DNA of 64,000 nt. Origin: Lachnospiraceae bacterium. Its GTDB lineage: Bacteria > Bacillota > Clostridia > Lachnospirales > Lachnospiraceae. Position numbers and translations under genes: made by a program. How positions within the stretch are numbered: the first letter of the stretch is position 1; each line of letters starts with the position of its first letter. The stretch lies in assembly GCA_017482205.1 (NCBI GenBank), contig JAFUNK010000023.1:1-64000 (forward strand), read 5' to 3'. This document shows, piece after piece, positions 1 to 64,000 of the stretch. A model generated the notes under the pieces. That model was not told the DNA's origin, made no database searches, and saw only the letters and a list, made by a program, of their open reading frames with translations.

Positions 1-1
1 G

Positions 2-196
2 ATAAAGTGTCCTGCTTTTTTTATTAATGGAGAAAATGACCCCTTTGGAACTTGTGCAGAATTACAAGAAAAAGTGCCTAATGCAAAAGTTTATGAGGTA
101 AAGGATGGAGGGCATCGTCCTCATTTTGTGGGAGAGCAGGTAGAAGAGATAAATGCAATGATGCTAGAATTTTTATCTGTCATTGATAAAAAATGA
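2..196 (+). CDS. Alpha/beta hydrolase fold protein, C-terminal fragment (5' end outside window)
   Basis: The frame is open from the first bases to a TGA at 194-196 and encodes 64 residues. It reads like the last third of an alpha/beta hydrolase: a beta strand followed by an NGENDPFG turn, where the catalytic acid normally sits, then GGHRPHF, where the catalytic histidine normally sits, and a final amphipathic helix. The nucleophile region lies upstream of the window, so substrate and subfamily (esterase, lipase or dienelactone hydrolase type) cannot be assigned. The family call is an inference from the acid-to-histidine spacing alone. Confidence 0.6.
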   Translation: MKCPAFFINGENDPFGTCAELQEKVPNAKVYEVKDGGHRPHFVGEQVEEINAMMLEFLSVIDKK

Positions 197-222
197 CGAA
201 TCCCAATTTAGGAGCTACCAAA

Positions 223-397
223 ATGAAAAATAACATAGATTTTAAAACCATTACAGTTTGTGGAGAATGTTGTGTAGGATGCAAGAAAAAGGAAGATGGT
301 ATTTCCTTGTGAGTGGCTCATTCAAAAAGTTGTTTGGAGACAAAATGTAGTGGAAGAATTAACAGAGCTGGCAAATTTGTATCGTCAGCAGAAATAA
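223..397 (+). pseudogene. DUF3795-like gene remnant with internal deletion
   Basis: An ATG at 223 opens a cysteine-rich reading frame with the spacing C-x2-C-C-x2-C, typical of the start of DUF3795 proteins, but it ends after 29 residues at TGA 310-312. A second frame overlaps it. From about 303 it reads FPCEWLIQ, then a helical tail ending at TAA 395-397, which matches the usual C-terminal end of the same small family. The middle of the gene, including the second cysteine cluster, is missing and the ends are out of frame. This looks like one ancestral gene that lost its core in a deletion. The DUF3795 assignment is from memory of the family pattern. Confidence 0.5.
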
Positions 398-427
398 ATA
401 TATCTGAACTTGTAGGTGGAATGCATA

Positions 428-979
428 ATGGTAATCCATAAATCAAAAGTTATCATAAGACCGGAAAAGCCATCTGAATATGAAGAAGTTAATAAACTGA
501 TTTATAGGGCTTTTGCTGAACAGCATGGTATAGAAACCGGTAAATTTATGATGGAGCACTTTATAGAGGAAAGGCAAAAAGAAACATTTATTCCTGAACT
601 TTCTCTTGTGGCTGTGTTAGAAAATGGAACAATTGTTGGAGAAGTGGCAATTCATGAAACATATATTACAACGGAAAAAGGAAACATCACGCAATTAGTT
701 TTATCACAAAGTGCTGTTTTACCGGAATACAGAATGCAAGGAATTATGAGAAAGCTTGTGGAACATGCACTAAGCAAAGCGAAAGAAATGGGTTATGGAG
801 CAGTATTTCTTGGTGGAAATCCTAAGCTTTATGCGAGATTTGGATTCGAACCGTCCAGTAAATATGGAATATACCATGAAAACAGGGAAAAATGGGGCGA
901 TGAAGGATTTATGGTTTGTGTATTAAAGCCTGGTGCTCTTGATGGTGTAACAGGTACAACCTCTTATTATGGTGGGTAA
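428..979 (+). CDS. GNAT family N-acetyltransferase
   Basis: This 183-residue protein has the GNAT fold order: a beta1-alpha1 region with a PSEYEEVN-like start, a central strand VAVLENGTIVGEVAIH, then motif A with strand LSQSAVLPEYR and the acetyl-CoA loop RMQGIMRKL. It ends with GGNPKLYARFGFEP, characteristic of the 'predicted N-acetyltransferase YhbS' group. A GTG at 416 would extend it by four residues, but ATG 428 is seven bases after AGGTGGA (414-420) and is preferred. The acceptor substrate is unknown. It sits among small accessory genes with no operon partner. Confidence 0.85.
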   Translation: MVIHKSKVIIRPEKPSEYEEVNKLIYRAFAEQHGIETGKFMMEHFIEERQKETFIPELSLVAVLENGTIVGEVAIHETYITTEKGNITQLVLSQSAVLPEYRMQGIMRKLVEHALSKAKEMGYGAVFLGGNPKLYARFGFEPSSKYGIYHENREKWGDEGFMVCVLKPGALDGVTGTTSYYGG

Positions 980-1026
980 AATTTTGATTGTTGAAGTGGT
1001 AAATATAAATCTATGGAGTGGCACTG

Positions 1027-1596
1027 ATGACAAAAGTATACTTTATTAGACACGCTGAACCTAATTATGAAAATCATAATGATATGTTAAGAGAACTTTC
1101 ATGCAAAGGATTAAAGGATAGAGAACTTGTTACAGATTTTTTGTTGGATAAACAAATTCATGTTATATTATCAAGTCCATATAAAAGAGCGGTTGATACT
1201 GTTCGCGATTTTGCAGAGAGAAAGGGAATTAATATTATTCTTGTAGAGGACTTTAAAGAGCGCAGGGTAGATAGTAGTTGGATAGAAGATTTTAATTCAT
1301 TTTGCAAGAAGCAATGGGAAGATTTTAGTTACAAGCTATCTGACGGCGAATGTTTAGAAGAAGTACAAAACAGAAACATTATGGCATTAAATAACCTGTT
1401 AGAAACGTATAAAGATAAAAATGTAGTAGTTGGGAGCCATGGAACTGCGTTGAGTACAATTATTAATTACTATGACAAAACATTTGGATACTCTGAGTTC
1501 GACAAGATAAGATATTTAATGCCCTGGGTTGTAGAATTTACTTTTGAAGGTAAAGAGTGTGTAAGCATTCAGAAATATAATTTGTTTGAGAGTTAG
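1027..1596 (+). CDS. Histidine phosphatase family protein (phosphoglycerate mutase-like)
   Basis: The N-terminus MTKVYFIRHAEPN carries the RHG/RHA signature with the phospho-accepting histidine at residue 9. The second catalytic histidine is in VVGSHGTALSTII near residue 140. At 189 residues it fits the short branch-1 histidine phosphatases, which act on small phosphoesters or sugar phosphates. GTG 1018 is in frame, but ATG 1027 follows TATGGAG with normal spacing and starts the protein exactly at the first beta strand. The substrate cannot be read from the sequence. Confidence 0.85.
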   Translation: MTKVYFIRHAEPNYENHNDMLRELSCKGLKDRELVTDFLLDKQIHVILSSPYKRAVDTVRDFAERKGINIILVEDFKERRVDSSWIEDFNSFCKKQWEDFSYKLSDGECLEEVQNRNIMALNNLLETYKDKNVVVGSHGTALSTIINYYDKTFGYSEFDKIRYLMPWVVEFTFEGKECVSIQKYNLFES

Positions 1597-1649
1597 TTTT
1601 GCTATTTTAAATTTATAACACATGAAACATTAAAATATGATAAAACCAG

Positions 1650-1678
1650 TTGATATTTTGCAGAAAACAACATATAAT
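1650..1678 (+). promoter_or_regulatory. Sigma-A promoter of the DUF3800-associated RNA
   Basis: TTGATA (1650-1655) is separated by exactly 17 bases from TATAAT (1673-1678). The expected transcription start (about 1684-1686) coincides with the first base of the first hairpin in the downstream RNA. This fit between predicted start and structure is the main reason to believe the RNA is a real transcript. Confidence 0.7.
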
Positions 1679-1684
1679 AATTAT

Positions 1685-1780
1685 ACAGATAAGAATCTGT
1701 TGCACGAAGTGCATTAATATTTGGGCTGACCGAAAGGTCCTGGTCCACCGGCTGGCGGGGATTTACCCCGCCATTTTTAT
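1685..1780 (+). ncRNA. Structured RNA upstream of DUF3800 gene (DUF3800-motif-like candidate)
   Basis: Within 96 bases there are stacked hairpins: ACAGAT/ATCTGT closing AAGA (1685-1700), TGCAC/GTGCA closing GAA (1701-1713), GACC/GGTC closing a GAAA tetraloop (1728-1739), and a 7-bp GC-rich terminator stem (1754-1772) followed by ATTTTTAT. The RNA has its own promoter, ends 19 bases before the DUF3800 start codon, and no plausible coding frame explains the structure. Several 'DUF3800' RNA motifs upstream of such genes have been described by comparative genomics. I cannot verify which class, if any, this belongs to. It could be a cis leader/attenuator or a separate small RNA acting with the protein. 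Confidence 0.6.
1754..1780 (+). terminator. Rho-independent terminator at 3' end of the structured RNA
   Basis: GGCGGGG (1754-1760), loop ATTTA, CCCCGCC (1766-1772), then ATTTTTAT. The stem is the most GC-rich stretch in this AT-rich region. It would end the short RNA before the DUF3800 gene, so expression of the gene needs readthrough, antitermination or another start site. Confidence 0.75.
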
Positions 1781-1798
1781 ACATAGGGGGGCGGTTAC

Positions 1799-2476
1799 AT
1801 GAAAGAAAAAATCCTTAGTGTATTTATAGATGAATCCGGAGATTTTGGACAATATAATCCGGCATTTCCGAATTACTATGTTGCAATGGTTTTACATAAT
1901 CAGGAAATGGATATTTCAAAGAATATTGAAGCCTTGGAAAGGCAGGTAAGTAATTGGGGATATCCGGAGCATACGATTCACACAGGCCCTTTAATTAGGC
2001 GTGAAAGTGTTTATAAAAATGATTTGAGAGAACAAAGAAAAGCTTTGTTTAATGCATTGTATCATTTTACCCGTCTATTGGATATTCAATATATTTGTCC
2101 GGTGATTAATCAAGGCGATTGTGCAGAAAAATCAAAATTAGCTTACACGGATAAACTGACCAAAGAGATTGCAAATCAGTTGCGTATTAATTATTCATAT
2201 TTTTCAGCCTTTGATAGAATTATTGTTTACTATGACTATGGACAGGTAGAATTGGCACAGATACTGGTATCTGTGTTTAATACTATGTTTTCTAATGTGG
2301 AATTTAGGAAGATAGAGACAAATCAATATAAACTATCACAGGCAGCAGATTTGATTTGTACGGTAGAAGCAATAGCGCAAAAAAATGTATTAACTAAGTC
2401 AGAAAGTGAATTCTTTCATTCAAAGAGTGATTTTAAGAAAAATATTTATAAAAATATCGCAAAGAAGAAATTGTAA
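1799..2476 (+). CDS. DUF3800 domain-containing protein
   Basis: The protein has 225 residues. It begins with the DUF3800 hallmark FIDESGDFG (residues 9-17) and ends with the conserved YKLSQAADLICTVEAI segment, the two regions that define the family. Aspartates in the first motif, in IIVYYDYG and in the late AADL segment are consistent with the RNase H-like fold proposed for the family, but nuclease activity is not demonstrated here. ATG 1799 follows a G-rich ribosome binding site (AGGGGGGCGG) that begins just after the terminator of the upstream RNA. DUF3800 genes are common in accessory regions. The tight link with a structured RNA suggests the protein acts with or on that RNA. Confidence 0.85.
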   Translation: MKEKILSVFIDESGDFGQYNPAFPNYYVAMVLHNQEMDISKNIEALERQVSNWGYPEHTIHTGPLIRRESVYKNDLREQRKALFNALYHFTRLLDIQYICPVINQGDCAEKSKLAYTDKLTKEIANQLRINYSYFSAFDRIIVYYDYGQVELAQILVSVFNTMFSNVEFRKIETNQYKLSQAADLICTVEAIAQKNVLTKSESEFFHSKSDFKKNIYKNIAKKKL

Positions 2477-2540
2477 GCTTTTAAAATACAGGAAAGTTAA
2501 GAAAATACACGAGCAATTTTGAAAGTTATGGAGGACAATA

Positions 2541-2978
2541 ATGGTTGAATTAAGAACTATAACCAAAGAGAATCTTGAAGAAGTTTTAGACTTGAGTGTT
2601 TCAGAGCATCAAAAATCATTTGTATCCTCTACGGCTTATTCGTTAGCTCAGGCCTATGTCTATCATGAAACAGCTTTTCCTTTTGCGGTATATGCTGATG
2701 ATACAATAGTAGGATTTATTATGATGGGATACTATGAAGTAAAAAAGCAATATACATTGTGGAAATTATTGATAGATAAGAATCAACAAAACAAAGGGTA
2801 TGGTAGAGAGGCACTGAAACAAGGAATCATATATTTGAAAAATAAATTTGACGTTAAAGAAATTTATACAGGTGTAGCATTAGGAAACGAGAAAGCAAAA
2901 CATTTATACAGTTCTATTGGATTTGAAGAAACAGGATTTATTGAAGACAATATGGAAGAGATGAAATATATTTGGTAA
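2541..2978 (+). CDS. GNAT family N-acetyltransferase (PaiA/BltD-like)
   Basis: This 145-residue GNAT protein has VGFIMMGYY as the beta4 strand, WKLLIDKNQQNKGYGREAL carrying the acetyl-CoA-binding Q-x2-G-x-G loop, and NEKAKHLYSSIGFEETG as the C-terminal motif B. The N-terminal segment with SSTAYSLAQAYVY resembles spermidine/spermine acetyltransferases of the BltD/PaiA type, so a polyamine or amino-sugar acceptor is possible but not proven. ATG 2541 follows TATGGAGGACA at good spacing. It is a stand-alone gene. Confidence 0.82.
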   Translation: MVELRTITKENLEEVLDLSVSEHQKSFVSSTAYSLAQAYVYHETAFPFAVYADDTIVGFIMMGYYEVKKQYTLWKLLIDKNQQNKGYGREALKQGIIYLKNKFDVKEIYTGVALGNEKAKHLYSSIGFEETGFIEDNMEEMKYIW

Positions 2979-3073
2979 TTAATATTGGAGTCTACGAATC
3001 CTAAGTTAGCAAATAAAGTCGAGAATCCTTTTCGTATTATGTTGTATTCTATGTCCATAAGGTGGTGAACAAA

Positions 3074-3949
3074 ATGGAAGAACATGTAGAAGCCGTTCAA
3101 AGAATGCAAGATTATATTCAACAGAATCTTGATAAAGATATTACGATGGCGGAATTAGCGAGGATATCTCAATATTCTCCGTGGTATTCCTATCGGTTAT
3201 TTGTCAAACTGTTAGAAATGACACCTGCTGTATACATTAGGAGATTAAGGTTATCGAAATCCGCATTAAGACTAAGAGATGAAAAAATCAGGATTATTGA
3301 TGTTGCTTTCGATGCAGGATTTGAAAGTGTAGACGGGTATCAAAGAGCATTTTATAAAGAATTTGGATGTAATCCGTATGAATATTCTATGTGTCCTGTT
3401 CCTATATATTTGTTTAAGCCTTATGGAATAAAATATTCTAAGAGAAATGAGGATACAAAAGTGAGCGATGTGAAAAGTGTATTTGTTCAAGTAGTAGAAA
3501 AGCCGGAACGAAAGGTTATCATCAAACGAGGTAAAGAAGCAACAGAATATTGGAAATATTGCGAAGAAGTTGGATGTGACGTATGGGGACTGTTGAGTAG
3601 TATTAAATCAATCAGTGGTGAGCCAGTATGTTTGTGGCTACCACAAAAGTATATAAAAGCAGGGACATCTGAATATGTGCAGGGTGTGGAAGTACCGGTA
3701 AATTTTAGGGGAGAAATTCCAAATGGTTTTGATGTGATAGAGCTACCAAAATGTAAATATATTATGTTCCAAGGCGAACCTTTTGAGGAAGCAAATTTTG
3801 GAGAAGCGATACAGCAAATTATGGAAGCAATCAAAAAGTATAATCCGCAGCAGATAGGCTATCAGTGGGATATTTCAAATCCCCGGATTCAATTAGAGCC
3901 TATAGGCACAAGAGGATACATAGAGTTGCATCCCATAAAAGAAATTTAG
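3074..3949 (+). CDS. AraC family transcriptional regulator with GyrI-like effector domain
   Basis: Residues about 5-105 form the double helix-turn-helix of AraC/XylS proteins: DITMAELARISQYSPWYSYRLFVKL, then IIDVAFDAGFESVDGYQRAFYKEFGCNPYEY. Residues about 140-290 form an SRPBCC-like GyrI/effector-binding domain, ending in YQWDISNPRIQLEPIGTRGYIELHPI. The layout matches Rob/SoxS-type regulators that bind small hydrophobic molecules and control efflux. GTG 3062 is in frame, but ATG 3074 follows AAGGTGGTG and is preferred. No obvious target sits beside it, although the MarR-ABC exporter operon begins 5 kb downstream on the other strand. Confidence 0.88.
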   Translation: MEEHVEAVQRMQDYIQQNLDKDITMAELARISQYSPWYSYRLFVKLLEMTPAVYIRRLRLSKSALRLRDEKIRIIDVAFDAGFESVDGYQRAFYKEFGCNPYEYSMCPVPIYLFKPYGIKYSKRNEDTKVSDVKSVFVQVVEKPERKVIIKRGKEATEYWKYCEEVGCDVWGLLSSIKSISGEPVCLWLPQKYIKAGTSEYVQGVEVPVNFRGEIPNGFDVIELPKCKYIMFQGEPFEEANFGEAIQQIMEAIKKYNPQQIGYQWDISNPRIQLEPIGTRGYIELHPIKEI

Positions 3950-4112
3950 TAAAACGCTAATTGTCACCCCTTTAAATCCATTCCGCCAAAGCACCTTAAT
4001 TTATCCCAAATAATCCCTTAAGATTTCCAAAAGCTTATTTTTTTCAGTAAAAAACCGTGTTACCATAAATCCAAAGCAAACATAACAACAAAGCAAGAGG
4101 AGGTAACCGCTT

Positions 4113-4523
4113 ATGAAAAAAATACTGTTTTTACTTTGTACATTGATAATAATACCCTTACTTTCAGCCTGTGGCAAAGGGGGCAATACAGAGCATGTAC
4201 AAAGAAACATCGGCAGCAGTCAGATATATACAGAAGAAGAAATCTTAGAGATAATGGGTATTGTGGAGAATTTCTTTGAAAAAGAATTTGAAGGATGCAC
4301 CCTGACAGAACTCACATATGACGAAGAACGCTCTAATCTGTCTTGTGACGAATGGGCAGATCGCTATCAGGCAAAACAAGCTATTATCTTTTATTCCACA
4401 TTTCAGGTAGATGCATCCGGCGGGGATGGTAGTTTAAATCCAAACAGCACTTATACCAACTGGAACTGGATTTTAACCAAAGATAACAGCAATAAATGGA
4501 CCCTCAAAACCTGGGGCTATTGA
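4113..4523 (+). CDS. Small lipoprotein of unknown function
   Basis: The 136-residue product starts with a lipoprotein signal peptide: a Lys-rich start, a hydrophobic core and the lipobox LLSACG, with Cys20 as the predicted lipidated residue. The mature part begins with a short acidic helix and ends with WNWILTKDNSNKWTLKTWGY, a Trp-rich beta hairpin often seen in small extracytoplasmic immune or inhibitor-like lipoproteins. I recognise no family. The start is fixed by GAGGAGGT at 4097-4104. Expression ends at the bidirectional hairpin at 4575-4619. Confidence 0.7.
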   Translation: MKKILFLLCTLIIIPLLSACGKGGNTEHVQRNIGSSQIYTEEEILEIMGIVENFFEKEFEGCTLTELTYDEERSNLSCDEWADRYQAKQAIIFYSTFQVDASGGDGSLNPNSTYTNWNWILTKDNSNKWTLKTWGY

Positions 4524-4574
4524 TAGATTTTGTATAAAATTTTAGTATAGAATAAGATTTGTTATCGGATAACA

Positions 4575-4619
4575 AAAAAAGATTTCCTACGCAAGCGTGC
4601 CTGCATGGAAATCTTTTTT
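4575..4619. terminator. Bidirectional terminator between convergent genes
   Basis: A run of A residues plus GATTTCC (4575-4587) pairs with GGAAATC plus a run of T (4607-4619) around a 19-base loop. It serves the lipoprotein gene on the plus strand and the ABC exporter operon on the minus strand. Confidence 0.8.
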
Positions 4620-4650
4620 GTATGTGTGAATAACCTTACAAATACATATT

Positions 4651-6555
4651 TTACGCACCAATCTCATTACCGGTATAAAGTTGGTAATACTTACCTTTTG
4701 CTTCAATCAGCTGGTCGTGGTTACCACGCTCAATGACTCTACCCTGTTCCAGTACCATAATACAATCGGAGTTTTTGACGGTAGAAAGTCTGTGAGCGAT
4801 AACAAAGGTGGTTCTGCCCTTCATCAGCTTATCCATACCCTCCTGTACGATACGTTCTGTTCTGGTATCAATGGAGGAGGTTGCTTCGTCTAAAATAAGT
4901 ACCGGCGGGTCTGCAATGGCAGCACGGGCAATGGCAAGGAGCTGACGCTGTCCCTGACTTAAGTTTGCACCGTCTTCAATCAATTGGGTATTGTAGCCGT
5001 CGGGCAACTTGTGAATGAATTTATCTGCGTTAGCCAGTTTTGCTGCAGCAATGACTTCTTCATCCGTAGCATCCAGCTTACCGAATCGGATATTTTCCAT
5101 AATCGTACCGCTGAATAAATGGGTATCCTGTAAAACAATTCCTAAAGAACGGCGCAAGTCAGCCTTTTTAATCTTGTTGATATTGATGCCGTCGTATCTG
5201 ATTTTACCGTCCTGAATATCATAAAAACGGTTAATCAAATTGGTAATGGTGGTCTTACCTGCACCGGTGGAGCCTACAAAAGCAATCTTCTGACCGGGAG
5301 TTGCAAACAAATCGATATTGTGAAGTACCATCTTTTCATCGGTGTAACCAAAGTCTACATCATCAAATACCACATCACCTAAAAGTTCCACATAGTCTAC
5401 GGTTCCGTCAGCTTTGTGAGGATGCTTCCAAGCCCAGCGTCCGGTTCTTTCCTCGGTTTCCACCAATTTGCCGTCCACTTCTTTTGCATTTACTAAAGTA
5501 ACATAACCTTCATCCACTTCTTCTTTTTCATCCATCAGCTTAAAGATACGGTCAGCGCCGGCCATAGCCATAACGATGGAGTTAAACTGCTGGGAAATCT
5601 GGTTAATGGGCATATTAAAGTTTTTATTTAGTGTTAAGAAGCTTGCCAGAGCACCCAGTGTTAAACCGGTGATGTTATTCAATGCAAGGATTGCACCTAC
5701 AATCACGCATACCAGATAACTTAAATGTCCTAACTGACCGTTTACCGGACCCATAATGTTTACGAATTTATTTGCTCTGCTGGCACATTCATATAAATGG
5801 TCATTCAGTTCTTTAAAATCTTTTTTACACTCATCTTCATGGCAGAAAACCTTTACTACTTTCTGGCCATTCATCATTTCTTCGATATAGCCGTTTACTT
5901 TACCCAGATTTTGCTGCTGCTCCATAAAATACTTACTACTCTTACCTAATATTTTACCGGAACAGAAAAGCATAATTGCAATCATCACCAGTGTAACACC
6001 TGTCAAAGGAATACTTAAGATACACATACTGATAAATACGCTGACAATGGTTACCGCACTGTTAATTAACTGCGGAATACTCTGGCTTATCATCTGGCGA
6101 AGAGTATCGATGTCATTGGTATAGATAGACATGATGTCGCCGTGGGCATGGGTATCAAAATATTTAATGGGGAGCTTTTCCATATGTTCAAACAATTCAT
6201 TACGGATGCTTTTCATGGTGCCCTGTGTTACCGTCAATAAGGTTCTTGCCTGTATATAACTACTGACAATACCGATACCATAGAAACATGCCACACGGAT
6301 AATTGCTTGTGCTAAAGGAGTAAAGTCAGGTTTAGCAGCGGTTAACAGTGGAGGCAGATATACATCAATCAGTTTCTGCATAAAGAGAGTACCCTGCAAA
6401 TTTGCAAATACGCTGATAAAAATACAGGCAACTACGATAATACAATGTATTTTGTAGAATCGGAAAACATAACTCATTACCCGTGTAAACAGCTTGCCGG
6501 GGTTTTCAATCTTGGGTTTAGGTCCCATCTGTCTTCTTCCCATAGGTCCTGCCAT
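4651..6555 (-). CDS. ABC exporter subunit with consensus ATPase site (multidrug type)
   Basis: This 634-residue half-transporter has an N-terminal six-helix exporter domain (about 45-340) and a C-terminal nucleotide-binding domain with Walker A GSTGAGKTT, signature LSQGQRQLL and Walker B LILDEATSSID, including the catalytic glutamate. An extra loop of about 60 residues separates the two domains. A longer frame reaches 6651, but ATG 6555 follows GGAGGGC and lies one base after the stop of the upstream subunit. With that partner, which has a degenerate site, it should form a heterodimeric type IV exporter in the membrane. MarR control suggests drug or toxic-compound efflux. Confidence 0.9.
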   Translation of the reverse strand: MAGPMGRRQMGPKPKIENPGKLFTRVMSYVFRFYKIHCIIVVACIFISVFANLQGTLFMQKLIDVYLPPLLTAAKPDFTPLAQAIIRVACFYGIGIVSSYIQARTLLTVTQGTMKSIRNELFEHMEKLPIKYFDTHAHGDIMSIYTNDIDTLRQMISQSIPQLINSAVTIVSVFISMCILSIPLTGVTLVMIAIMLFCSGKILGKSSKYFMEQQQNLGKVNGYIEEMMNGQKVVKVFCHEDECKKDFKELNDHLYECASRANKFVNIMGPVNGQLGHLSYLVCVIVGAILALNNITGLTLGALASFLTLNKNFNMPINQISQQFNSIVMAMAGADRIFKLMDEKEEVDEGYVTLVNAKEVDGKLVETEERTGRWAWKHPHKADGTVDYVELLGDVVFDDVDFGYTDEKMVLHNIDLFATPGQKIAFVGSTGAGKTTITNLINRFYDIQDGKIRYDGININKIKKADLRRSLGIVLQDTHLFSGTIMENIRFGKLDATDEEVIAAAKLANADKFIHKLPDGYNTQLIEDGANLSQGQRQLLAIARAAIADPPVLILDEATSSIDTRTERIVQEGMDKLMKGRTTFVIAHRLSTVKNSDCIMVLEQGRVIERGNHDQLIEAKGKYYQLYTGNEIGA

Positions 6556-6556
6556 A

Positions 6557-8311
6557 TCAGATGCCCTCCTTTTCGTCAAAGTCTCCGGCACCGCCGGTTT
6601 GGGACTCATACACTTCCCTGTAGATTTCGTTATTTGTAAGTAATTCTTCATGTGTGCCGAAACCGTTTATCATACCGTTATCCATTACGATAATACGGTC
6701 TGCATCCTGCACGGAAGCAATACGTTGTGCAATGATGAGTTTCGTGGTATTGGGGATTTCATCCCGGAATGCCTTACGGATTTTAGCATCCGTAGCAGTA
6801 TCCACGGCACTGGTGGAGTCATCCAAAATAAGTATTTTTGGCTTCTTTAACAATGCCCTTGCAATACAAAGTCTTTGTTTCTGGCCACCGGATACATTGG
6901 TACCGCCCTGCTCAATATGAGTGTTGTATCCATCCGGAAAACGGTTAATAAATTCATCTGCACAAGCCAGTTTACATGCTCTCTGACATTCTTCATCGGT
7001 GGCATCTATATCACCCCAACGAAGGTTTTCATAAATAGAACCGGAGAACAGGACATTGGACTGTAACACCACGGAAACCTGATTACGTAAAGAGTCCATA
7101 TCATAGTCTTTTACATTCAGTCCGCCTACCAGCACTTCACCCTTATCCACGTCATACAAGCGGCTGATTAAGTTTACCAGAGTGGACTTTGCACTACCTG
7201 TTCCGCCGATAATACCGATGGTTTCGCCGGATTTGATTTCCAAATCAATATCTTTTAGAATGGGTTCCTCCGCTCCGGCATTATAAGAGAATTCCACATC
7301 CTTAAATAAAATGCTGCCGTCAGCTACTTCATAAACGGGTTCAGCAGGATTCTGTAAGGTACTTTCCTCTTCCAGTACTTCAGAAATACGTCTGATACTT
7401 GCGGTACTCATGGAAAGCATAACAAAAATCATGGAAACCATCATTAAGTTCATTAAGATATTCATGCAGTAGGTCAGAAGTGCCATCAAGTCACCGATTA
7501 CCAGTGCATCGGTGGAAATCATCTTAGCACCCAGCCAGCTGATTAAAATTATGCAGCTATATACGGTAAACTGCATAATAGGCTGGTTGATAATTACATT
7601 TTTCTCTGCCTTGGTAAAAATTTTTAAGATGGCATCACTGGCTTTATGGAACTTTTTGGTTTCTTCTTCTTCTCTTACATAAGCCTTTACTACGCGAATA
7701 GCAGATACATTTTCCTGTACGGAAGCATTCAGTGCATCATATTTAGGAAACGCTTCCATAAAGGTTTTGGTCGCTCTTCTGATAATAAAGAAAAGTACAA
7801 TTGACAGAAAAACAATAGCGACTAAATAAATGGAGGCAAGGTTTTTATTGATGATAAAAGCCATAACCAAAGAAATAATCATACTTGCCGGTGCTCTCAT
7901 GGCAATACGCAGAACCATCTGATAAGAGTTCTGCACATTGGTAACGTCAGTAGTCAATCTGGTAACCAGACCCGCGGTACTGAACTTATCAATGTTTGAA
8001 AAAGAGTAAGTCTGGATTTTATTAAACATACTCTCTCTTAAATTTCTGGCAAGACCGGTGGAGGCTTTGGCACCGTACACACCGCCCAATAAGCCGCCAG
8101 TAAAACCGATGGCAACCAGAATAACCATAATACCGCCCATTTTTAAGATGTGATCCATATTCCCTGCTTCTACACCATATGTAATAATGGAAGCCATCAG
8201 TAAGGGAATCAGTGTTTCACAGATAACTTCTACAAGCATCCATATCGGTGTTGCAAAAGAAGCGGCTTTAAACTCTTTTACTTCCTGTAAAATTCGTTTT
8301 ACCTGATGCAT
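6557..8311 (-). CDS. ABC exporter subunit with degenerate ATPase site (multidrug type)
   Basis: The 584-residue half-transporter has membrane helices over about residues 15-315 and a nucleotide-binding domain with Walker A GGTGSAKST, signature VSGGQKQR and Walker B LILDDSTSAVD. The aspartate at the catalytic glutamate position marks a degenerate site, as in heterodimeric exporters such as BmrCD or TM287/288. It lies one base after the MarR gene and one base before the second subunit, so the three genes form one minus-strand operon. The substrate is unknown. Confidence 0.9.
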   Translation of the reverse strand: MHQVKRILQEVKEFKAASFATPIWMLVEVICETLIPLLMASIITYGVEAGNMDHILKMGGIMVILVAIGFTGGLLGGVYGAKASTGLARNLRESMFNKIQTYSFSNIDKFSTAGLVTRLTTDVTNVQNSYQMVLRIAMRAPASMIISLVMAFIINKNLASIYLVAIVFLSIVLFFIIRRATKTFMEAFPKYDALNASVQENVSAIRVVKAYVREEEETKKFHKASDAILKIFTKAEKNVIINQPIMQFTVYSCIILISWLGAKMISTDALVIGDLMALLTYCMNILMNLMMVSMIFVMLSMSTASIRRISEVLEEESTLQNPAEPVYEVADGSILFKDVEFSYNAGAEEPILKDIDLEIKSGETIGIIGGTGSAKSTLVNLISRLYDVDKGEVLVGGLNVKDYDMDSLRNQVSVVLQSNVLFSGSIYENLRWGDIDATDEECQRACKLACADEFINRFPDGYNTHIEQGGTNVSGGQKQRLCIARALLKKPKILILDDSTSAVDTATDAKIRKAFRDEIPNTTKLIIAQRIASVQDADRIIVMDNGMINGFGTHEELLTNNEIYREVYESQTGGAGDFDEKEGI

Positions 8312-8312
8312 T

Positions 8313-8759
8313 TTATTTCTCCTCGTTAATATTATTGTGAATTTTGTTTAAAATGCAGAATAAAGTTTCCAGTTCTTCAGAGGTAATTCCATCCATAATC
8401 TTCTGATTGGTATCGCAGACAGCGTTTCCTATCATAATATGTACCTCTTCACCCTTCGGCAGAAGAATGACACGCTTTAGGCGGGCATCATTTTCTACGG
8501 AAACTCTTTTCACTAAGTCGTTTTGTTCCATCAGCTTCAAAATACCTGTTACCGTGGAACGCCCGATATTAAAGTGTTTTTCAATATCCTTCTGGTAAAC
8601 TTCCTTGTCTTTGTTGTCGTACAGGTATTTTAATACCCAGCCGTTCGTCATGGTAGCTTCATCCAGACCGTCACTTCTTAGTTTATTGTCAATCTTCTTC
8701 TTAATTGCATTGTCCAGGCGGTGAATTTCATAACCCACCCAGGCTTTTTTGTCTTTCAT
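8313..8759 (-). CDS. MarR family transcriptional regulator
   Basis: The 148-residue protein has a winged helix-turn-helix with KDIEKHFNIGRSTVTGILKLMEQNDLVKRVSVENDARLKRVILLPKG, a typical MarR recognition helix and wing, flanked by dimerisation helices. ATG 8759 follows GAGGTGAAG. It is the first gene of the exporter operon. A 41-base palindrome lies 35-75 bases upstream of its start, so autorepression, with relief by an exporter substrate, is the expected mode. Confidence 0.9.
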   Translation of the reverse strand: MKDKKAWVGYEIHRLDNAIKKKIDNKLRSDGLDEATMTNGWVLKYLYDNKDKEVYQKDIEKHFNIGRSTVTGILKLMEQNDLVKRVSVENDARLKRVILLPKGEEVHIMIGNAVCDTNQKIMDGITSEELETLFCILNKIHNNINEEK

Positions 8760-8793
8760 ACTTCACCTCATCTTTCCTGTAAAAAGCATAACA

Positions 8794-8834
8794 AAAATAG
8801 TTCGCATTTGAACAATTCAAACACGAACTATTTT
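8794..8834. promoter_or_regulatory. Probable MarR operator: 41-bp interrupted palindrome
   Basis: AAAATAGTTCG (8794-8804) is the exact reverse complement of CGAACTATTTT (8824-8834). Inside it TTTGAA (8807-8812) mirrors TTCAAA (8816-8821) around CAA. Only the two CA dinucleotides break the symmetry. The inner TTGAA-N-TTCAA pattern fits MarR-type boxes. It lies in the promoter region of the regulator-exporter operon. Confidence 0.7.
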
Positions 8835-8877
8835 AACATATCTAAAAGAGAAGTCAAATTAAAAAAGTATAAACTGG

Positions 8878-8915
8878 AAAAGCCCGCAGGCGTTAAAATT
8901 TGCTTACGGACTTTT
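8878..8915 (-). terminator. Terminator of the DUF4956 gene
   Basis: On the minus strand, downstream of the DUF4956 stop at 8922, AAAAGTCCG-type and CGGGCTTTT-type arms pair imperfectly around an AT-rich loop and end in a T run. It separates the gene from the MarR promoter region. Confidence 0.5.
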
Positions 8916-8921
8916 GGTTTC

Positions 8922-9596
8922 TTATAATTCATCCTTTGCTACCGGGAAGAGACCACAGCTGATAGGGAGGTTACGGTTGCGGCAACGCAGTTTGTCTAAC
9001 ATTTCCTTTTCTTTGGAAGCATCTTTTAAAGTAATATTGTAATGTAAATCAAACATGGTTCCCATGCGGATGGTTTTTACACTTTCTAAAGAACAATTCA
9101 CAGTATATTCCTTGAAAATATCGTCAAACAATCCGTTGTAATCAATGTCTTCCGGTATGTATATTCTGAGAAGTCTGGACTTTTTGGTGTGGTCGGAAGG
9201 AATAATTTTTTCTGCAATAATAATCACAACAGCAAGTGCTACCGTAAATAAAGCGGCATACCCTACATAGCCCATACCGATGGCAATGCCTGCTGCCGTG
9301 GTAAAGAAAAGAATACAGATATCTCTGGAGCAGCCCGGCAGAGAACGGAAACGCACAAGGCTGAAAGCACCTGCCACTGCCACACCGGCACCAATACTGC
9401 CGTTGACTAACATAATTACGGTTTCTACAACGGCGGGCATTATCAAAATAGTAATCATCATATATTTGGAGGGCTTTTCTGCACCTAAGCGGTATACAAA
9501 GGTAATAATCAGACCGCATAACAGTGCAACAATAAACGAAACAGAAATGCCTGCCAAAGAATTCATGGAAATCGGGTTAAAAATAAAGTTTGTCAT
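8922..9596 (-). CDS. DUF4956 family membrane protein
   Basis: The 224-residue protein has four hydrophobic helices in its first 130 residues, including SLAGISVSFIVALLCGLIITFVY and GAGVAVAGAFSLVRFRS. The GAFSLVRFRS-x-PG segment is the family signature. A soluble C-terminal domain follows. A longer frame opens at 9722, but ATG 9596 starts at the conserved MTNFIFNPIS and follows AGAAAGG. DUF4956 genes recur beside VTC-domain and CotH genes, as here on the opposite strand, so a shared envelope role is likely. The biochemical function is unknown. Confidence 0.85.
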   Translation of the reverse strand: MTNFIFNPISMNSLAGISVSFIVALLCGLIITFVYRLGAEKPSKYMMITILIMPAVVETVIMLVNGSIGAGVAVAGAFSLVRFRSLPGCSRDICILFFTTAAGIAIGMGYVGYAALFTVALAVVIIIAEKIIPSDHTKKSRLLRIYIPEDIDYNGLFDDIFKEYTVNCSLESVKTIRMGTMFDLHYNITLKDASKEKEMLDKLRCRNRNLPISCGLFPVAKDEL

Positions 9597-9692
9597 AGAT
9601 AAGCCTTTCTTTGGTACAAATATAATGTCTGCAACATAATCCCCCATTCTGATGATTATTTTTAAGTGTAACAGACAAAGTTTCATAAAATA

Positions 9693-9722
9693 ATTATATC
9701 GTTTGTCATAAAATCTTGTCAA
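9693..9722 (-). promoter_or_regulatory. Sigma-A promoter for DUF4956 gene
   Basis: Read on the minus strand, TTGACA (9722-9717) and TATAAT (9698-9693) are separated by 18 bases. Transcription should start near 9686, giving a leader of about 90 bases. Confidence 0.7.
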
Positions 9723-9810
9723 GGTTTGCAGGCTTGCAACAAGGCTGTAAATATGATAAAAAGGAGTAAGAAACAGTTGTTAAAATTTCTCGGAAAGCCG
9801 GTTTTTATCA

Positions 9811-10533
9811 ATGACATATGTACAGAATTTTAATCGTTATGAAATAAAGTATCTGCTTACCGAAGAGCAGAAGAATAAATTCATAGAAGCTATCGGCGAA
9901 GAACTCTGCCGGGATACTTATGCTTCCTATACCATCAGTAATCTGTATCTGGATACAGAGGACTTTTATTTTATTGAGCACTCATTGGAAAAGCCCATAT
10001 ACAAAGAGAAACTGCGTGTGCGAAGCTACGGAGAGACGGACAGGGAAAAGGAAGTCTTTCTGGAAATAAAAAAGAAGTACAAAAAAACCGTCTATAAGCG
10101 AAGAATTGTGTTACCTCTTAAAGAAGTAGAAAAATATCTGGAGGACGGTAAAAAACCGGAAGGTTTGAAAGGATATGGGGCAAATCAGATTTTTGAAGAA
10201 ATTGACTTTCTGATGAAGCAGTATAAGCCCTCTCCCAAGTTGTTTTTAGCCTATGACAGAGAAGCATGGTTTTTAAAAAAATACCCGCAGATACGTATTA
10301 CCTTTGACAAAAACATCAGAGGCAGGTGGGAGGGTCTTTCCCTTTGCGAAGAAAAAGGAGCAGAACTATTGGATACCGGCATAGAGGACTATGCACTGAT
10401 GGAAATTAAGTGCCCGCAGGCTTTGCCCGTGGAATACGCAAATATTCTTTCAAAGCTGGGTATTTTTCCTACATCCTTTTCCAAATACGGAAAGATGTAT
10501 CTGATGCGGAAAGAAAAAGGAGGGCAGGTATGA
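9811..10533 (+). CDS. VTC domain-containing protein (polyphosphate polymerase-like)
   Basis: The 240-residue protein is a single triphosphate-tunnel fold of the VTC type. It has the opening NRYEIKYLLTEEQ, the basic strands KLRVRSYG, EVFLEIKKKYKKTVYKRRI and LFLAYDREAW, and the closing acidic strand MEIKCPQALP. Alternating Lys/Arg and Glu residues are what line the nucleotide/polyphosphate tunnel in this family. Bacterial VTC proteins in this context are often annotated as polyphosphate polymerases, but activity here is unproven. The ribosome binding site is weak. Its stop overlaps the cotH-like start by four bases (ATGA at 10530-10533), implying translational coupling. Confidence 0.88.
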   Translation: MTYVQNFNRYEIKYLLTEEQKNKFIEAIGEELCRDTYASYTISNLYLDTEDFYFIEHSLEKPIYKEKLRVRSYGETDREKEVFLEIKKKYKKTVYKRRIVLPLKEVEKYLEDGKKPEGLKGYGANQIFEEIDFLMKQYKPSPKLFLAYDREAWFLKKYPQIRITFDKNIRGRWEGLSLCEEKGAELLDTGIEDYALMEIKCPQALPVEYANILSKLGIFPTSFSKYGKMYLMRKEKGGQV

Positions 10534-12464
10534 AGCCTTTACAGAAAAAAATAAATTTCAGACTGCTTATGGCGGCATTATTTACCGGTATGTCCATGAC
10601 AATGTTAGCGGCATGTGCAGAGAGCGGAAACACAAATGTTGTGACAGGACAGGATGCAACAAATGCTATAACAGCGTCCGTAGCTTTTTCCCATGAGAGC
10701 GGAATTTATGCGGAAGAATTTAATTTGGAAATTATGGCTTTAACAGAGGGTGACATTTATTATACTACCGACGGCAGCGACCCTGCGGTCAGTGCTACGG
10801 CAATTTTATATGAAGGCCCCATTGCAGTTACGGACAGGAAGGGCGATCCCAATGTAGTCTCTGCCGTGGACCCGGTGCTTTTTTCTGCCAATTATAATGT
10901 GGTAAATGCAAACAAAGACAATTTTGACTGTAAAATGGAGGCACCTGCGGATGAAGATGTGGATAAATGTACCGTTATCCGGGCAGCAGTAAAGGGCATG
11001 GACGGAAGTTTTGCAGAAGAGGCTTTTGCCACTTATTTTATCGGTACTGCCGAGGAGCATATTGAAGGACTTAGGGCAAGCTGTGAAGCTGCCGGTACTT
11101 CTCTTGCAGTTATCAGCATCAATATGAACTATGAGGATTTATTTGACAGTGAAACCGGTATTTATGTAAAAGGTGATATTTTTGATGCCGCACTGGCAGA
11201 GTATTTACAAACCGGAAGTCTCCGTGACGGAGAAACAGCCCGTTCACTGGATGCCAATTACAAGCAAAAGGGAAGGGAGTGGGAAAGAGAAGCTGCAATC
11301 ACTTTTTTTGAGTTTGGAGCAGACGGCAGTGCAGAAGCCGTATTTTCCCAAAACTGCGGTATCAGAATACAGGGTAACTACTCCCGTTCGGATTTACAAA
11401 AAGGTTTACGCCTGTATGCCAGAACAGAGTACGGTGCCAACAATTTTAACTATACCGTTTTTGGAGAAGATTATTTAAATGTAAACGGTGAGGTAATGGA
11501 TAAGTTTGACACCCTTGTTTTAAGAAATGGCGGAAACTGTGCATTTACAGCTAAATTTAACGACACCTACTGGCAGTCCTTAATTGGAGAACTGGATTGC
11601 AGTACCCAGCAGTCCCGCCCCTGCGTGGTATATTTAAACGGTGAATACTGGGGACTCTATATTTTGCAGGAAGATTACACCGATGATTACATGCAGGACT
11701 ATTACGGTGTTGTGAAAGAGGATGTAGTAATTTATAAAGGGGATGCGGAAGCGCTGGAGCTGGGCTACAAACTGGACGAAGGGGAACTCCCTCAGGGTGT
11801 GACTGATGAATCCTATTATTTTAAAGAACTGTTTGAGTTCTTTGATACACATGAAAACTTACAGTCCGAGGAAGATTATAACGAATTTATCAAACTGGTG
11901 GATCCGGATTCCGTGCTGGATTATTTTGCGGTACAGAGCTGGATTGATAATAAATGGGACTGGCCCGGCAAAAACTGGTCCATGTGGAGAACCACATCGA
12001 CAGATGTCTCCAATGAGTACGCGGACGGCAGATGGCGTCTGATGTTTTATGATATTGAGTTTGGCGGTGTCTGCGGAGAAGGTGATGCACGTAACAACAC
12101 CATAAAAAATGCAAACTACAAACCGGACGGACTTTTGGATATGGATACGGAAAATCCGGCAGTGCTTTGTTTTGCTTATCTGATGACCAATGACGGATTT
12201 AGGGAAGCATTTTATGAAAAGCTGAGGGGATTGTCTACAGGTTGCTTTGAAAAGGAAGCGGCACTGGAAAGACTGGGAGAATTTGAAGCAATTTATGCTC
12301 CCTTGTATAACCAGTTCTTTACCCGTTACGAGGGAACGGGTTCCGCTAAGGATGCTCTGTACGGCGGATATGCCACCTCAAAATGTATCAGGGATTTCCT
12401 GGCAAAAAGAGAAGATAATATAGAGCGGATGATAGAGTTCTGCGAAAGCGTATTAGGAGAATAA
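10530..12464 (+). CDS. CotH kinase family lipoprotein with chitobiase-like domain
   Basis: This 644-residue protein starts with a lipoprotein signal (lipobox LAAC, Cys near residue 30). A beta-sandwich of the chitobiase/hexosaminidase C-terminal type follows (IYYTTDGSDPAVSATA). The rest is the CotH kinase domain: GIRIQGNYSRS, LVLRNGGN, YLNGEYWGLYILQEDYTDDYM, AVQSWIDNKWDWPGKNW and the metal-binding LMFYDIEFGG. CotH proteins phosphorylate secreted proteins, for example the B. subtilis spore coat. Here the enzyme should act outside the membrane. The frame runs further upstream, but ATG 10530 is coupled to the VTC stop. The partner DUF4956 lies across the divergent promoter. Confidence 0.88.
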   Translation: MKPLQKKINFRLLMAALFTGMSMTMLAACAESGNTNVVTGQDATNAITASVAFSHESGIYAEEFNLEIMALTEGDIYYTTDGSDPAVSATAILYEGPIAVTDRKGDPNVVSAVDPVLFSANYNVVNANKDNFDCKMEAPADEDVDKCTVIRAAVKGMDGSFAEEAFATYFIGTAEEHIEGLRASCEAAGTSLAVISINMNYEDLFDSETGIYVKGDIFDAALAEYLQTGSLRDGETARSLDANYKQKGREWEREAAITFFEFGADGSAEAVFSQNCGIRIQGNYSRSDLQKGLRLYARTEYGANNFNYTVFGEDYLNVNGEVMDKFDTLVLRNGGNCAFTAKFNDTYWQSLIGELDCSTQQSRPCVVYLNGEYWGLYILQEDYTDDYMQDYYGVVKEDVVIYKGDAEALELGYKLDEGELPQGVTDESYYFKELFEFFDTHENLQSEEDYNEFIKLVDPDSVLDYFAVQSWIDNKWDWPGKNWSMWRTTSTDVSNEYADGRWRLMFYDIEFGGVCGEGDARNNTIKNANYKPDGLLDMDTENPAVLCFAYLMTNDGFREAFYEKLRGLSTGCFEKEAALERLGEFEAIYAPLYNQFFTRYEGTGSAKDALYGGYATSKCIRDFLAKREDNIERMIEFCESVLGE

Positions 12465-12466
12465 CC

Positions 12467-13231
12467 ATGATATTTGAAACACATGCACATTATGATGACG
12501 AAGCATTTTCAGAGGATAGGGACAGCTTGCTTGTTTCCATGCCCCAAAACGGTATCGGTAAGATAGTAAATGTAGGAGCAAGCATTTCTTCCTGTAAAAC
12601 TACAATAGAACTGATGGATAAATACGCTTATGTATATGGTGCATTGGGAGTACATCCCAGTGAAACGGCGGAATTCACGGAAGAAAATTTTGCATGGCTG
12701 CGGGAGCAGTGTAGCCACAAAAAATGTGTGGCGGTAGGAGAAATCGGCCTGGATTATTATTGGCCGGAACCTGACAGGGAAACCCAGAAAAAATGGTTCA
12801 TAAAGCAGCTCAATCTGGCAAGGGAATTAAAGCTTCCGATGGTAATTCACTCCAGAGATGCGGCACAGGATACCATGGATATTATGAAAGAGCAGCATGC
12901 AGAAGAAATAGGGGGAGTGATACATTGCTTTTCCTATACGAAAGAGACGGCAGCAGTCTTTTTGAATATGGGCTTCTATATCGGAGTAGGGGGAGTGATT
13001 ACATTTAAGAATGCTAAAAAGCTGAAAGAAGCAGTAGAATGTATTCCAATGGACAGGATCGTAGTGGAGACTGACAGTCCATATCTTGCACCGGTTCCCA
13101 ATAGAGGAAAAAGGAACGATTCCCTGCATTTGCCATATATTATAAAAGAGATTGCTGATATTAAAGGGTTAACACCTGCTGAGGTGGAAAAAATTACATG
13201 GAATAATGCAGAAAAGCTGTATTGCTTTTAA
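12467..13231 (+). CDS. TatD family metal-dependent hydrolase
   Basis: The 254-residue protein keeps the TatD amidohydrolase metal ligands: ETHAHYDD (HxH), GEIGLDYYW (Glu), VIHSRDA, VIHCFSY and VETDSPYLAP. The family acts as a metal-dependent 3'-5' DNase or D-aminoacyl hydrolase in the cytoplasm. The start follows AGGAGA inside the end of the cotH-like gene, two bases after its stop, so it is probably co-transcribed with VTC-CotH. That is unusual company for a housekeeping gene often found beside metG. Confidence 0.92.
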   Translation: MIFETHAHYDDEAFSEDRDSLLVSMPQNGIGKIVNVGASISSCKTTIELMDKYAYVYGALGVHPSETAEFTEENFAWLREQCSHKKCVAVGEIGLDYYWPEPDRETQKKWFIKQLNLARELKLPMVIHSRDAAQDTMDIMKEQHAEEIGGVIHCFSYTKETAAVFLNMGFYIGVGGVITFKNAKKLKEAVECIPMDRIVVETDSPYLAPVPNRGKRNDSLHLPYIIKEIADIKGLTPAEVEKITWNNAEKLYCF

Positions 13232-13279
13232 AAAAGTACAAAGAAATTAAGTTATCTAGTTCCAAAGTACGATATAGTG

Positions 13280-13288
13280 TGATATACT
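13280..13288 (+). promoter_or_regulatory. Possible extended -10 promoter for the diguanylate cyclase gene
   Basis: TG-A-TATACT (13280-13288) is an extended -10 element. The -35 position (13260-13265, TTCCAA) is poor. It leaves a leader of about 80 bases with no recognisable riboswitch. Confidence 0.4.
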
Positions 13289-13374
13289 TTAATTAAATAG
13301 AGAGCTTTGTTTGGGGACAGAGCGTTTTTGTGTGTAGAAAAGTAAAAGGGAATGAATTATAGCGGGGACTTTAT

Positions 13375-15054
13375 ATGAGAAGGTTATGCAAAAGAGCACT
13401 GGCAAGCATGGTAGCTGTGCTATCGATGGTTCTATTGTGTATAGGTTTTTTACCTGAACTACATACGCAGGCAGCAAGCAGTGCTGATGGAGCAAGGATA
13501 TTGTTTATCAGCTCTTATTCCTATGGGTGGGACACCGTACAGCTTCAGATCGAAGGTATCAAAAAAGGTGTGGCACATGATACCGTAGTAGATTATGAAT
13601 TTATGGACACCAAGAGGGTGAATGATGCCGTTTCCATGCAGATGTTTTATGACGGACTGGCATATCGTCTTTCTATGGTGGAGCCCTATGATGCAGTTAT
13701 TTTAGGGGATGATGCTGCATTGCAGTTTGCATTGGAATATCGTGAAGACTTATTTCCCGGCATCCCTCTTATTTTTGAAGGTGTCAATGACGAAGAACTG
13801 GCAAAGCAGGCAGTTGAAGACCCGTTGATTACAGGTATTTTAGAAAAACTTTCTGTGGAAAAAAATATAGAACTGGCACTTTCTATTTATCCGGAAGCTA
13901 CCAGAGTAGTAGGTATTTTTGATGACAGTATTACCGGTGAAGCAGAAAGAAAGAATTTTTATGCACATGCGGAACTGTTTCCTGAGTTGGAATTTTCTGA
14001 GATAAATACTTCCAAGCTGACAACAGCAGAATTAAAAAATGAATTATCGAATATTGAAGAAGGTACCATTTTGATTTATGTGGTGATGACAGAGGATGCC
14101 AGTGGTAAGCAGTATACCAACAAAGAATCCATAGAGCTGATTGCCAAGTTTGCGTCCGTTCCGGCTTTGCGTATGGTGGAAGGCGGTATCGGATGGGGTG
14201 TTTTAGGAGGCAATATTGTTTCCATGGAACAGTCCGGACAAAAGGCAGCAGAGCTTGCCATGAGTATTATTCAGGGTACTCACAATATGAAAGATATGGC
14301 TTTAATTGTGGATAGTCCTAATGTATATTGTATTGATGAGATGGTAATGGAGAAATTTGGCATTTCTGATTCTGTTTTACCGGAAGATACTATTTTTATA
14401 AATCATCAGGAAACTTTCTTTGAGCGAAATAAAGAAATTTTAACACCTGTGATTGCAGTGAGTGTTGTTATTCTGGTAGTTGTAATCTATATTTTGATTG
14501 ATAATGTAAAGAGACGTAAGCTGACGGCTGAACTGGAAGAAGCCAGAAGCTATCTGGAAGATGCTTCCCAGCACGACTTCCTGACAGGACTGCCCAACCG
14601 TTCCAAGTTTATGCATGACTTAGAGGAAACCCTTGCAGCTAAGACTCCTTGTACAGTTATTATGGTAGATATTGATAACTTTAAAGGCATCAATGATACT
14701 TATGGACATAGTGCAGGCGACGAAGCGTTGCAACAGATTGCTGCCCGTTTGAAGGCTATGCGGACACAGTTATTATCTGCGTATCGTTTTGCAGGTGATG
14801 AATTTATACTGATTTTGAAGAGTGATATTAAAAAAATTACGGATACCACTGCCCATCAGTGCTTGCAGGTATTTGCCAAGAGTTTCAAAATTGCCGGTAA
14901 AGCATACGAGATTCAAGGCAGTGTAGGTATTGCATCTTATCCAAAAGATACTACTGATTTAGAGCAGTTAATTGCTTACGCAGATGATGCCATGTATGGT
15001 GTTAAGAAGAACGGAAAGAACTCTTACGCATACTACCAAGGTGAAAAACAATAA
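13375..15054 (+). CDS. Membrane-bound diguanylate cyclase with periplasmic-binding-like sensor domain
   Basis: The 559-residue protein has a signal/anchor (residues 1-34), an extracytoplasmic domain of the ABC substrate-binding (PF04392-like) type over about 40-340, one transmembrane helix near 358-378 (VSVVILVVVIYILI) and a GGDEF domain over about 395-555. The active-site motif is AGDEF (473-477), a permitted variant, and the upstream DIDNFKGINDTYGHSAGDEAL is intact, so it should make cyclic di-GMP. The inhibitory RxxD site before the motif is absent. The sensor domain probably binds a small solute such as an amino acid. It sits alone, with a terminator/promoter just downstream. Confidence 0.85.
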   Translation: MRRLCKRALASMVAVLSMVLLCIGFLPELHTQAASSADGARILFISSYSYGWDTVQLQIEGIKKGVAHDTVVDYEFMDTKRVNDAVSMQMFYDGLAYRLSMVEPYDAVILGDDAALQFALEYREDLFPGIPLIFEGVNDEELAKQAVEDPLITGILEKLSVEKNIELALSIYPEATRVVGIFDDSITGEAERKNFYAHAELFPELEFSEINTSKLTTAELKNELSNIEEGTILIYVVMTEDASGKQYTNKESIELIAKFASVPALRMVEGGIGWGVLGGNIVSMEQSGQKAAELAMSIIQGTHNMKDMALIVDSPNVYCIDEMVMEKFGISDSVLPEDTIFINHQETFFERNKEILTPVIAVSVVILVVVIYILIDNVKRRKLTAELEEARSYLEDASQHDFLTGLPNRSKFMHDLEETLAAKTPCTVIMVDIDNFKGINDTYGHSAGDEALQQIAARLKAMRTQLLSAYRFAGDEFILILKSDIKKITDTTAHQCLQVFAKSFKIAGKAYEIQGSVGIASYPKDTTDLEQLIAYADDAMYGVKKNGKNSYAYYQGEKQ

Positions 15055-15082
15055 ATATTTATTGAAAAACAATAAAAATATA

Positions 15083-15111
15083 TTGACAATCGGAAAACCC
15101 CGTGCTATATT
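15083..15111 (+). promoter_or_regulatory. Sigma-A promoter for the DUF2975-HTH-DUF4173 operon
   Basis: TTGACA (15083-15088), a 17-base spacer, then TATATT (15106-15111). The spacer is the 5' arm of the terminator of the preceding gene, so the two elements physically overlap. Confidence 0.75.
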
Positions 15112-15143
15112 CATGATAATCTCATGAGAGCAGGGGTTTTTTT
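15094..15143 (+). terminator. Terminator of the diguanylate cyclase gene
   Basis: AAAACCCC-G-TGCT (15094-15106) pairs with AGCA-GGGGTTTT (15129-15140) followed by more T. CATGA/TCATG extends the pairing inside the loop. The 5' arm overlaps the next promoter. Confidence 0.75.
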
Positions 15144-15173
15144 GATTGCCTTATAGGCAGAACAGGAGGAAAG

Positions 15174-15623
15174 ATGAAAAAAGAAAATATCATTCGCATC
15201 ACAAAATATTTATTGGACTTTATGTTTTTTGCAGGAATCGGGGTAACCGCTACATTGCCCTTTTCGGTAAAATGGCTGGGACAGTATCTGCCAAATGTAT
15301 CAGAACATTACACGGAAGTAGTTATCATCTATTTTGTATTAGGTCTTCTTGCTTTAGCAATTTTAGGAGAGCTTCGCAAAATATTCCGTACAGTTTTGGC
15401 AGATAATTGTTTTGTAACCGAAAATGTAGTCAGCCTTCAAAGAATGGGTACTTACAGCTTTATGATTGCACTGGTATCTCTGGTACGCAGTATTTTGTAT
15501 CTGACCATTGCCATGGGAGTGGTTATTCTGGTGTTTGTAATAGCAGGACTTTTCAGTAAGGTACTGGCATTTGTTTTTGAGAGAGCTATCAATTACAAAG
15601 AAGAAAATGATTTGACAATATAG
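15174..15623 (+). CDS. DUF2975 domain-containing membrane protein
   Basis: The 149-residue protein has four hydrophobic helices: LDFMFFAGIGVTATLPF, VVIIYFVLGLLALAILG, FMIALVSLVRSILYLTI and VVILVFVIAGLFSKVLAFVFE. The intervening segment FRTVLADNCFVTENVVSLQRMG is the DUF2975 hallmark. Such proteins (YoaS-like) are nearly always followed by a tiny Cro/CI-type regulator, as here 10 bases downstream. Function is unknown, and a signalling role with that regulator is inferred from the constant pairing. Confidence 0.85.
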   Translation: MKKENIIRITKYLLDFMFFAGIGVTATLPFSVKWLGQYLPNVSEHYTEVVIIYFVLGLLALAILGELRKIFRTVLADNCFVTENVVSLQRMGTYSFMIALVSLVRSILYLTIAMGVVILVFVIAGLFSKVLAFVFERAINYKEENDLTI

Positions 15624-15633
15624 GAGGTGCCAA

Positions 15634-15861
15634 ATGGCAATCAGAATCAATTTAGACGTAGTAATGGCACAACGAAAAAAAGGCCTGACTGAGTTGGCAG
15701 GTGAAGTAGATTTGACACTGGCAAATCTTTCTATTTTGAAAAATAATAAAGCAAAAGCAATCCGTTTCTCCACGCTGGACGCGATCTGCAAAGCACTTTC
15801 CTGTCAGCCGGGAGATATTATCGAATATGTAGAAGATGAGGAGGAAGAAAACGATGGATAA
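15634..15861 (+). CDS. Small Cro/CI-type HTH regulator (YozG-like)
   Basis: The 75-residue protein is one helix-turn-helix of the XRE/HTH_26 type: MAQRKKGLTELAGEVDLTLANLSILKNNKAKAIRFSTLDAICKALSCQPGDIIEY, ending in an acidic tail. It follows AGGAGG closely after the DUF2975 gene, and its last codons overlap the start of the next gene by eight bases. It presumably regulates its own operon. No palindromic operator is evident apart from the terminator/promoter hairpin. Confidence 0.9.
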   Translation: MAIRINLDVVMAQRKKGLTELAGEVDLTLANLSILKNNKAKAIRFSTLDAICKALSCQPGDIIEYVEDEEEENDG

Positions 15862-17632
15862 TCAATATAATGGTATGCAGCCTATGAATGCACAGACAGT
15901 ACAACAGGCAACAGCAACCACTCAGTCCCAATACGCGGGGCAACCGCAACAGACAACTTCGTGTGCAGGGGCTACTCAGTTCATACCACAGCCTGTTTCC
16001 TATGCAGTCTATCCACGGCCTGTGGTAAAGCCGGAAACGGAGCAGACCAAGAATCTGAAAAAGCATTTTAATATTCTGGCACCTGCCTGTCTGATATATG
16101 CATGTTTTTATGCTCTTTGTATGTATAAAAACGGCAGCGGTATTACTTATCCTTTTTTTCTTGGAGGAAGCCTTTGGTTTTACTGCTTCTGTATGAAAAA
16201 ACTAGGGGTTTCCTTAAAAAGCGGCAGTGTATTTTATATGATTAGTGTTTTGTTGTTGGGTTTATCCACATTTCTTACAGCAGATTCTAAGATAATATTT
16301 ATGAATAAAACCGGCATCTGGGTACTGACCATCAGTTTCCTGCTGCGTCAGTTTTATCAGGTACATAACTGGACCTTTGGCAGATACATCGGTTATGTGA
16401 TTACTGCTGTTTTCGGAAGTCTGGGTGAAATCATCAGACCCTTTACTGATTGGGCGGCATTCCGCAAAAACCGTGTAAAAAAAGGAAAAGACATAGGTCT
16501 TTATGTGGTAATTGGTTTGTGTTTCAGTATTCCGTTGTTCTTTATTGTATTTTTATTACTGGTAAGTGCGGATAAAGTTTTTTTCCAGATGACGGAAGGT
16601 ATTTTTGAAAATATAAACTTTAATGATATTTTTGGTGTTATTTTCACTATCGTTATGATGTTCTTTGCGGCTTACTGGATTATGGCGTATCTTTGCAAAA
16701 GAACCTTTTCCGAGGAAGCTAAAGTGAGAAAACAGACGGAAGCGGTTCTGGGTATTGTAGTAGCTCTGCCGGTTACCATATTGTATCTGGTATTCAGTTG
16801 TATTCAGATATTCTGCCTCTTTTTGGGCAATGTAAATCTGGATGGTTACACCTATGCCGAGTATGCCAGAGAAGGATTTTTCCAGTTGCTGGTAGTGTGT
16901 ATTATTAATCTGGTGCTGGTACTTGTTGGTCACGCGTATTTTAAAGAAAATGCAGTCTTAAAAGGAATACTGACAGCAATGTCATTATGTACTTATATTA
17001 TGATTGCTTCCGCAGCATACCGTATGATTTTGTATATCAAGAATTATTATCTGACCTTTTTACGGATTTTTGTATTGTGGTCATTGGTCGTAATTTTTAT
17101 CCTGCTGACCGGCGTAATTATCAGCATTTTTAAAAAGCAGTTTCCGCTGTTTAAGTATAGTATGGTGGTAGTAACAATCTGTTATTTAGGGTTGTCCTTT
17201 TCCCATCCCGACTATTGGATTGCAAAATGTAATGTAGCGAATATGGGAAGCTCATCCAGTGACTTTTTTGATGCGGATGCCTATGAGGATTATTCATACC
17301 TGACACACTTGTCAGCAGATGCCGCACCTGCTTTTGCGGAGCTTTTTGCAGAAGAAGGCTTTACTATGAAGGAAACTATGGAAGGCATAGAAGTTGTGGA
17401 GAGCAGTTCTGATGAAGCAGGAGAAAGCTGCGAATATATTAGCAGATACAGCTCGGATTATATTATCAATAGTAACGGTTATGTATACTACTCTGATGTT
17501 TTCGGAGGTTACAGAAGTGACGAAGAAAGCTGGGGTTATTATTATCTGAAAGATGTGTATAGGGAATATGAGGAAATGAATTTCCGCAGCTTTAATTTAT
17601 CAAAGTATATTGCATATAAGGTTTTTCAGTAG
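15854..17632 (+). CDS. DUF4153/DUF4173 family polytopic membrane protein
   Basis: The 592-residue protein opens with a Gln/Pro/Thr-rich cytosolic tail of about 55 residues. About eleven hydrophobic helices follow (residues 75-450), then an extracytoplasmic acidic domain. The segment RYIGYVITAVFGSLGEIIRPFTDWAAF and the late LTHLSADAAPAF are typical of the DUF4173 group. ATG 15854 (MDNQYNG) follows GAGGAGGAAG and overlaps the HTH gene stop. No function is known. Coupling to an HTH/DUF2975 pair suggests an envelope or sensing role. Confidence 0.75.
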   Translation: MDNQYNGMQPMNAQTVQQATATTQSQYAGQPQQTTSCAGATQFIPQPVSYAVYPRPVVKPETEQTKNLKKHFNILAPACLIYACFYALCMYKNGSGITYPFFLGGSLWFYCFCMKKLGVSLKSGSVFYMISVLLLGLSTFLTADSKIIFMNKTGIWVLTISFLLRQFYQVHNWTFGRYIGYVITAVFGSLGEIIRPFTDWAAFRKNRVKKGKDIGLYVVIGLCFSIPLFFIVFLLLVSADKVFFQMTEGIFENINFNDIFGVIFTIVMMFFAAYWIMAYLCKRTFSEEAKVRKQTEAVLGIVVALPVTILYLVFSCIQIFCLFLGNVNLDGYTYAEYAREGFFQLLVVCIINLVLVLVGHAYFKENAVLKGILTAMSLCTYIMIASAAYRMILYIKNYYLTFLRIFVLWSLVVIFILLTGVIISIFKKQFPLFKYSMVVVTICYLGLSFSHPDYWIAKCNVANMGSSSSDFFDADAYEDYSYLTHLSADAAPAFAELFAEEGFTMKETMEGIEVVESSSDEAGESCEYISRYSSDYIINSNGYVYYSDVFGGYRSDEESWGYYYLKDVYREYEEMNFRSFNLSKYIAYKVFQ

Positions 17633-17649
17633 AAAAATAACTTTATAAA

Positions 17650-17679
17650 TGAAAACTTTTTCCGAACTAAAAGCGTCTA
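17650..17679 (+). promoter_or_regulatory. ECF-type promoter of the sigma/anti-sigma operon
   Basis: TGAAAAC with a following T run (from 17650) and CGTCTA (17674-17679) are spaced by 17 bases between AAC and CGTC. This matches the Bacillus ECF pattern, especially SigV-type TGAAAC/CGTCTA. It lies about 100 bases before the sigma gene, which implies autoregulation. Confidence 0.65.
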
Positions 17680-17779
17680 ATTAAATAGTGCATAATTTTA
17701 TAAGCAGAAAAATGGTTTAAAATATAGAAGCCCGTAAATAAACAGGGTTAAATGGAAAATGAGGAAAGGAAGTGAGCAG

Positions 17780-18277
17780 ATGGCAGCGGGTATGTACGAA
17801 AAGCTGACGGCATATATCATAGCCGGGCAGCAGCAGTTTTACAGGGTTGCATACACCCATGTCGGCGAAAGAGAAGCGGCACTGGATGTAGTGCAGAATG
17901 CCATCTGCAAAGCTTTGGAGAATTACGGGAGTCTTCGAAATGAAGGTGCCATGAAAACATGGTTTTACCGGATTTTGATTAATGAAAGCTGGAATTATCT
18001 CCGTAAAAACAAACGTGAGATTGCCTTTGAGCCTGCTGATTTTCCGGAAGAGATTTATGAGGAACCGGCTTATAAAGAAGGATTGGATATTCTGGCAGAG
18101 GTAGAAACACTGCCGGAACAGATAAAAACCATTATTATTCTGCACTATTTTGAAGAATTGACGTTAAAAGAAATCGCAGAGGTAACGGGTATGAATTTGA
18201 ATACCGTTAAAACCCGTTTGTACAGTGGACTGCGAAAGCTGAAAGGGCTTGTTCAGGAAAAGGAGATAAGTTTATGA
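17780..18277 (+). CDS. ECF RNA polymerase sigma factor (SigV-like)
   Basis: The 165-residue protein has only sigma-2 (about 8-75: REAALDVVQNAICKALENYGSLRNEGAMKTWFYRILINESWNYLRKNKR) and sigma-4 (about 105-160: LPEQIKTIIILHYFEELTLKEIAEVTGMNLNTVKTRLYSGLRKLK), the ECF layout. ATG 17780 follows GGAAAGGAAG; an in-frame ATG at 17759 lacks a site. The stop overlaps the anti-sigma start by four bases. Pairing with an RsiV-like protein and a SigV-type promoter suggests a lysozyme/envelope stress sigma factor. Confidence 0.9.
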   Translation: MAAGMYEKLTAYIIAGQQQFYRVAYTHVGEREAALDVVQNAICKALENYGSLRNEGAMKTWFYRILINESWNYLRKNKREIAFEPADFPEEIYEEPAYKEGLDILAEVETLPEQIKTIIILHYFEELTLKEIAEVTGMNLNTVKTRLYSGLRKLKGLVQEKEISL

Positions 18278-19338
18278 ACCGTGGCAAAGATGTGTATGAC
18301 AGGATAGCAATTCCTGTAGAACTGTCGGAACGCGTAAATACGGCAATCGCTTCCATAGACAAAAAAGAAGTGGAACGAAAAGCAAAAATTAAACAGAGAA
18401 ACCGTAAAATGATGACTTTTGTACGAAGCGCGGGAGCAGTGGCAGCGTCTTTTCTGGTATGCCTGACGGTAGGTGTCAACAGCAGTCAGGTATTGGCAGA
18501 AGGTATCGGAGGACTGCCGGTTATCGGTCCTCTGGCACAGGTGTTGACCGTCCGCACCTATGAAGAGCAAAGCGGTGATATAAATTTGCAGGCAGAAGTA
18601 CCGGAGATACAGATGGCAACAGTGACCGGTACAGGTGGTGTCGAGGAGGCTGCTCCCGAAGAAAGAAGCGGAACTAACGAAGGTATCAGCCTTGCCGATG
18701 CCGGAGGTGGCGAGAATTCTTCCAATAGCGGTGATGAAGTCATAACGGATTCGAAGGCTGATAAGGAATTTGTTATAACTGAATCCGAATATGTAGGTGA
18801 TATAAACGCAGAAATTGATAAAATCGTAGAGGATTTTATCGCACAGGCAAAACAGGATATGGCCGACTACCGGACTGCATTTTTTGAAACCGGCGGCACC
18901 GAAGAAGAGTGGGCGGACCGCACCATGGACGTGAATGTAAATTATGAAGTGAAATACCAGGAAGGTGCATGGCTGTCACTGGTACTGCACGTAGACGAAT
19001 GCTGGGTATATGCTTATCAGGAAAACTATTACTATAATCTGGATTTGGAAAACCAGAGGGACATTACACTGGAAGATATGCTGGGTGCAGATTATATCAA
19101 CATTTGCAACAATAGTATTATTACACAGATTGAAGAGCAGATAAGCACTGATGAGAGTAAGACATATTTTGGTTACGGTCCGCATGTGGACGAATTTGAA
19201 GAAGAAATGAAGTTTACAACTGTTACTGAGGAAACGGATTTCTACATTAATCAAAACGGTAATGTAGTCATTTGTTTTACAGAGTATGAAATTGCTCCGG
19301 GATATATGGGGGTATGTGAATTTGAAATTAAGCAGTAA
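18274..19338 (+). CDS. RsiV-like anti-sigma factor (DUF3298-type C-terminal domain)
   Basis: The 354-residue protein has a short cytosolic segment rich in Lys/Arg, a single membrane helix near residues 47-72 (VRSAGAVAASFLVCLTVGV), an extended acidic Gly/Ser/Glu linker (110-165) and an extracytoplasmic domain. The latter contains VNVNYEVKYQEGAWLSLVLHVDECWVYA and RDITLEDMLGADYINICNNSI, as in DUF3298 of RsiV. In B. subtilis and C. difficile RsiV binds lysozyme directly and is then cleaved, freeing SigV. The coupled start (ATGA) with the sigma gene supports the partnership; lysozyme sensing here is inferred. Confidence 0.85.
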   Translation: MNRGKDVYDRIAIPVELSERVNTAIASIDKKEVERKAKIKQRNRKMMTFVRSAGAVAASFLVCLTVGVNSSQVLAEGIGGLPVIGPLAQVLTVRTYEEQSGDINLQAEVPEIQMATVTGTGGVEEAAPEERSGTNEGISLADAGGGENSSNSGDEVITDSKADKEFVITESEYVGDINAEIDKIVEDFIAQAKQDMADYRTAFFETGGTEEEWADRTMDVNVNYEVKYQEGAWLSLVLHVDECWVYAYQENYYYNLDLENQRDITLEDMLGADYINICNNSIITQIEEQISTDESKTYFGYGPHVDEFEEEMKFTTVTEETDFYINQNGNVVICFTEYEIAPGYMGVCEFEIKQ

Positions 19339-19352
19339 ATTTGTGGTAGTTG

Positions 19353-19386
19353 AAGGCATCGTGCAATTATGCAGGATGCCTTTTTT
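19353..19386 (+). terminator. Terminator of the sigma/anti-sigma operon
   Basis: AAGGCATC (19353-19360) pairs with GATGCCTT (19375-19382), with an inner TGCA/TGCA helix, followed by T residues. Confidence 0.85.
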
Positions 19387-19436
19387 AGAGAAAATGCCGG
19401 CAAGTATTGTTCCGTTAATTTACTGAGTGTTATTCT

Positions 19437-19463
19437 GATATTGTTGATATTATTGATATTATT
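19437..19463 (+). repeat. Three tandem 9-bp direct repeats upstream of the HTH-Fic gene
   Basis: GATATTGTT, GATATTATT and GATATTATT lie head to tail and overlap the -35 region of the promoter at 19453-19481. A diverged fourth copy (GATAAAATG) follows. They could be operator half sites for the N-terminal HTH of the Fic protein. Confidence 0.5.
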
Positions 19464-19481
19464 CCGATAAAATGATATACT
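19453..19481 (+). promoter_or_regulatory. Sigma-A promoter for the HTH-Fic gene
   Basis: TTGATA (19453-19458), a 17-base spacer and TATACT (19476-19481). The -35 lies inside the tandem 9-bp repeats, so binding there would block transcription. Confidence 0.65.
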
Positions 19482-19506
19482 ACATATTAAATGGGAGGAA
19501 TAGTCT

Positions 19507-20400
19507 ATGTTTATGACAGTAAAACAGGCTTCTGAAAAATGGGGCATTTCTGATAGAAGAATCCGAGTTCTTTGCTCTGAAGGGAAAATTCCCGGAGCGT
19601 ACCAGGAAGGTCGAGGTTGGAAAATTCCTGTGGATGCGAGAAAACCTGCTGATGGTCGCTACAAATCGAAGGAAAGCCTTTTGCTACAAATTGACCGCAA
19701 GAAAGTAGAGTTGGACGGCAGAAGACCTTTAACAGCGGGCGAAGTGGCAAGGCTTAATGAGGAGTTTATAGTGGAATACACTTACAACTCCAATGCTATC
19801 GAAGGAAATACACTTACCCTGCGGGAAACAGACTTGGTACTCCGTGGTCTTACTATTGACCAGAAACCATTAAAAGACCACATGGAGGCAGTTGGTCACA
19901 AAGAAGCCTTTGAATTTGTGAGTGAACTTGTGAAAGATAATGTACCGATTAGCGAAAGCATTATCAAGCAGATACATTATCTTGTTCTTGTTGATAAGAA
20001 AGAAGACCGTGGTGTATACCGCAGAGTTCCGGTGCGCATTATGGGTGCACAGCATGAGCCGGTGCAGCCATATCTTATTGAGCCAAAAATGGAACAGCTA
20101 TTACGTGATTTTGCTGAAAGTACGGAGCATATCGTAACAAAACTGGCTCGTTTTCATATAGAGTTTGAAGGTATCCATCCTTTTATTGGCGGCAATGGTA
20201 GAACCGGAAGATTGCTTGTGAATCTTGAATTGATGAAAGCAGGTTACCCACCTATTGATATTAAGTTTGCAGATAGAATTGCTTACTACGATGCATTTGA
20301 TGAGTATTATGTAAAACGTAGTCTTTCAGCAATGGAAAATTTGTTTGCAGGATACATCAATGCAAGATTAGATATGTATTTGAATATGTTGCAGGATTAA
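19507..20400 (+). CDS. Fic family protein with N-terminal helix-turn-helix
   Basis: In this 297-residue protein, residues 1-45 are a MerR-like HTH (MTVKQASEKWGISDRRIRVLCSEGKIPGA). Residues 75-295 are a Fic domain with the class II inhibitory helix S95-NAI-E99-G100 and the loop HPFIGGNGRTGR (224-235). The canonical loop has Asp/Glu at position 228, where this protein has Gly; that residue normally binds the Mg-nucleotide. The catalytic histidine and the NGR anion hole remain. Fic enzymes AMPylate or otherwise modify targets, and the self-contained HTH suggests autoregulation through the repeats at its promoter. GGGAGGAA precedes the start. Confidence 0.9.
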   Translation: MFMTVKQASEKWGISDRRIRVLCSEGKIPGAYQEGRGWKIPVDARKPADGRYKSKESLLLQIDRKKVELDGRRPLTAGEVARLNEEFIVEYTYNSNAIEGNTLTLRETDLVLRGLTIDQKPLKDHMEAVGHKEAFEFVSELVKDNVPISESIIKQIHYLVLVDKKEDRGVYRRVPVRIMGAQHEPVQPYLIEPKMEQLLRDFAESTEHIVTKLARFHIEFEGIHPFIGGNGRTGRLLVNLELMKAGYPPIDIKFADRIAYYDAFDEYYVKRSLSAMENLFAGYINARLDMYLNMLQD

Positions 20401-20451
20401 CCGACTCTGTACTGTATTCGGAAAATATGAAGATTTAGGAAAGGCAAACTT

Positions 20452-20922
20452 ATGAGACGAAAAGACAGAGAGATAACAGATATGCAGGAAATAGCAAAAA
20501 TCTTAGATGCCTGCAAAACCGCAAGTATTGCAATGATTGATGAAGGGACTCCCTACGTAGTCCCCTTAAGCTATGGTTATGAACTTTCAGATAATCAACT
20601 TGTATTATACTTTCACAGTGCAAAAGAGGGACGAAAAATAGGTGTATTAAAGAACAACAATCAGGTGTGCTTTACTGTTTTTGATGAAGGAGAACCGTTA
20701 CATGCGGAGATACCCTGCAATTCCGGCTATTATTATTCCAGTATTATAGGAAACGGTACTGTGGAATTTATAGAGCAGGCTGAGGAAAAAACTTATGCAC
20801 TGGGTAAAATGTTTGCACACCAGTCCGGCAGGAAAGTAGTTTTTACAGAAGAACAGGCGGCAACAGTATGTGTTTTTAAAGTGATTTCCACTGATTTTAC
20901 AGGGAAAAGAAAGCCCAAGTAA
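20452..20922 (+). CDS. Pyridoxamine 5'-phosphate oxidase-like flavoprotein (NimA-like)
   Basis: The 156-residue protein has the split beta-barrel FMN-binding pattern: EIAKILDACKTASIAMIDEGTPYVVPLSYGYE, then LYFHSAKEGRKIGVLKNNNQVCFTVFDE and a late SIIGNGTVEFIEQAEEKTYAL. This is the arrangement of the NimA/NimB 5-nitroimidazole reductase-like group common in gut anaerobes. Actual nitroimidazole reduction is not implied. The gene lies among small detoxification-type genes with AGGAAAGGC as its ribosome binding site. Confidence 0.88.
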   Translation: MRRKDREITDMQEIAKILDACKTASIAMIDEGTPYVVPLSYGYELSDNQLVLYFHSAKEGRKIGVLKNNNQVCFTVFDEGEPLHAEIPCNSGYYYSSIIGNGTVEFIEQAEEKTYALGKMFAHQSGRKVVFTEEQAATVCVFKVISTDFTGKRKPK

Positions 20923-20950
20923 ATTCTTATCCTTAGAAAGGAGTGCCAAA

Positions 20951-21364
20951 ATGAATACTGAATTAGCTACAATATTATCCGAAAATCCCCCGTGGGTAGG
21001 AAAGTGGTATCTGGGATGGAGAATAGCTAAGCTTGGTGACAAAGATTTTTTGCAGACCATTATTGAGAAAGAGGATGGCACGCCCATAGGAATTATTATA
21101 TTTTGTGACATGCTATATCTCAAATCAAGGCTTCAGTTAAAGAGAATTGCAATTACGGAAAAGGGAAAAGGTTATGGTAAGGAGGCCCTGTACCTGGCAC
21201 AGAAGCTGGCATTTGAGGTATTTGGTACGGAGTATCTTTACCTTGGAACAAAAGAAACTAACTTACGTGCACAGAGTATTTATAAAGCGACCGGCTTTAT
21301 TCCTGATATGCCGGATCCGTGCACAAAATTTTATATTACCGATAAAGAGTACAAAAACCGATAG
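20951..21364 (+). CDS. GNAT family N-acetyltransferase
   Basis: The 137-residue protein has the acetyl-CoA loop KGKGYGKEAL after strand LKRIAITE, and the closing TNLRAQSIYKATGFIPD. It resembles the RimJ/RimL-like branch by its SRLQLKRIAI core. The start follows AAAGGAGTG, 28 bases after the NimA-like gene, so the two may be co-transcribed. The substrate is unknown. Confidence 0.82.
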   Translation: MNTELATILSENPPWVGKWYLGWRIAKLGDKDFLQTIIEKEDGTPIGIIIFCDMLYLKSRLQLKRIAITEKGKGYGKEALYLAQKLAFEVFGTEYLYLGTKETNLRAQSIYKATGFIPDMPDPCTKFYITDKEYKNR

Positions 21365-21411
21365 TAAGAGTTATAATTATTAAAACATATAATAGAATGG
21401 AGAAAATACAT

Positions 21412-21738
21412 ATGGCAAAAGTAGAGAGAACTTTAAACGGAGATTTTAATCAGATACTGAACAGAATTGAAACAGGAATTGTCAATGGAAGTATGTCTGC
21501 AACACTGGAAGACAGAAGTGATTTTATGTATGAGGATGCGCGTTGCAGTGTGCGGGTATTTGAAAGATATAGTTATACAGGTAGCAACAGGGTTAGTTTA
21601 AGTGTAACATTATTTCAAAAAGGAATGGGGCCGATTTGTATGTCGGCAATTACCTCCGGTGGCAGCCAGGCTATGTTTTTCAAATTAAATACTTTTGGCG
21701 AAGAGGCTTTCTTGAATAAGCTATTGGAGTTGTTATAA
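21412..21738 (+). CDS. DUF6054-like small protein of unknown function
   Basis: The 108-residue soluble protein has an N-terminal helix (LNGDFNQILNRIETGIVNGSMSATLEDRSD) and a beta-rich centre, CSVRVFERYSYTGSNRVSLSVTLFQ. A Gly/Ser segment (ITSGGSQAMFFK) precedes a C-terminal helix. It resembles proteins annotated as DUF6054 in Lachnospiraceae, but this is from memory. ATG 21412 is chosen over an in-frame ATG at 21397, because that codon forms part of the TGGAG ribosome binding site. No function can be assigned. Confidence 0.6.
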   Translation: MAKVERTLNGDFNQILNRIETGIVNGSMSATLEDRSDFMYEDARCSVRVFERYSYTGSNRVSLSVTLFQKGMGPICMSAITSGGSQAMFFKLNTFGEEAFLNKLLELL

Positions 21739-21760
21739 GAGTTTTGAGGGAGAAAAACAT

Positions 21761-22609
21761 ATGCGACAACCAGACGAAATCTTAGAACTCATATTAAATA
21801 TAGCTAAAGAAGATGAAAACATCAGAGCCGTTTTGATGACCGGTTCACGGGCCAACCCGGATAGCCCGGTGGATAAATATCAGGACTTTGATATTGTCTA
21901 TTTTGTAAAAGAGGTAGCGCCTTATTGGGACAATATGGAGTGGATTGAAGATAAATTCGGTAAGCCTGCTCTGATACAAAAACCGGAAAGCATGAAATTG
22001 ATTCCGCCGGATGGAGACGGCAATTATATGTATTTAATGCTATTCCCTGATGGTAACCGTATTGATCTGCAGATAACTGCCAATACTTACGAAGATGATG
22101 GCGAACCGGCAATCCTTTTGTTAGATAAGGATGGAACATTCCCTACTATCGATGTAAAAGGGGACTTTTGGTATGTGCAAAAGCCGGACCAGAAACTGTT
22201 TTCCGATTGCTGCAATGAGTTTCACTGGTGTTTAAATAATGTGGCAAAAGGCATTGCCAGAGACGAACTTTCCTATGCCATGAAACAGTTCAATGAATGT
22301 GTACGGGATATGCTGGTGCAGATGCTTATATGGTATGTGGGCATGCAGCATGATTTTTCGGTATCTGCCGGAAAAGAGGGAAAATATTTTAAGAAACTAT
22401 TGCCCGCAGACATATACGAAAAGTTTATGAAAACCTATTCCGATGCAGACTATGAACACTTATGGGATGCGGCGTTTACTATGTTGTATCTGTTTGGGGA
22501 AGTGGCAAGGTATGTAGCTGAGGCGTTGCAGTTTACCTATGATGCAGAGGAAGAAAAAGGTATAGAAAATTATATGAAACAAGTTAAATCTGGAAATTTA
22601 GAATATTAG
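21761..22609 (+). CDS. Aminoglycoside 6-adenylyltransferase-like nucleotidyltransferase (AadE family)
   Basis: The 282-residue protein matches the streptomycin adenylyltransferase family over its full length. It has the nucleotidyltransferase motif MTGSRANPDSPVDKYQDFDIVYFV (Gly-Ser followed by paired acidic residues) and DGNRIDLQITA as the third carboxylate strand. The helical C-terminus contains FHWCLNNVAKGIARDELSYAMKQFNECVRDML. The length is typical of ant(6)/aadE proteins. Base composition resembles neighbouring genes and no mobile element is visible, so it looks like a resident chromosomal homolog. Resistance is possible but cannot be assumed. Confidence 0.88.
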   Translation: MRQPDEILELILNIAKEDENIRAVLMTGSRANPDSPVDKYQDFDIVYFVKEVAPYWDNMEWIEDKFGKPALIQKPESMKLIPPDGDGNYMYLMLFPDGNRIDLQITANTYEDDGEPAILLLDKDGTFPTIDVKGDFWYVQKPDQKLFSDCCNEFHWCLNNVAKGIARDELSYAMKQFNECVRDMLVQMLIWYVGMQHDFSVSAGKEGKYFKKLLPADIYEKFMKTYSDADYEHLWDAAFTMLYLFGEVARYVAEALQFTYDAEEEKGIENYMKQVKSGNLEY

Positions 22610-22658
22610 GATTTCTACAACTTGCAAGCCACTAATATTTCAATGCATAGGAGAAGAC

Positions 22659-24575
22659 ATGAAACTACTGCTATTTGACTTAGACGGAACATTATTGGAC
22701 AATGAAAAGAATATTTCAAAAAGGACATTGGCGGCGCTACATGCGTGCAGGGAAAAAGGCATCCTCATTGGTGTATCCACATCAAGAGGGGAACAGAATT
22801 CCCTGACCTTTTTAGACGAGCTTCAGCCGGACATTTTGATTTCCAGTGGTGGTGCATTGGTAAAAAAGGAAAATACATACATTTACAAAGCAGAAATATC
22901 TCCGCAAGAAACTCATCAGATGATAGAAGCTGCCCGCAAAATATGTGGGGACGATTGCGAGATTACGGTGGACACCGTAACAAGCCACTATTGGAATTAT
23001 AAGATTGACCCTAAAACGCAGGATAAGACTTGGGGCGATAGCATATACACGGATTTTGCTGACTTTAATCAACCTGCCTTAAAAGTATGTGTGGAGATAT
23101 TTGACTCACAAAAAGCGGAAGACTTAAAAGCCACATTATCTGATTATGATTGCATAAGGTTTTCCGATGGATTCTGGTACAAGTTTACGAAATCGGGTAT
23201 TACAAAGGAAAAAGCAATTCATATCATATGCGATGCCTGCAACATAGGACTTGCGGATATTACAGCTTTCGGAGACGACTTTGCAGACATTGGTATGTTG
23301 AAGCTATGTGGAGTGGGCGTTGCTATGGGAAATGCCATCGACGAGGTGAAAGAGATAGCGGATATTGTTATCGGCAGGAACGATGAGGATGGAATCGCGG
23401 AGTATGTGGAAAAAGAGGTTTTAACGGCAGACCAAAAGAAGGCTGTATTAACCATACACGTTGCCATCCATGATTGGATGGATGTGCAGGGAGAAAGTAC
23501 AAGCGTATGTATGCTGTGCTTTGACGGCACGGCAGAATCCCCTTATTTTACCGGAAAGATTTTGCCCGGTGGAGTGGATACGCAGAAGTATTCTAAAGGA
23601 AAACAAGGGCACTTGTCTGCCAGATATATGTTAGAGGGACAGGATTTAACCGGTGCTGCATGCCGTATTTTCATTGAAAACAATGGCACAAGAACTGACG
23701 GTGAAATGGTTACAACACCCCGGATTGTAACGGACAGTAAGGCACTTTCCTGGCTGGAAGATGTGGAATTGGAAGGCACTATTACCGACGAAGCAGGTGG
23801 AGTGCGGATTGATATTTATGAGAAGATTTCTGAAATAGAAAGAGAACCTTTTTCTTTTTCTAAGGGAGAAAAGACCATCTACGGAGAAATTTGTAAGCCG
23901 GTGCATACAGAAGGTATGATGCCTGTTGTGATTGTGTCCCATGGGTATAACAGTTGTTGTGAATATATGCGACATACCACGGAGCTACTTGCACAAAGAG
24001 GAATAGCCAGCTATTGTTATGATTTCTGTGGTGGTGGCACAAATACCAAAAGCACAGGAAAAACAACGGAAATGAGCATTTGCACGGAACAGGATGACTT
24101 AAGGGATGTACTGGAACAAGTGGAGCAAATGCCCTGGGTGGATACTTCAAAAATATATTTATTGGGAGAGAGTCAGGGCGGTTTTGTAACGGCATTGACA
24201 GCACCGGAATTTGGAGAAAGAATACAGGGACTTTTTCTGATTTATCCTGCATTTTGCATACCGGATCACTGGCTGGATAAAAAGAAAGACCCTACAATTA
24301 ATGAGCTAACAGTTATGGGTATGACCATAGGGAGACGTTTCATAGAAGATGTACCGGAATATGATGTTTTCGCTCATGCTGCAAACTACGAGGGAGAGGT
24401 CTACATTTTCCATGGAGAAAAAGACCCGTTGGTAGATGTGCGATATTCCCAAAAATTAGTTTCAGCCTATAAAAATGCAACCTTACTGGTATGTCCCAAT
24501 CAGGAACACTGGTTTGAAGAAAACTATTTAGTTGCCGTAACAGGAAAGGTGGCAGCAGTAATCCACAAAAAGTAA
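22659..24575 (+). CDS. Three-domain fusion: HAD (Cof-type) phosphatase, DUF3237-like domain, alpha/beta hydrolase
   Basis: In this 638-residue protein, residues 1-250 are a Cof-type HAD phosphatase with LFDLDGTLL (Asp7, Asp9) and the late acidic motif FGDDFADIGML. Residues about 258-388 carry the DUF3237 pattern: GKILPGGVDTQ, then GHLSARYMLEGQDLTG and RIFIENNG. Residues about 395-638 are an alpha/beta hydrolase with nucleophile elbow GESQGG (Ser505), candidate acids Asp589/Asp593 and His617. All three active regions look intact and the reading frame is unbroken, so this is a genuine fusion rather than adjacent genes. A shared substrate such as a phosphorylated ester is only a guess. The start follows TAGGAGAAG. 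Confidence 0.8.
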   Translation: MKLLLFDLDGTLLDNEKNISKRTLAALHACREKGILIGVSTSRGEQNSLTFLDELQPDILISSGGALVKKENTYIYKAEISPQETHQMIEAARKICGDDCEITVDTVTSHYWNYKIDPKTQDKTWGDSIYTDFADFNQPALKVCVEIFDSQKAEDLKATLSDYDCIRFSDGFWYKFTKSGITKEKAIHIICDACNIGLADITAFGDDFADIGMLKLCGVGVAMGNAIDEVKEIADIVIGRNDEDGIAEYVEKEVLTADQKKAVLTIHVAIHDWMDVQGESTSVCMLCFDGTAESPYFTGKILPGGVDTQKYSKGKQGHLSARYMLEGQDLTGAACRIFIENNGTRTDGEMVTTPRIVTDSKALSWLEDVELEGTITDEAGGVRIDIYEKISEIEREPFSFSKGEKTIYGEICKPVHTEGMMPVVIVSHGYNSCCEYMRHTTELLAQRGIASYCYDFCGGGTNTKSTGKTTEMSICTEQDDLRDVLEQVEQMPWVDTSKIYLLGESQGGFVTALTAPEFGERIQGLFLIYPAFCIPDHWLDKKKDPTINELTVMGMTIGRRFIEDVPEYDVFAHAANYEGEVYIFHGEKDPLVDVRYSQKLVSAYKNATLLVCPNQEHWFEENYLVAVTGKVAAVIHKK

Positions 24576-24593
24576 AAAGGAGCAACCCAAATT

Positions 24594-25046
24594 ATGAATG
24601 CAATAATCAGGGCTATGACCCCAGAAGATAAAGAAACTGTTATAGAGATGATGCGTACATTTTACACTTCCCCTGCGGTATTAAGCAACGGGTCCGAAGA
24701 AATCTATGCAAGAGATGTAGACAATTGTGTAGGGGACTGTCCTTTTTTGGAAGGTTACGTTTTTGAAGCTTCCGGTGAAACAATAGGATATGCCATGTTG
24801 GCCAAAAGCTTTTCCACTGAGTTTGGAAAACCCTGCATCTGGATAGAAGATTTGTATATCAAAGAAGCATACCGGAATCAGGGCATCGGCAGCAGGTTTT
24901 TTGCATTTGTAGAAGAAAAGTACCCGAATGTATTGTTTATGCTGGAGGTAGAAGCCGAAAACCGGCAGGCCATCCAGGCCTATGAAAAGAACGGCTACGA
25001 AGTCTTTCCATATATGGAAATGAAAAAAGACAGTAGAAGCGTTTAG
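24594..25046 (+). CDS. GNAT family N-acetyltransferase
   Basis: The 150-residue GNAT protein has IRAMTPEDKETVIEMMRTFY at the start, the strand IWIEDLYIKEAYR followed by the acetyl-CoA loop NQGIGSRFF, and VEAENRQAIQAYEKNGYEVF at the end. It starts 18 bases after the fusion hydrolase gene with AAAAGGAGCAACC as ribosome binding site, so it may share its transcript. The palindromic element at 25171-25339 lies downstream and may end transcription. The substrate is unknown. Confidence 0.85.
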   Translation: MNAIIRAMTPEDKETVIEMMRTFYTSPAVLSNGSEEIYARDVDNCVGDCPFLEGYVFEASGETIGYAMLAKSFSTEFGKPCIWIEDLYIKEAYRNQGIGSRFFAFVEEKYPNVLFMLEVEAENRQAIQAYEKNGYEVFPYMEMKKDSRSV

Positions 25047-25170
25047 AAGGAGAGAATTGTGGACTCCATCATCACAGCCCACAGAAACAGATAAAACAGA
25101 GCTGGCAAAGAAATTAGAGGAATCTTTTTAGGATAATTTTCGGTTAGCAATATCTGGGATTTTGTATATA

Positions 25171-25339
25171 TAGGTAATGTAGAATATAAATCCGGCAGTT
25201 TTCTTTATACACCGAAGACACTTGGGAAACGTCGGCACTTGGTTTGCGTATTTTGCAAACCTAGTACCGTTACGTTTTCCGGGAGCGAGAGCGAGTCTGA
25301 GGGTAAAAGAAAACTGCCGGATATTGTATTCTGTACCTA
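25171..25339. repeat. 169-bp interrupted palindrome, MITE- or REP-like intergenic element
   Basis: Outer arms 25171-25207 and 25304-25339 are near-perfect inverted repeats: TAGGTA/TACCTA, AGAATA/TATTCT and a 17-base uninterrupted match from ATCCGGCAG through TTTTCTTT. Inside, GGAAACG/CGTTTTCC and ACTTGGTTTGC/GCAAACCTAGT (25237-25265) form a second long hairpin around GTATTTT. The interior CACCGAAGACACTTGG and GCGAGAGCGAGTCTGAGGG are more GC-rich than the flanks. The element encodes nothing and lies between convergent genes. It could be a non-autonomous transposable repeat, a structured transcript end, or both. Copy number elsewhere in the genome cannot be seen. Confidence 0.7.
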
Positions 25340-25353
25340 TCTATTCAAAATAC

Positions 25354-26910
25354 CTAAAACAATTTTGTAGTCCATTTGGTGCAATCCCACACATCCGTAG
25401 CCCAGCCTTCGTAGAAGTCCGGCTCGTGGCACACCATTAAGATACTGCCTTTGTAGGCCTGTAATGCACGTTTCAGTTCATCTTTAGCGTCCACGTCCAA
25501 ATGGTTGGTGGGCTCGTCCAAAAGCAGAATATTGGATTCGCGGTTAATCAGTTTACAGAGGCGTACCTTTGCCTGCTCACCACCGCTTAAAACCTTTACC
25601 TTGCTTTCGATGTGCTTGGTGGTAAGTCCGCATTTGGCAAGGGCGGAACGTACTTCATACTGGGTCATGGAAGGGAACTCCTGCCAGATTTCTTCCAGAC
25701 AGGTGGTTTCGATGCCGGGAGCCATTTCCTGCTCAAAGTAACCAATGTGCAGGTAGTCACCCTGTTCCACACTACCGGAAACCGGGGGAATCAGCCCCAG
25801 AATACTCTTTAACAAAGTAGTTTTACCGATACCGTTGGAACCGATCAAAGCAATCTTCTGGCCTCTTTCCATCGCCAGGTTTAAAGGAGTGGAAAGGGGC
25901 TCGTCATAACCGATAACCAAATCGGAAGTCTGGAAAATATAGCGGCCCGGGGTGTGTGCTTCCTTGAAGTTGAATTCCGGCTTGGGTTTTTCCCCTGCCA
26001 GTTCAATCACATCCATCTTATCCAACTTCTTCTGGCGGGACATGGCCATGTTACGGGTAGCCACACGGGCTTTGTTACGGGCCACGAAGTCTTTTAAGTC
26101 GGCAATTTCTTTCTGCTGTCTATTGTAGGCAGCCTCTAACTGTGCCTGCTTCATGGCATAGACTTCCTGGAATTTATCATAGTCGCCCACGTAGCGGTTC
26201 AACTCCTGATTGTCCATATGGTAAATCAGGTTGATAACGCTGTTTAAGAAAGGAATGTCGTGGGAAATCAGGATAAAGGCATTTTCATATTCATTTAAAT
26301 AACGGGTCAGCCAGTTGATATGCTCCACGTCCAAATAGTTGGTAGGCTCGTCCAAAAGCAGGATATCCGGCTTTTCCAACAAAAGCTTACCCAGTAAAAC
26401 CTTGGTACGCTGGCCACCGCTTAAATCAGTCACGTCTTTGTCCAGGCCTAAGTCCAAAAGACCCAGCGCACGGGCAACTTCCTCCACCTTGGAATCAATC
26501 ATATAAAAATCGTGCATGGTAAGTAAATCCTGGATGGTTCCCAGTTCTTCCATGTAATTTTCCAGTTCTTCCGGAGTAGCATCTCCCATTTTGTCGCAGA
26601 TTTCATTCATCTGACTTTCCATTTCGAATAAAAAGTCAAAAGCAGAAGATAATACCTGACGGATGGTCATACCTTTTTCCAAAACGGTATGCTGGTCCAA
26701 GTAACCTACGCGGACATTTTTTGCCCACTCAATTTTACCCTCATCGGGCATAAGCTTTCCGGTAATAATATTCATAAAAGTAGATTTGCCTTCGCCGTTG
26801 GCACCGATTAAGCCAATGTGCTCACCTTTTAAGAGGCGGAAGGATACATCATTAAAAATCGCACGGTCACCAAAACCGTGGGTTAAGTGTTCTACATTTA
26901 AAATACTCAT
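25354..26910 (-). CDS. ABC-F family ATPase (YbiT/YkpA-like)
   Basis: The 518-residue protein has two fused nucleotide-binding domains and no membrane helices: Walker A GANGEGKST and GSNGIGKTT, signatures LSGGQRTK and LSGGEQAK, Walker B LLLDEPTNYLD and LLLDEPTNHLD. The linker between them is a charged helical hairpin (KQAQLEAAYNRQQKEIADLKDFVARNKARVATRNMAMS) of the translational ABC-F type. Such proteins bind the ribosomal E site. This one resembles YbiT/YkpA rather than the long-linker antibiotic-resistance members. It has its own promoter at 27006-27035 and ends 15 bases from the palindromic element. Confidence 0.92.
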   Translation of the reverse strand: MSILNVEHLTHGFGDRAIFNDVSFRLLKGEHIGLIGANGEGKSTFMNIITGKLMPDEGKIEWAKNVRVGYLDQHTVLEKGMTIRQVLSSAFDFLFEMESQMNEICDKMGDATPEELENYMEELGTIQDLLTMHDFYMIDSKVEEVARALGLLDLGLDKDVTDLSGGQRTKVLLGKLLLEKPDILLLDEPTNYLDVEHINWLTRYLNEYENAFILISHDIPFLNSVINLIYHMDNQELNRYVGDYDKFQEVYAMKQAQLEAAYNRQQKEIADLKDFVARNKARVATRNMAMSRQKKLDKMDVIELAGEKPKPEFNFKEAHTPGRYIFQTSDLVIGYDEPLSTPLNLAMERGQKIALIGSNGIGKTTLLKSILGLIPPVSGSVEQGDYLHIGYFEQEMAPGIETTCLEEIWQEFPSMTQYEVRSALAKCGLTTKHIESKVKVLSGGEQAKVRLCKLINRESNILLLDEPTNHLDVDAKDELKRALQAYKGSILMVCHEPDFYEGWATDVWDCTKWTTKLF

Positions 26911-27005
26911 AAGTGCTCCTTGTTAAAGTAGTTGAAACCAATAATTACTCCATTTGTAACTGTTTGGGTAAGTGGCTTTCAAACCAATATAATTGCAACA
27001 ACAAG

Positions 27006-27035
27006 AGTATAGCATGGTAAATTTACAGGTTGCAA
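27006..27035 (-). promoter_or_regulatory. Sigma-A promoter for the ABC-F gene
   Basis: On the minus strand TTGCAA (27035-27030) is followed after 18 bases by TATACT (27011-27006). Confidence 0.55.
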
Positions 27036-27089
27036 TCCCTAAAAGACATTGAGGTTATAAATTCTTAAGAAACTTTAGATATTTCTAAC

Positions 27090-27118
27090 GAGACAGTACA
27101 GTATTTACATGTTATGAT
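27090..27118 (+). promoter_or_regulatory. Possible promoter for the DUF4358-MBOAT-DHHW cluster
   Basis: TATGAT (27113-27118) is preceded, after a 17-base spacer, by GAGACA (27090-27095), a weak -35. The -10 context (TGTTATGATGTAT) is identical over 13 bases to the one before the gene at 33568. Confidence 0.4.
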
Positions 27119-27193
27119 GTATGTACCAATAAAAATCAGGGAATACTGGGAATAAAATCCGGTTTCCGGAAATTTTTATTAAACTATGGTACA

Positions 27194-27207
27194 GCCATAT
27201 ATATGGC
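27194..27207. promoter_or_regulatory. 14-bp perfect palindrome beside the DUF4358 ribosome binding site
   Basis: GCCATATATATGGC lies six bases before GAGAGGAG (27213-27220). It may be an operator or a hairpin influencing translation; nothing else supports either role. Confidence 0.35.
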
Positions 27208-27223
27208 AGAATGAGAGGAGATT

Positions 27224-27856
27224 ATGAAAAAATTAGCAGTGTTGATGCTGGCAATGGTGATGTCAGTATCCGTAGTTGCCTGTGGCGGCAATGATACGAA
27301 TGATAACAATGGTACAAGTGCAGGGACTGAAAGTGGAACAAATGAGGATGCTGCACAAGGCGGTTCCACAGAAAATGATAATGGTGCAGAGGACGGAAGT
27401 GTTTTTGGCGATGTGTCCATGGCAGATTTAAAGGCAGCAGTAACAGATATTTTGGGAGAAAATTACTGGCCGGCAATGGCGCTGGATGCACAAATGCTTT
27501 CCGATATGTGCGGTATTACTGAAGATATGTATGATGATTTTCTGGCTGAAATGCCTATGATGAGTGCACATATCGATACTATGATTATTGTGAAAGCAAA
27601 AGAAGGACAGGTAGAAGCAGTGGAAGAAGCACTGAATACTTACAGAGACAGTCTGGTAGAAAACAGTTTGTATCCTTCCCATGTAGCAAAGTCTCAGGCT
27701 TCCCGCATTGAAGTTTTTGACAATTATGTATGCTTTGTTTTACTTGGTGGAGATACCACTTCCGTAGAAGAACAGGGCGAAGAAGCTGTTATTACTTACT
27801 GTCAGGAAGAAAATGAAAAGGCAATAGATGCTATTCGTACTGCTCTTACAGAATAA
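27224..27856 (+). CDS. DUF4358 domain-containing lipoprotein
   Basis: The 210-residue protein has a lipoprotein signal with lipobox VVAC (Cys20), then an Asn/Gly/Thr/Glu-rich low-complexity linker to about residue 62. The DUF4358 domain follows: MALDAQMLSDMCGITEDMYDDFLAEMPMMSAHIDTMIIVKAKEGQVEAVEEALNTYRD. DUF4358 lipoproteins usually sit beside an MBOAT acyltransferase and a DHHW protein, exactly as here. They are therefore likely to belong to an envelope O-acylation machine on the outside of the cell, though no mechanism is known. Confidence 0.85.
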   Translation: MKKLAVLMLAMVMSVSVVACGGNDTNDNNGTSAGTESGTNEDAAQGGSTENDNGAEDGSVFGDVSMADLKAAVTDILGENYWPAMALDAQMLSDMCGITEDMYDDFLAEMPMMSAHIDTMIIVKAKEGQVEAVEEALNTYRDSLVENSLYPSHVAKSQASRIEVFDNYVCFVLLGGDTTSVEEQGEEAVITYCQEENEKAIDAIRTALTE

Positions 27857-27946
27857 TCTTTTGGGCGGATGACCGCTATCAATATCGAAAAGTGAAGAAG
27901 CCTTCTGTTCGTAGAGGCGGAAAGATAATTTCCGGAGGAAGAAGAA

Positions 27947-29395
27947 ATGGTATTTTCCGGTTTACTCTTTTTATTTCGGTTTTTACCGATATTCTTAATT
28001 TGTTACTTTGTGGCTCCGAAGAGGATGAGAAATCTCATCCTCTTTTTAGGGAGCCTTGTTTTTTATGCATGGGGAGAGCCGGTTTATGTAGTACTTATGC
28101 TATTCTCCACAGTATCCGATTATGTACATGGACTTCTGATTGAAAGATTTCGGCACAAATCCGGTGCGGCAAAGGCATTGTTAGTTTCTTCCATTATTAT
28201 CAATTTAGGCATGTTGGGATTTTTCAAATATGCGGATTTTCTGATTACCAATATCAATGCGTTGACAGGTGCGGATATTAAAAGTTTGAATTTGGCATTA
28301 CCCATTGGTATTTCCTTTTATACCTTTCAGACCATGTCTTACAGCATCGATGTATACAGAGGGCAGGTGAAGGCACAGAAAAACTTACTGGATTTTGGTG
28401 TGTTTGTTTCCATGTTCCCACAACTGATTGCAGGACCCATTGTTAAGTATAAAGATGTGGCTGAGCAGTTGAAAGAGCGAAAAGCTTCGCTTGAGGATAT
28501 GGCAGCAGGTGCCCGTCGTTTTACCATTGGTTTGGGTAAAAAGGTACTTTTAGCAAATAATATCGGACAGCTTTTTACCACAGTATCGGGAATGGGTGAT
28601 GCAGAACTTACTACCGGTATGGCATGGTTGGGTGTACTGGCTTATGCATTCCAGATTTATTTTGACTTTTCCGGTTACTCGGATATGGCTATTGGTCTGG
28701 GACGTATCATGGGCTTTCACTTCCCCGAAAACTTTAATTATCCCTACATTTCCACCAGTATTACCGAATTCTGGAGACGTTGGCATATGACTCTCAGCAG
28801 TTGGTTCAGGGAATATGTATATATTCCGCTGGGTGGCAACCGCAAAGGACTGGCCCGACAGCTTTTGAATATTTTGGTGGTATGGTCCCTTACCGGTATC
28901 TGGCATGGTGCAGGATGGAATTTCCTGCTGTGGGGTATGTGGTTTGCGGTATTTTTGATATTAGAAAAGGTTTTTCTTGGTAAAATCCTTACAAAAATTC
29001 CTAAGGTCTTTGGCTGGCTATATGCCATGGTAGTGGTGCTCTTTGGCTGGTGTTTCTTCTCACTGGAACAGACAGACAGAATAGTGCTGTTTCTCAAAGC
29101 CATGTTAGGCTTTGGAGAAGCAGGACTTGTCAATGAAAATACCTTGTACACGTTCTCGAATTATTGGGTATTATTTATGATTTTATGTGTGGCAGCCCTG
29201 CCCGTGGGAAAAAAGGCAGTAGAATGGTTGAAAGAAAAAGCAGAGACTGTTGTAAAGGCACATAAAGGCGGCAACATAGTTTTGCAGATTGGACTGGATG
29301 TAGTTGAAAAATTATTTTTAGTAGTGATATTGATTTTATCTATCGCAAATATTGTGGATGCGTCCTACAATCCGTTTTTATATTTTAGATTCTGA
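27947..29395 (+). CDS. MBOAT family membrane-bound O-acyltransferase (AlgI/DltB-like)
   Basis: The 482-residue polytopic protein has the AlgI-type motifs LPIGISFYTFQTMSYSIDVYRGQ, FPQLIAGPIVKYKDV, IYFDFSGYSDMAIGLGRIMGFHFPENFNYPY and SITEFWRRWHMTLSSWFREYVYIPLGGNR. The catalytic histidine region is WSLTGIWHGAGWNF. It should transfer an acyl (acetyl) group across the membrane to an extracellular glycan. Partners are the DUF4358 lipoprotein upstream and the DHHW protein 80 bases downstream, which probably completes the transfer. GGAGGAAGAAG precedes the start. Confidence 0.95.
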   Translation: MVFSGLLFLFRFLPIFLICYFVAPKRMRNLILFLGSLVFYAWGEPVYVVLMLFSTVSDYVHGLLIERFRHKSGAAKALLVSSIIINLGMLGFFKYADFLITNINALTGADIKSLNLALPIGISFYTFQTMSYSIDVYRGQVKAQKNLLDFGVFVSMFPQLIAGPIVKYKDVAEQLKERKASLEDMAAGARRFTIGLGKKVLLANNIGQLFTTVSGMGDAELTTGMAWLGVLAYAFQIYFDFSGYSDMAIGLGRIMGFHFPENFNYPYISTSITEFWRRWHMTLSSWFREYVYIPLGGNRKGLARQLLNILVVWSLTGIWHGAGWNFLLWGMWFAVFLILEKVFLGKILTKIPKVFGWLYAMVVVLFGWCFFSLEQTDRIVLFLKAMLGFGEAGLVNENTLYTFSNYWVLFMILCVAALPVGKKAVEWLKEKAETVVKAHKGGNIVLQIGLDVVEKLFLVVILILSIANIVDASYNPFLYFRF

Positions 29396-29475
29396 TGGGA
29401 TATCAAAAGTTTTTGAAGGAAAAGGTATAGAGTATTTGGTAACACATACGATATTTTATCGGGAAGGAGGTTTTT

Positions 29476-30681
29476 ATGAAAAAAGTAAGTGCAGTAATTA
29501 CGCTTCTATTGTTAGGCGGACTGATTTTGGGACTGTCCGTAGCAGATTTTTTCACAAAAGACAGGATGTATTCTGAATATGAGAACCGTATGCTTGCGCA
29601 GAAGCCGAACTTTAGTATGGAGACTCTATTTTCCGGTAGTTTTTCCGAGGATTATGAGAATTATATTACGGATCAGTTTACAGGCAGGGATAATTGGATT
29701 TTCATAAAGACCGTGACCGATGTAGCACTGGGTAAAAAAGAGGTAAACGGAGTTTATCTGGCAAAGGACGGGACACTGATACAAAAGCATGCACCAGAGG
29801 ATATTGATGAGGAAGAAGTAGAAAAAAAGCTTGCTTTGTTAAAGGAGTTGTTTAACTGGCAGGAAGACCGGGAGGATATTGGTAGTTTTTATGTAATGAC
29901 AATTCCTACGGCGGATAATATTCTGACAGAAAAACTACCCGACTATGCACCGGTATACTCTCAGGCAGATTTTATCAATCAGGTAAAAGAAACCGTAGGG
30001 GAAACACATGTTATAGATGTGCAGGAAACTCTGAATACCCACAAAGAAGAAAAGATTTATTACGGAACGGACCACCATTGGACGACGCTGGGTGCTTATT
30101 ACGGATATCGGGAGTGGGCAGCAACTTTAGGTGTGGAGCCTGTGGATTATGAGGTGGATGTGGTATCCACGAATTTCCTTGGCACCATGCATTCGCAGGC
30201 GAGAGTTCTGGTGGAGCCGGATACTATTGAGGCATATATACCGCAGGTGCTGCGGGGGAATGCAGGTATGATAGATGTCGGAACAGGCGAAGATGCAGGA
30301 AATCCGGGAGCAGGTAATGCCATGCAGGTTTATTATGACCTTTCCGAAGAAAGCCACAACACTTTATATGAGCCCAAATATCTGGACACCAAAAACCAGT
30401 ACGGCTATTTTTTGGATGACAATCATCCTTTTATTGAGATTAACACCGGAGTAACGGATGAAGAAGCAAAGGGGAAGACACTCTTTATTTTAAAGGATTC
30501 TTATGCAAACTGCTTTGTACCGTTTTTAACAGAGCATTATGAAACCATTTATGTAATGGATTTGCGATATTTCCACGGTAAATTGTTTCCTTTTATGGAA
30601 GAATATGCAACAGAAGGAAATATGGACATACTGGTGCTTTACAATGTGATTCATTTTATTGAGGAGTTCCAGTATTATTAA
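29476..30681 (+). CDS. DHHW family protein (AlgX/SGNH-like O-acetylation partner)
   Basis: The 401-residue protein has an N-terminal signal/anchor (VITLLLLGGLILGLSVADFF) and an extracytoplasmic domain. The latter contains YENRMLAQKPNFS, DQFTGRDNWI and the family-defining GTDHHWTTLGAYYGYREWA. A later ILKDSYANCFVPFLTEHYETIYVMDLRYF supplies the serine region typical of SGNH/AlgX-like enzymes. In alginate and related systems such proteins receive the acyl group from the MBOAT and place it on the polymer. Here the acceptor glycan is unknown. GGGAAGGAGG precedes the start. Confidence 0.9.
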   Translation: MKKVSAVITLLLLGGLILGLSVADFFTKDRMYSEYENRMLAQKPNFSMETLFSGSFSEDYENYITDQFTGRDNWIFIKTVTDVALGKKEVNGVYLAKDGTLIQKHAPEDIDEEEVEKKLALLKELFNWQEDREDIGSFYVMTIPTADNILTEKLPDYAPVYSQADFINQVKETVGETHVIDVQETLNTHKEEKIYYGTDHHWTTLGAYYGYREWAATLGVEPVDYEVDVVSTNFLGTMHSQARVLVEPDTIEAYIPQVLRGNAGMIDVGTGEDAGNPGAGNAMQVYYDLSEESHNTLYEPKYLDTKNQYGYFLDDNHPFIEINTGVTDEEAKGKTLFILKDSYANCFVPFLTEHYETIYVMDLRYFHGKLFPFMEEYATEGNMDILVLYNVIHFIEEFQYY

Positions 30682-30740
30682 GATGCAAACAATAGTGTTT
30701 TGAAGTTATTAAGTTTTTGAAAATTTTTTTCAAAATTTAG

Positions 30741-30770
30741 TTGACTTATATACCTACTATGGAATATACT
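30741..30770 (+). promoter_or_regulatory. Sigma-A promoter of the AbiF-linked RNA and gene
   Basis: TTGACT (30741-30746), an 18-base spacer and TATACT (30765-30770). The expected start, about 30777, lies just before the hairpin at 30783. Confidence 0.65.
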
Positions 30771-30776
30771 AATTTT

Positions 30777-30830
30777 AACAGAACCCGACACGCCTCTCAT
30801 TATGATGCGGACCACGTCGGGTCAATTTTA
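30777..30830 (+). ncRNA. Candidate AbiF-associated structured RNA
   Basis: ACCCGAC (30783-30789) pairs with GTCGGGT (30816-30822), a GC-rich stem in an AT-rich intergenic region. It encloses 26 bases with a possible inner CGC/GCG pairing, and CAATTTTATTATT follows. The element begins right after a good promoter and ends about 25 bases before the Abi_2/AbiF gene. Conserved noncoding RNAs next to abiF genes have been described, including as antitoxin-like partners. Whether this RNA matches those models needs a covariance search. Confidence 0.55.
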
Positions 30831-30847
30831 TTATTAAGGAGAAATGG

Positions 30848-31726
30848 ATGGAAGAACGAAAGAAACATCAACCGCCCTTATCTCTTGATGAACAGATAGC
30901 AAATCTAAAATCACTGGGTCTTATCATCGAGGATGAAAACGAGGCAAAACGAATTCTAAACGATATTTCTTATTTTCGCTTAATCAAAGGTTACAGTCCC
31001 AATTTAAAAGAGAAAAATGGTACATATCACAATTTGGTCACTTTTGATGACATCAAGCAATTATATTTATTCAACGCCAATTTCCGGCAAGCTATATTTC
31101 CACAAATTGAAAAGATAGAAATTAATGTCAGGTGTCGTATTTCTAATTATATCGCTGAAAAATATGGAATATTTGGCTATAAAGATTCAAACAATTTCGT
31201 AAGTCAGAACTATCATCAACAGTTTCTTTTAAATATTAGTCAGGAGTTACATCGTAACGCAAAGTCCCCATTTGTAAAAAATTTTCAGGAAAATTATGAG
31301 GGTGGAGATTTACCCATTTATGCTTTAGTGGAAATATTTAGTTTCGGAACTTTATCTAAATTTTATAAAAACATGAAAAACGAAGATAAAAAAGAAGTTG
31401 CAAGGACTTTTGAAGTAGGGTATCTGTTTTTGGAAAGTTGGTTGGAAGCAATTTCTTATGTACGCAATATCTGTGCCCATTACGGAAGGCTATATAATGC
31501 AAAATTGGTCAAAAGACCATCCATATATAAAGAATATACTGCTAGCGGAATTGTGAATTACAAAGTGTTTGCAGTCTTGTTGTGTATGAAGCAGCTTTTA
31601 AATGGGGATACTCATTGGAATTTGTTTGTGGATGAGGTGGACATGCTTATTGATAAATATGAGGAAGTAGACATTAAAACGATGGGTTTTCCCGATAACT
31701 GGAAGAGGTTGTTGGCGGTAGGATGA
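30848..31726 (+). CDS. AbiF/AbiD-type abortive infection protein (Abi_2, HEPN ribonuclease fold)
   Basis: The 292-residue protein has the Abi_2 layout: LSLDEQIANLKSLGL, then ILNDISYFRLIKGY, FDDIKQLYLFNANFRQAIFPQIEKIEINVRCRISNYIAEKYG, and the HEPN catalytic motif R206-NICA-H211 in YVRNICAHYGRLYNA. HEPN proteins of this type are ribonucleases, and AbiF members are reported to act in phage defence with a noncoding RNA and to be related to Cas13 ancestors. Start ATG 30848 follows AAGGAG; ATG 30844 is out of frame. The gene stands alone, bounded by a strong terminator that begins within its stop codon. Confidence 0.9.
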   Translation: MEERKKHQPPLSLDEQIANLKSLGLIIEDENEAKRILNDISYFRLIKGYSPNLKEKNGTYHNLVTFDDIKQLYLFNANFRQAIFPQIEKIEINVRCRISNYIAEKYGIFGYKDSNNFVSQNYHQQFLLNISQELHRNAKSPFVKNFQENYEGGDLPIYALVEIFSFGTLSKFYKNMKNEDKKEVARTFEVGYLFLESWLEAISYVRNICAHYGRLYNAKLVKRPSIYKEYTASGIVNYKVFAVLLCMKQLLNGDTHWNLFVDEVDMLIDKYEEVDIKTMGFPDNWKRLLAVG

Positions 31727-31766
31727 AAATACCCGGATCGCAGAGTTAGGATCCGGGTATTTTCAT
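31723..31766. terminator. Bidirectional terminator between abiF-like and flotillin genes
   Basis: A perfect 17-bp stem, ATGAAAATACCCGGATC (31723-31739) with its reverse complement at 31750-31766, closes a 10-base loop. The stop codon of the plus-strand gene lies in the 5' arm. Confidence 0.9.
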
Positions 31767-31798
31767 ATCATATGTATTTGCAAATCTGCATTACGGGA

Positions 31799-33286
31799 TT
31801 ACACCATTTCACTTTCAGACGCATCCGTAGAAGCGGCTTTTGCCTGAGGAGCTTTGTTTTCCAGACGGTTTGCCATACCTGCACCTAAGAAACCGGAGAG
31901 TACTGCGTTTAAGTCAACGCCGGTGGATTCCTTCAAGCCGTCGGTTACCTGATTTAAGGTGTTCATCACGTCCTTCATCAGCTTGGTGGAGTTGCCGTCG
32001 CCGTACATGGTAATCTTGTCAACCTTAGCAAGAGGTTCTGCGGCATTCTTCACTACATCGGGCAGTGCCTTGAAGTACATTTCAAGGACAGCGGCTTCAC
32101 CCATCTTAGCCATAGCTTCGGCTTTCTTTTCAATACCTTCTGCCTCTGCAACAGCTTTTGCCTGAATGGCTTCCGCTTCTGCAAGACCTTTGATACGGAT
32201 ACCTTCCGCTTCCTGCTCTCGGGCATATTTTTCAGCTTCTGCCTGAATCTTTAAAGCTTCTGCCTGCTGTAACAGTTCGTATTTCTTCGCTTCTGCTTCA
32301 CGCTGGCGCTCGTAGAGCTGTGCATCTGCTTCCTGCTGTTTTGCGAATTTCTGTGCTTCTGCTTTTTTCTTAATTTGTGCATCCAGAGCCTGTTCCATAA
32401 CTTCGGCTTCTTTCTGCTTTAAGAGAATTTCTTTTTCCTGCTTTGCGATGTTAGCGTTTGCAGTGGTAATTTCGATGGTCTTACGCTGCTCTTCCTGCTG
32501 AATCTGATATGCAGCGTCTGCTTCTGCCTTCTTGGCATCGGAAATCTTTTTCAACTCTGCCTGAGTAATTGCCAGTTCGTTGTTTTTCTGTGCAATGTCA
32601 GTCTGTGCGGCAATCTGTGCTTCGTTTGCTTCTCTCTGGGCATTTGCCTGTGCTTTTGCAATTTCTTTTTCACTTTCTGCACGGGAAATAGCTGCGTTCT
32701 TCTGAATTTTAACGATGTTGTCCACACCGAGGTTTTCGATAACGCCGTTAGAGTCTACAAAGTTCTGCACATTGAAGCTGACAATATCCAGACCCATGGC
32801 AGCCAAATCGGGCTCTGCGTTTTCTTTTACAAGGGAAGCAAATTTCTGGCGGTCACTGACCATTTCTTCCAGATTCATCTTACCTACGATTTCACGCATG
32901 TTACCTTCCAGTACTTCTCTGGCAACCTGTGCAATATAAACGGTCTGCTTGTTCAAAAAGTTCTGTGCAGCCAAAGTCAGATATTCTGGCTGAGTGCTGA
33001 TTTTAACATTGACAGCAGCATCTACCCGTATGTTGATGTAGTCTGCGGTAGGCACGGCACTGGATGTCTTGACATCGATGGGAATTAGCTGTAAGTTCAA
33101 TTCATCCTTTTTCTCCAAAAAAGGAATCTTGACACCGGCACGACCGATTAAAATCTTAGGTTTTTTGCGGAGACCGGAAATAATATACGCGGTATCCGGT
33201 GATGCTTTGACGTAGCCTGTTATGAAAATAATCAGTAACAGAACACCTACGACAACAAAAGGTACAATTCTTAATAAAATATCCAT
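31799..33286 (-). CDS. Flotillin family protein (SPFH domain, FloT/YuaG-like)
   Basis: The 495-residue protein has one N-terminal membrane helix (RIVPFVVVGVLLLIIFITGYV) and an SPFH domain (about 30-200: AYIISGLRKKPKILIGRAGVKIPFLEKKDELNLQLIPIDVKT). A long Ala/Glu/Lys/Gln coiled coil (about 200-390) with repeated EAE and KA motifs follows, and the C-terminal region carries YFKALPDVVKNAAEPLAKVDKITMYG. Flotillins oligomerise on the inner membrane face and organise fluid or functional microdomains. No NfeD partner is adjacent, in contrast to B. subtilis yuaF-floT-yuaI. Confidence 0.93.
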   Translation of the reverse strand: MDILLRIVPFVVVGVLLLIIFITGYVKASPDTAYIISGLRKKPKILIGRAGVKIPFLEKKDELNLQLIPIDVKTSSAVPTADYINIRVDAAVNVKISTQPEYLTLAAQNFLNKQTVYIAQVAREVLEGNMREIVGKMNLEEMVSDRQKFASLVKENAEPDLAAMGLDIVSFNVQNFVDSNGVIENLGVDNIVKIQKNAAISRAESEKEIAKAQANAQREANEAQIAAQTDIAQKNNELAITQAELKKISDAKKAEADAAYQIQQEEQRKTIEITTANANIAKQEKEILLKQKEAEVMEQALDAQIKKKAEAQKFAKQQEADAQLYERQREAEAKKYELLQQAEALKIQAEAEKYAREQEAEGIRIKGLAEAEAIQAKAVAEAEGIEKKAEAMAKMGEAAVLEMYFKALPDVVKNAAEPLAKVDKITMYGDGNSTKLMKDVMNTLNQVTDGLKESTGVDLNAVLSGFLGAGMANRLENKAPQAKAASTDASESEMV

Positions 33287-33446
33287 ACAAATTCCTCCTG
33301 TGTATAGTTGCGGGAAGATCCCCTCATTTTGATAAAATCATTGTAGCATATTCTCTCTTATAATTATAGAAAAAGATATGCACATTAAGTAAATTATTTT
33401 CTCACTAAATGCACAATGTAATAAAGGGAAGTGCAATAATAGGGAT

Positions 33447-33475
33447 TTGTAAACAGGAATTCTTTATGTTATGAT
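33447..33475 (+). promoter_or_regulatory. Sigma-A promoter for the 33568-35638 genes
   Basis: TTGTAA (33447-33452), a 17-base spacer and TATGAT (33470-33475). Confidence 0.5.
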
Positions 33476-33567
33476 GTATCTGATATAAATTCGATGTGCG
33501 GCTTTTATGACAATTTGCTTTATAAAAAGGTGGATTGATATATATGTGAAGCAAAGCAGGAGGGTGC

Positions 33568-34134
33568 ATGTTTTCAGATATACAGCTTTTACAAATTAAA
33601 AATACTGTGACCCGCATCCTGCATGCTCCGGGAAATTATAACGGAGGCATATTGGAAATGGCGGTAGTGGTGGATTGTCACATACCGGCAGCAGAATTAA
33701 AAGAAACCTGTAAACGGATAGCACAGATGCTTAAAAAGGATGAAACGTTTCGTAATGTGCGTTTAAATCTGCTTAAATGGGCAGGAGATGATAGCATAGA
33801 AAAAGAAGTGATTCCCATGGCGTTTCTTTTGACAGGCAGTGCTTTTGCGAAAGAGGAAAATTGCCCGGCAGAGGAGATGGGGGCGATTAAAGATATAGGA
33901 GCAGAGAGTTTGAGGCAGGAACAACCATTAAAAACTTTAGATGAGCTTTTCAGACAATTAAAATTATTTTATGCACGTTCTAAAGTGATATTGGTTTTGA
34001 CGGACGGCAGTTATGAGATAGGGGATAAACAGACAGTGAAGACACATTTACAGCCGTTTTTGTCCCGTAAGCTTTTGCTTTTGCAAAACGGGGAGCAGAT
34101 AACCGGTACGCAGTTATTGTTAAAGTTAGTATAG
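33568..34134 (+). CDS. Hypothetical protein, possibly von Willebrand A-like fold
   Basis: I do not recognise this 188-residue soluble protein. Its N-terminal half alternates strand (ILEMAVVVDCHI) and helix (AAELKETCKRIAQMLKKDE), then strand (NVRLNLLKWAG). The C-terminal half has a helix (LKTLDELFRQLKLFYARS), a strand ending in aspartate (KVILVLTDGSYEIGD) and a helix/strand end. The strand with a terminal LTDG and the early VVDCH recall a von Willebrand A-type Rossmann fold. The usual DxSxS metal site is not present, so this is only a structural guess. It starts with AGGAGGG and ends 16 bases before the HAD-phosphatase fusion, so they probably form one transcript. Confidence 0.6.
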   Translation: MFSDIQLLQIKNTVTRILHAPGNYNGGILEMAVVVDCHIPAAELKETCKRIAQMLKKDETFRNVRLNLLKWAGDDSIEKEVIPMAFLLTGSAFAKEENCPAEEMGAIKDIGAESLRQEQPLKTLDELFRQLKLFYARSKVILVLTDGSYEIGDKQTVKTHLQPFLSRKLLLLQNGEQITGTQLLLKLV

Positions 34135-34150
34135 ATGACGGAGAGGATAT

Positions 34151-35638
34151 ATGCAAAAAGCAGTCGTTTTTGATATGGATGGTGTGCTGTTTGATACAGA
34201 GCGTCTTTTTATGGAAGCAGGCACACAACTGGTAAAAGAAAGCGGAATAGAAAATGCCGAAGAAGCAGTGATGGGGTGCATAGGCTTGAATATGCGGGAT
34301 ACCAAAGCACTGTTTTTAAGGGTTTGCGGAGAGGATTTTCCTTTTGAAGAATATCACAAGAAATGTGGTGCCCTGGTAAAGGAAAAAATCGAAAAAGAGG
34401 GTCTTCCCCTGAAAAAAGGTGTAAGAGAACTGCTTTCTTATTTAAAAGAAGCCGGTTATAAAATTGCATTGGCATCTTCCACCAGTCAGAGCGGAGTCTT
34501 TAAGCATTTGGACAGGGCCGGTCTGCGGGAATATTTTGCAGTGGTAATCGGCGGGGATATGATAGAGCATGGCAAACCGGAACCGGACATTTATCTGCGT
34601 GCCTGTGAAGAACTGGGCGTAAAACCTGATGCCGCTTTTGCCATAGAGGATTCTGCAAATGGTATCCGCTCCGCGTACAAAGCAGGTCTGCACACTATTA
34701 TGGTGCCTGATCTGATTGCACCTACACCGGAGTTGGAAGCTTTATTGTATGCAAGATATGACAGTCTTTTGGATGTCAGGGATATGCTGATGATTAAGGA
34801 TGGTGTGCTTAAAGAGCCGGTAAGAATTCCGTTAGAGGGAATTTGTAATACTAGAGATTTAGGCGGTTACAAGTCAAAAGACGGACGGACAATAAAGCCG
34901 CACAAGTTAATTCGAAGTGGAGCACTGGCATGTACCACCGAAGCAGACAGGCAGGTTTTGTTGGCGGATTACCAATTGAAAACAGTTATAGATTTCAGAA
35001 CGGGGTCTGAAAGAAATATGAAACCTGATCCGAACCTGGAGGGTATTACTTATATAGGGCATCCTATTCTGGAAGAGGAAACCATGGGAATTACCCGTGA
35101 AAAAGAAACCTGTGGAAGCAATGATATGATTGGGAATGTAATTTCCACATTACGGGAAAACGGTGGCACGCCCCTTGGTTATATGCAGAATATGTATCAA
35201 AATCTGATTACCAATCCTTTTTCCAGAAAGAGATATGCGGAGTTTTTTGATATTCTCCTTGCACAGGAAGAGGGTGCTGTTCTCTGGCACTGTACTGCCG
35301 GTAAAGACAGGGTGGGCGTAGCAACGCTTTTGCTTTTGTCCGCATTGGACATTCCCAGAGAGCAGATTATATTGGATTATATAAAGGTCAATGAATTCGG
35401 CAAAGAAGAAGTGGATAGTCTGATGCAGAGAGTAACAGGTGCTATGGATACTTCTACGAAAGAGGCGCAGGAAACCATTGCTGCTATTCGGTTGTTGTTT
35501 ACCGTAGACCGTTCCTATGCAGAGTCCGTATTTGCCGTTATGGAAGAAGAATGCGGCAGTATTGAGGCATTTTTGGAGCAAAAGATGGGGCTCACCCCGG
35601 AAAAAAGAGCATCGTTGCAAGAGAAATATTTGATGTAG
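34151..35638 (+). CDS. Fusion of beta-phosphoglucomutase-like HAD and dual-specificity/tyrosine phosphatase
   Basis: In this 495-residue protein, residues 1-215 are a subclass I HAD hydrolase with VVFDMDGVLFD (Asp8, Asp10), LASSTSQSG and AFAIEDSANGIRSAYKAGL. Residues 222-495 are a Y_phosphatase3-type protein phosphatase with ICNTRDLGGY, VIDFRTGSERN and the P-loop HCTAGKDRVG (Cys381, Arg387). Both catalytic sets are complete. Each half is common as a separate protein; the fusion puts two unrelated phosphatases in one chain. The substrates may be a sugar phosphate and a phosphoprotein or phosphoinositide-like ester. Confidence 0.85.
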   Translation: MQKAVVFDMDGVLFDTERLFMEAGTQLVKESGIENAEEAVMGCIGLNMRDTKALFLRVCGEDFPFEEYHKKCGALVKEKIEKEGLPLKKGVRELLSYLKEAGYKIALASSTSQSGVFKHLDRAGLREYFAVVIGGDMIEHGKPEPDIYLRACEELGVKPDAAFAIEDSANGIRSAYKAGLHTIMVPDLIAPTPELEALLYARYDSLLDVRDMLMIKDGVLKEPVRIPLEGICNTRDLGGYKSKDGRTIKPHKLIRSGALACTTEADRQVLLADYQLKTVIDFRTGSERNMKPDPNLEGITYIGHPILEEETMGITREKETCGSNDMIGNVISTLRENGGTPLGYMQNMYQNLITNPFSRKRYAEFFDILLAQEEGAVLWHCTAGKDRVGVATLLLLSALDIPREQIILDYIKVNEFGKEEVDSLMQRVTGAMDTSTKEAQETIAAIRLLFTVDRSYAESVFAVMEEECGSIEAFLEQKMGLTPEKRASLQEKYLM

Positions 35639-35727
35639 GTGTTTTATTATGGTTACAAAAAAGATTTTATGTTTTGGAGTTGCGTGCTGTTTATTGGCAT
35701 TAAATAAAGTAAGTAAAAGGAATTTTT

Positions 35728-36546
35728 ATGACAGCATATGAAATAAAAGAAATCTGGTACAAACAATTAGCCTGTGATTACAGTTGTACCGTAGAAGAAT
35801 TAACGGATAAGGCACCGATTTTGAAGAAAAAAGCTTACCACCCCGCAAGGAGGATTTTCAGAGGTGATGATTGCTTCTTGAAAATTCTGGTGGTAAACGG
35901 TAAGCTGGTAGTAAATGCAGATGACGAAGCATTTCTTTCGGAGAATAGAGTTTTTTTTGAAAATGCCTCCGCGGCATGGTTTTTTGAACCGGATAATATC
36001 CGCACACTGGATAAAATGCTTGCAAAATACGGGCATGAAGTAGCAGATACCCATCACTTTTATCTGCCATTGGGTACTGCACAGACAGTAACAGATGCTG
36101 ACTGTCTGCCGGACATAGATTTACGGGAAAGCTGGGTAAGAGGAATTGATTTAAATGATTCTGCGAAAACAGGTGCACTTCATTGGTATGAGAAAGCGGA
36201 TTTGGAAGTTTTTCGCGGGGACGACCGTTTTAAGGATGCCCTTTCCTTTATTCTTCAGTCGCCGGATATGCTGGCAGTTACATGGGAAGAGAATGGAGAA
36301 ATTTTAGGAATGGCAGGTGCCAGTGCAGATGCCGAAAGTCTGTGGCAGATAGGTATTAACGTATTACCGGGTGGTGAGCACCGAGGTATGGGTACGCTTT
36401 TGGTAACCCAATTAAAAGAAGAAATATTAAAAAGAGGCAAGGTTCCGTTTTACGGAACAGCAGAGTCCCATATCCGTTCCCAAAGAGTAGCGGTACAGTC
36501 CGGTTTTGTGCCGGCATGGGCAGAACTTTACACAAAGCGAATATAA
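35728..36546 (+). CDS. GNAT family N-acetyltransferase with N-terminal extension
   Basis: The C-terminal 120 residues of this 272-residue protein form a GNAT domain: VTWEENGEILGMAGASAD, the loop GGEHRGMGTLLVTQL, and ESHIRSQRVAVQSGFVPAWAELYTK. The first 150 residues form a second alpha/beta domain (YKQLACDYSCTVEELTDKAP), which resembles the degenerate N-terminal half of tandem GNAT proteins. Its start overlaps a 31-codon frame of doubtful value. The substrate is unknown. Confidence 0.82.
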   Translation: MTAYEIKEIWYKQLACDYSCTVEELTDKAPILKKKAYHPARRIFRGDDCFLKILVVNGKLVVNADDEAFLSENRVFFENASAAWFFEPDNIRTLDKMLAKYGHEVADTHHFYLPLGTAQTVTDADCLPDIDLRESWVRGIDLNDSAKTGALHWYEKADLEVFRGDDRFKDALSFILQSPDMLAVTWEENGEILGMAGASADAESLWQIGINVLPGGEHRGMGTLLVTQLKEEILKRGKVPFYGTAESHIRSQRVAVQSGFVPAWAELYTKRI

Positions 36547-36607
36547 TTCGCTTGCAACTTTGTACCTATGGTCCAAAGTTTGCAGGTTAAGGAAAGGACT
36601 AAAATAG

Positions 36608-37471
36608 ATGGCAACATTAGGAATACCGCAGAATACCATAGCAGTATTGCAAAAATATAATTTTAATTTCCAGAAAAAATACGGACAGAACTTTTTGGTG
36701 GATACCCATGTGTTGGAAAAAATCATGGATGCCGCACAGATTACCAAGGAAGACTGTGTGGTGGAAATCGGTCCCGGTATCGGTACCATGACTCAGTATC
36801 TGGCAGAGCGGGCAGGGGAAGTGGTGGCTGTTGAAATAGACAAAAACCTGATACCCATTTTGGAAGACACCTTATCAGAGTATGAGAATGTTACCATTAT
36901 CAATGACGATATTCTGAAAGTGGATTTGAACCGTATTGTAGAAGAAAAAAATCAGGGAAAGCCTGTGAAAGTGGTGGCAAATCTTCCCTATTATATTACC
37001 ACACCCATTATTATGGGGCTGTTTGAAAACCATGTGCCTTTAAAGAGTATTACCATTATGGTCCAAAAGGAAGTGGCAGATCGTATGCAGGTGGGCCCCG
37101 GTACAAAGGATTATGGAGCGTTATCCCTGGCGGTGCAGTATTATGCCAAGCCGGAAATAGTGGCGATTGTACCTCCCAATTGTTTTATTCCCAGACCCAA
37201 CGTAGGCAGTGCGGTAATCAGACTTACCCGTTATGAGGAGACACCAGTCAAGGTAAAGGACGAAAAGTTTATGTTCTCCCTAATCAGAGCTTCATTTAAC
37301 CAGCGGAGAAAAACATTGGCAAACGGGTTATCCAATGCCCAGAACCTGTATCTTTCCAGAGAAAAGGTAGCGGAAGCGTTAGAAAAAATGGGGCTGTCTG
37401 CCACCATCCGAGGAGAAGCTCTTACACTGGAACAGTTTGCACAGCTTTCGGATTTACTGGATTGTCAGTAA
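36608..37471 (+). CDS. rsmA: 16S rRNA (adenine(1518)-N(6)/adenine(1519)-N(6))-dimethyltransferase
   Basis: The 287-residue protein is RsmA/KsgA by its full motif set: KKYGQNFLVD at the start, SAM motif VVEIGPGIGTMTQYLAE, VEIDKNL, the catalytic NLPYYITTPIIM, and the C-terminal IRASFNQRRKTLANGL. It dimethylates two adenines of the 3' end hairpin of 16S rRNA during small-subunit maturation. It starts after AAGGAAAGGAC and is followed immediately by a perfect promoter for the next genes. An imperfect inverted repeat (TTGCAACTTTG/CAAAGTTTGCA) lies just upstream of the start. Confidence 0.97.
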   Translation: MATLGIPQNTIAVLQKYNFNFQKKYGQNFLVDTHVLEKIMDAAQITKEDCVVEIGPGIGTMTQYLAERAGEVVAVEIDKNLIPILEDTLSEYENVTIINDDILKVDLNRIVEEKNQGKPVKVVANLPYYITTPIIMGLFENHVPLKSITIMVQKEVADRMQVGPGTKDYGALSLAVQYYAKPEIVAIVPPNCFIPRPNVGSAVIRLTRYEETPVKVKDEKFMFSLIRASFNQRRKTLANGLSNAQNLYLSREKVAEALEKMGLSATIRGEALTLEQFAQLSDLLDCQ

Positions 37472-37500
37472 TTGACAGTTTTAAAACAGAATACTATAAT
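37472..37500 (+). promoter_or_regulatory. Consensus sigma-A promoter for the lipoprotein/zinc-ribbon pair
   Basis: TTGACA (37472-37477), a 17-base spacer and TATAAT (37495-37500), beginning one base after the rsmA stop codon. Both hexamers match consensus exactly. Confidence 0.85.
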
Positions 37501-37571
37501 AAAAATAATGCGTTTATCGCTTAAATATAGAAGATACGTGTAATTAAGGAGGAAAAGCTAAGAGGAGGAAA

Positions 37572-38219
37572 ATGAAAAAAAGAAATCGATGGTTAGCGTT
37601 GCTACTGACGTTACTGCTGGTATTTTCCCTCAGTGGTTGTGGAGCAAAAAAAGAAGAAGTTGCAAACGTACTAATCGGAAGCTGGAGCATGGAATGTGAT
37701 TTTTCAGAAAGCATGAGTGCAGAAATGAGTCCTGAATTTGCCGGTATGGAAACCACATTTAAAGTGAAGGTTATTTTTACATTTGCGGAAGACTCTACAT
37801 TTAAAATGTATGTAGATAGAGAAGCTTTCGCAGAAAGTGTCAACGGCTGGTTGGATGACTTTGCTACATATGGTACGGAGCTTATGTATACGGAGTTTGA
37901 AGGCAAAGGATTAACCAGAGAAGATGCGGCATTAATTTTTGAAGAAGAATACGGTTGTGGCATTACGGAGTATCTGTACGATACAGCGAAAGCACAACTG
38001 GATTTGGACAGCATGATGAATGAGATGATGAGTGAAGGAGTTTACGAGACAGAAGATGACAGGCTGTATATGACTACAGGAAATGCAGTAGATGAGAACC
38101 AATATGTTATTTTTACTGTTGAAGGAAATACCCTGACTTTAAATCTACCGGAGGGAGCGGAAACAGAAGCCGCCATTCCCGGTGCAGAATATCCATTTGT
38201 ACTCACAAAGGAAAACTAA
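37572..38219 (+). CDS. Lipoprotein sharing a C-terminal domain with the next gene
   Basis: The 215-residue protein has a lipoprotein signal with lipobox LSGC (Cys near residue 23). The mature part starts with LIGSWSMECDFSESMSAEM, passes through VIFTFAEDSTFKMYVDREAF, and ends with GVYETEDDRLYM, IFTVEGNTLTLNLPEG and PGAEYPFVLTKEN. The same blocks in the same order form the C-terminal domain of the zinc-ribbon membrane protein encoded next. It is therefore a secreted paralogue of that domain, probably a calycin- or lipocalin-like beta structure by its 'LIGSW' opening. The function is unknown. GAGGAGG fixes the start. Confidence 0.8.
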   Translation: MKKRNRWLALLLTLLLVFSLSGCGAKKEEVANVLIGSWSMECDFSESMSAEMSPEFAGMETTFKVKVIFTFAEDSTFKMYVDREAFAESVNGWLDDFATYGTELMYTEFEGKGLTREDAALIFEEEYGCGITEYLYDTAKAQLDLDSMMNEMMSEGVYETEDDRLYMTTGNAVDENQYVIFTVEGNTLTLNLPEGAETEAAIPGAEYPFVLTKEN

Positions 38220-38248
38220 AATAAAAGAAAGTGATAAGAGGTGACAAA

Positions 38249-40033
38249 ATGATTTGTAGTAATTGTGGCAAAGAAATTAGTGATGGATCCAAGTTTTGCG
38301 GCTTTTGTGGTGGCGCACAGCAGGCAGCAGCACCTGTTGCACCTGTAGAAGCAGCACCTGTGGCAGAGCCTGCAGCACCCGTAGAGGCAGCACCTGTGGC
38401 AGAGCCCGTAGCACCCGTAGAGGCAGCACCTGTGGCAGAGCCCGTAGCACCCGTAGAGGTAGCACCTGTGGCAGAGCCTGTACCTCCCGTACAGCAGCCT
38501 ATGGCAGGAGCAGTACCTCCTATGCAGCAGCCCATGGCAGGAGCAGTACCTCCCATGCAGCAGCCCATGGCAGGAGCAGTACCTCCCATGCAGCAGCCTA
38601 TGGCAGGAAATGTACCCCCTATGCAGGGTGGCGTACAGCCTGTTCCTCCTGCACAGCCTAAGAAAAAGAGTAAGGCAGGACTGATTATTGTACTGATTCT
38701 GGTAGTATTGTTACTGGCAGGTGGCGGTATCTTTGCATTTATGTGGATGAACAGACCTATTACCAAGGTTGCTGATGCATTTGCAGAAGGAGATATCGAC
38801 CAGGTAGTAGAACTGTACGAAGAAGTTGGCGAAAAAGATAAGGCAGAAGTAGAAACACAGGCAAAGACCTATGCAATTGATATGGTTGACAATTATCTCA
38901 GCGGTGCAGAAGATGTAGATTATGAAACCCTCAGCGAAACTCTTGAAGCTTTATGTGAAGATATCCTTGCTGATGATGAAGAAGTAGCTGCTAAGGCAGA
39001 AATTGCAGCAGCAGTGAATGCATCCCGTGAAGCATTTGAAGCAGCTGAAGAACATAAGGCAAACGGAAATTATCAGGAAGCACTGGCATCCTATGCAGAA
39101 GTAATAGCAGACGATGCAGTATGTTATGATGAAGCACAGGCAGCTATTACTGAAGTTAAGGATACCGTTAGAAGCGAAGCAATTGCAGAAGCAGAAGAAT
39201 ACATGAGCTGGGAAGATTACTGGTCTGCAAGAGAAGTGCTGAATGATGCACTGACCATTCTTCCTGACGATACGGAATTGATGGATGCAATGACTGCAAT
39301 AGACGAAGCAGAGGTACAGTCAGAAGTTGATTATTATATTGAATATGCTATGGACTATGTAGAGTGGGGATATTACAGCGACGCAATTTATGTGTTAGAG
39401 TCCGCACTGGCAGAGTATCCCGGCAACTCTGATTTGACAGATGCATACAATGCTATTATTGAAGAAATGTATGCAGCAAATCCTCTGTTAGGTAAGTGGT
39501 CCATGCAGATGGATGTTTCCTCTATGCTGGCAGAAGAAATGGGCATGGATGCAACAGCAATGGAAACAGAATTCATCATTAACATGATTTTCGAGTTTAC
39601 TGAAGATGGCGAATACATGATTTATGTAGATGAAGAAAGCTTCAAGGAAGTCTTCACTGTTTGGATTGATGAGTACATTGATTATGAAATCCAGGTAATG
39701 TGTGATGAGTACGGCATTACTGCAGAAGAAATGGACGAAATGTTTGTAGAAATGTACGGTATGACTCTGGAAGAGTATCTGAACGAGGCAATGGAAGAAG
39801 AATTGGATATCGACTCACTGGTAGATGAGGCAACTGCCGGAATGGAAGCAAGCGGTGTTTATGAAACAGAAGGTGATAAGCTTTACATGTCTGAATACTA
39901 CATCGATTACAGCGTATATGATATCTTTACTATTGAAGGTGATACCCTGACAATTTCTTTGGCAGATGGTATGGAATTTGAAAGCACTATTCCCGGTGTG
40001 GAATATCCTTTCGTACTGACCAGAGTACAGTAA
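38249..40033 (+). CDS. Zinc-ribbon membrane protein with Pro/Ala/Gln repeats and extracellular domain
   Basis: The 594-residue protein has an N-terminal zinc ribbon (Cys3, Cys6, Cys17, Cys20). It is followed by four 12-residue APVEAAPVAEPV repeats, four 11-residue PPMQQPMAGAV repeats and one transmembrane helix near residues 145-168. An acidic helical region with TPR-like helices (about 170-415) comes next. The C-terminal domain starts LLGKWSMQMDVS and ends PGVEYPFVLT, paralogous to the preceding lipoprotein. The ribbon should be cytosolic and the rest extracellular. ATG 38249 follows AAGAGGTGA; the GTG at 38231 has no site. The function is unknown. Confidence 0.82.
   Translation: MICSNCGKEISDGSKFCGFCGGAQQAAAPVAPVEAAPVAEPAAPVEAAPVAEPVAPVEAAPVAEPVAPVEVAPVAEPVPPVQQPMAGAVPPMQQPMAGAVPPMQQPMAGAVPPMQQPMAGNVPPMQGGVQPVPPAQPKKKSKAGLIIVLILVVLLLAGGGIFAFMWMNRPITKVADAFAEGDIDQVVELYEEVGEKDKAEVETQAKTYAIDMVDNYLSGAEDVDYETLSETLEALCEDILADDEEVAAKAEIAAAVNASREAFEAAEEHKANGNYQEALASYAEVIADDAVCYDEAQAAITEVKDTVRSEAIAEAEEYMSWEDYWSAREVLNDALTILPDDTELMDAMTAIDEAEVQSEVDYYIEYAMDYVEWGYYSDAIYVLESALAEYPGNSDLTDAYNAIIEEMYAANPLLGKWSMQMDVSSMLAEEMGMDATAMETEFIINMIFEFTEDGEYMIYVDEESFKEVFTVWIDEYIDYEIQVMCDEYGITAEEMDEMFVEMYGMTLEEYLNEAMEEELDIDSLVDEATAGMEASGVYETEGDKLYMSEYYIDYSVYDIFTIEGDTLTISLADGMEFESTIPGVEYPFVLTRVQ
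38339..38614 (+). repeat. In-frame tandem repeats: 4 x 36 bp, then 4 x 33 bp
   Basis: 38339-38482 holds four 36-bp units encoding APVEAAPVAEPV, and 38483-38614 four 33-bp units encoding PPMQQPMAGAV variants. Unit lengths are multiples of three, so copy-number change would alter linker length without frameshift. Confidence 0.9.
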
Positions 40034-40062
40034 AACACTAAATTACGACATATAGTAACCCT

Positions 40063-40121
40063 TAATCGAGGAAATGCACAACATCTTGTACTTTTTGTGC
40101 ATTTTCCTCGATTATTTTTTT
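40063..40121 (+). terminator. Terminator of the zinc-ribbon gene
   Basis: TAATCGAGGAAATGCACA (40063-40080) pairs with TGTGCATTTTCCTCGATTA (40096-40114, one bulge) and is followed by seven T. The T tract runs into the next -35 element. Confidence 0.9.
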
Positions 40122-40149
40122 GACATAATACAACAGTATATGATAAACT
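40120..40149 (+). promoter_or_regulatory. Promoter for the 1006-residue acidic protein gene
   Basis: TTGACA (40120-40125) uses the last T residues of the terminator. The best -10 is TAAACT (40144-40149, 18-base spacer) in a TATGATAAACT context; exact -10 choice is uncertain. Confidence 0.5.
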
Positions 40150-40227
40150 GAGAAAGTAAATAGTGGGTTATTTTACGCATACACATAGAAATAACAACCG
40201 GTAACTTAGTAAAGAAAGGCAAATACC

Positions 40228-43200
40228 GTGGATAAGTACGAATACAAAATCAGATCGGAAGAAATCAGAGCATTAATTGCAAAAGGAGAATATGCAGAAG
40301 CAGCAACACTGGCAGATACCATTGACTGGCGTCGTGTCAAGAGTGTTATGATGCTCTGCACCATTAGTGACTTATATAAAATCAACCGTCGCTATGAAGA
40401 TGCCAGAGATATGCTTTTGTTAGCATATGACAGACATCCGGGCGGACGTTCCATCGTCTACTCGCTTTGTGAGCTTTCCATTAAGATGGGAGAGTTTGTT
40501 CAGGCGGTGGAATACTACAAAGAATTTGTGCAGGTGGCACCCAAAGACAGTGGTCGCTATGTGTTGCAGTACAAATTGTATGAGGCACAGGAAGTCAGCT
40601 TAGAAGAGCGCATTGCGGTATTGGAAGAATTAAAATCCAAGGATTATACCGAGAAGTGGGCTTATGAACTGGCATATTTATACCATCGTGTAGGATTGGG
40701 CACTCGTTGCGTAGAAGAATGTGACGAGCTGATTTTGTGGTTTGGAGAAGGCAAATATGTATTAAAAGCATTGGAGCTGAAACGACTTCATGAGCCGCTT
40801 ACCGAAGCCCAGCAGGAAAAGTATGACATTATGAAGGGTGTTCGCCGTCCGGTAGAAGAAGCACCCGCAGAGCCGGAGGCAGTGGCAGAAGATCTTTCCA
40901 ATGCACCTACTAAAGTAATTCCCCAGCAGGATATAGATATTCAGGTAAAACTGATGAATGTAGGTCAGTATGATACCATCAATATCCAGAAAGAGCTTGC
41001 CCAGAATATGAAAGAGCTCTGGGAAGGTCCCTCTGCAGATGAAATGGCAAGAGCGGAAAGTGAAAGAGCATTGGCAGCTGTACAGGCAGAGGCATTGCAG
41101 GAGGCAGAAACTGTTGTAGTTGCAGAGAACTCAGAAGAAACTGTTGCAGATGTGGCAGAGCAGGGAGAAACGTCTGAAGCCGTTGCAGAAGAACAGAAGG
41201 CACCTGTGGAGGAAGCGGCAGAGGAAACAACAGAGCCGCAAAGCACCATGGACCCCATAACGCAGGCAATTATTTCCCCTCTTTTAAATCAGGAAACAGG
41301 TATTATTGATTTACCTGACCCGGATGAGGACGAAGAGCCTGTTGAACCGCAGGAAACTAAAGTAGAAGAGATTTTCTTTGGCGAAACCGGCGAAATCGAT
41401 TTGACCGGTACCCGTATTTTAGAGCAGATGAAGCAGGAAGTAATGGCACCGGAAACCGTTTCAAAAGAGGAAGCGGCAGTAGAGGAGCAGCTTGTTTCTA
41501 CGCAGGCAGGGGATTTGACCGAATGGCATGTTACACAGCAGCTTACAAAGTTTGATAAGATTCTGGGTATGGACTATGACGGACAGATTAGCATGGTTGT
41601 GCCTGATGCAGAGCAGATAGAGAAGCAGATTACCGGACAGATTCGTCTGGAAGATGTGCTGATTGAATGGGAAAAGATGAAAAAAGACAGTGAACAGAAG
41701 CGCATGGAGGCTGTTCGCCAGCGTGTGCTTGAGCAGACAGGTGCTATGTTCACAGAATTTGAAGAAGCTGCAAGAGACGGTCTTTTGGAGCAGTTGGAAA
41801 ACGGTACGGTAGAGTTCATAGATGATGCCATGGTGCAGGAAGCACTGGATATGGAAGAAACCGATTATACCGACGAAGAAGAACCGGAAGAACTGACCGG
41901 AGAAGAGCACGCACTGGGGGTAGCAGGTGCGGCAGTGGTTGGTGCAACAGCTGTTGCAGTAGGTTCGACAGAAGTATCTGACGCGGATGCAGAGGAACAA
42001 GAATATACAGAAGAAGTTGTTGAGGAAGAAGCTTTTACCGGAGACGACTTTGAAGATTTAGAAGAAATTGAGGAAGTTGCAGACGAAGATACAAACGAGG
42101 ATAGTGAAGAAGAGCTTGTATTAGAAGAGGAAGAAGTCGAATACGAAGAAGCCGAAACTGAAGAGGTGGAGGCAGAGTACGAAGAAGAGGCTGAAATGGA
42201 AGATGTTGAAAGTGACGAGACAGACGGCGAAGCTGAGGAAGAAGCTGAGACCGAGGAGGTAGATGACGAAGCCGGGGAAGAAGCTGAGACCGAGGAAACA
42301 GATGATGAAGCCGGGGAAGAAGCTGAGACTGAGGAAACAGATGATGAAGCCGGGGAAGAAGCTGAGACCGAAGAAATAGATACCGAAATCGAAGCTGAAA
42401 CGGAAGATACAAAAGAAGCTGATACAGAGGATGCTGAAGAGACTACTAAAGAACCCGCAGAGAAAAAAGAAACAGCAAAAGAACATCGGGAAAAGAAAAA
42501 AGTACGTCCCATGTCACAGGAAGAAAAACAGCTTTTTGGTGCGTATATTCAGAGTAAGCCTACGAAAGAGCAAATTATCAATGCAATTGATAATATTACC
42601 ATGGCATCTTATACCGGTAATGTTATTATTACCGGTGAAGAGGGAATGGATACACTGACACTGGCAAAGAACCTGATTAAAGAGGTTCAGCAGACCGACA
42701 GTAATTTCTCCGGTAAGATAGCAAAAATTTCCGGTACTTCCTTAAATCGCAAAGACGTTGCAGAAATTATAGGCAAACTGTCCAATGGAGCTCTGATTAT
42801 CCAGAAGGCAGGCACACTGAAAAAAGAAACTGCCGATAAGATTAGAAACTGTCTGGAGCAGGAAGGAAACGGTATTATTGTAGTTTTGGAAGATACCAAA
42901 AAGGCAATGAACAGGCTGCTCAAGAGCAATGAGGTGCTTAAGGAGTGCTTTACCCTCCGTATTGATGTAGAGGCATTGGATAACGATACCTTGGTAACCA
43001 TTGCAAAAGAGTATGCAAGAGAACTGGAATACAGTATTGATGAGATGGGTGTACTTGCATTACATACCTGTATTGCCGAACGCCAGACCAGTGACCATGC
43101 TGTAACCGTGGCAGAAGTAAAGGAAATGGTGGACGAAGCAATTGCAAGTGCAAACAGAAAAACTTTGGGACATTTCTTTGATGTATTACTGGCAAAACGC

Positions 43201-43248
43201 TATGATGACGAAGACATGATTATCATAAGAGAAAAAGATTTCATCTAA
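40228..43248 (+). CDS. Large acidic protein: TPR-like N-terminus, Glu-rich repeats, degenerate AAA-type C-terminus
   Basis: The protein has 1006 residues from a GTG start behind AAAGAAAGG. Residues 1-210 are helical repeats of TPR type (YAEAATLADTIDWRRVKSVMMLCTISDLYKINRRYEDARDMLLLAYDRHPG). Residues about 210-755 are low complexity and very acidic, with short conserved-looking islands (QQLTKFDKILGMDYDGQISMVVPDAEQIEKQITGQI) and three 13-residue repeats. Residues about 765-1006 look like an AAA+ module: VIITGEEGMDTLTLAKNLI stands where Walker A would be, but GEEGMDT (803-809) lacks the P-loop lysine; GALIIQKAGTL and IIVVLEDTKKAMNRLL follow the Walker B/sensor order. It is probably a non-hydrolysing scaffold or partner protein. 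The function is unknown. Confidence 0.75.
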   Translation: MDKYEYKIRSEEIRALIAKGEYAEAATLADTIDWRRVKSVMMLCTISDLYKINRRYEDARDMLLLAYDRHPGGRSIVYSLCELSIKMGEFVQAVEYYKEFVQVAPKDSGRYVLQYKLYEAQEVSLEERIAVLEELKSKDYTEKWAYELAYLYHRVGLGTRCVEECDELILWFGEGKYVLKALELKRLHEPLTEAQQEKYDIMKGVRRPVEEAPAEPEAVAEDLSNAPTKVIPQQDIDIQVKLMNVGQYDTINIQKELAQNMKELWEGPSADEMARAESERALAAVQAEALQEAETVVVAENSEETVADVAEQGETSEAVAEEQKAPVEEAAEETTEPQSTMDPITQAIISPLLNQETGIIDLPDPDEDEEPVEPQETKVEEIFFGETGEIDLTGTRILEQMKQEVMAPETVSKEEAAVEEQLVSTQAGDLTEWHVTQQLTKFDKILGMDYDGQISMVVPDAEQIEKQITGQIRLEDVLIEWEKMKKDSEQKRMEAVRQRVLEQTGAMFTEFEEAARDGLLEQLENGTVEFIDDAMVQEALDMEETDYTDEEEPEELTGEEHALGVAGAAVVGATAVAVGSTEVSDADAEEQEYTEEVVEEEAFTGDDFEDLEEIEEVADEDTNEDSEEELVLEEEEVEYEEAETEEVEAEYEEEAEMEDVESDETDGEAEEEAETEEVDDEAGEEAETEETDDEAGEEAETEETDDEAGEEAETEEIDTEIEAETEDTKEADTEDAEETTKEPAEKKETAKEHREKKKVRPMSQEEKQLFGAYIQSKPTKEQIINAIDNITMASYTGNVIITGEEGMDTLTLAKNLIKEVQQTDSNFSGKIAKISGTSLNRKDVAEIIGKLSNGALIIQKAGTLKKETADKIRNCLEQEGNGIIVVLEDTKKAMNRLLKSNEVLKECFTLRIDVEALDNDTLVTIAKEYARELEYSIDEMGVLALHTCIAERQTSDHAVTVAEVKEMVDEAIASANRKTLGHFFDVLLAKRYDDEDMIIIREKDFI
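42259..42375 (+). repeat. Three in-frame 39-bp tandem repeats
   Basis: 42259-42297, 42298-42336 and 42337-42375 encode DDEAGEEAETEE-type units in the acidic region of the 1006-residue protein and are nearly identical at the DNA level, suggesting recent expansion. Confidence 0.85.
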
Positions 43249-43301
43249 GGCGAAATGCAGGAATTCGCACTCAAAGGTTAAGAAATCAAAAAAGTATGAC
43301 G

Positions 43302-43343
43302 AAATAAAAGGTGAGCGTAAGGAAGCGTTCACCTTTTTATTTC
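43302..43343 (+). terminator. Terminator-like hairpin 17 bases before the FliK-like start codon
   Basis: AAATAAAAGGTGAGCG (from 43302) pairs with CGTTCACCTTTTTATTT (to 43343) and ends in T-rich sequence. It should end the acidic-protein transcript, but leaves no room for a separate promoter before the next gene. Confidence 0.75.
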
Positions 43344-43360
43344 TTGAGAGGATTAGGATT

Positions 43361-46255
43361 ATGCATATTTCATTTCAGAATACACCCTCTTCAAATGTAG
43401 ACAAGGTTACAACCACATATCAGAGCCCGTCTAACGCGACGACAAAAGCGGGAGGCGGTTATGCATGGGACATTTCTGGAACAGTTACGGATAACGCTGC
43501 ATACGGTTTTCAAAAAAGCCGTGGTGTCCAAGGAAGGACAGCAGAGGAAGTGATGCAGGCAGCAGGTGGTAGCGAGGATATCACTCTGTACCGTAACTAT
43601 ATGACAGTAATGTCCAATTGTATGTCTGACGAAGATTTTGCCCGGATGCAGGAAGAGGGCTATGATATATCAGACATTGATATGGAAACGGCAGTAACCA
43701 TTGTGGATACCATAAAAGCAGAGCTGATGAAAGCCGGTGTCAATATTGTAGGTTATACGGATACCGTAGATATGCAGCAGCTTGCAGAAATTACCGGCAG
43801 TGAAGCCTTTGCCCGTCAGTTGTCACAGGCATTTGCGGCAGAAGATATTCCCGCCACACAGGAAAATGCAGAGCAGGCATTGGAGGCGTTTTACAGAGCA
43901 CAGGAGTTGACCGCGTTATCCGAAGGTAGCATGAAATATATGGTTACCAATGAGATGGCACCGCAGATAGACAATCTGTATCTGGCACAGCATGCGGGAG
44001 CAGCGGACGCAAACCGTCAGGCAAATGGTTATTTTGCAGAAGAAATGCCCGGTTATTATGCGCAGAAGGCATCTGTGGAAAATACCGAAGGCTTACAGGT
44101 ACAAATAGAAAAAATTATTGAGAAGGCAGGATTTTTGGTAACTGATGAGACCGTAGCAGACGGTTTCTGGCTGGTAGAAAAAGGCGTACCTCTTACGTCC
44201 GAAAATTTTGCACGGATGCAGACTTTAAAAGAAGTGCAACTGCCCGCAAAAGCAGAAGACATTTTGGAGGCAATTGCAGGAGCCATTGCAGAGGGTAAAC
44301 CCGCAGGAGAAGCGGATTTAGCAAATCCCAAGAGTATTTACCGCCGTGCCGTAGATTGTTACATATCTTATCAGGAAAAATATAGAGAGGCATTTTCGGT
44401 AGCAGAAACACCCGAAAATATTACTGCCAGAAGACAATTGGAAGAAATCCGTCTCCGTATGACGGTAGAAGCCAATGTGAAGCTTTTAAAGAGCGGATTT
44501 TCCATTGATACGGCACCTATCGAAGAAGCCATAGAAGCGCTGAAAGTATTGGAAGAAAAACAGCTTGGTGCAAAGGCAGACGGACATTCTGCAATAACAG
44601 ATTCTTCCATAGCCATGGCAGTCCCCGCAGACCTTTGTCGGGAAACCTTAAGTAAAACGAACGAAATTCCTTATCTGCCGGCAGCTTCCTTAGGAAGAAT
44701 CCTTTCCTTGGGAGAAACCTTTACCGTAGATAATATATACGAAACCGGTAAGGCATTACAGGAAGCATACAGGCAGGCAGGGGAAGCCTATGAAACCATG
44801 TGGACGGCACCCAGAGCCGATATGGGAGACAGCATCAAAAAAGCATTCCGCAATGTGGATGCATTATTGGAAAGCATGGGAATGGAGCTGACGGATGAAA
44901 ACCGCAAGGCAGTCCGCAGCTTAAGCTACAATCAGATGGAGCTTACCCAAGAAAATATGCTGGCTGTCAAAGGTGCAGACAAGGTAGTACAGAGAGTAGT
45001 AGAAAAAATGACGCCTTCTGCAGTACTGGATATGATAAGAAAGGGTATCAATCCTTTGAAAACCTCTATGGAGGAGCTGGATACTTTCCTTTCCCAGAGA
45101 GACAATTACGCAGAAGACAGTGAGAAATACAGCCGTTTCCTTTACAATCTGGAACAGAATAAAGAGATTACTGTTGAAGAAAAAAATTCCTATATAGGTA
45201 TTTACCGATTGCTTCATCAGATAGAAAAATCCGATGGTGCGGTTATCGGAAAACTGGTGGATACGCAGGCCGAAATCAATTTTGCCAACCTGCTTTCCGC
45301 AGTCCGTACAGGCAAAGTAAAAGGTGTCAACGTTTCCGTGGATGAAACCTTTGGCGGACTGAAAGAAGCAGTGGAAAAAGGTGTTTCCATCGATGTACAG
45401 ATAGAAGCGGCATACAACAAACAGAAGGTGGCGGAGGTTCGTGGTACAGCTAAAACGGACGAAGAAGCTTTCCGTATGTTAAAGCAGTTGGAACAGCCGG
45501 TAACCATGAGTAATCTGATGGCCGCCGATTATATCAAAAAAGACGGGGCAAGATCTTTTAAGAAAATGGCAGAATATGCAGAAAGCGGTGTATACACAGA
45601 AGAGGTAGAAAGCTTTTTTGCAGACAGCATTTTCTCCATAGGAGATGCAGAACAGGAAAGCGTAAAGCAGACTACCGCAGAAGAAATATTTGCGAATAGG
45701 GAAAATCTGCAGGAAGCCTATGACGCAATGATTTCCAAGGGAGAGGCACTGGTAAAAGAAATGACCTTTGCACCCGAAGCAGTCAGTCTGGATGTCAGAA
45801 CCATGCAGCTCGTATGCAAGCAACTGCATTTACAGGGTATCAGAGCAGCCAGAGAAGAAGAATATGATTTGCCGCAGATGATTGACGGCGAACTGACCGC
45901 AGTACATTTAAAACTGGTACACGATTCTGCGGAAAGCGGACGGATTCAGGTAAGAGTACAGACCGAAAAATACGGTGCTTTGACCGGAGAATTTTCCATG
46001 AAGGAAAGCGTAGTCAGCGGTTATTTTACCGGAGAAGGCGAAGAAGCACTGCAAATGCTGGAAACAGCAGGTGAAAACTTTGCAGGCAGAGTGCAGAATG
46101 CAGGTTTGGAAGCAGGCTCATTACAAATCATTCAGAGTAGCAGTACAGCTTCTTTGGCAGAAGCCGGTGGCAACAAAGAAGAAACGAAAGAGCTTTATAG
46201 AGTAGCCGGCATGGCAATCAGTGCTTTCAAAACAGCCCTTAGTCAAACAGCATAA
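43361..46255 (+). CDS. Large flagellar-associated protein with FliK-like C-terminus (DUF6240-like)
   Basis: The 964-residue, Ala/Glu-rich helical protein has no signal peptide or membrane helix. The start MHISFQNTPSSN and repeated LT-x-EN-x-x-RM-like segments (DEDFARMQEEGYDI, LTSENFARMQTLKEV, TDENRKAVRSLSYNQMELTQENMLAV) suggest internal repeats. The last 130 residues (LKLVHDSAESGRIQVRVQTEKYGALTGEFSMKE, then MLETAGENFAGRVQNAGLEAGSLQII) follow the hook-length control C-terminal pattern. It precedes flagellin and a FliS-like gene in the same direction. Similar Lachnospiraceae proteins are annotated DUF6240; the exact role (hook length, export substrate) is inferred. Confidence 0.65.
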   Translation: MHISFQNTPSSNVDKVTTTYQSPSNATTKAGGGYAWDISGTVTDNAAYGFQKSRGVQGRTAEEVMQAAGGSEDITLYRNYMTVMSNCMSDEDFARMQEEGYDISDIDMETAVTIVDTIKAELMKAGVNIVGYTDTVDMQQLAEITGSEAFARQLSQAFAAEDIPATQENAEQALEAFYRAQELTALSEGSMKYMVTNEMAPQIDNLYLAQHAGAADANRQANGYFAEEMPGYYAQKASVENTEGLQVQIEKIIEKAGFLVTDETVADGFWLVEKGVPLTSENFARMQTLKEVQLPAKAEDILEAIAGAIAEGKPAGEADLANPKSIYRRAVDCYISYQEKYREAFSVAETPENITARRQLEEIRLRMTVEANVKLLKSGFSIDTAPIEEAIEALKVLEEKQLGAKADGHSAITDSSIAMAVPADLCRETLSKTNEIPYLPAASLGRILSLGETFTVDNIYETGKALQEAYRQAGEAYETMWTAPRADMGDSIKKAFRNVDALLESMGMELTDENRKAVRSLSYNQMELTQENMLAVKGADKVVQRVVEKMTPSAVLDMIRKGINPLKTSMEELDTFLSQRDNYAEDSEKYSRFLYNLEQNKEITVEEKNSYIGIYRLLHQIEKSDGAVIGKLVDTQAEINFANLLSAVRTGKVKGVNVSVDETFGGLKEAVEKGVSIDVQIEAAYNKQKVAEVRGTAKTDEEAFRMLKQLEQPVTMSNLMAADYIKKDGARSFKKMAEYAESGVYTEEVESFFADSIFSIGDAEQESVKQTTAEEIFANRENLQEAYDAMISKGEALVKEMTFAPEAVSLDVRTMQLVCKQLHLQGIRAAREEEYDLPQMIDGELTAVHLKLVHDSAESGRIQVRVQTEKYGALTGEFSMKESVVSGYFTGEGEEALQMLETAGENFAGRVQNAGLEAGSLQIIQSSSTASLAEAGGNKEETKELYRVAGMAISAFKTALSQTA

Positions 46256-46305
46256 CAGGTATACGAAGTATTTTAGTGAAAAGCCATTAGAAAATCTGAC
46301 AAAAT

Positions 46306-46319
46306 GGCAGAATGTGAGG
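46306..46319 (+). promoter_or_regulatory. Leader motif copy 1 (14 bp) upstream of flagellin
   Basis: GGCAGAATGTGAGG ends five bases before the flagellin ATG and contains its ribosome binding site. An identical 14-mer precedes the FliS-like gene at 47461-47474. It may be a shared translational control site; chance similarity of Shine-Dalgarno regions would not cover all 14 bases. Confidence 0.45.
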
Positions 46320-46324
46320 AAAAC

Positions 46325-47437
46325 ATGAGAATCAATTATAACGTATCAGCAATGATATCCAATAACGCACTTTCCAATAGTGACGACTTACTGGCAAAAT
46401 CTTTGGAGCGACTTTCTTCCGGATTAAAGATTAACAATGCCAAAGACAATCCGGCAGGTCTTGCCATGGCAAAGAGAATGAATGCACAGTTGGAGGGTCT
46501 TTCCAAGGCAAGTCAGAATGCCAGTGACGGTATTTCCATTATCGAAACCGCTGACGGTGCACTTTCCGAAATCCATGAAATGGTACAGAGAATGAATGAA
46601 CTGTCAGTAAAAGCCAGCACAGCCACGTTGACAGATGCGGACAGAGAAACCGTGCAGGATGAAGTTGCGGCATTGAGTGCAGAAATTGAAAGAATTGCAG
46701 AGGCTACCGAGTTTAACAGCCAGAAGCTGTTGAACGGTGAATTTGACATGAAGGCATACACCAGTGTCGAAGAAGTAAAAGTAAGCTACTGCTCCGACGG
46801 TGTTCCCGTAAAAGAATATGCTTTGACCGGTGCGGCAGTTACCTATGATGCAGAGGGCAATATTGATTCCTTTACTGCAAACTTTGGTGCAGAATTCCCC
46901 TCCGACATTACCGTAGAGGAAATAAAAGACAATGTGGTAACCTTAAAAGCCGACAATGAATTTGAAATGAAGCTGGATTTAACCGCAGTGGCAGCGGCAC
47001 AGACTACCAATATCGGCGATATGACAATAGATGTGACCGGTATCGGTCCCATGCGTTTACAGATTGGTGCCAATGAAGGTCAGATTCTGGAAGTACGTAT
47101 TCCCGAAATCAATTTGCTCAATATGGGTCTTAAGGATTTGGACGTTTCCACCGAAGCAGGTGCAAAAGATGCCCTTTCCAGAATGGGTGGTGCGATAGAA
47201 TATATTTCTTCCGTACGTAGCCGTTTGGGTGCATACCAGAACCGTCTGGAATCCAGTGTAAGCAATCTGGATATTACCAATGAAAACATGACCGCAGCAT
47301 ATTCCCGCATTATGGACGTGGATATGGCAGAAGAAATGACCAATTACACAACCTATCAGGTACTGGCACAGGCAGGTACTTCCATGCTGGCACAGGCCAA
47401 TGAAAGACCTTCCCAGGTATTGCAGTTATTACAGTAA
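46325..47437 (+). CDS. hag: Flagellin
   Basis: The 370-residue protein has the canonical N-terminal D0/D1 region: MRINYNVSAMISNNALSNSDDLLAKSLERLSSGLKINNAKDNPAGLAMAKRM, then SDGISIIETADGALSEIHEMVQRMNELSVKAS. It also has the C-terminal coiled-coil region YISSVRSRLGAYQNRLESSVSNLDITNENMTAAYSRIMDVDMAEEMTNYTTYQVLAQAGTSMLAQAN. The central variable domain is about 130 residues. It is exported and polymerised into the flagellar filament. ATG 46325 is chosen over 46304 because the conserved start is MRINYN. No sigma-28-type promoter is evident in the 69 bases upstream, so transcription may come from further upstream. Confidence 0.96.
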   Translation: MRINYNVSAMISNNALSNSDDLLAKSLERLSSGLKINNAKDNPAGLAMAKRMNAQLEGLSKASQNASDGISIIETADGALSEIHEMVQRMNELSVKASTATLTDADRETVQDEVAALSAEIERIAEATEFNSQKLLNGEFDMKAYTSVEEVKVSYCSDGVPVKEYALTGAAVTYDAEGNIDSFTANFGAEFPSDITVEEIKDNVVTLKADNEFEMKLDLTAVAAAQTTNIGDMTIDVTGIGPMRLQIGANEGQILEVRIPEINLLNMGLKDLDVSTEAGAKDALSRMGGAIEYISSVRSRLGAYQNRLESSVSNLDITNENMTAAYSRIMDVDMAEEMTNYTTYQVLAQAGTSMLAQANERPSQVLQLLQ

Positions 47438-47460
47438 AAGCCGAAGATTTGTATAAAAAC

Positions 47461-47474
47461 GGCAGAATGTGAGG
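47461..47474 (+). promoter_or_regulatory. Leader motif copy 2 (14 bp) upstream of the FliS-like gene
   Basis: Identical to 46306-46319; ends four bases before ATG 47479. Confidence 0.45.
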
Positions 47475-47478
47475 CAGT

Positions 47479-47955
47479 ATGACAAGAGAGTGCAAACAGC
47501 AGTTTACTCTGCGTATTACACAGGCAAATAAAACAGAACTGATTGTGATTTTATATGAAATGATTTTAAGCTATCTGGAAGATGCAGAAAATGCATTGGC
47601 AGAAGAAAAAATTACAGAGTTTCGTGATGCCCTCAGAAAAGTAAGAGGTTGTATCGGAGAACTGGTAGCGTCCTTAAATCTGGACTACGAACCGGCACCC
47701 ACTCTGCTTTCCTTGTATCTGTATTGCAACAGAGAGCTGACAAAGGCAGATATCCGCAAAGAAAAAGAGCCGATGGACCATATCAAAATGGTAATCGGCA
47801 AGTTGCTTACCGCTTACAGGGAGCTGGCAAAGCAGGACGATTCCGCACCTGTTATGCAGAACTCCCAGACGGTATATGCAGGATTGACTTATGGTAAAAA
47901 CAGTTTATCCGAAAACATGGCTGATCAGGGCGCGAATAGGGGATTTAGGGCTTAA
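47479..47955 (+). CDS. fliS: FliS-like flagellin export chaperone
   Basis: The 158-residue helical protein follows the FliS pattern: FTLRITQANKTELIVILYEMILSYLEDAENAL, RKVRGCIGELVASLNLDYEPAPTLLSLYLYCNRELTKADI and a last helix HIKMVIGKLLTAYRELAKQ. FliS binds the flagellin C-terminal helices in the cytosol to prevent early polymerisation. Its position 41 bases after flagellin fits. It has about 35 extra residues at the C-terminus (MQNSQTVYAGLTYGKNS) reminiscent of other FliS tails. Its last 51 bases overlap the convergent DUF2508 gene. Confidence 0.82.
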   Translation: MTRECKQQFTLRITQANKTELIVILYEMILSYLEDAENALAEEKITEFRDALRKVRGCIGELVASLNLDYEPAPTLLSLYLYCNRELTKADIRKEKEPMDHIKMVIGKLLTAYRELAKQDDSAPVMQNSQTVYAGLTYGKNSLSENMADQGANRGFRA

Positions 47956-48198
47956 TTCGGGAACTGCCTGTTTTTCCTGTTCAGCAAGCTCGGTAAGATA
48001 TTTGTATCTTTTTAAAAGAGCATTTACTTCGTATATATAGCAGTCAATCAAGTCAAAATTAGTTGCATTATCAAAACCCGCGTATGCGATTTCCAAAGCG
48101 TAGCGGGTTTTTTCTATGTCCTCCTGTAAAGTAGAGCAGTGAAAATCCTCTTCTACAGGTATATCCTGTGCACGTTCCTCGCGAAATAAAATTTTCAT
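47905..48198 (-). CDS. DUF2508 family protein (YaaL-like)
   Basis: The 97-residue helical protein has the family core IEKTRYALEIAYAGFDNATNFDLIDCYIYEVNALLKRYKYLTELA. ATG 48198 follows GGAAGGAG; an in-frame GTG at 48204 would sit inside the ribosome binding site. DUF2508 genes normally lie between recR and bofA. Here bofA is divergent and recR is absent from the window. The 3' end overlaps the FliS-like gene by 51 bases on the opposite strand. The function is unknown. Confidence 0.82.
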   Translation of the reverse strand: MKILFREERAQDIPVEEDFHCSTLQEDIEKTRYALEIAYAGFDNATNFDLIDCYIYEVNALLKRYKYLTELAEQEKQAVPELSPKSPIRALISHVFG

Positions 48199-48338
48199 AG
48201 GCACTCCTTCCCACTTTTGGTCTCCTGTTATTACAGTATAGCCAGATATTTCCTAAATATTCCGAAAATTTACAAATGCATAAAATGCCGCAGGTTGGCA
48301 TAAATTGCAATAATAGCAATAGGATGAAAGGAGCCGGC

Positions 48339-48611
48339 ATGGAAAATCAGACAGGTATTCTGGTTGTGGTGGCCGTCTGCGCACTGGTATTGTTAGTAGT
48401 TGCCATGAAAAAAAAGGCAGAGTGGTTAATGAATTTTATATTACGGGGAGTATTCGGCACACTCGGAATATATTTTATCAATATGTTTATGATAAATGCC
48501 GGCATGACAAGCAGTGTAGGCATAAATCTGACTACGGTTTTGACAACTGCAATCCTTGGATTTCCTGGGGTTTTCGTACTTTACGGTATTCATTTTTTTA
48601 AAACTATGTAA
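48339..48611 (+). CDS. bofA: Pro-sigmaK processing inhibitor BofA family protein
   Basis: The 90-residue protein has two or three hydrophobic helices: GILVVVAVCALVLLVVAMKKKAE, then FILRGVFGTLGIYFINMFM and TTAILGFPGVFVLYGIHFF. The INLTTVLTTAILGFPGV segment is the BofA signature. In B. subtilis BofA restrains the SpoIVFB protease in the forespore membrane. Its presence points to a spore-forming lineage but does not prove that this strain sporulates. ATG 48339 follows AAAGGAG. The neighbouring divergent DUF2508 gene is a usual companion. Confidence 0.88.
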   Translation: MENQTGILVVVAVCALVLLVVAMKKKAEWLMNFILRGVFGTLGIYFINMFMINAGMTSSVGINLTTVLTTAILGFPGVFVLYGIHFFKTM

Positions 48612-48647
48612 AAAATTCACAAAAATAATTTTTTTGAAAGAAGCCAC

Positions 48648-48676
48648 TGGACAAACAAAATAAATGTGGCTATAAT
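48648..48676 (+). promoter_or_regulatory. Sigma-A promoter of the Tad pilus operon
   Basis: TGGACA (48648-48653), a 17-base spacer and TATAAT (48671-48676). The predicted start near 48683 lies five bases before the first leader hairpin. Confidence 0.7.
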
Positions 48677-48687
48677 CCATTTTACAA

Positions 48688-48769
48688 CCTGTAACGGTCT
48701 GTTGCAGGTCTGACAATCTTTTTGGAACGGTTGTTCCAACACCGGGAGTTTCTCCCACGTGATTCACGT
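48688..48769 (+). other. Four-hairpin leader of the Tad pilus operon
   Basis: Four stem-loops follow each other: CCTGTAAC/GTTGCAGG (48688-48708, one wobble), TTGGAAC/GTTCCAA around GGTT (48722-48739), GGGAG/CTCCC around TTT (48744-48756) and ACGTG/CACGT around ATT (48757-48769). No T tract follows, so these are not terminators. The remaining 36 bases lead to the ribosome binding site AAGGAGGGG. I recognise no described riboswitch; the cyclic-di-GMP class I and II core motifs are not visible. Confidence 0.55.
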
Positions 48770-48805
48770 TTAACACATATTTATACAGGACAAGGAGGGG
48801 ATAAC

Positions 48806-49336
48806 ATTATTTGTCTTATCTTGCTTTTGGCAGTAGCCTGTTATTTTGACTACCGCAAAGCAAAAATACCAAATAAGCTGATAGTGGCAGGATTATTTCT
48901 GGCAGCTGTTAAAGCAGTACCGGAGGGTCTTTCATCCGGAGCAGTTGGTGTAGTACAGGAACTGTTGAATACATGCACACGGGCAATTGTCATTACTGCC
49001 ATTTTATATCCGCTTTATATGCTGTGGGTGCTGGGAGCAGGAGATGTAAAGCTCTGTTGCATGTGTGCCGCACTTCTGGAAGGAACAGATTGCCCGAAGG
49101 TGTTTTTAAAAGCATTGCTTCTGGCAGCAGTAGCCGGCATTGCAAAAATGCTTTTTTGGGGTAATATGCGGGAGCGGATAATTTATTTTTTGGCATATGC
49201 CGCCGATGTGGTAAGGCTGGGACGGCTAAAGCCCTATTGGACAGAAGAAAACAGTCATTTAAAAGCAGAAGCCTCTTTGCGGATGGCAGGACCGCTTTTG
49301 GCAGGCGTTTTACTACATATTTGTAGTAAAACATAA
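48806..49336 (+). CDS. Prepilin peptidase (A24 family), probable ATT start
   Basis: This A24 aspartyl protease has the first catalytic motif in CYFDYRKAKIPNKL and the second in WVLGAGDVKLCCMCA (GxGD), with about six membrane helices. The frame is open from TTG 48722, but that start lies inside a leader hairpin and would add a polar, non-conserved N-terminus. AAGGAGGGG at 48792-48800 points to ATT 48806, a rare initiation codon (known from infC), placing the start right at the first helix. It cleaves Flp/TadE-type prepilins at the membrane. A second, smaller A24 gene lies at 56237. Confidence 0.75.
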   Translation: MICLILLLAVACYFDYRKAKIPNKLIVAGLFLAAVKAVPEGLSSGAVGVVQELLNTCTRAIVITAILYPLYMLWVLGAGDVKLCCMCAALLEGTDCPKVFLKALLLAAVAGIAKMLFWGNMRERIIYFLAYAADVVRLGRLKPYWTEENSHLKAEASLRMAGPLLAGVLLHICSKT

Positions 49337-49417
49337 AAGACAAGAGGCTTGTTACAAAACAACAATTTGAAATGAAACATAACATATGGAGGCATCTGAT
49401 AAGAAAGGAGAGATTTG

Positions 49418-50422
49418 TTGAAGAAAAAAATATTGGCACTGTATGACAGCGAAAAAGATTATTTAGAAAGTTTGGCAAGATTTTTAAAAGAAAAAGAAGA
49501 GCTTCCCTTCGCCCTGCATGCTTATACCGAGAAAGGAAAACTATTGGCTTCGGCAAAAAAAGAAAAAATAGAAGTTCTTATGGTGGCAGAAACTGATTTT
49601 ACTTATGAAATTGCAGGGCTGGAAACAGGAAAAACCTTACTCTTAAATGAAAGCGGCACCGTAAAAGACACCCGCTTAAGAAACATTGACAAGTACCAGA
49701 AAGCAGAGAATATCTGGAGAGAGCTCATGGACAGTTATGCGGATATGCTGACCGGAGAAAAGCAAACGTTAACCGGAAAAGGCAGTGCAAAAATAATTGG
49801 AATGTATTCTCCCGTCAGAAGATGTTTGCAAACCTCTTTTGCACTGACACTGGGACAGGTACTTGCAGAGAAGAAGAAGACTTTATATATCAGCTTTGAA
49901 CATTATGCCGGTTGGAACAGGCTGCTTGATAAAAATGTAAGAGGGGATTTGGCAGCATTATTGTACTTTGCGGAAGAGCAGGGCGAAAAGTTTTTCTGCC
50001 GTATGCAGTCTATGACCTTAAAAATAGGACAGCTTTATTATATTCCACCGGCGTATGCGGGGCAGAATCTGATTTATGTAAAAGGGCAGGATTGGCAGAA
50101 GTTACTACGAAAAATAGCAGAAGAAGGCGGTTATGATTACATTATTTTAGACTTGAGTGAGAGTATTCAGGGAACCTTTGAGCTGTTGCGGATGTGTGAC
50201 CGCATTTATACCCTTGTCAGAGAAGATGAACAGGCACAGGCAAAGCTGCTTCAGTATGAAGAACTGCTACGGGAATATGACTATGAGGATGTGTTGGATA
50301 AAACGGACAAGCAGCTACTGCCGCAGTTTACCGGACTGCCCGAACGGATGGAGCAGTATACCGGTGGAGAACTGGCAGCATATGTGCGTAAGCTGATAAA
50401 AGAAGATTTGGAGCCGACATAA
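49418..50422 (+). CDS. tadZ: TadZ-like pilus assembly protein (atypical ParA/MinD fold)
   Basis: This protein of about 335 residues has an N-terminal receiver-like domain (ILALYDSEKDYLESLARFLKEKEELPFALHAYTEKGKLLASAKKEKIEVLMVAETD). The C-terminal half has ParA-like topology: KIIGMYSPVRRCLQTSFALTLGQVLAEKKKTLYIS, and YDYIILDLSESIQGTFELLRMCDRIYTLV. The Walker A equivalent (SPVRRCLQT) lacks the glycines and lysine, so ATP turnover is unlikely, as for the atypical TadZ described from Eubacterium rectale. TadZ localises the Tad machine. Tandem TTG codons (49415, 49418) can start it; 49418 has the better spacing from AAAGGAGAG. Confidence 0.8.
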   Translation: MKKKILALYDSEKDYLESLARFLKEKEELPFALHAYTEKGKLLASAKKEKIEVLMVAETDFTYEIAGLETGKTLLLNESGTVKDTRLRNIDKYQKAENIWRELMDSYADMLTGEKQTLTGKGSAKIIGMYSPVRRCLQTSFALTLGQVLAEKKKTLYISFEHYAGWNRLLDKNVRGDLAALLYFAEEQGEKFFCRMQSMTLKIGQLYYIPPAYAGQNLIYVKGQDWQKLLRKIAEEGGYDYIILDLSESIQGTFELLRMCDRIYTLVREDEQAQAKLLQYEELLREYDYEDVLDKTDKQLLPQFTGLPERMEQYTGGELAAYVRKLIKEDLEPT

Positions 50423-50492
50423 AGGAGGACACGATAGCTGATAAATTATCAAAAAAAGTAGCTTATTAAGAGCAAAGAGAAAGGAGAAATGG

Positions 50493-51773
50493 ATGACAGT
50501 ATCAGAAAAAGAAACCAATCAAAAGAGTATTTATCAGGAAGAAAAAAACCGTAACAGGGAGGAAATTAAAAAGAAGCTGCGGGATCGTATTCTGCGGAAA
50601 ATGGATCACTCCAAAGAGTTTACGGACACAGAAGTAAAGGAACTGATTGACAGCTTTATTTTGCAGGAAGAAGAAATGCGGATACTGACGGTAACGGAAA
50701 GGCAGCAGATAAAGCAGGAAATCTTCTGTACCCTGCGGCGACTGGATGTGTTACAGAGCATTTTGGAGGACAGTAGCATTACGGAAATTATGATAAACGG
50801 GCCGGATACCTTGTTTGTGGAGAAAAGCGGACGGCTTTTCAAGACCGGAGAAAAATTCGAATCCGAAGAAAAGCTGCTGCAAGTCATACAAAAAATTGTA
50901 GGAAGCTGTAACCGGGCAGTCAATGAAGCGTCCCCCATTGTGGATGCCAGACTTCCGGACGGCAGCCGCGTCAACGTGGTATTAAAACCTGTGGCTATCA
51001 ATGGTCCTATTGTAACTATCAGGCGCTTTCCTCAAAAGCCCATTACGATGGAGCAGATGATACAGTGGAACAGTATCAGCAAAGAAGCGGCACAAGAGCT
51101 GGAGACACTGGTGAAAGCAGGCTATAACATTTTTATCAGCGGCGGAACCGGCTCTGGCAAAACTACTTTTCTCAATGCACTTTCCGGCTTTATTCCTGTG
51201 GGGGAGAGAATTATTACCATTGAAGACAGTGCGGAATTACAGCTTCAGGAAGTACCCAATCTGGTTCGGATGGAAACCCGCAATGCCAATGTGGAGGGCT
51301 GTCGGGAAGTGACGATTAGGGATTTGATAAAAGCATCCCTGCGTATGCGACCGGACAGGATTATTGTAGGTGAGGTCAGGGGAAGTGAGGCTGTGGATAT
51401 GATGACCGCGTTTAATACAGGTCATGATGGTTCCATGTCCACCGGACATGCCAACAGTGCGGCGGATATGTTGAATCGTTTGCAGACTATGATTTTAATG
51501 GAGATGGAAATTCCTCTGGCAGCAGTAAAACAGCAGATTGCCGCAGGCATCGATGTATTGGTGCATCTGGGGCGTATCAGGGATAAAAGCCGCAGGGTAT
51601 TGGAAATTGTAGAATTGGACGGTCTGGAAAAAGAAGAAATCCGCTTACATACACTATATCGGTTTGAGGAAGAAGGCATAAATCGTGAAGGCAGGGTAGA
51701 AGGAACTCTACAAAAAAAGGGGATGTTAAAGCATGTTTACAAGCTTAAAGCAGCGGGTTTTCCGGTACCGTAG
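50493..51773 (+). CDS. tadA: Tad pilus secretion ATPase (TadA/CpaF)
   Basis: The 426-residue secretion ATPase has a helical N-domain, ITEIMINGPDTLFVEKSGRLF, the Walker A loop SGGTGSGKTTFLNAL (Lys223), the Asp box IITIEDSAELQL, Walker B RMRPDRIIVGEVRG and the His box NTGHDGSMSTGHANS. It powers pilin assembly at the cytoplasmic face with TadB and TadC. The start follows AAAGGAGAA; its last 41 bases overlap the TadB frame, so translation is coupled. Confidence 0.96.
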   Translation: MTVSEKETNQKSIYQEEKNRNREEIKKKLRDRILRKMDHSKEFTDTEVKELIDSFILQEEEMRILTVTERQQIKQEIFCTLRRLDVLQSILEDSSITEIMINGPDTLFVEKSGRLFKTGEKFESEEKLLQVIQKIVGSCNRAVNEASPIVDARLPDGSRVNVVLKPVAINGPIVTIRRFPQKPITMEQMIQWNSISKEAAQELETLVKAGYNIFISGGTGSGKTTFLNALSGFIPVGERIITIEDSAELQLQEVPNLVRMETRNANVEGCREVTIRDLIKASLRMRPDRIIVGEVRGSEAVDMMTAFNTGHDGSMSTGHANSAADMLNRLQTMILMEMEIPLAAVKQQIAAGIDVLVHLGRIRDKSRRVLEIVELDGLEKEEIRLHTLYRFEEEGINREGRVEGTLQKKGMLKHVYKLKAAGFPVP

Positions 51774-52551
51774 TGAAAAGAGACGTTTCTTATTAGCTGC
51801 AAAGAGGGGAATGCCGCTGTATGAAAGCTATTATTTTCATGGAAAAGAACAAGGTTTATACATAGGTATTTGTCTGATACTTATCTTATTTCTGGCAATA
51901 TTTTTCTATCGAAGTTTTTGGGCAGTGCTGCCACTCAGTCCCATAGGGTTAAAAAGCTATCTGGCGCTTGAAAAAAATAAGGGTCAAAAAAGAAAAAAAC
52001 AGGTGGAGGTGGAATTTAAAGATTGTATTCTTGCGGTTGCAGCGAATCTGCGGGCAGGATATGCCGTGGAAAATGCTTTTGTGGAATGTATAGGAGATAT
52101 GCAGGCATTGTATGGTGACAACGGTCTGATGTGCAAAGAGCTTTACCGTTTCAAAAAAGGGTTGGGCAATAATCAACCTTTGGAGGTCTTGCTTTCGGAG
52201 TTTGGAAGGCGAAGCGGAAGTGAAAATATAAAGGAGTTCGGAGAAGTATTTTCCATAGCCGTGCAGAACGGAGGAAATTTACCGGAAACCATACAGGAAA
52301 CAGTGGATATGATTGGGGAGCAGATTGCTTTAAAGCAGGAGATAGAAGTGCTTATCAGCGGCAGGCTTTTGGAGCAAAAGATAATGAGTGTAATTCCTTT
52401 TTTACTAGTTTGGTATGTGGAATTTGGAAACAAAGGATTTTTCGATGTACTTTATCATAATCCGGCAGGAATCTGTATTATGACCGTGTGTCTGGCGGTT
52501 TATCTGGCAGCACAGGTGCTATCCCAAAAAATCTGTAATCCAATTCGTTAG
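51733..52551 (+). CDS. tadB: TadB-like inner membrane platform protein (T2SSF domain)
   Basis: The 272-residue protein has two N-terminal helices (LYIGICLILILFLAIFFYR), a cytosolic T2SSF domain (VEFKDCILAVAANLRAGYAVENAFVECIGDM, then GEVFSIAVQNGGNLPETIQETVDMI) and two C-terminal helices. It overlaps the tadA end by 41 bases, with AAGGGGATG as a plausible site. ATG 51811 would be a shorter alternative. With TadC it forms the platform rotated by TadA. Confidence 0.88.
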   Translation: MFTSLKQRVFRYRSEKRRFLLAAKRGMPLYESYYFHGKEQGLYIGICLILILFLAIFFYRSFWAVLPLSPIGLKSYLALEKNKGQKRKKQVEVEFKDCILAVAANLRAGYAVENAFVECIGDMQALYGDNGLMCKELYRFKKGLGNNQPLEVLLSEFGRRSGSENIKEFGEVFSIAVQNGGNLPETIQETVDMIGEQIALKQEIEVLISGRLLEQKIMSVIPFLLVWYVEFGNKGFFDVLYHNPAGICIMTVCLAVYLAAQVLSQKICNPIR

Positions 52552-52569
52552 AAAGGGGAAAAAAGAAAA

Positions 52570-53376
52570 ATGTTTTATTTGGCAGTATTGATAGTTTTCC
52601 TATTGGTAGCCGCCGTAGCGTGGTGTATGTCTATAAGGACTCCGGTAAAAAACGAAAGTCTTACAAAAGCCGAAAGAAGTCCAGGTCTTTTTGAAAAAAT
52701 AGTTATGCGGACAGCAGTGCTTTTAAGCCGGATATTTTCGGGCGGAAAAAAGAACTCGGAGCAAAAGTGGAAAATAGTGCTGATAATAGTGTTTTTGGGA
52801 GATGTAATGGCACTGCTTTTGTGGATAAAAGGCGAAGAAGAAAGTAAAACCATATTTTTGCTGGGATTGTTTACAGCAGGGGGCATCTGGTTTCTATATG
52901 ACAGAGAACTTCACAGAAAAGAAGAGGACAGACAAAAGCATATGATGACAGAGTATGCAGCAATTGTCAGTAAGCTGACCCTGTATCTGGGAGCAGGCAT
53001 GAATTTACGGCGGGCTTTTGAAAAGACCGCAAAGGATGACAGGGAAAGTGACAACCCGGTGTATGCAGAAATGCAGCTTGCCTGTGGAGAAATGGCAGAC
53101 GGTATTTCTGAGGCTGAAAGTTATATCCGCTTCGGAAAGAGAACCCGCCTGCAAAGATACATACGGTTGGGAACATTGCTGACTCAGAATTTAAAAAAAG
53201 GCAATGCAATATTATTGGTGCAGTTAAAGCAGGAGGCTTTGTTAGCCATGGAAGAGCAGCGGGCAGAAGTCAGAAAAACCGGTGAAGAAATGGGTACAAA
53301 ATTATTACTGCCCATGATATTGATGATGGGAATGACTATGGTACTGATTATGGTGCCGGCATTTTTGTCCCTTTAG
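52570..53376 (+). CDS. tadC: TadC-like inner membrane platform protein (T2SSF domain)
   Basis: The 268-residue protein has the second platform layout: an N-terminal helix, helices at about 75-110 (IVLIIVFLGDVMALLLWI and TIFLLGLFTAGGIWFLY), a T2SSF core (MTEYAAIVSKLTLYLGAGMNLRRAFEKTA, RYIRLGTLLTQNLKKGNA) and a last helix (LLPMILMMGMTMVLIMVPAFL). It starts 18 bases after tadB. Its role is as for TadB. Confidence 0.88.
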   Translation: MFYLAVLIVFLLVAAVAWCMSIRTPVKNESLTKAERSPGLFEKIVMRTAVLLSRIFSGGKKNSEQKWKIVLIIVFLGDVMALLLWIKGEEESKTIFLLGLFTAGGIWFLYDRELHRKEEDRQKHMMTEYAAIVSKLTLYLGAGMNLRRAFEKTAKDDRESDNPVYAEMQLACGEMADGISEAESYIRFGKRTRLQRYIRLGTLLTQNLKKGNAILLVQLKQEALLAMEEQRAEVRKTGEEMGTKLLLPMILMMGMTMVLIMVPAFLSL

Positions 53377-53426
53377 AACAGTAAATGATAATAAGTGCTC
53401 CGATAAAGAGCAGAAAGGAAAAGCAT

Positions 53427-53639
53427 ATGAAAAATTTAGAAATTCGAAGGAAAAAAACTAAGACGTGGAAATTAAAAGGTTTTAAAGAGTTTTTAAAAGA
53501 AGAGGACGGCATGGGAACCGTAGAGGTCATACTGATTATTGTAGTGCTGGTAGGACTGGTGTTGATTTTTAAAGAAGAAATTTCAGATATTATTGATTCC
53601 CTGTTCTCCAAAATTACTTCCCAGACAAACCGGCTGTAA
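53427..53639 (+). CDS. Flp-type prepilin (small class III signal pilin)
   Basis: The 70-residue protein has a basic leader of 28 residues ending in EEDG. The predicted cleavage is G28|M29, with the required glutamate at +5 (Glu33) in MGTVEVILIIVVLVGLVLIF, the single hydrophobic helix of Flp pilins. A frame opening at 53385 is longer, but AGAAAGGAAAAG fits ATG 53427. It is the likely major pilin, processed by one or both A24 peptidases of this locus. Confidence 0.88.
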   Translation: MKNLEIRRKKTKTWKLKGFKEFLKEEDGMGTVEVILIIVVLVGLVLIFKEEISDIIDSLFSKITSQTNRL

Positions 53640-53675
53640 GAAACGAAACAGCAGCAGAAAGGAGGAATATTGTGA

Positions 53676-55154
53676 ATGAATGAGGTAAAAGGAAAAGCAG
53701 AAAAGACCGCACAGGAGTGTTTTAATAGAATATTGCTACCGACTACCGGGGGTTATCTGACTGTATTTCTATCGTTGATTCTATCGATTATGATTTCTCT
53801 TTGTCTGGTGCTGATTTTGGGAGCAAGAGAAAATTTGCGGCGGATGCAGATAGAATGTATTACGGATATCTGCATGAACAACATCTTGGCAGAGTATCAC
53901 AGAGAGCTTTTAGAGCAGTATGATTTATTTTTTATAGATACCTCTTATGGCACTTCTTATGCTTCCTATGAGCAAACAGCGGCACATCTGGAAGAATATC
54001 TTACATACAATCTGGGTGGCGAGGACATCTTTTTGTCCTCTGTCTATCGAAATCCTACCGGGTTAGAGGTGGAATCCGTACAAATTACGGGAGTGTCGGC
54101 TGCCTGTGATGATGGCGGGGCGGTGTTGCGAAGACAGGCAGCAGACGTGATGTCTGAAAGGATAGGGATTACCTATTTGCAACAAATAGCAGATTGGTTG
54201 GAGGTTGTAAAGGAGTATGAAATGGATACACGGGATATCCTGGCAGAGCAGCAGGCGGCTGTGGCAGAACTGGAAGCATGGGAAGGCAGTTTCGGAGAAG
54301 AAACGGTAGACATAGAAATTCCCGGAGAAAATGTAGTTTCCTTTTGGGAAGCAGGAATGTTGAATCTGCTGATATTGGATACCTCTTCTCTTTCTGCCGC
54401 AAGTGTGCAGCCGCAAGAGTATGTCAGCCATCGGAATTGTCTGCAGGGAACAGGAATGCAGTCAGCCGTTACTTTTGATGATAACTTTTGGGACCAACTG
54501 CTTTTTCAGGAATATGTCATGCAGTATACAGGCTGTTATGGGGCAGAAAAAGAAAACAGCTGCTTAAAATACCAGACAGAATACATATTGGCGGGAAAGG
54601 GTTCAGATGTAGAGAATTTGCAGGAAATTGCATACAGACTGTTGGCAATCCGGGCGGTGTCCAATGTGCTGCATCTGGTTACGGATAAAGAAAAGGTAAA
54701 ATTGATAGAAACGGTGGCAGGCACATTGTCCACAGTATTGTTAATGCCGGAGCTGAAAATTATGTTTCAGACAATCTTAGTGCTTACATGGGCGCTGTTT
54801 GAAAGTATGTGTGACGTGGCATTGTTGTTGGCCGGTTATAAGGTGCCTCTGTTAAAATCGGCAAAGGACTGGCATTACAGTCTGGAATATATGTTGGGAT
54901 TTGACGGCAATCTTGACTCGGTAACACAGGACGAAGGGCTGGCATATGAAGATTATCTTCGGATTCTTTTATGTCTTCAGGATAAAGAAACTACGACCTT
55001 TCGGTTAATGGATATTATGGAGATGGATATCCGTCAGACGGATGGCAACCGATATTTCAGAATGGACGCCTGTATAGACGGACTGCAGGCAGATATTGTA
55101 TTTAGCAGTAAAGATGAAAAGAGCTATTCCATTAGCAGAAGCTATGGATATTGA
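53676..55154 (+). CDS. DUF5702-like Tad-locus surface protein
   Basis: The 492-residue protein has one N-terminal helix (GYLTVFLSLILSIMISLCLVLILGA) after a 26-residue leader, and a large extracytoplasmic part with ENLRRMQIECITDICMNNILAEYHRELLEQYDLFFIDTSYG. Such proteins recur in clostridial Tad loci (DUF5702). The leader ends in GG like a class III prepilin signal, but the +5 residue is Phe instead of Glu, so processing by the prepilin peptidase is uncertain. AAAGGAGGA fixes the start. It is probably a pseudopilin-like or tip component. Confidence 0.75.
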   Translation: MNEVKGKAEKTAQECFNRILLPTTGGYLTVFLSLILSIMISLCLVLILGARENLRRMQIECITDICMNNILAEYHRELLEQYDLFFIDTSYGTSYASYEQTAAHLEEYLTYNLGGEDIFLSSVYRNPTGLEVESVQITGVSAACDDGGAVLRRQAADVMSERIGITYLQQIADWLEVVKEYEMDTRDILAEQQAAVAELEAWEGSFGEETVDIEIPGENVVSFWEAGMLNLLILDTSSLSAASVQPQEYVSHRNCLQGTGMQSAVTFDDNFWDQLLFQEYVMQYTGCYGAEKENSCLKYQTEYILAGKGSDVENLQEIAYRLLAIRAVSNVLHLVTDKEKVKLIETVAGTLSTVLLMPELKIMFQTILVLTWALFESMCDVALLLAGYKVPLLKSAKDWHYSLEYMLGFDGNLDSVTQDEGLAYEDYLRILLCLQDKETTTFRLMDIMEMDIRQTDGNRYFRMDACIDGLQADIVFSSKDEKSYSISRSYGY

Positions 55155-55190
55155 CACAAAATTTGGAAAGAAAGCGGGGATGTCCCCTTT

Positions 55191-56174
55191 ATGGGCGAAA
55201 CTTATCAATTAAATCAAAAAAGCATAACACAACCTTCTCTCAAAAAAATGTTCCTACGAAAACCCTCCCCTAAGGATTTTCGTAACTCCTCCACCTATAG
55301 TAAAGGGATTTCAAGAAAACAAAATAACCTCTTAAAACCCATAGAGGGGATATCCGCGCTTTCTTTCAAAGAAAAAGCTTTTGTAGGCAGCATGACCGTG
55401 GAGGCAGCTATAGTATTACCCTTCTTTTTGTTTTTCTTTTTTAATCTTTTGTGGATAATTGAAATTTACAATTTACGGGGAACGCTTCAAATGGCTCTGC
55501 GGGAATGTGGCAGGGAATTGTCCATGTATGCGTATGCCTATGACCGTATTGTGCAGGAAGAGGAAGACGAAGGGCTGGAAGCACTGATAGAAAATGTAGC
55601 ATTTTCTTACTTATATGTGCAAGGTCAGATAGAAGAGATGGCAGGTACAGAGTATTTAGAGAATGCACCGATTTACGGAGGAAAAACAGGATTGATTTAT
55701 GCGGACTCATCCATTCTGCAGCAGGGAGATATTATTGATTTGGTTATCAGCTATCGGGCTGTGCCTTTTATTGATGTCATCGGTTTTAGTCCGGGGTGGT
55801 TTTATGCAAGGTATTATGGTAGGGCATGGACCGGTTATGATGTGTCGGGAGAGGATAGTGCAGAGAGAGCGGGGTATGCATACATAGCGGAAAATGCAAG
55901 CGTGTACCATTTGAATAGAGAATGCAGCCACATCAGTTTGTCAGTGAGAGAATGTCCCTTACAGGAAACAGAGTATTTACGGAATGAGTATGGGGAGCGG
56001 TACAGGGCTTGTGAAAGGTGCATTTCCGGTGGAGAAAGTATGGTTTTCATTACGACGGATGGGAACAGGTATCATCGGGACAGGGGCTGTGGAGGACTGA
56101 ACAGAACAGTTCGAAGAATACCGGTCTCTCAGGCAGAAGCACTTTATGAAGCCTGTTCCAGATGTGGAAGATGA
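55191..56174 (+). CDS. TadE-like pseudopilin with two His/Cys C-terminal motifs
   Basis: The 327-residue protein has a TadE signal at G66|SMTVEAAIVLPFFLF (Glu71 at +5) and an extracytoplasmic domain. It ends with two related motifs: H240-x4-C245...C274-x2-C277 and H295-x4-C300...C322-x2-C325, in the pattern VYHLNREC / RYHRDRGC with a late AC-x2-C. These resemble Ada-type zinc sites and make it longer than usual TadE proteins. The 66-residue leader is unusually long and is encoded by a stretch of odd composition (55176-55380). ATG 55248 is an alternative start. Confidence 0.75.
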   Translation: MGETYQLNQKSITQPSLKKMFLRKPSPKDFRNSSTYSKGISRKQNNLLKPIEGISALSFKEKAFVGSMTVEAAIVLPFFLFFFFNLLWIIEIYNLRGTLQMALRECGRELSMYAYAYDRIVQEEEDEGLEALIENVAFSYLYVQGQIEEMAGTEYLENAPIYGGKTGLIYADSSILQQGDIIDLVISYRAVPFIDVIGFSPGWFYARYYGRAWTGYDVSGEDSAERAGYAYIAENASVYHLNRECSHISLSVRECPLQETEYLRNEYGERYRACERCISGGESMVFITTDGNRYHRDRGCGGLNRTVRRIPVSQAEALYEACSRCGR

Positions 56175-56236
56175 GGCGTTTGGTGAAATGACGATGCGGG
56201 AAAGTATTTTATCAGTAAAATTAGTGGGAGGTAAAA

Positions 56237-56668
56237 ATGTTGGGAACAATAGGCGTGTTTGCAGTATTGATTGGCAGTAGCATTTATGATGTACGTCAGA
56301 AAACAATACCATTGTGGATATTGGGAGCCGGGGGCGTGTGGGCAGTTATAAACAGTGTGGTTCTTGCGGGACAGACCGGTGTGCCGTCGGCATTGCAGAC
56401 AGTGGCAGTAGGTATACTGCCGGGAGCAGCACTTTTGTTTTTGGGATTTCTTACAGAGAAGAAAGTGGGGTACGGCGATGGGCTTTTGCTTGTGATAATG
56501 GGAATTTTGGAAGGTGGAAAAGCGGTATTGCTCACTTTTTGTATGGGATTGTTTTTACAATCGGTTCTGGCAGTTGTGTTGGTAATAATTAAGAAAGCGG
56601 ACAAACAGACAAAGATACCTTTTGCACCATTTCTACTGGCGGCAAGAACCGCTGTTTTGTTTTTCTAA
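56237..56668 (+). CDS. Second prepilin peptidase (A24 family, compact)
   Basis: The 143-residue minimal A24 protease has the first aspartate in SSIYDVRQKTIPLWIL and the second in KKVGYGDGLLLVIMGIL (GxGD type), with four or five membrane helices. It follows GGGAGGT. TadV/CpaA-type peptidases are this size, so this may be the dedicated Flp peptidase while the 48806 gene product has another preference. The next gene starts 11 bases later. Confidence 0.9.
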   Translation: MLGTIGVFAVLIGSSIYDVRQKTIPLWILGAGGVWAVINSVVLAGQTGVPSALQTVAVGILPGAALLFLGFLTEKKVGYGDGLLLVIMGILEGGKAVLLTFCMGLFLQSVLAVVLVIIKKADKQTKIPFAPFLLAARTAVLFF

Positions 56669-56679
56669 AGGAGTGTATT

Positions 56680-57177
56680 TTGAAAGTAAAAAAGAAAGAG
56701 AAGAATACCGGAATAGGAAAAAAGAGAAGGTTGTTAGGGCAAAGTCCGGCAGGATATATGACGGTAGAGGCTACGCTGATTATGCCGATAGTTCTGTATG
56801 TATGCATCTTTATCATTTATAGTGGATTCTTTCTATATGACAGGTGTGTCATGAAGCTGGATGCATACAGGGCAGTGCTGCGGGCAAGCAGTATTTACAG
56901 GCAGGATAGTCAGGCAGTATACAATACGGCATGGGATATGATGGAAACTCTGACTGCGGAAAAATATATTGCCGCAGAATATCAATATGAAATAGCGGTA
57001 CAGGGAAAAGTGCAGGTAAAAATCTGCGGGCAGGTAGAGATGCCTTTTCGTGGAATCGAGGAAATGACAGGCGTGTCAGCGTGGAGTATAGAGGAAACAG
57101 TAGAAAGTAAATGTCTCAATCCTGTTTTATTTATCCGTACATGCAGACGATTAATAGAGGCGCCTGAGGAAGAATAA
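56680..57177 (+). CDS. TadE/TadF-like pseudopilin
   Basis: The 165-residue protein starts at TTG 56680 behind AAAGGAG. A basic 25-residue leader ends at G25|YMTVEATLIMPIVLYVCIFIIY, with Glu30 at +5 and a single helix, as in TadE-type minor pilins. The rest is a small extracytoplasmic alpha/beta domain. It probably assembles with the larger TadE-like protein and Flp. Confidence 0.85.
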   Translation: MKVKKKEKNTGIGKKRRLLGQSPAGYMTVEATLIMPIVLYVCIFIIYSGFFLYDRCVMKLDAYRAVLRASSIYRQDSQAVYNTAWDMMETLTAEKYIAAEYQYEIAVQGKVQVKICGQVEMPFRGIEEMTGVSAWSIEETVESKCLNPVLFIRTCRRLIEAPEEE

Positions 57178-57195
57178 AAGGAGAAGGAGAGAAAG

Positions 57196-58368
57196 ATGAG
57201 CGAAGAATACATATACAGTTTTAACCGTAACTATATCAAGTGGAAAATAGCGGTGAATGAAGGGCAAAAAGTAAGATATCAGTATCAGATTGTAACCACC
57301 AGAAAACTGGCAGGACTGTTGGCAGTGGACATGTATGCTACCGACGGTGAACATGCATTGTATTATGATATATCTTCCATGCAGAGTCTGGAGAAATGGT
57401 TTACTAAAGAGAAAATCAATAAGAAGTGGATTGGACGTATTGCCCAGGGTATAAAAACAGCACTGTGTTCCTTGGAAGAATATTTGTTGGACGGCAGAAA
57501 TTTATTAACAGATCCGAAGCATATTTTTGTGAATATGGAAAGCGAAAAAATATATTTTGTATATTTTCCTTATTATATAGAAGAAATACAACAAGATATG
57601 GAAAAGTTTTTGACTTTTCTAGTAGAGAAAGCGGATGAGCAAGAATCCGATACTGTAGAAGCCATTTATGATATTTATGCGAAATGGGAAAGTCGAAAGG
57701 AACAGTTTACATGGGAAACCTTTTTGTCTTTGTGGGAAAAGCAGGTAGAAAGTATGGCAGAAAAAGAAGTTGCGGAATTTATCAGAGAAGAACTCCAAGA
57801 AACCACGTTGTCAGAAGAAACAAAGCAGGAAAAGCAAAAGGAGTCTTTAGGCAAAAAGGATATTGCGGATTTTTTCTTTGGACGACATAAGTTTGTGAAT
57901 AGGAAAGCCTATCGGGAAGGTGTGGCGGCTGAGGATTGGGAGTATAAAGGGGAGGCTGTAAAACAGAAAGGAATACCCGAAAAGACCACCGGTGGGGAAA
58001 ATGCTTTTAAAGGAGATGTGTCTGAGAAAGTTATTTTCAAAGAGATAGACAATCTGCTTGAAGATACAGAGCCTGAAGAGAGAAAACTCTATGGCAATGG
58101 GAAGCAGAACAGGCGGGTACTGCGTTTGGAAAAGTTGCCGGCAGTGATTGGGAAAAAAGAAGAAGTGGCAGATATTGTATTGCAGGATGCTTCCATCGGC
58201 ATTATGCATGCCAGATTTACGGAAGAAAACGGACAGGTGTATCTGGAGGACTTGAATACAGAACAGGGAACATACAAAAACAGTGTGCGCCTGAAGCCCT
58301 ATGAAAAAGTAGAAATTTTGCGGGAGGATGAAATCAGATTGGGAAAACTGGAATTTACCTATCGTTGA
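57196..58368 (+). CDS. DUF6382-FHA domain protein
   Basis: The 390-residue protein has an N-terminal domain (1-190: YIYSFNRNYIKWKIAVNEGQ, WIGRIAQGIKTALCSLEEYLLDGRNLLTDPKHIFVNMES, VYFPYYIEEIQQDMEKFLTFLVEKAD) of the DUF6382 type, a charged linker, and a C-terminal FHA domain (about 295-390) with LEKLPAVIGKKEE, DASIGIMHARFTEENGQVYLEDLNTEQGTYKNSVRL. FHA domains bind phosphothreonine, so the Tad machine may be under kinase control, but no kinase is in the window. It is the last clear gene of the pilus operon. Confidence 0.85.
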   Translation: MSEEYIYSFNRNYIKWKIAVNEGQKVRYQYQIVTTRKLAGLLAVDMYATDGEHALYYDISSMQSLEKWFTKEKINKKWIGRIAQGIKTALCSLEEYLLDGRNLLTDPKHIFVNMESEKIYFVYFPYYIEEIQQDMEKFLTFLVEKADEQESDTVEAIYDIYAKWESRKEQFTWETFLSLWEKQVESMAEKEVAEFIREELQETTLSEETKQEKQKESLGKKDIADFFFGRHKFVNRKAYREGVAAEDWEYKGEAVKQKGIPEKTTGGENAFKGDVSEKVIFKEIDNLLEDTEPEERKLYGNGKQNRRVLRLEKLPAVIGKKEEVADIVLQDASIGIMHARFTEENGQVYLEDLNTEQGTYKNSVRLKPYEKVEILREDEIRLGKLEFTYR

Positions 58369-58455
58369 CACTTTAGGGGACAAATGATACTCTTTTAATG
58401 AAAGAAAAAGAAATATCTATATTCGTGCATGACGGAAATCGGAGGCATAATCAGT

Positions 58456-59106
58456 ATGCAGTTGGGCGGATATTTAAAAAAGATAAAGGCGATGCCGTAT
58501 ATCAGTATTATTTTAATTGTATGGAATGTAATTCTATTTCTAATATGTACATTTACCGGTGAAATGTTATATAATGAAGGTGGTTTGAGTCCGGCAGCCT
58601 GTTTGGATGATGGACAGTATTACAGACTGATTACAGCCATGTTTTTGCATGCGGATATACAGCATTTACTAAATAATATGGTATTACTGGGCGGTCTGGG
58701 TGCCATGTTGGAGCCGGAAGCGGGACACACCGGTTTTGGTATACTGTATTTTTTGTCCGGTTTGGGAGGGCAGATAGTTTCCCTAATTTACAAAATGTTT
58801 TCAGGGGAGTGGTATGTGGTTTCTATCGGTGCCAGCGGAGCGGTTTTCGGACTGGTTGGTGTGTTGCTGGCGATGAGCTTGTGGGGGTCACGTAAAATGC
58901 CAAATGTGACATGGCAGAGAATACTGATTGTGGTGGCATACTCCCTTTACAGCGGAGTACAGGCGGCAGATATTGACAATGCAGCACACATCGGCGGATT
59001 TCTGGCAGGAGCCTTGTCAGGATTGGTGATGTGTGTCTGGCACAGATTTTTTGGTAAAGCAACTCGTAAAAACTTTCCACAAAAAGAATGGGAGCAGAAG
59101 AGATGA
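58456..59106 (+). CDS. Rhomboid family intramembrane serine protease
   Basis: The protein has 216 residues with about six membrane helices: YRLITAMFLHADIQHLLNNMVLLGGLGAMLE, the catalytic serine in SIGASGAVFGLVG, and the catalytic histidine in IDNAAHIGGFLAGALSG. Both residues of the dyad and the HN segment are intact. An in-frame ATG at 58429 exists, but GGAGG (58441-58445) precedes ATG 58456. It cleaves membrane proteins; the substrate is unknown. Its stop overlaps the next start (ATGA). Confidence 0.95.
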   Translation: MQLGGYLKKIKAMPYISIILIVWNVILFLICTFTGEMLYNEGGLSPAACLDDGQYYRLITAMFLHADIQHLLNNMVLLGGLGAMLEPEAGHTGFGILYFLSGLGGQIVSLIYKMFSGEWYVVSIGASGAVFGLVGVLLAMSLWGSRKMPNVTWQRILIVVAYSLYSGVQAADIDNAAHIGGFLAGALSGLVMCVWHRFFGKATRKNFPQKEWEQKR

Positions 59107-60098
59107 ACATTAATATTTATTATGGCGGCAGAGGTTTAATGGATGACCCTACCTTATTTGTTATTAACAAGATGCAGGAGGTTTTGGATGAACTGCATGT
59201 AAAGGTAGAGAGATATGATCTGCATGAGTTGAAAAACAGCATTACAACTCTTCCACAGACTTTGAAGAATGCAGACGGTATTATTCTGGCAACCACTGTG
59301 GAGTGGTACGGTATCGGCGGCTATATGCAGCAGTTTTTGGATGCCTGCTGGTTGTACGGAGACAAAGAAAAAATTGAAAAGATATACATGTGTCCTGTGG
59401 TAATGTCCACCACATACGGCGAAAGAGAAGGGAAACTGAATCTGGCAACTGCATGGGAAATTCTGGGTGGTCGTCCCTGCAGTGGTATCTGTGGTTATAT
59501 TGTGGATACTGCAGAGTTGGAGATGAACAAAGATTATATCAATATTATTGAAAAGAAGGCAGAAAACCTGTACAGAACCATCAATCAGAAGATTGCCAGC
59601 TTACCGGCCAGCAATCAGGTGGTTAAAAAGGCGGTATCCGTTACCAAGAATATTGATCTGACACCGCAGGAGTCCAAGCAGCTTTCCCAATATGCTTCCG
59701 ATGACAGTTATGTGCAAAGACAGAAAGAAGATATTCAGGAGCTGACCAGTATGTTTAAAGACATGATGGGAACGCCGGAGGAAGAAGGCGAAGAATATAT
59801 TACACAGTTGAAAGATGCATTTAAACCGCAGCCGGGATTTAAGGCGGATTATAGGATTTATATAGGAAGTAAAAAAGAACCCTTGCAAATAAAAATCAAT
59901 GCGGCACAGATGGATTGCGAGTACGGAGAAGGTGGTCCGGTAGATGTGGAAATCCGTCTGGAAAAGAGTGTACTTCAGGATATTACCTGTGGACGTATGT
60001 CATTCCAGAGAGCGTTTATGTCCGGAGAGATGAAGATGAAGGGTGACTTTAAGATACTCAGGACATTGGATCAGTTATTCGTGTTTGAAGAAAAATAA
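59103..60098 (+). CDS. Flavodoxin-like / NADPH-dependent FMN reductase fused to SCP2 sterol-carrier domain
   Basis: In the 331-residue protein, residues 1-160 are flavodoxin-like (MNINIYYGGRGLMDDPTLFVINKMQEVLDEL, ADGIILATTVEWYGIGGYMQQFLDACWL, PVVMSTTYGEREG). Residues about 225-331 match the SCP2 fold (KPQPGFKADYRIYIGSKKEPLQIKIN, then FQRAFMSGEMKMKGDFKILRTLDQLF). SCP2 domains bind lipids, so the reductase may act on a hydrophobic substrate. ATG 59103 is translationally coupled to the rhomboid stop. Confidence 0.85.
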   Translation: MNINIYYGGRGLMDDPTLFVINKMQEVLDELHVKVERYDLHELKNSITTLPQTLKNADGIILATTVEWYGIGGYMQQFLDACWLYGDKEKIEKIYMCPVVMSTTYGEREGKLNLATAWEILGGRPCSGICGYIVDTAELEMNKDYINIIEKKAENLYRTINQKIASLPASNQVVKKAVSVTKNIDLTPQESKQLSQYASDDSYVQRQKEDIQELTSMFKDMMGTPEEEGEEYITQLKDAFKPQPGFKADYRIYIGSKKEPLQIKINAAQMDCEYGEGGPVDVEIRLEKSVLQDITCGRMSFQRAFMSGEMKMKGDFKILRTLDQLFVFEEK

Positions 60099-60119
60099 AA
60101 GGTGAAAAGAGGATATACC

Positions 60120-60530
60120 ATGAAAAAAGCAGATTGTATATTTTGTAAAATTGCAAACGGAGAGATTCCCTCCAAGACATTGCATGAAGATGAAAACTTT
60201 CGTGTGATTTTGGACTTGAGTCCGGCGACAAGAGGGCATGCGTTGATTTTGCCCAAAGAACATTATGACAATTTGTATGAGCTGCCTGAGGATACTGCGG
60301 CAAGAGTTATGAAGCTGGCAAAAAAGATGGCAGTAGTCATGACGGAAAAATTGCAGGCAGATGGCTTTAATCTGGTACAGAACAATGGTGAAACCGCAGG
60401 TCAGACAGTAATGCATTTTCATATGCACTTAATCCCCAGATACGAGGAAGACGGACAGCATATCGGTTGGAATCCGGGAGAAGTGACACAGGAAGAACTG
60501 GAAGAAATTAAAAAGAAGATTACGGAATAA
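60120..60530 (+). CDS. HIT family protein (Hint-like nucleotide hydrolase)
   Basis: The 136-residue protein begins with DCIFCKIANGEIPS, with a CxxC zinc motif, and carries the histidine triad MHFHMHLIPR near the C-terminus. The pattern DLSPATRGHALILPKEHYDNLYEL is typical of Hint phosphoramidase-type HIT proteins, which hydrolyse AMP-lysine or similar nucleotidyl adducts. ATG 60120 (MKKADC) is preferred to ATG 60102. It lies 21 bases after the flavodoxin-SCP2 gene. Confidence 0.94.
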   Translation: MKKADCIFCKIANGEIPSKTLHEDENFRVILDLSPATRGHALILPKEHYDNLYELPEDTAARVMKLAKKMAVVMTEKLQADGFNLVQNNGETAGQTVMHFHMHLIPRYEEDGQHIGWNPGEVTQEELEEIKKKITE

Positions 60531-60546
60531 GTGATACGGGAACGAT

Positions 60547-61389
60547 ATGAGAGAATTACATGTCAGTGAAATAACAAAAGAAATTAAAGAAATGTGTATA
60601 GAAGCAAATCATTTTCTTTCAAAAGATATGGATATTGCAATGAAGAATGCACTTTCTACGGAAAAGACTCCTTTAGGGTGTCAGATTTTGACACAATTGC
60701 AGGAAAACCTGCAAATTGCGGGAGAAGATATGATACCCATTTGTCAGGATACCGGTATGGCAGTTATTTTTGTGGAAATCGGTCAGGAGGTTCATTTTAT
60801 TGGTGGCAGCTTAGAAGAGGCCATCAATGAAGGTGTGCGTCAGGGTTATACGGAAGGCTTTTTGAGAAAATCCGTAGTCGGAGACCCTTTAATCAGGGAA
60901 AACACAAAAGACAATACCCCCGCCGTTATTCATTATGAGATGGTAACCGGTGATAAAGTGACAATAACTGTTGCGCCCAAAGGCTTCGGAAGTGAAAATA
61001 TGAGCAGGGTATTTATGCTAAAGCCTGCTGACGGTATAGAAGGTGTCAAGAATGCAGTGTTGACGGCAGTAAAGGATGCCGGCCCCAATGCATGTCCGCC
61101 CATGGTGGTGGGAGTGGGTATCGGCGGCACCTTTGAAAAGTGTGCATTATTGGCAAAAAAGGCGCTGACCAGGCCGGTAGACAGTCATTCCCATATTCCC
61201 TATGTAAAAGAAATGGAAGAAGAATTGTTACAGAAAATCAACGGACTGGGAATCGGACCGGGAGGATTGGGTGGCACAACCACGGCATTGGCGGTTAATA
61301 TCAATACCTATCCTACGCATATTGCGGGACTGCCGGTTGCGGTAAATATTTGTTGTCATGTGAACAGGCATGTTGTGCGGACTTTGTAA
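60547..61389 (+). CDS. Class I fumarate hydratase, alpha subunit
   Basis: The 280-residue protein is the N-terminal half of class I (iron-sulfur) fumarase. It has the three cluster cysteines in IPICQDTGMAVIF, GPNACPPMVVGVGIGG and AVNICCHVNRH, plus the conserved MLKPADG and HSHIPYVKEMEEELLQKINGLGIGPGGLGG. With the beta subunit encoded next it interconverts fumarate and malate (or acts as a related tartrate dehydratase). The ribosome binding site is weak (ACGGGAACG). Confidence 0.95.
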   Translation: MRELHVSEITKEIKEMCIEANHFLSKDMDIAMKNALSTEKTPLGCQILTQLQENLQIAGEDMIPICQDTGMAVIFVEIGQEVHFIGGSLEEAINEGVRQGYTEGFLRKSVVGDPLIRENTKDNTPAVIHYEMVTGDKVTITVAPKGFGSENMSRVFMLKPADGIEGVKNAVLTAVKDAGPNACPPMVVGVGIGGTFEKCALLAKKALTRPVDSHSHIPYVKEMEEELLQKINGLGIGPGGLGGTTTALAVNINTYPTHIAGLPVAVNICCHVNRHVVRTL

Positions 61390-61431
61390 TTTAGATAAAT
61401 AAGAAATACCAAAATTAGAAGGTGAAGAGCA

Positions 61432-61989
61432 ATGGATAAGCATATGCACACTCCGTTAACGGAAGAGATGGCAAAAGAATTAAAAGCCGGAGACTATGTA
61501 TACATAACCGGTACGATATATACGGCGCGAGATGCTGCCCATAAGCGTATGCAGGAAACACTGGATGCAGGTGGTGAACTTCCTATTGATATGAAGGATA
61601 CCATTATTTATTATATGGGACCGTCACCTGCCAGAGAGGGCAGACCTATCGGGTCAGCAGGACCTACTACGGCCAGCCGTATGGATAAATATGCTCCTAA
61701 ACTATTAGACCTTGGGTTAAAAGGAATGATTGGAAAGGGAAAGCGTTCCAAAGAGGTATTGGATGCGGTTGTCAGAAACTATGCAGTATACTTTGCGGCA
61801 GTAGGCGGAGCAGGTGCACTTTTGTCAAAAGCCATTAAGGCATCTGAGGTAGTAGCATACGATGATTTGGGAACGGAAGCCATTCGTAAATTAGAAGTGG
61901 AGAACTTTCCCGTGATTGTAGTAGCCGATTGTGAGGGAAATAATTTATATGAAACTGCTGTAAAAGAGTATGCCGTTTTGTCGGAATAG
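61432..61989 (+). CDS. Class I fumarate hydratase, beta subunit (Fe-S hydro-lyase C-terminal)
   Basis: The 185-residue protein carries the beta-domain motifs GDYVYITGTIYTARDAAHKRM, IIYYMGPSPAREGRPIGSAGPTTASRMD and GMIGKGKRS, and ends with AIRKLEVENFPVIVVADCEGNNLYE. It pairs with the alpha subunit 42 bases upstream. The conserved GPTT and GKG motifs are present, so the enzyme should be functional. GAAGGTGAAGAG precedes the start. Confidence 0.95.
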   Translation: MDKHMHTPLTEEMAKELKAGDYVYITGTIYTARDAAHKRMQETLDAGGELPIDMKDTIIYYMGPSPAREGRPIGSAGPTTASRMDKYAPKLLDLGLKGMIGKGKRSKEVLDAVVRNYAVYFAAVGGAGALLSKAIKASEVVAYDDLGTEAIRKLEVENFPVIVVADCEGNNLYETAVKEYAVLSE

Positions 61990-62000
61990 AATTACTGTAA

Positions 62001-62024
62001 AAAAACATTGACAAAGATGTTTTT
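62001..62024 (+). terminator. Weak terminator of the fumarase genes
   Basis: AAAAACAT (62001-62008) pairs with ATGTTTTT (62017-62024) around an 8-base loop. The stem is AT-only apart from one pair, so the call is modest. The tRNA promoter -35 starts in its loop. Confidence 0.4.
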
Positions 62025-62036
62025 CATATGTATAAT
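62008..62036 (+). promoter_or_regulatory. Consensus sigma-A promoter for tRNA-Ser
   Basis: TTGACA (62008-62013), a 17-base spacer and TATAAT (62031-62036), both exact consensus, 55 bases before the tRNA. Confidence 0.9.
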
Positions 62037-62090
62037 AACTCTTGCGTTGTTAATCAATGCAAAACTTGACAGAGTCAATTTTCGGATCGT

Positions 62091-62178
62091 GGAGAAATAC
62101 TCAAGAGGCCGAAGAGGCGCCCCTGCTAAGGGTGTAGGTCGGGCAACCGGCGCGAGGGTTCAAATCCCTCTTTCTCCG
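62091..62178 (+). tRNA. tRNA-Ser (anticodon GCT)
   Basis: The 88-base class II tRNA has acceptor GGAGAAA/TTTCTCC (62091-62097 with 62171-62177) and discriminator G62178. The anticodon arm CGCCC-CTGCTAA-GGGTG gives GCT, the long variable arm fits serine, and the T arm is GAGGG-TTCAAAT-CCCTC. CCA is not encoded. It reads AGC/AGU codons. Promoter and terminator are both evident, so it is transcribed alone. Confidence 0.97.
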
Positions 62179-62202
62179 TTTAGCATGCCGCTGGCAAGTG
62201 AG

Positions 62203-62236
62203 AAAAGGAATGTTTGAGTTCAAACATTCCTTTTTT
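62203..62236 (+). terminator. Terminator after tRNA-Ser
   Basis: GGAATGTTTG (62207-62216) pairs with CAAACATTCC (62221-62230) around AGTT, with flanking A and T runs. Confidence 0.9.
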
Positions 62237-62275
62237 GGTTATAAAAATGAATTTTTACATGAGGAGGAAAGCAGA

Positions 62276-64000
62276 ATGAATTGCCCAAGATGTGGAAAGC
62301 AACTAAAAGAAGGTGCAAAATTTTGCGGAGAATGTGGACTTCAGATGAATGAGATACCAATGATGAACCAGGCACTGCAGATGAACCAGATGCCCGTGAT
62401 GAATCAGGCACCACAGATGAATCAGATGCCTGTGATGAACCAGGCACCGCAGATGAACCAGATGCCTGTGATGAATCAGGCACCACAGATGAACCAGATG
62501 CCGATGATGAATCAGGCGCCGCAGATGAATCAGATACCTCAGCAGAAAAAGAGCAGTAATACAATCTTGATTATTATTTTGAGTTGTGTTGCAGCACTGC
62601 TTTTGATTGCAATTATTGCGGTTTTGGTTTGGCGAAACAGTAATGATGATGAATATAAGCTTACGAATAGCGGAAATGTAAGTCAGGAAAATGATGATGA
62701 AAGTAAGCCGGAAGAGACAGTGGAAGAATCGACGCCGGATACAAGTGATGTGGCAGAAACTGTTCCTGAAACAACTCCGGCAGCAGAGAGCATAGAGCAT
62801 ACCATCATGGTATATATGGTTGGTAGTAACCTGGAGCACAACGGTGGTTTAGGAAGTTTAGATATTGAAGAAATGGTTTTTGCAGATTATGGGGAAGATA
62901 CCCGTATAGTAATCCAGACAGGTGGTTGTTCAGACTGGTATATAGAAGGTATGACAGATGGACAGGTAGAACGTTGGGAAGTTTGTGACGGTGAACTGGT
63001 AAGGCTGGATACGCTCGGCGAGATGAGTATGTTAACGGTAGATGCATTGTCAGACTTTATTGAGTTTGCAGCAGAAGGATATCCGGCAGAAAAATATTCT
63101 CTGGTTTTGTGGGATCATGGTGGTGGTGTTCCTATTAGCTATGGATGTGATGATATGTTCCCCTATGATCAATTATATGATTATCAAATTGGGGAAGCAC
63201 TGGCACAGGCAGGTGTGTCCTTTGAATGTGTTATATTTACTGCTTGTAATATGTGTACACTGGAAGTGGCCATGTCCATCAAGGATTATGCAAAATACAT
63301 GGTAGCGGCCGAAAGTACTATGCTTGGTAATTCGCAGGAAGGTTCCGGTGTGGATTATGACGTCTGGTTAAATTATCTGGGAACGGAAGATGTGACTCTT
63401 TTAGAAAGTTATGAATTGCTGGTTACGTCATATATGGATACATTGGATTCAATGGGTGCAGCCGGTTCCATATCTCTGATTGATTTACGAAAAATACAGG
63501 ATGTATATGATGCCTATGTTGCATATATAGCTTCTGTACATGAAGATATATTAAACGGTGGATATGAAGAATATGCACTGGCACGCGGTAATTGTGGTTT
63601 GTATGAATATACAGAATCAGTAGATATTATTACACTGGCAACAACATATCCTACAGATGCATCTACAGAATTAATGAATGCAACCGTGAATGCGGTTTGT
63701 TATACGGAAAGTGACTATGCTTTCGGGCATGGTCTGGCAGCGTATAACCCCAGTGAATACATCCATTATTACGGATATGCACGAGAAAACATGGAAGAAT
63801 TGGGATATGGTACAGACATTTTAAGTTTTTATGATGACGTTGTCAGTATCGGACTTTCTTACATGGGAACGGAATATGTAGACGCATATGCGGGGGATTG
63901 GTTTAATGAACAACTTGCGTATGGAGAAGCAGGAGAAGATTATGAGCCCGGTACATATACTCTTGATGTAACGCAAATGGATGGTTATCAGGCAATAACG
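62276..64000 (+). CDS. Membrane-anchored clostripain-family cysteine protease with zinc ribbon (3' end outside window)
   Basis: The frame is open for 575 codons from ATG 62276 (GAGGAGG upstream) to the window end. Residues 1-21 are a zinc ribbon (Cys3, Cys6, Cys17, Cys20). Residues 28-89 are Met/Asn/Gln/Pro 12-residue repeats, 96-119 a membrane helix (ILIIILSCVAALLLIAIIAVLVW), and 120-172 an acidic linker. From about 175 comes a peptidase C11 domain with VYMVGSNLEH, the catalytic histidine in LVLWDHGGG (His281) and cysteine in IFTACNMC (Cys324). Clostripains cleave after Arg/Lys and are usually secreted; this one should stay tethered with the protease outside. Its N-terminal plan matches the protein encoded at 38249. 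Confidence 0.88.
   Translation, partial: MNCPRCGKQLKEGAKFCGECGLQMNEIPMMNQALQMNQMPVMNQAPQMNQMPVMNQAPQMNQMPVMNQAPQMNQMPMMNQAPQMNQIPQQKKSSNTILIIILSCVAALLLIAIIAVLVWRNSNDDEYKLTNSGNVSQENDDESKPEETVEESTPDTSDVAETVPETTPAAESIEHTIMVYMVGSNLEHNGGLGSLDIEEMVFADYGEDTRIVIQTGGCSDWYIEGMTDGQVERWEVCDGELVRLDTLGEMSMLTVDALSDFIEFAAEGYPAEKYSLVLWDHGGGVPISYGCDDMFPYDQLYDYQIGEALAQAGVSFECVIFTACNMCTLEVAMSIKDYAKYMVAAESTMLGNSQEGSGVDYDVWLNYLGTEDVTLLESYELLVTSYMDTLDSMGAAGSISLIDLRKIQDVYDAYVAYIASVHEDILNGGYEEYALARGNCGLYEYTESVDIITLATTYPTDASTELMNATVNAVCYTESDYAFGHGLAAYNPSEYIHYYGYARENMEELGYGTDILSFYDDVVSIGLSYMGTEYVDAYAGDWFNEQLAYGEAGEDYEPGTYTLDVTQMDGYQAIT
62381..62524 (+). repeat. Four in-frame 36-bp tandem repeats
   Basis: Four units (62381, 62417, 62453 and 62489 onward) encode MNQMPVMNQAPQ variants, with partial copies on each side. 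This is a coding linker repeat, not a CRISPR array: there are no unique spacers. Confidence 0.92.

What the first reader, a model, noticed from the sequence alone, without database searches (positions are those of the whole stretch)
30741..31726. AbiF-type HEPN protein with its own upstream RNA: candidate RNA-antitoxin defence module
The Abi_2 protein keeps the R-x4-H HEPN ribonuclease motif (206-211). Upstream, TTGACT-18-TATACT drives a transcript that opens into a GC-rich hairpin (30783-30822) unlike the surrounding AT-rich sequence. AbiF proteins have been reported to work with a cognate noncoding RNA and to be evolutionarily close to Cas13 ancestors, which makes this compact locus a testable example from a gut-type Firmicute.
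Basis: partly seen in the sequence, partly recalled or inferred. Interest (0 to 1): 0.75.

Follow-up and report, generated by a model that had tools for sequence, protein, structure and literature searches.

The report
AbiF toxin module; phage-borne antitoxin RNAs
A probably gut-type bacterium carries an RNA-cutting toxin gene with a small RNA in front of it that probably keeps the toxin quiet, and look-alikes of that small RNA, without the toxin, sit in many viruses of bacteria, where they may disarm this defence.

Summary
ORF 30848-31726 is an AbiF/AbiD (Abi_2) HEPN protein with RNICAH at 206-211, a near full-length relative of solved PbAbiF 8vz6. The hairpin is an abiF-type RNA at 30777-30823; Rfam RF03085 matches it end to end but below its cut-off (25.6 v 37 bits). 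Sixty-one loci (60 homologs plus the window) carry it 17-29 nt before the gene; in 29 cis RNAs 98.9% of pair cells pair, with double-sided changes at 6 of 12 pairs. Alone, this is a new member of a known kind.

The less expected part lies outside the window: the same RNA occurs as a stand-alone gene in phages. At least 120 viral stretches match its core, against 1 for a permuted pattern; 76 of 79 whole records searched have no Abi_2 gene. Named phages include Bacillus phiNIT1/SBSphiJ and P59, crAss-like phages, Enterococcus phiSHEF4, Staphylococcus Romulus/Stau2 and Rhizobium RHEph21. About a third sit near tRNAs; one phage contig carries in tandem both RNA types that this bacterium uses. I infer antitoxin mimics that neutralise AbiF. 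Nothing was tested at the bench, and AbiF's RNA antitoxin itself is already published. The novelty rating refers to the stand-alone phage RNAs.

The parts
30741..30746 (+). -35 box TTGACT
30765..30770 (+). -10 box TATACT, ending 6 nt before the RNA; this spacing is conserved in homologs
30777..30823 (+). abiF-type RNA (probable antitoxin): 5' AACAGA tail, 7-bp outer stem, CGC/GCG inner stem, 2-bp loop closure with one covarying pair, GACCA linker; probably begins at the transcription start
30824..30835 (+). T-rich tract right after the stem; with the outer stem a possible weak intrinsic terminator (inferred; the consensus scan did not list one here)
30836..30841 (+). AAGGAG ribosome-binding site
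   Evidence: read from the sequence
30848..31726 (+). AbiF/AbiD (Abi_2) HEPN protein, 292 aa, probable ribonuclease toxin
31463..31480 (+). HEPN catalytic motif RNICAH (residues 206-211)
31724..31765 (.). perfect inverted repeat (arms 31724-31739 and 31750-31765) over the stop codon, probable bidirectional terminator; not listed by the terminator scan, whose loop limit (8) is below its 10-nt loop
   Evidence: read; also seen as spurious miRNA matches

Best explanation
The window holds a two-part AbiF type III-like toxin-antitoxin module. A sigma-A-type promoter starts a transcript at about 30777 whose first 47 nt fold into the abiF RNA. The stem plus the following T-rich stretch probably stops many transcripts (inferred), giving a small RNA; read-through makes the AbiF mRNA. 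AbiF dimerises through its HEPN domain and cuts single-stranded RNA; the small RNA binds and silences it; phage infection upsets the balance and the cell stops growing. Shown here: protein family, HEPN motif, conserved promoter-RNA-gene order, covarying RNA structure. Inferred from studied relatives: toxicity, RNA binding, dimer, phage trigger. Separately shown here: the same RNA occurs as a stand-alone gene in many phages in which no Abi_2 gene is found; inferred: these are antitoxin mimics that keep host AbiF silent.
For: Pfam Abi_2 8.3e-52, PADLOC AbiD 7e-99, PDB 8vz6 2.1e-36 over residues 9-286, invariant RNxCAH in 22 of 22. In the own genome (73.7% complete) 2 Abi_2 genes were found and 2 RF03085 matches up to E 10 (150 of 673 candidates scored), each just upstream of one gene; with model R1 these are again its only 2 matches at E up to 0.001. 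61 of 81 loci (80 homologs plus the window) match the core regex upstream of the gene, 17-29 nt from RNA end to start codon. Covariation on 29 distinct cis RNAs: 98.9% of cells paired v 89.4% shuffled, 40 double-sided cells v 10.6, both 0 of 500 shuffles; the varying pairs are not fixed by the regex. Published C. difficile AbiF: toxic, silenced by direct binding of an RNA with two abiF motifs, toxicity lost on mutating R202/H207 (PMC12373285: abstract, passages, first part of Discussion).
Against: RF03085's curated cut-off is not reached here (25.6 v 37), and the same weak search rings below cut-off in 6 of 14 control genomes. Folding energy of the window RNA is not unusual (z -0.66). The terminator scan lists no terminator at the RNA. 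In covariation, the count of further pair types does not exceed shuffles (11 v 9.7, 108 of 500). 13 of 28 model matches in 291 genomes of the class and 3 of 10 pattern matches in 299 genomes of the phylum have no detectable Abi_2 ORF in the fetched locus of up to 3 kb, so RNA and toxin are not strictly coupled even in bacteria. Ten ORFs scanned (nine near the locus and DUF3800) gave only generic ATPase and methyltransferase matches in PADLOC, so no defence island is seen close by; the rest of the window was not scanned. Structure prediction could not be run.
Confidence: 0.9

Rival explanations
1. The RNA is only a cis-acting leader (attenuator) that lowers abiF expression and does not act on the protein.
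For: It lies in the 5' leader with a T-rich stretch after the stem (at least 5 T in 8 nt in 57 of 61 loci); RCd22 of C. difficile also acts by premature termination (PMC12373285).
Against: The unpaired 5' ACAG, which my regex did not ask for, is invariant in 29 of 29 cis RNAs; the loop core (CUCU, ACCA) is invariant too, but the regex selected for it. Phages keep the RNA away from any Abi_2 gene. RCd22 acts in trans by binding AbiF.
Confidence: 0.08
2. The phage copies are not mimics: they are leftovers of lost AbiF modules, or RNAs of phage tRNA arrays with another job.
For: 26 of 77 orphans lie within 200 nt of a tRNA, all on its strand (6.0 expected; several are near-identical copies); only 11 of 77 have a -10 box of their own (about 5% of random positions do); bacterial orphans exist too; other phage RNAs (skipping-rope, ROOL) share the arrays. 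The minimum-energy fold of the Kayvirus stretch does not show the hairpin.
Against: Leftovers would decay, yet 55 distinct orphans keep the stems by double-sided changes (117 cells v 38.4 shuffled, 0 of 500; the number of pairs with such changes is not above shuffles, 7 v 6.1; the loop core is fixed by the search pattern and is not counted). Aligned by eye, Kayvirus and Silviavirus differ by a compensated inner-stem change (sequences). One group of related phages carries tandem pairs of different RNA types and differs in one unit while keeping the other.
Confidence: 0.3
3. The window hairpin is a chance feature of an AT-rich leader.
For: Energy z -0.66; Rfam match below cut-off.
Against: Conserved in 61 loci with covariation; second copy before the genome's other Abi_2 gene.
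Confidence: 0.01

Closest known systems
AbiF/RCd22 of Clostridioides difficile prophage phi027 (PMC12373285: abstract, passages, first part of Discussion)
   Same: Abi_2 HEPN protein with an upstream RNA bearing the abiF motif, SigA-type promoter at the RNA start
   Different: RCd22 holds two abiF motifs and a separate terminator and lies in a prophage lysis module; here there is one motif, no separate terminator listed before the gene, and chromosomal neighbours such as flotillin and MBOAT genes
PbAbiF-AbiFr (PDB 8vz6, Zilberzwige-Tal et al.; known to me only through citing papers, and the PDB match)
   Same: homology over residues 9-286, same HEPN motif, cis RNA
   Different: Bacteroidota relatives fetched here (such as L070, L077) carry a differently built hairpin that model R1 did not find
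PhiTE pseudo-ToxI (PMC3475682, passages)
   Same: phage-borne imitation of an RNA antitoxin without the toxin
   Different: concerns ToxIN and gains activity by repeat expansion; the orphans here imitate AbiF RNA, look complete as single copies and occur in many unrelated phages
abiF sRNA of cyanophage S-CREM1 (PMC9964418, passages; repeated in review PMC12197685, passages)
   Same: an abiF RNA reported in a lytic phage; three other phages in Rfam are mentioned
   Different: no link to AbiF neutralisation or decoy role in the passages read
Cas13 (type VI CRISPR)
   Same: HEPN ribonuclease; Cas13 is reported to descend from AbiF
   Different: 292 aa with one conserved HEPN motif; CRISPR arrays were not looked for

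Membership tests
AbiF/AbiD (Abi_2) proteins | Abi_2 domain over the Pfam cut-off | tested here: met
   176.6 bits v 25.6; PADLOC AbiD 329 bits
AbiF/AbiD (Abi_2) proteins | HEPN RNase motif R-[NHD]-x3-H | tested here: met
   RNICAH 206-211, invariant in 22 except the third residue
AbiF/AbiD (Abi_2) proteins | homology to a solved AbiF | tested here: met
   8vz6, E 2.1e-36
AbiF/AbiD (Abi_2) proteins | predicted HEPN four-helix fold | not tested
   prediction machine busy
abiF RNA (RF03085) | score at or above the Rfam gathering cut-off (37 bits) | tested here: not met
   25.6 bits, model 1-37 of 37. Relatives reach it: 4 of 6 bacterial cis loci, 9 of 30 phage sources (3 of 14, 6 of 16). The formal label is withheld for the window copy; homology is shown through these relatives
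abiF RNA (RF03085) | same stems and GCCUCU...GAUGC core, covarying, upstream of an Abi_2 gene | tested here: met
Type III toxin-antitoxin | RNA directly binds and neutralises the toxin protein | not testable with these tools
   inferred from C. difficile AbiF (PMC12373285)
Type III toxin-antitoxin | RNA gene directly upstream, same strand and promoter | tested here: met
   (promoter by sequence only)
Cas13 | two HEPN domains in one chain | tested here: not met
   292 aa, one conserved R-x4-H motif in the alignment
Phage-borne RNA antitoxin mimic (stand-alone copies, not the window) | antitoxin-type RNA in a phage without the toxin gene | tested here: met
   76 of 79 viral records and 14 of 14 named phage records have no PF07751 match; viral contigs may be fragments
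Phage-borne RNA antitoxin mimic (stand-alone copies, not the window) | RNA is made during infection and relieves toxin-based defence | not testable with these tools
   needs experiment

The most novel reading that the evidence does not exclude
AbiF defence is common enough that unrelated phages (Herelleviridae of Bacillus and Staphylococcus, crAss-like phages, Efquatrovirus, Autographiviridae and many unnamed metagenome phages) independently carry stand-alone copies of its antitoxin RNA as counter-defence. Some carry tandem, exchangeable arrays that cover different AbiF subtypes, and others keep the RNA in tRNA arrays where tRNA processing could free it.
Probability: 0.6. Interest if true: 0.87.

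Novelty: new variant of a known kind. Interest (0 to 1): 0.68.

Why it matters
AbiF is reported as the ancestor of Cas13, yet its trigger and the ways phages escape it are poorly known. If phages widely make its antitoxin RNA, this is a natural, sequence-readable RNA counter-defence that extends the PhiTE pseudo-ToxI case, gives a role to unannotated phage RNAs, and can be tested in laboratory phages such as SBSphiJ. It also shows that Rfam's abiF cut-off misses part of the family, the window copy included.

Tried and rejected
Chance hairpin: rejected. Other sub-threshold Rfam hits in the same table (Thr_leader, snoTBR6, miRNA families and others) taken as chance; the miRNA matches are the perfect inverted repeat after the gene.

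Host matching: inconclusive. The E. faecium plasmid AbiF RNA (L273) shares a GCGAG leader and a GCC end with the Enterococcus phages phiSHEF4 and EhiS_268, but the E. hirae and E. faecalis plasmids fetched (L271, L272) do not have that leader, and blastn with these short RNAs did not link Enterococcus plasmids and phages. P59 and a plasmid of its host species (pBO1) share most of the core but not the outer stem.

S. aureus: one conference abstract (PMC12791408, read whole) reports that an abiF-positive isolate resisted a Kayvirus cocktail and was killed once Silviavirus Romulus was added. Silviavirus copies score 20.5 and 24.3 bits and Kayvirus copies 11.5 bits (E 4.1) with R1. Both genera carry a version of the stretch, and I reached no S. 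aureus abiF locus, so this is suggestive only.

PADLOC calls the protein AbiD; AbiD and AbiF form one group (PMC12373285, passages), so the name is not decided by that.

Of 81 loci (80 homologs plus the window) 20 lack the regex: 4 with a partial match or misplaced gene start (L047, L050, L053, L073), 2 with the RNA only partly there (L028 cut by the contig end, L054 with its 3' end only), 10 Bacteroidota with a different hairpin (L070-L072, L076, L077, L079-L082, L084), and L074, L075, L078, L083 with divergent RNAs that R1 finds (20.4-39 bits). The reasons are my reading. The regex was written.

Print check: in the listings, and in the passages read, I saw no proposal that phage abiF RNAs act as AbiF mimics. 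Most listed papers were not opened, and the library lacks most subscription papers. The paper that defined the motif (Weinberg 2017, recalled) is not held.

Extent: one search gave 120 loci (L085-L204); 80 were listed and examined. Of the other 40 only an ORF check was made: all 40 have the pattern, 4 have an Abi_2-like ORF in the locus (one weak, 16.5 bits).

Full report
What is in the window. ORF 30848-31726 codes for a 292-aa Abi_2 protein (PF07751, E 8.3e-52; PADLOC AbiD E 7e-99; no NCBIfam match). It aligns over residues 9-286 with the solved AbiF 8vz6 (E 2.1e-36). The HEPN motif RNICAH is at 206-211; R206, N207, C209, A210 and H211 are invariant in 22 aligned proteins, the others 29-69% identical to it.

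The RNA. cmscan at gathering level finds nothing at this locus; at a permissive level RF03085 abiF matches 30784-30822 over the whole model at 25.6 bits (cut-off 37) with all pairs standard. In the window's own genome (2.16 Mb, 73.7% complete) two Abi_2 genes were found and two RF03085 matches up to E 10, both below the cut-off, each just upstream of one gene (150 of 673 candidates scored). That search also rings, below the cut-off, in 6 of 14 control genomes, so the position rather than the score is the evidence.

A scan of genome contigs returned 80 homologous loci, the best 80 of 351; the closest are mostly labelled Lachnospiraceae, so the window organism is probably one too (inference). 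Upstream of the gene, 61 of 81 loci, the window included, hold C[AG]CGCCTCT-N2-10-ATGCGNACCA; the 20 misses are listed under Tried and rejected. The RNA ends 17-29 nt before the start codon. A TATAAT-like box of at least 5/6 lies 3-10 nt before the RNA in 59 of 61, and the best box ends 6-7 nt before it in 52 of 61; at least 5 of the 8 bases after the RNA are T in 57 of 61. So the RNA begins about where transcription begins, and its stem plus T-rich tail may serve as terminator; the consensus scan does not list one in the window.

The regex fixed the inner stem and loop core but none of the six varying pairs. One of these, columns 22-28 inside the loop, is C-G 13, U-A 13, A-U 3. Folding energy of the window RNA alone is unremarkable (z -0.66).

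How it most likely works. In C. difficile an AbiF of this family is toxic, its toxicity depends on the R and H of the motif, and an upstream RNA with two abiF motifs terminates early and also neutralises the protein by binding (PMC12373285). PbAbiF is reported to cut single-stranded RNA and to be held by one RNA per monomer (PMC12737573, passages). I assign the same mechanism here by homology; none of it was measured for this copy.

Where the evidence led. 80 were listed and examined, in 79 records; 73 of the 80 have 6 of 6 pairs in the outer stem (best of three registers), of which the pattern fixes one base. Only 3 of 79 whole records have any Abi_2 match, in each case near the RNA. Among the 40 loci not listed, 4 have an Abi_2-like ORF in the fetched stretch (one weak; their whole records were not searched). 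In bacteria the link is closer though not strict: 7 of 10 pattern matches in 299 genomes of the phylum, whole or broken Abi_2 ORFs counted, and 15 of 28 model matches in 291 genomes of the class; the window counts in both. Of 10 ORFs near bacterial orphans scanned, some belong to mobile elements (conjugation coupling protein L264, Mu F-like L255) or are RhuM (L245); others are ordinary or unknown.

The orphans look like maintained RNAs. On 55 distinct viral orphans the same structure has 91.8% of cells paired (75.7% shuffled), 117 double-sided cells (38.4 shuffled) and a covariation score of 0.427 v 0.134, each 0 of 500; pairs with double-sided changes, 7 v 6.1, do not exceed shuffles (149 of 500). 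The core is fixed by the pattern and is not counted. Model R1, built only from bacterial cis RNAs, finds all 80, partly by construction since they were picked by the same core. Rfam's own cut-off is reached by 9 of 30 phage sources given.

Named phages. blastn with short RNA queries against 50,697 phage records and R1 give Bacillus phiNIT1 (55.5 bits), P59 (48.4), SBSphiJ (47.0), crAss-like cr124_1 and cr7_1 (44), Sulfurimonas SNW-1 (40.3), Rhizobium RHEph21 (33.3), Enterococcus EhiS_268 (31.1) and phiSHEF4 (28.7), Streptococcus Javan492 (28.6), Staphylococcus Stau2 (24.3) and Romulus (20.5), and a gut phage fragment, MT835884 (71.8). Of 15 such loci 13 have E up to 0.05; the Kayviruses K and Sb-1 do not (11.5 bits, E 4.1). 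Read by eye, the Kayvirus stretch keeps the inner stem by a compensated change, but its minimum-energy fold does not show the hairpin. 261 phage records, 248 of them named Staphylococcus, match the 73-nt Stau2 stretch, promoter included, at E up to 1. None of 14 named phage records has PF07751 (MT835884 was not in that search). PHROGs finds portal or terminase proteins on three of six viral loci checked (L087, L156, L236).

Context. 26 of 77 orphans lie within 200 nt of a tRNA, all on its strand, 6.0 expected by position in the same loci; several of these are near-identical. 11 of 77 have a -10 box just upstream (about 5% of random positions do) and 48 of 77 a T-rich stretch after the stem. 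In P59 the order is tRNA-Asp, skipping-rope RNA, abiF RNA, tRNA-Pro. A second pattern taken from the genome's other AbiF RNA (C6) hits 5 viral contigs, and each also holds another abiF RNA: tandem about 50 nt apart in L089, L233, L235 and L236, apart in L234. L233 and L235 are nearly the same sequence. L089 and L236 are related (92-93% in two flanking stretches, 77% in a third) and share the second unit while the first unit differs in type. L089 thus carries both RNA types that the window's bacterium uses.

Reading. Stand-alone, structure-conserved antitoxin-type RNAs in phages without Abi_2, in part in exchangeable arrays, are best explained as mimics that occupy host AbiF. The principle is known from PhiTE pseudo-ToxI (PMC3475682, passages), and an abiF sRNA had been noted in cyanophage S-CREM1 without an assigned role (PMC9964418; PMC12197685). 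In the searches named under Tried and rejected I saw no paper making this proposal.

Verdict. The window locus is an ordinary, well-supported AbiF module. The value lies in the phage RNAs it leads to, which are real as sequence features; their function is inferred.

Noticed in passing
window 1722-1769 (+) and 1799-2476 (+): A DUF3800-XI RNA (RF02975, 61.4 bits, E 3.7e-11) lies just upstream of a DUF3800 protein gene: a second small-RNA-plus-protein pair of unknown function in the same window.
   Followed up: partly
L224 2429-2498 and L217 3505-3575: Rfam skipping-rope RNA (RF02924) sits in the same tRNA arrays as the abiF-type RNA in phages P59 and phiNIT1, 2 nt before it in P59; perhaps another phage RNA against host defence.
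   Followed up: no
L130 772-1366 (-), L132 5403-5987 (+): ROOL RNAs in phage contigs that also carry an abiF-type RNA and tRNAs.
   Followed up: no
L245 1501-1547 and 1559-2554 (+): In a genome of the same family an abiF-type RNA stands directly before a RhuM-family gene instead of an Abi_2 gene.
   Followed up: partly
window genome contig C6:4711-4755 and 4868-5413 (+): Second AbiF module of the genome, with a differently built RNA (CACACCTCT...GTGTCCAATGG) that has its own viral look-alikes.
   Followed up: yes
L070, L077 and other Bacteroidota loci, just before the gene: Bacteroidota AbiF genes carry another hairpin (CTTACCCCGCTTCCCG...AGGGTAAG) with a long T run right after the stem, so there the RNA stem looks like the terminator itself.
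   Followed up: no
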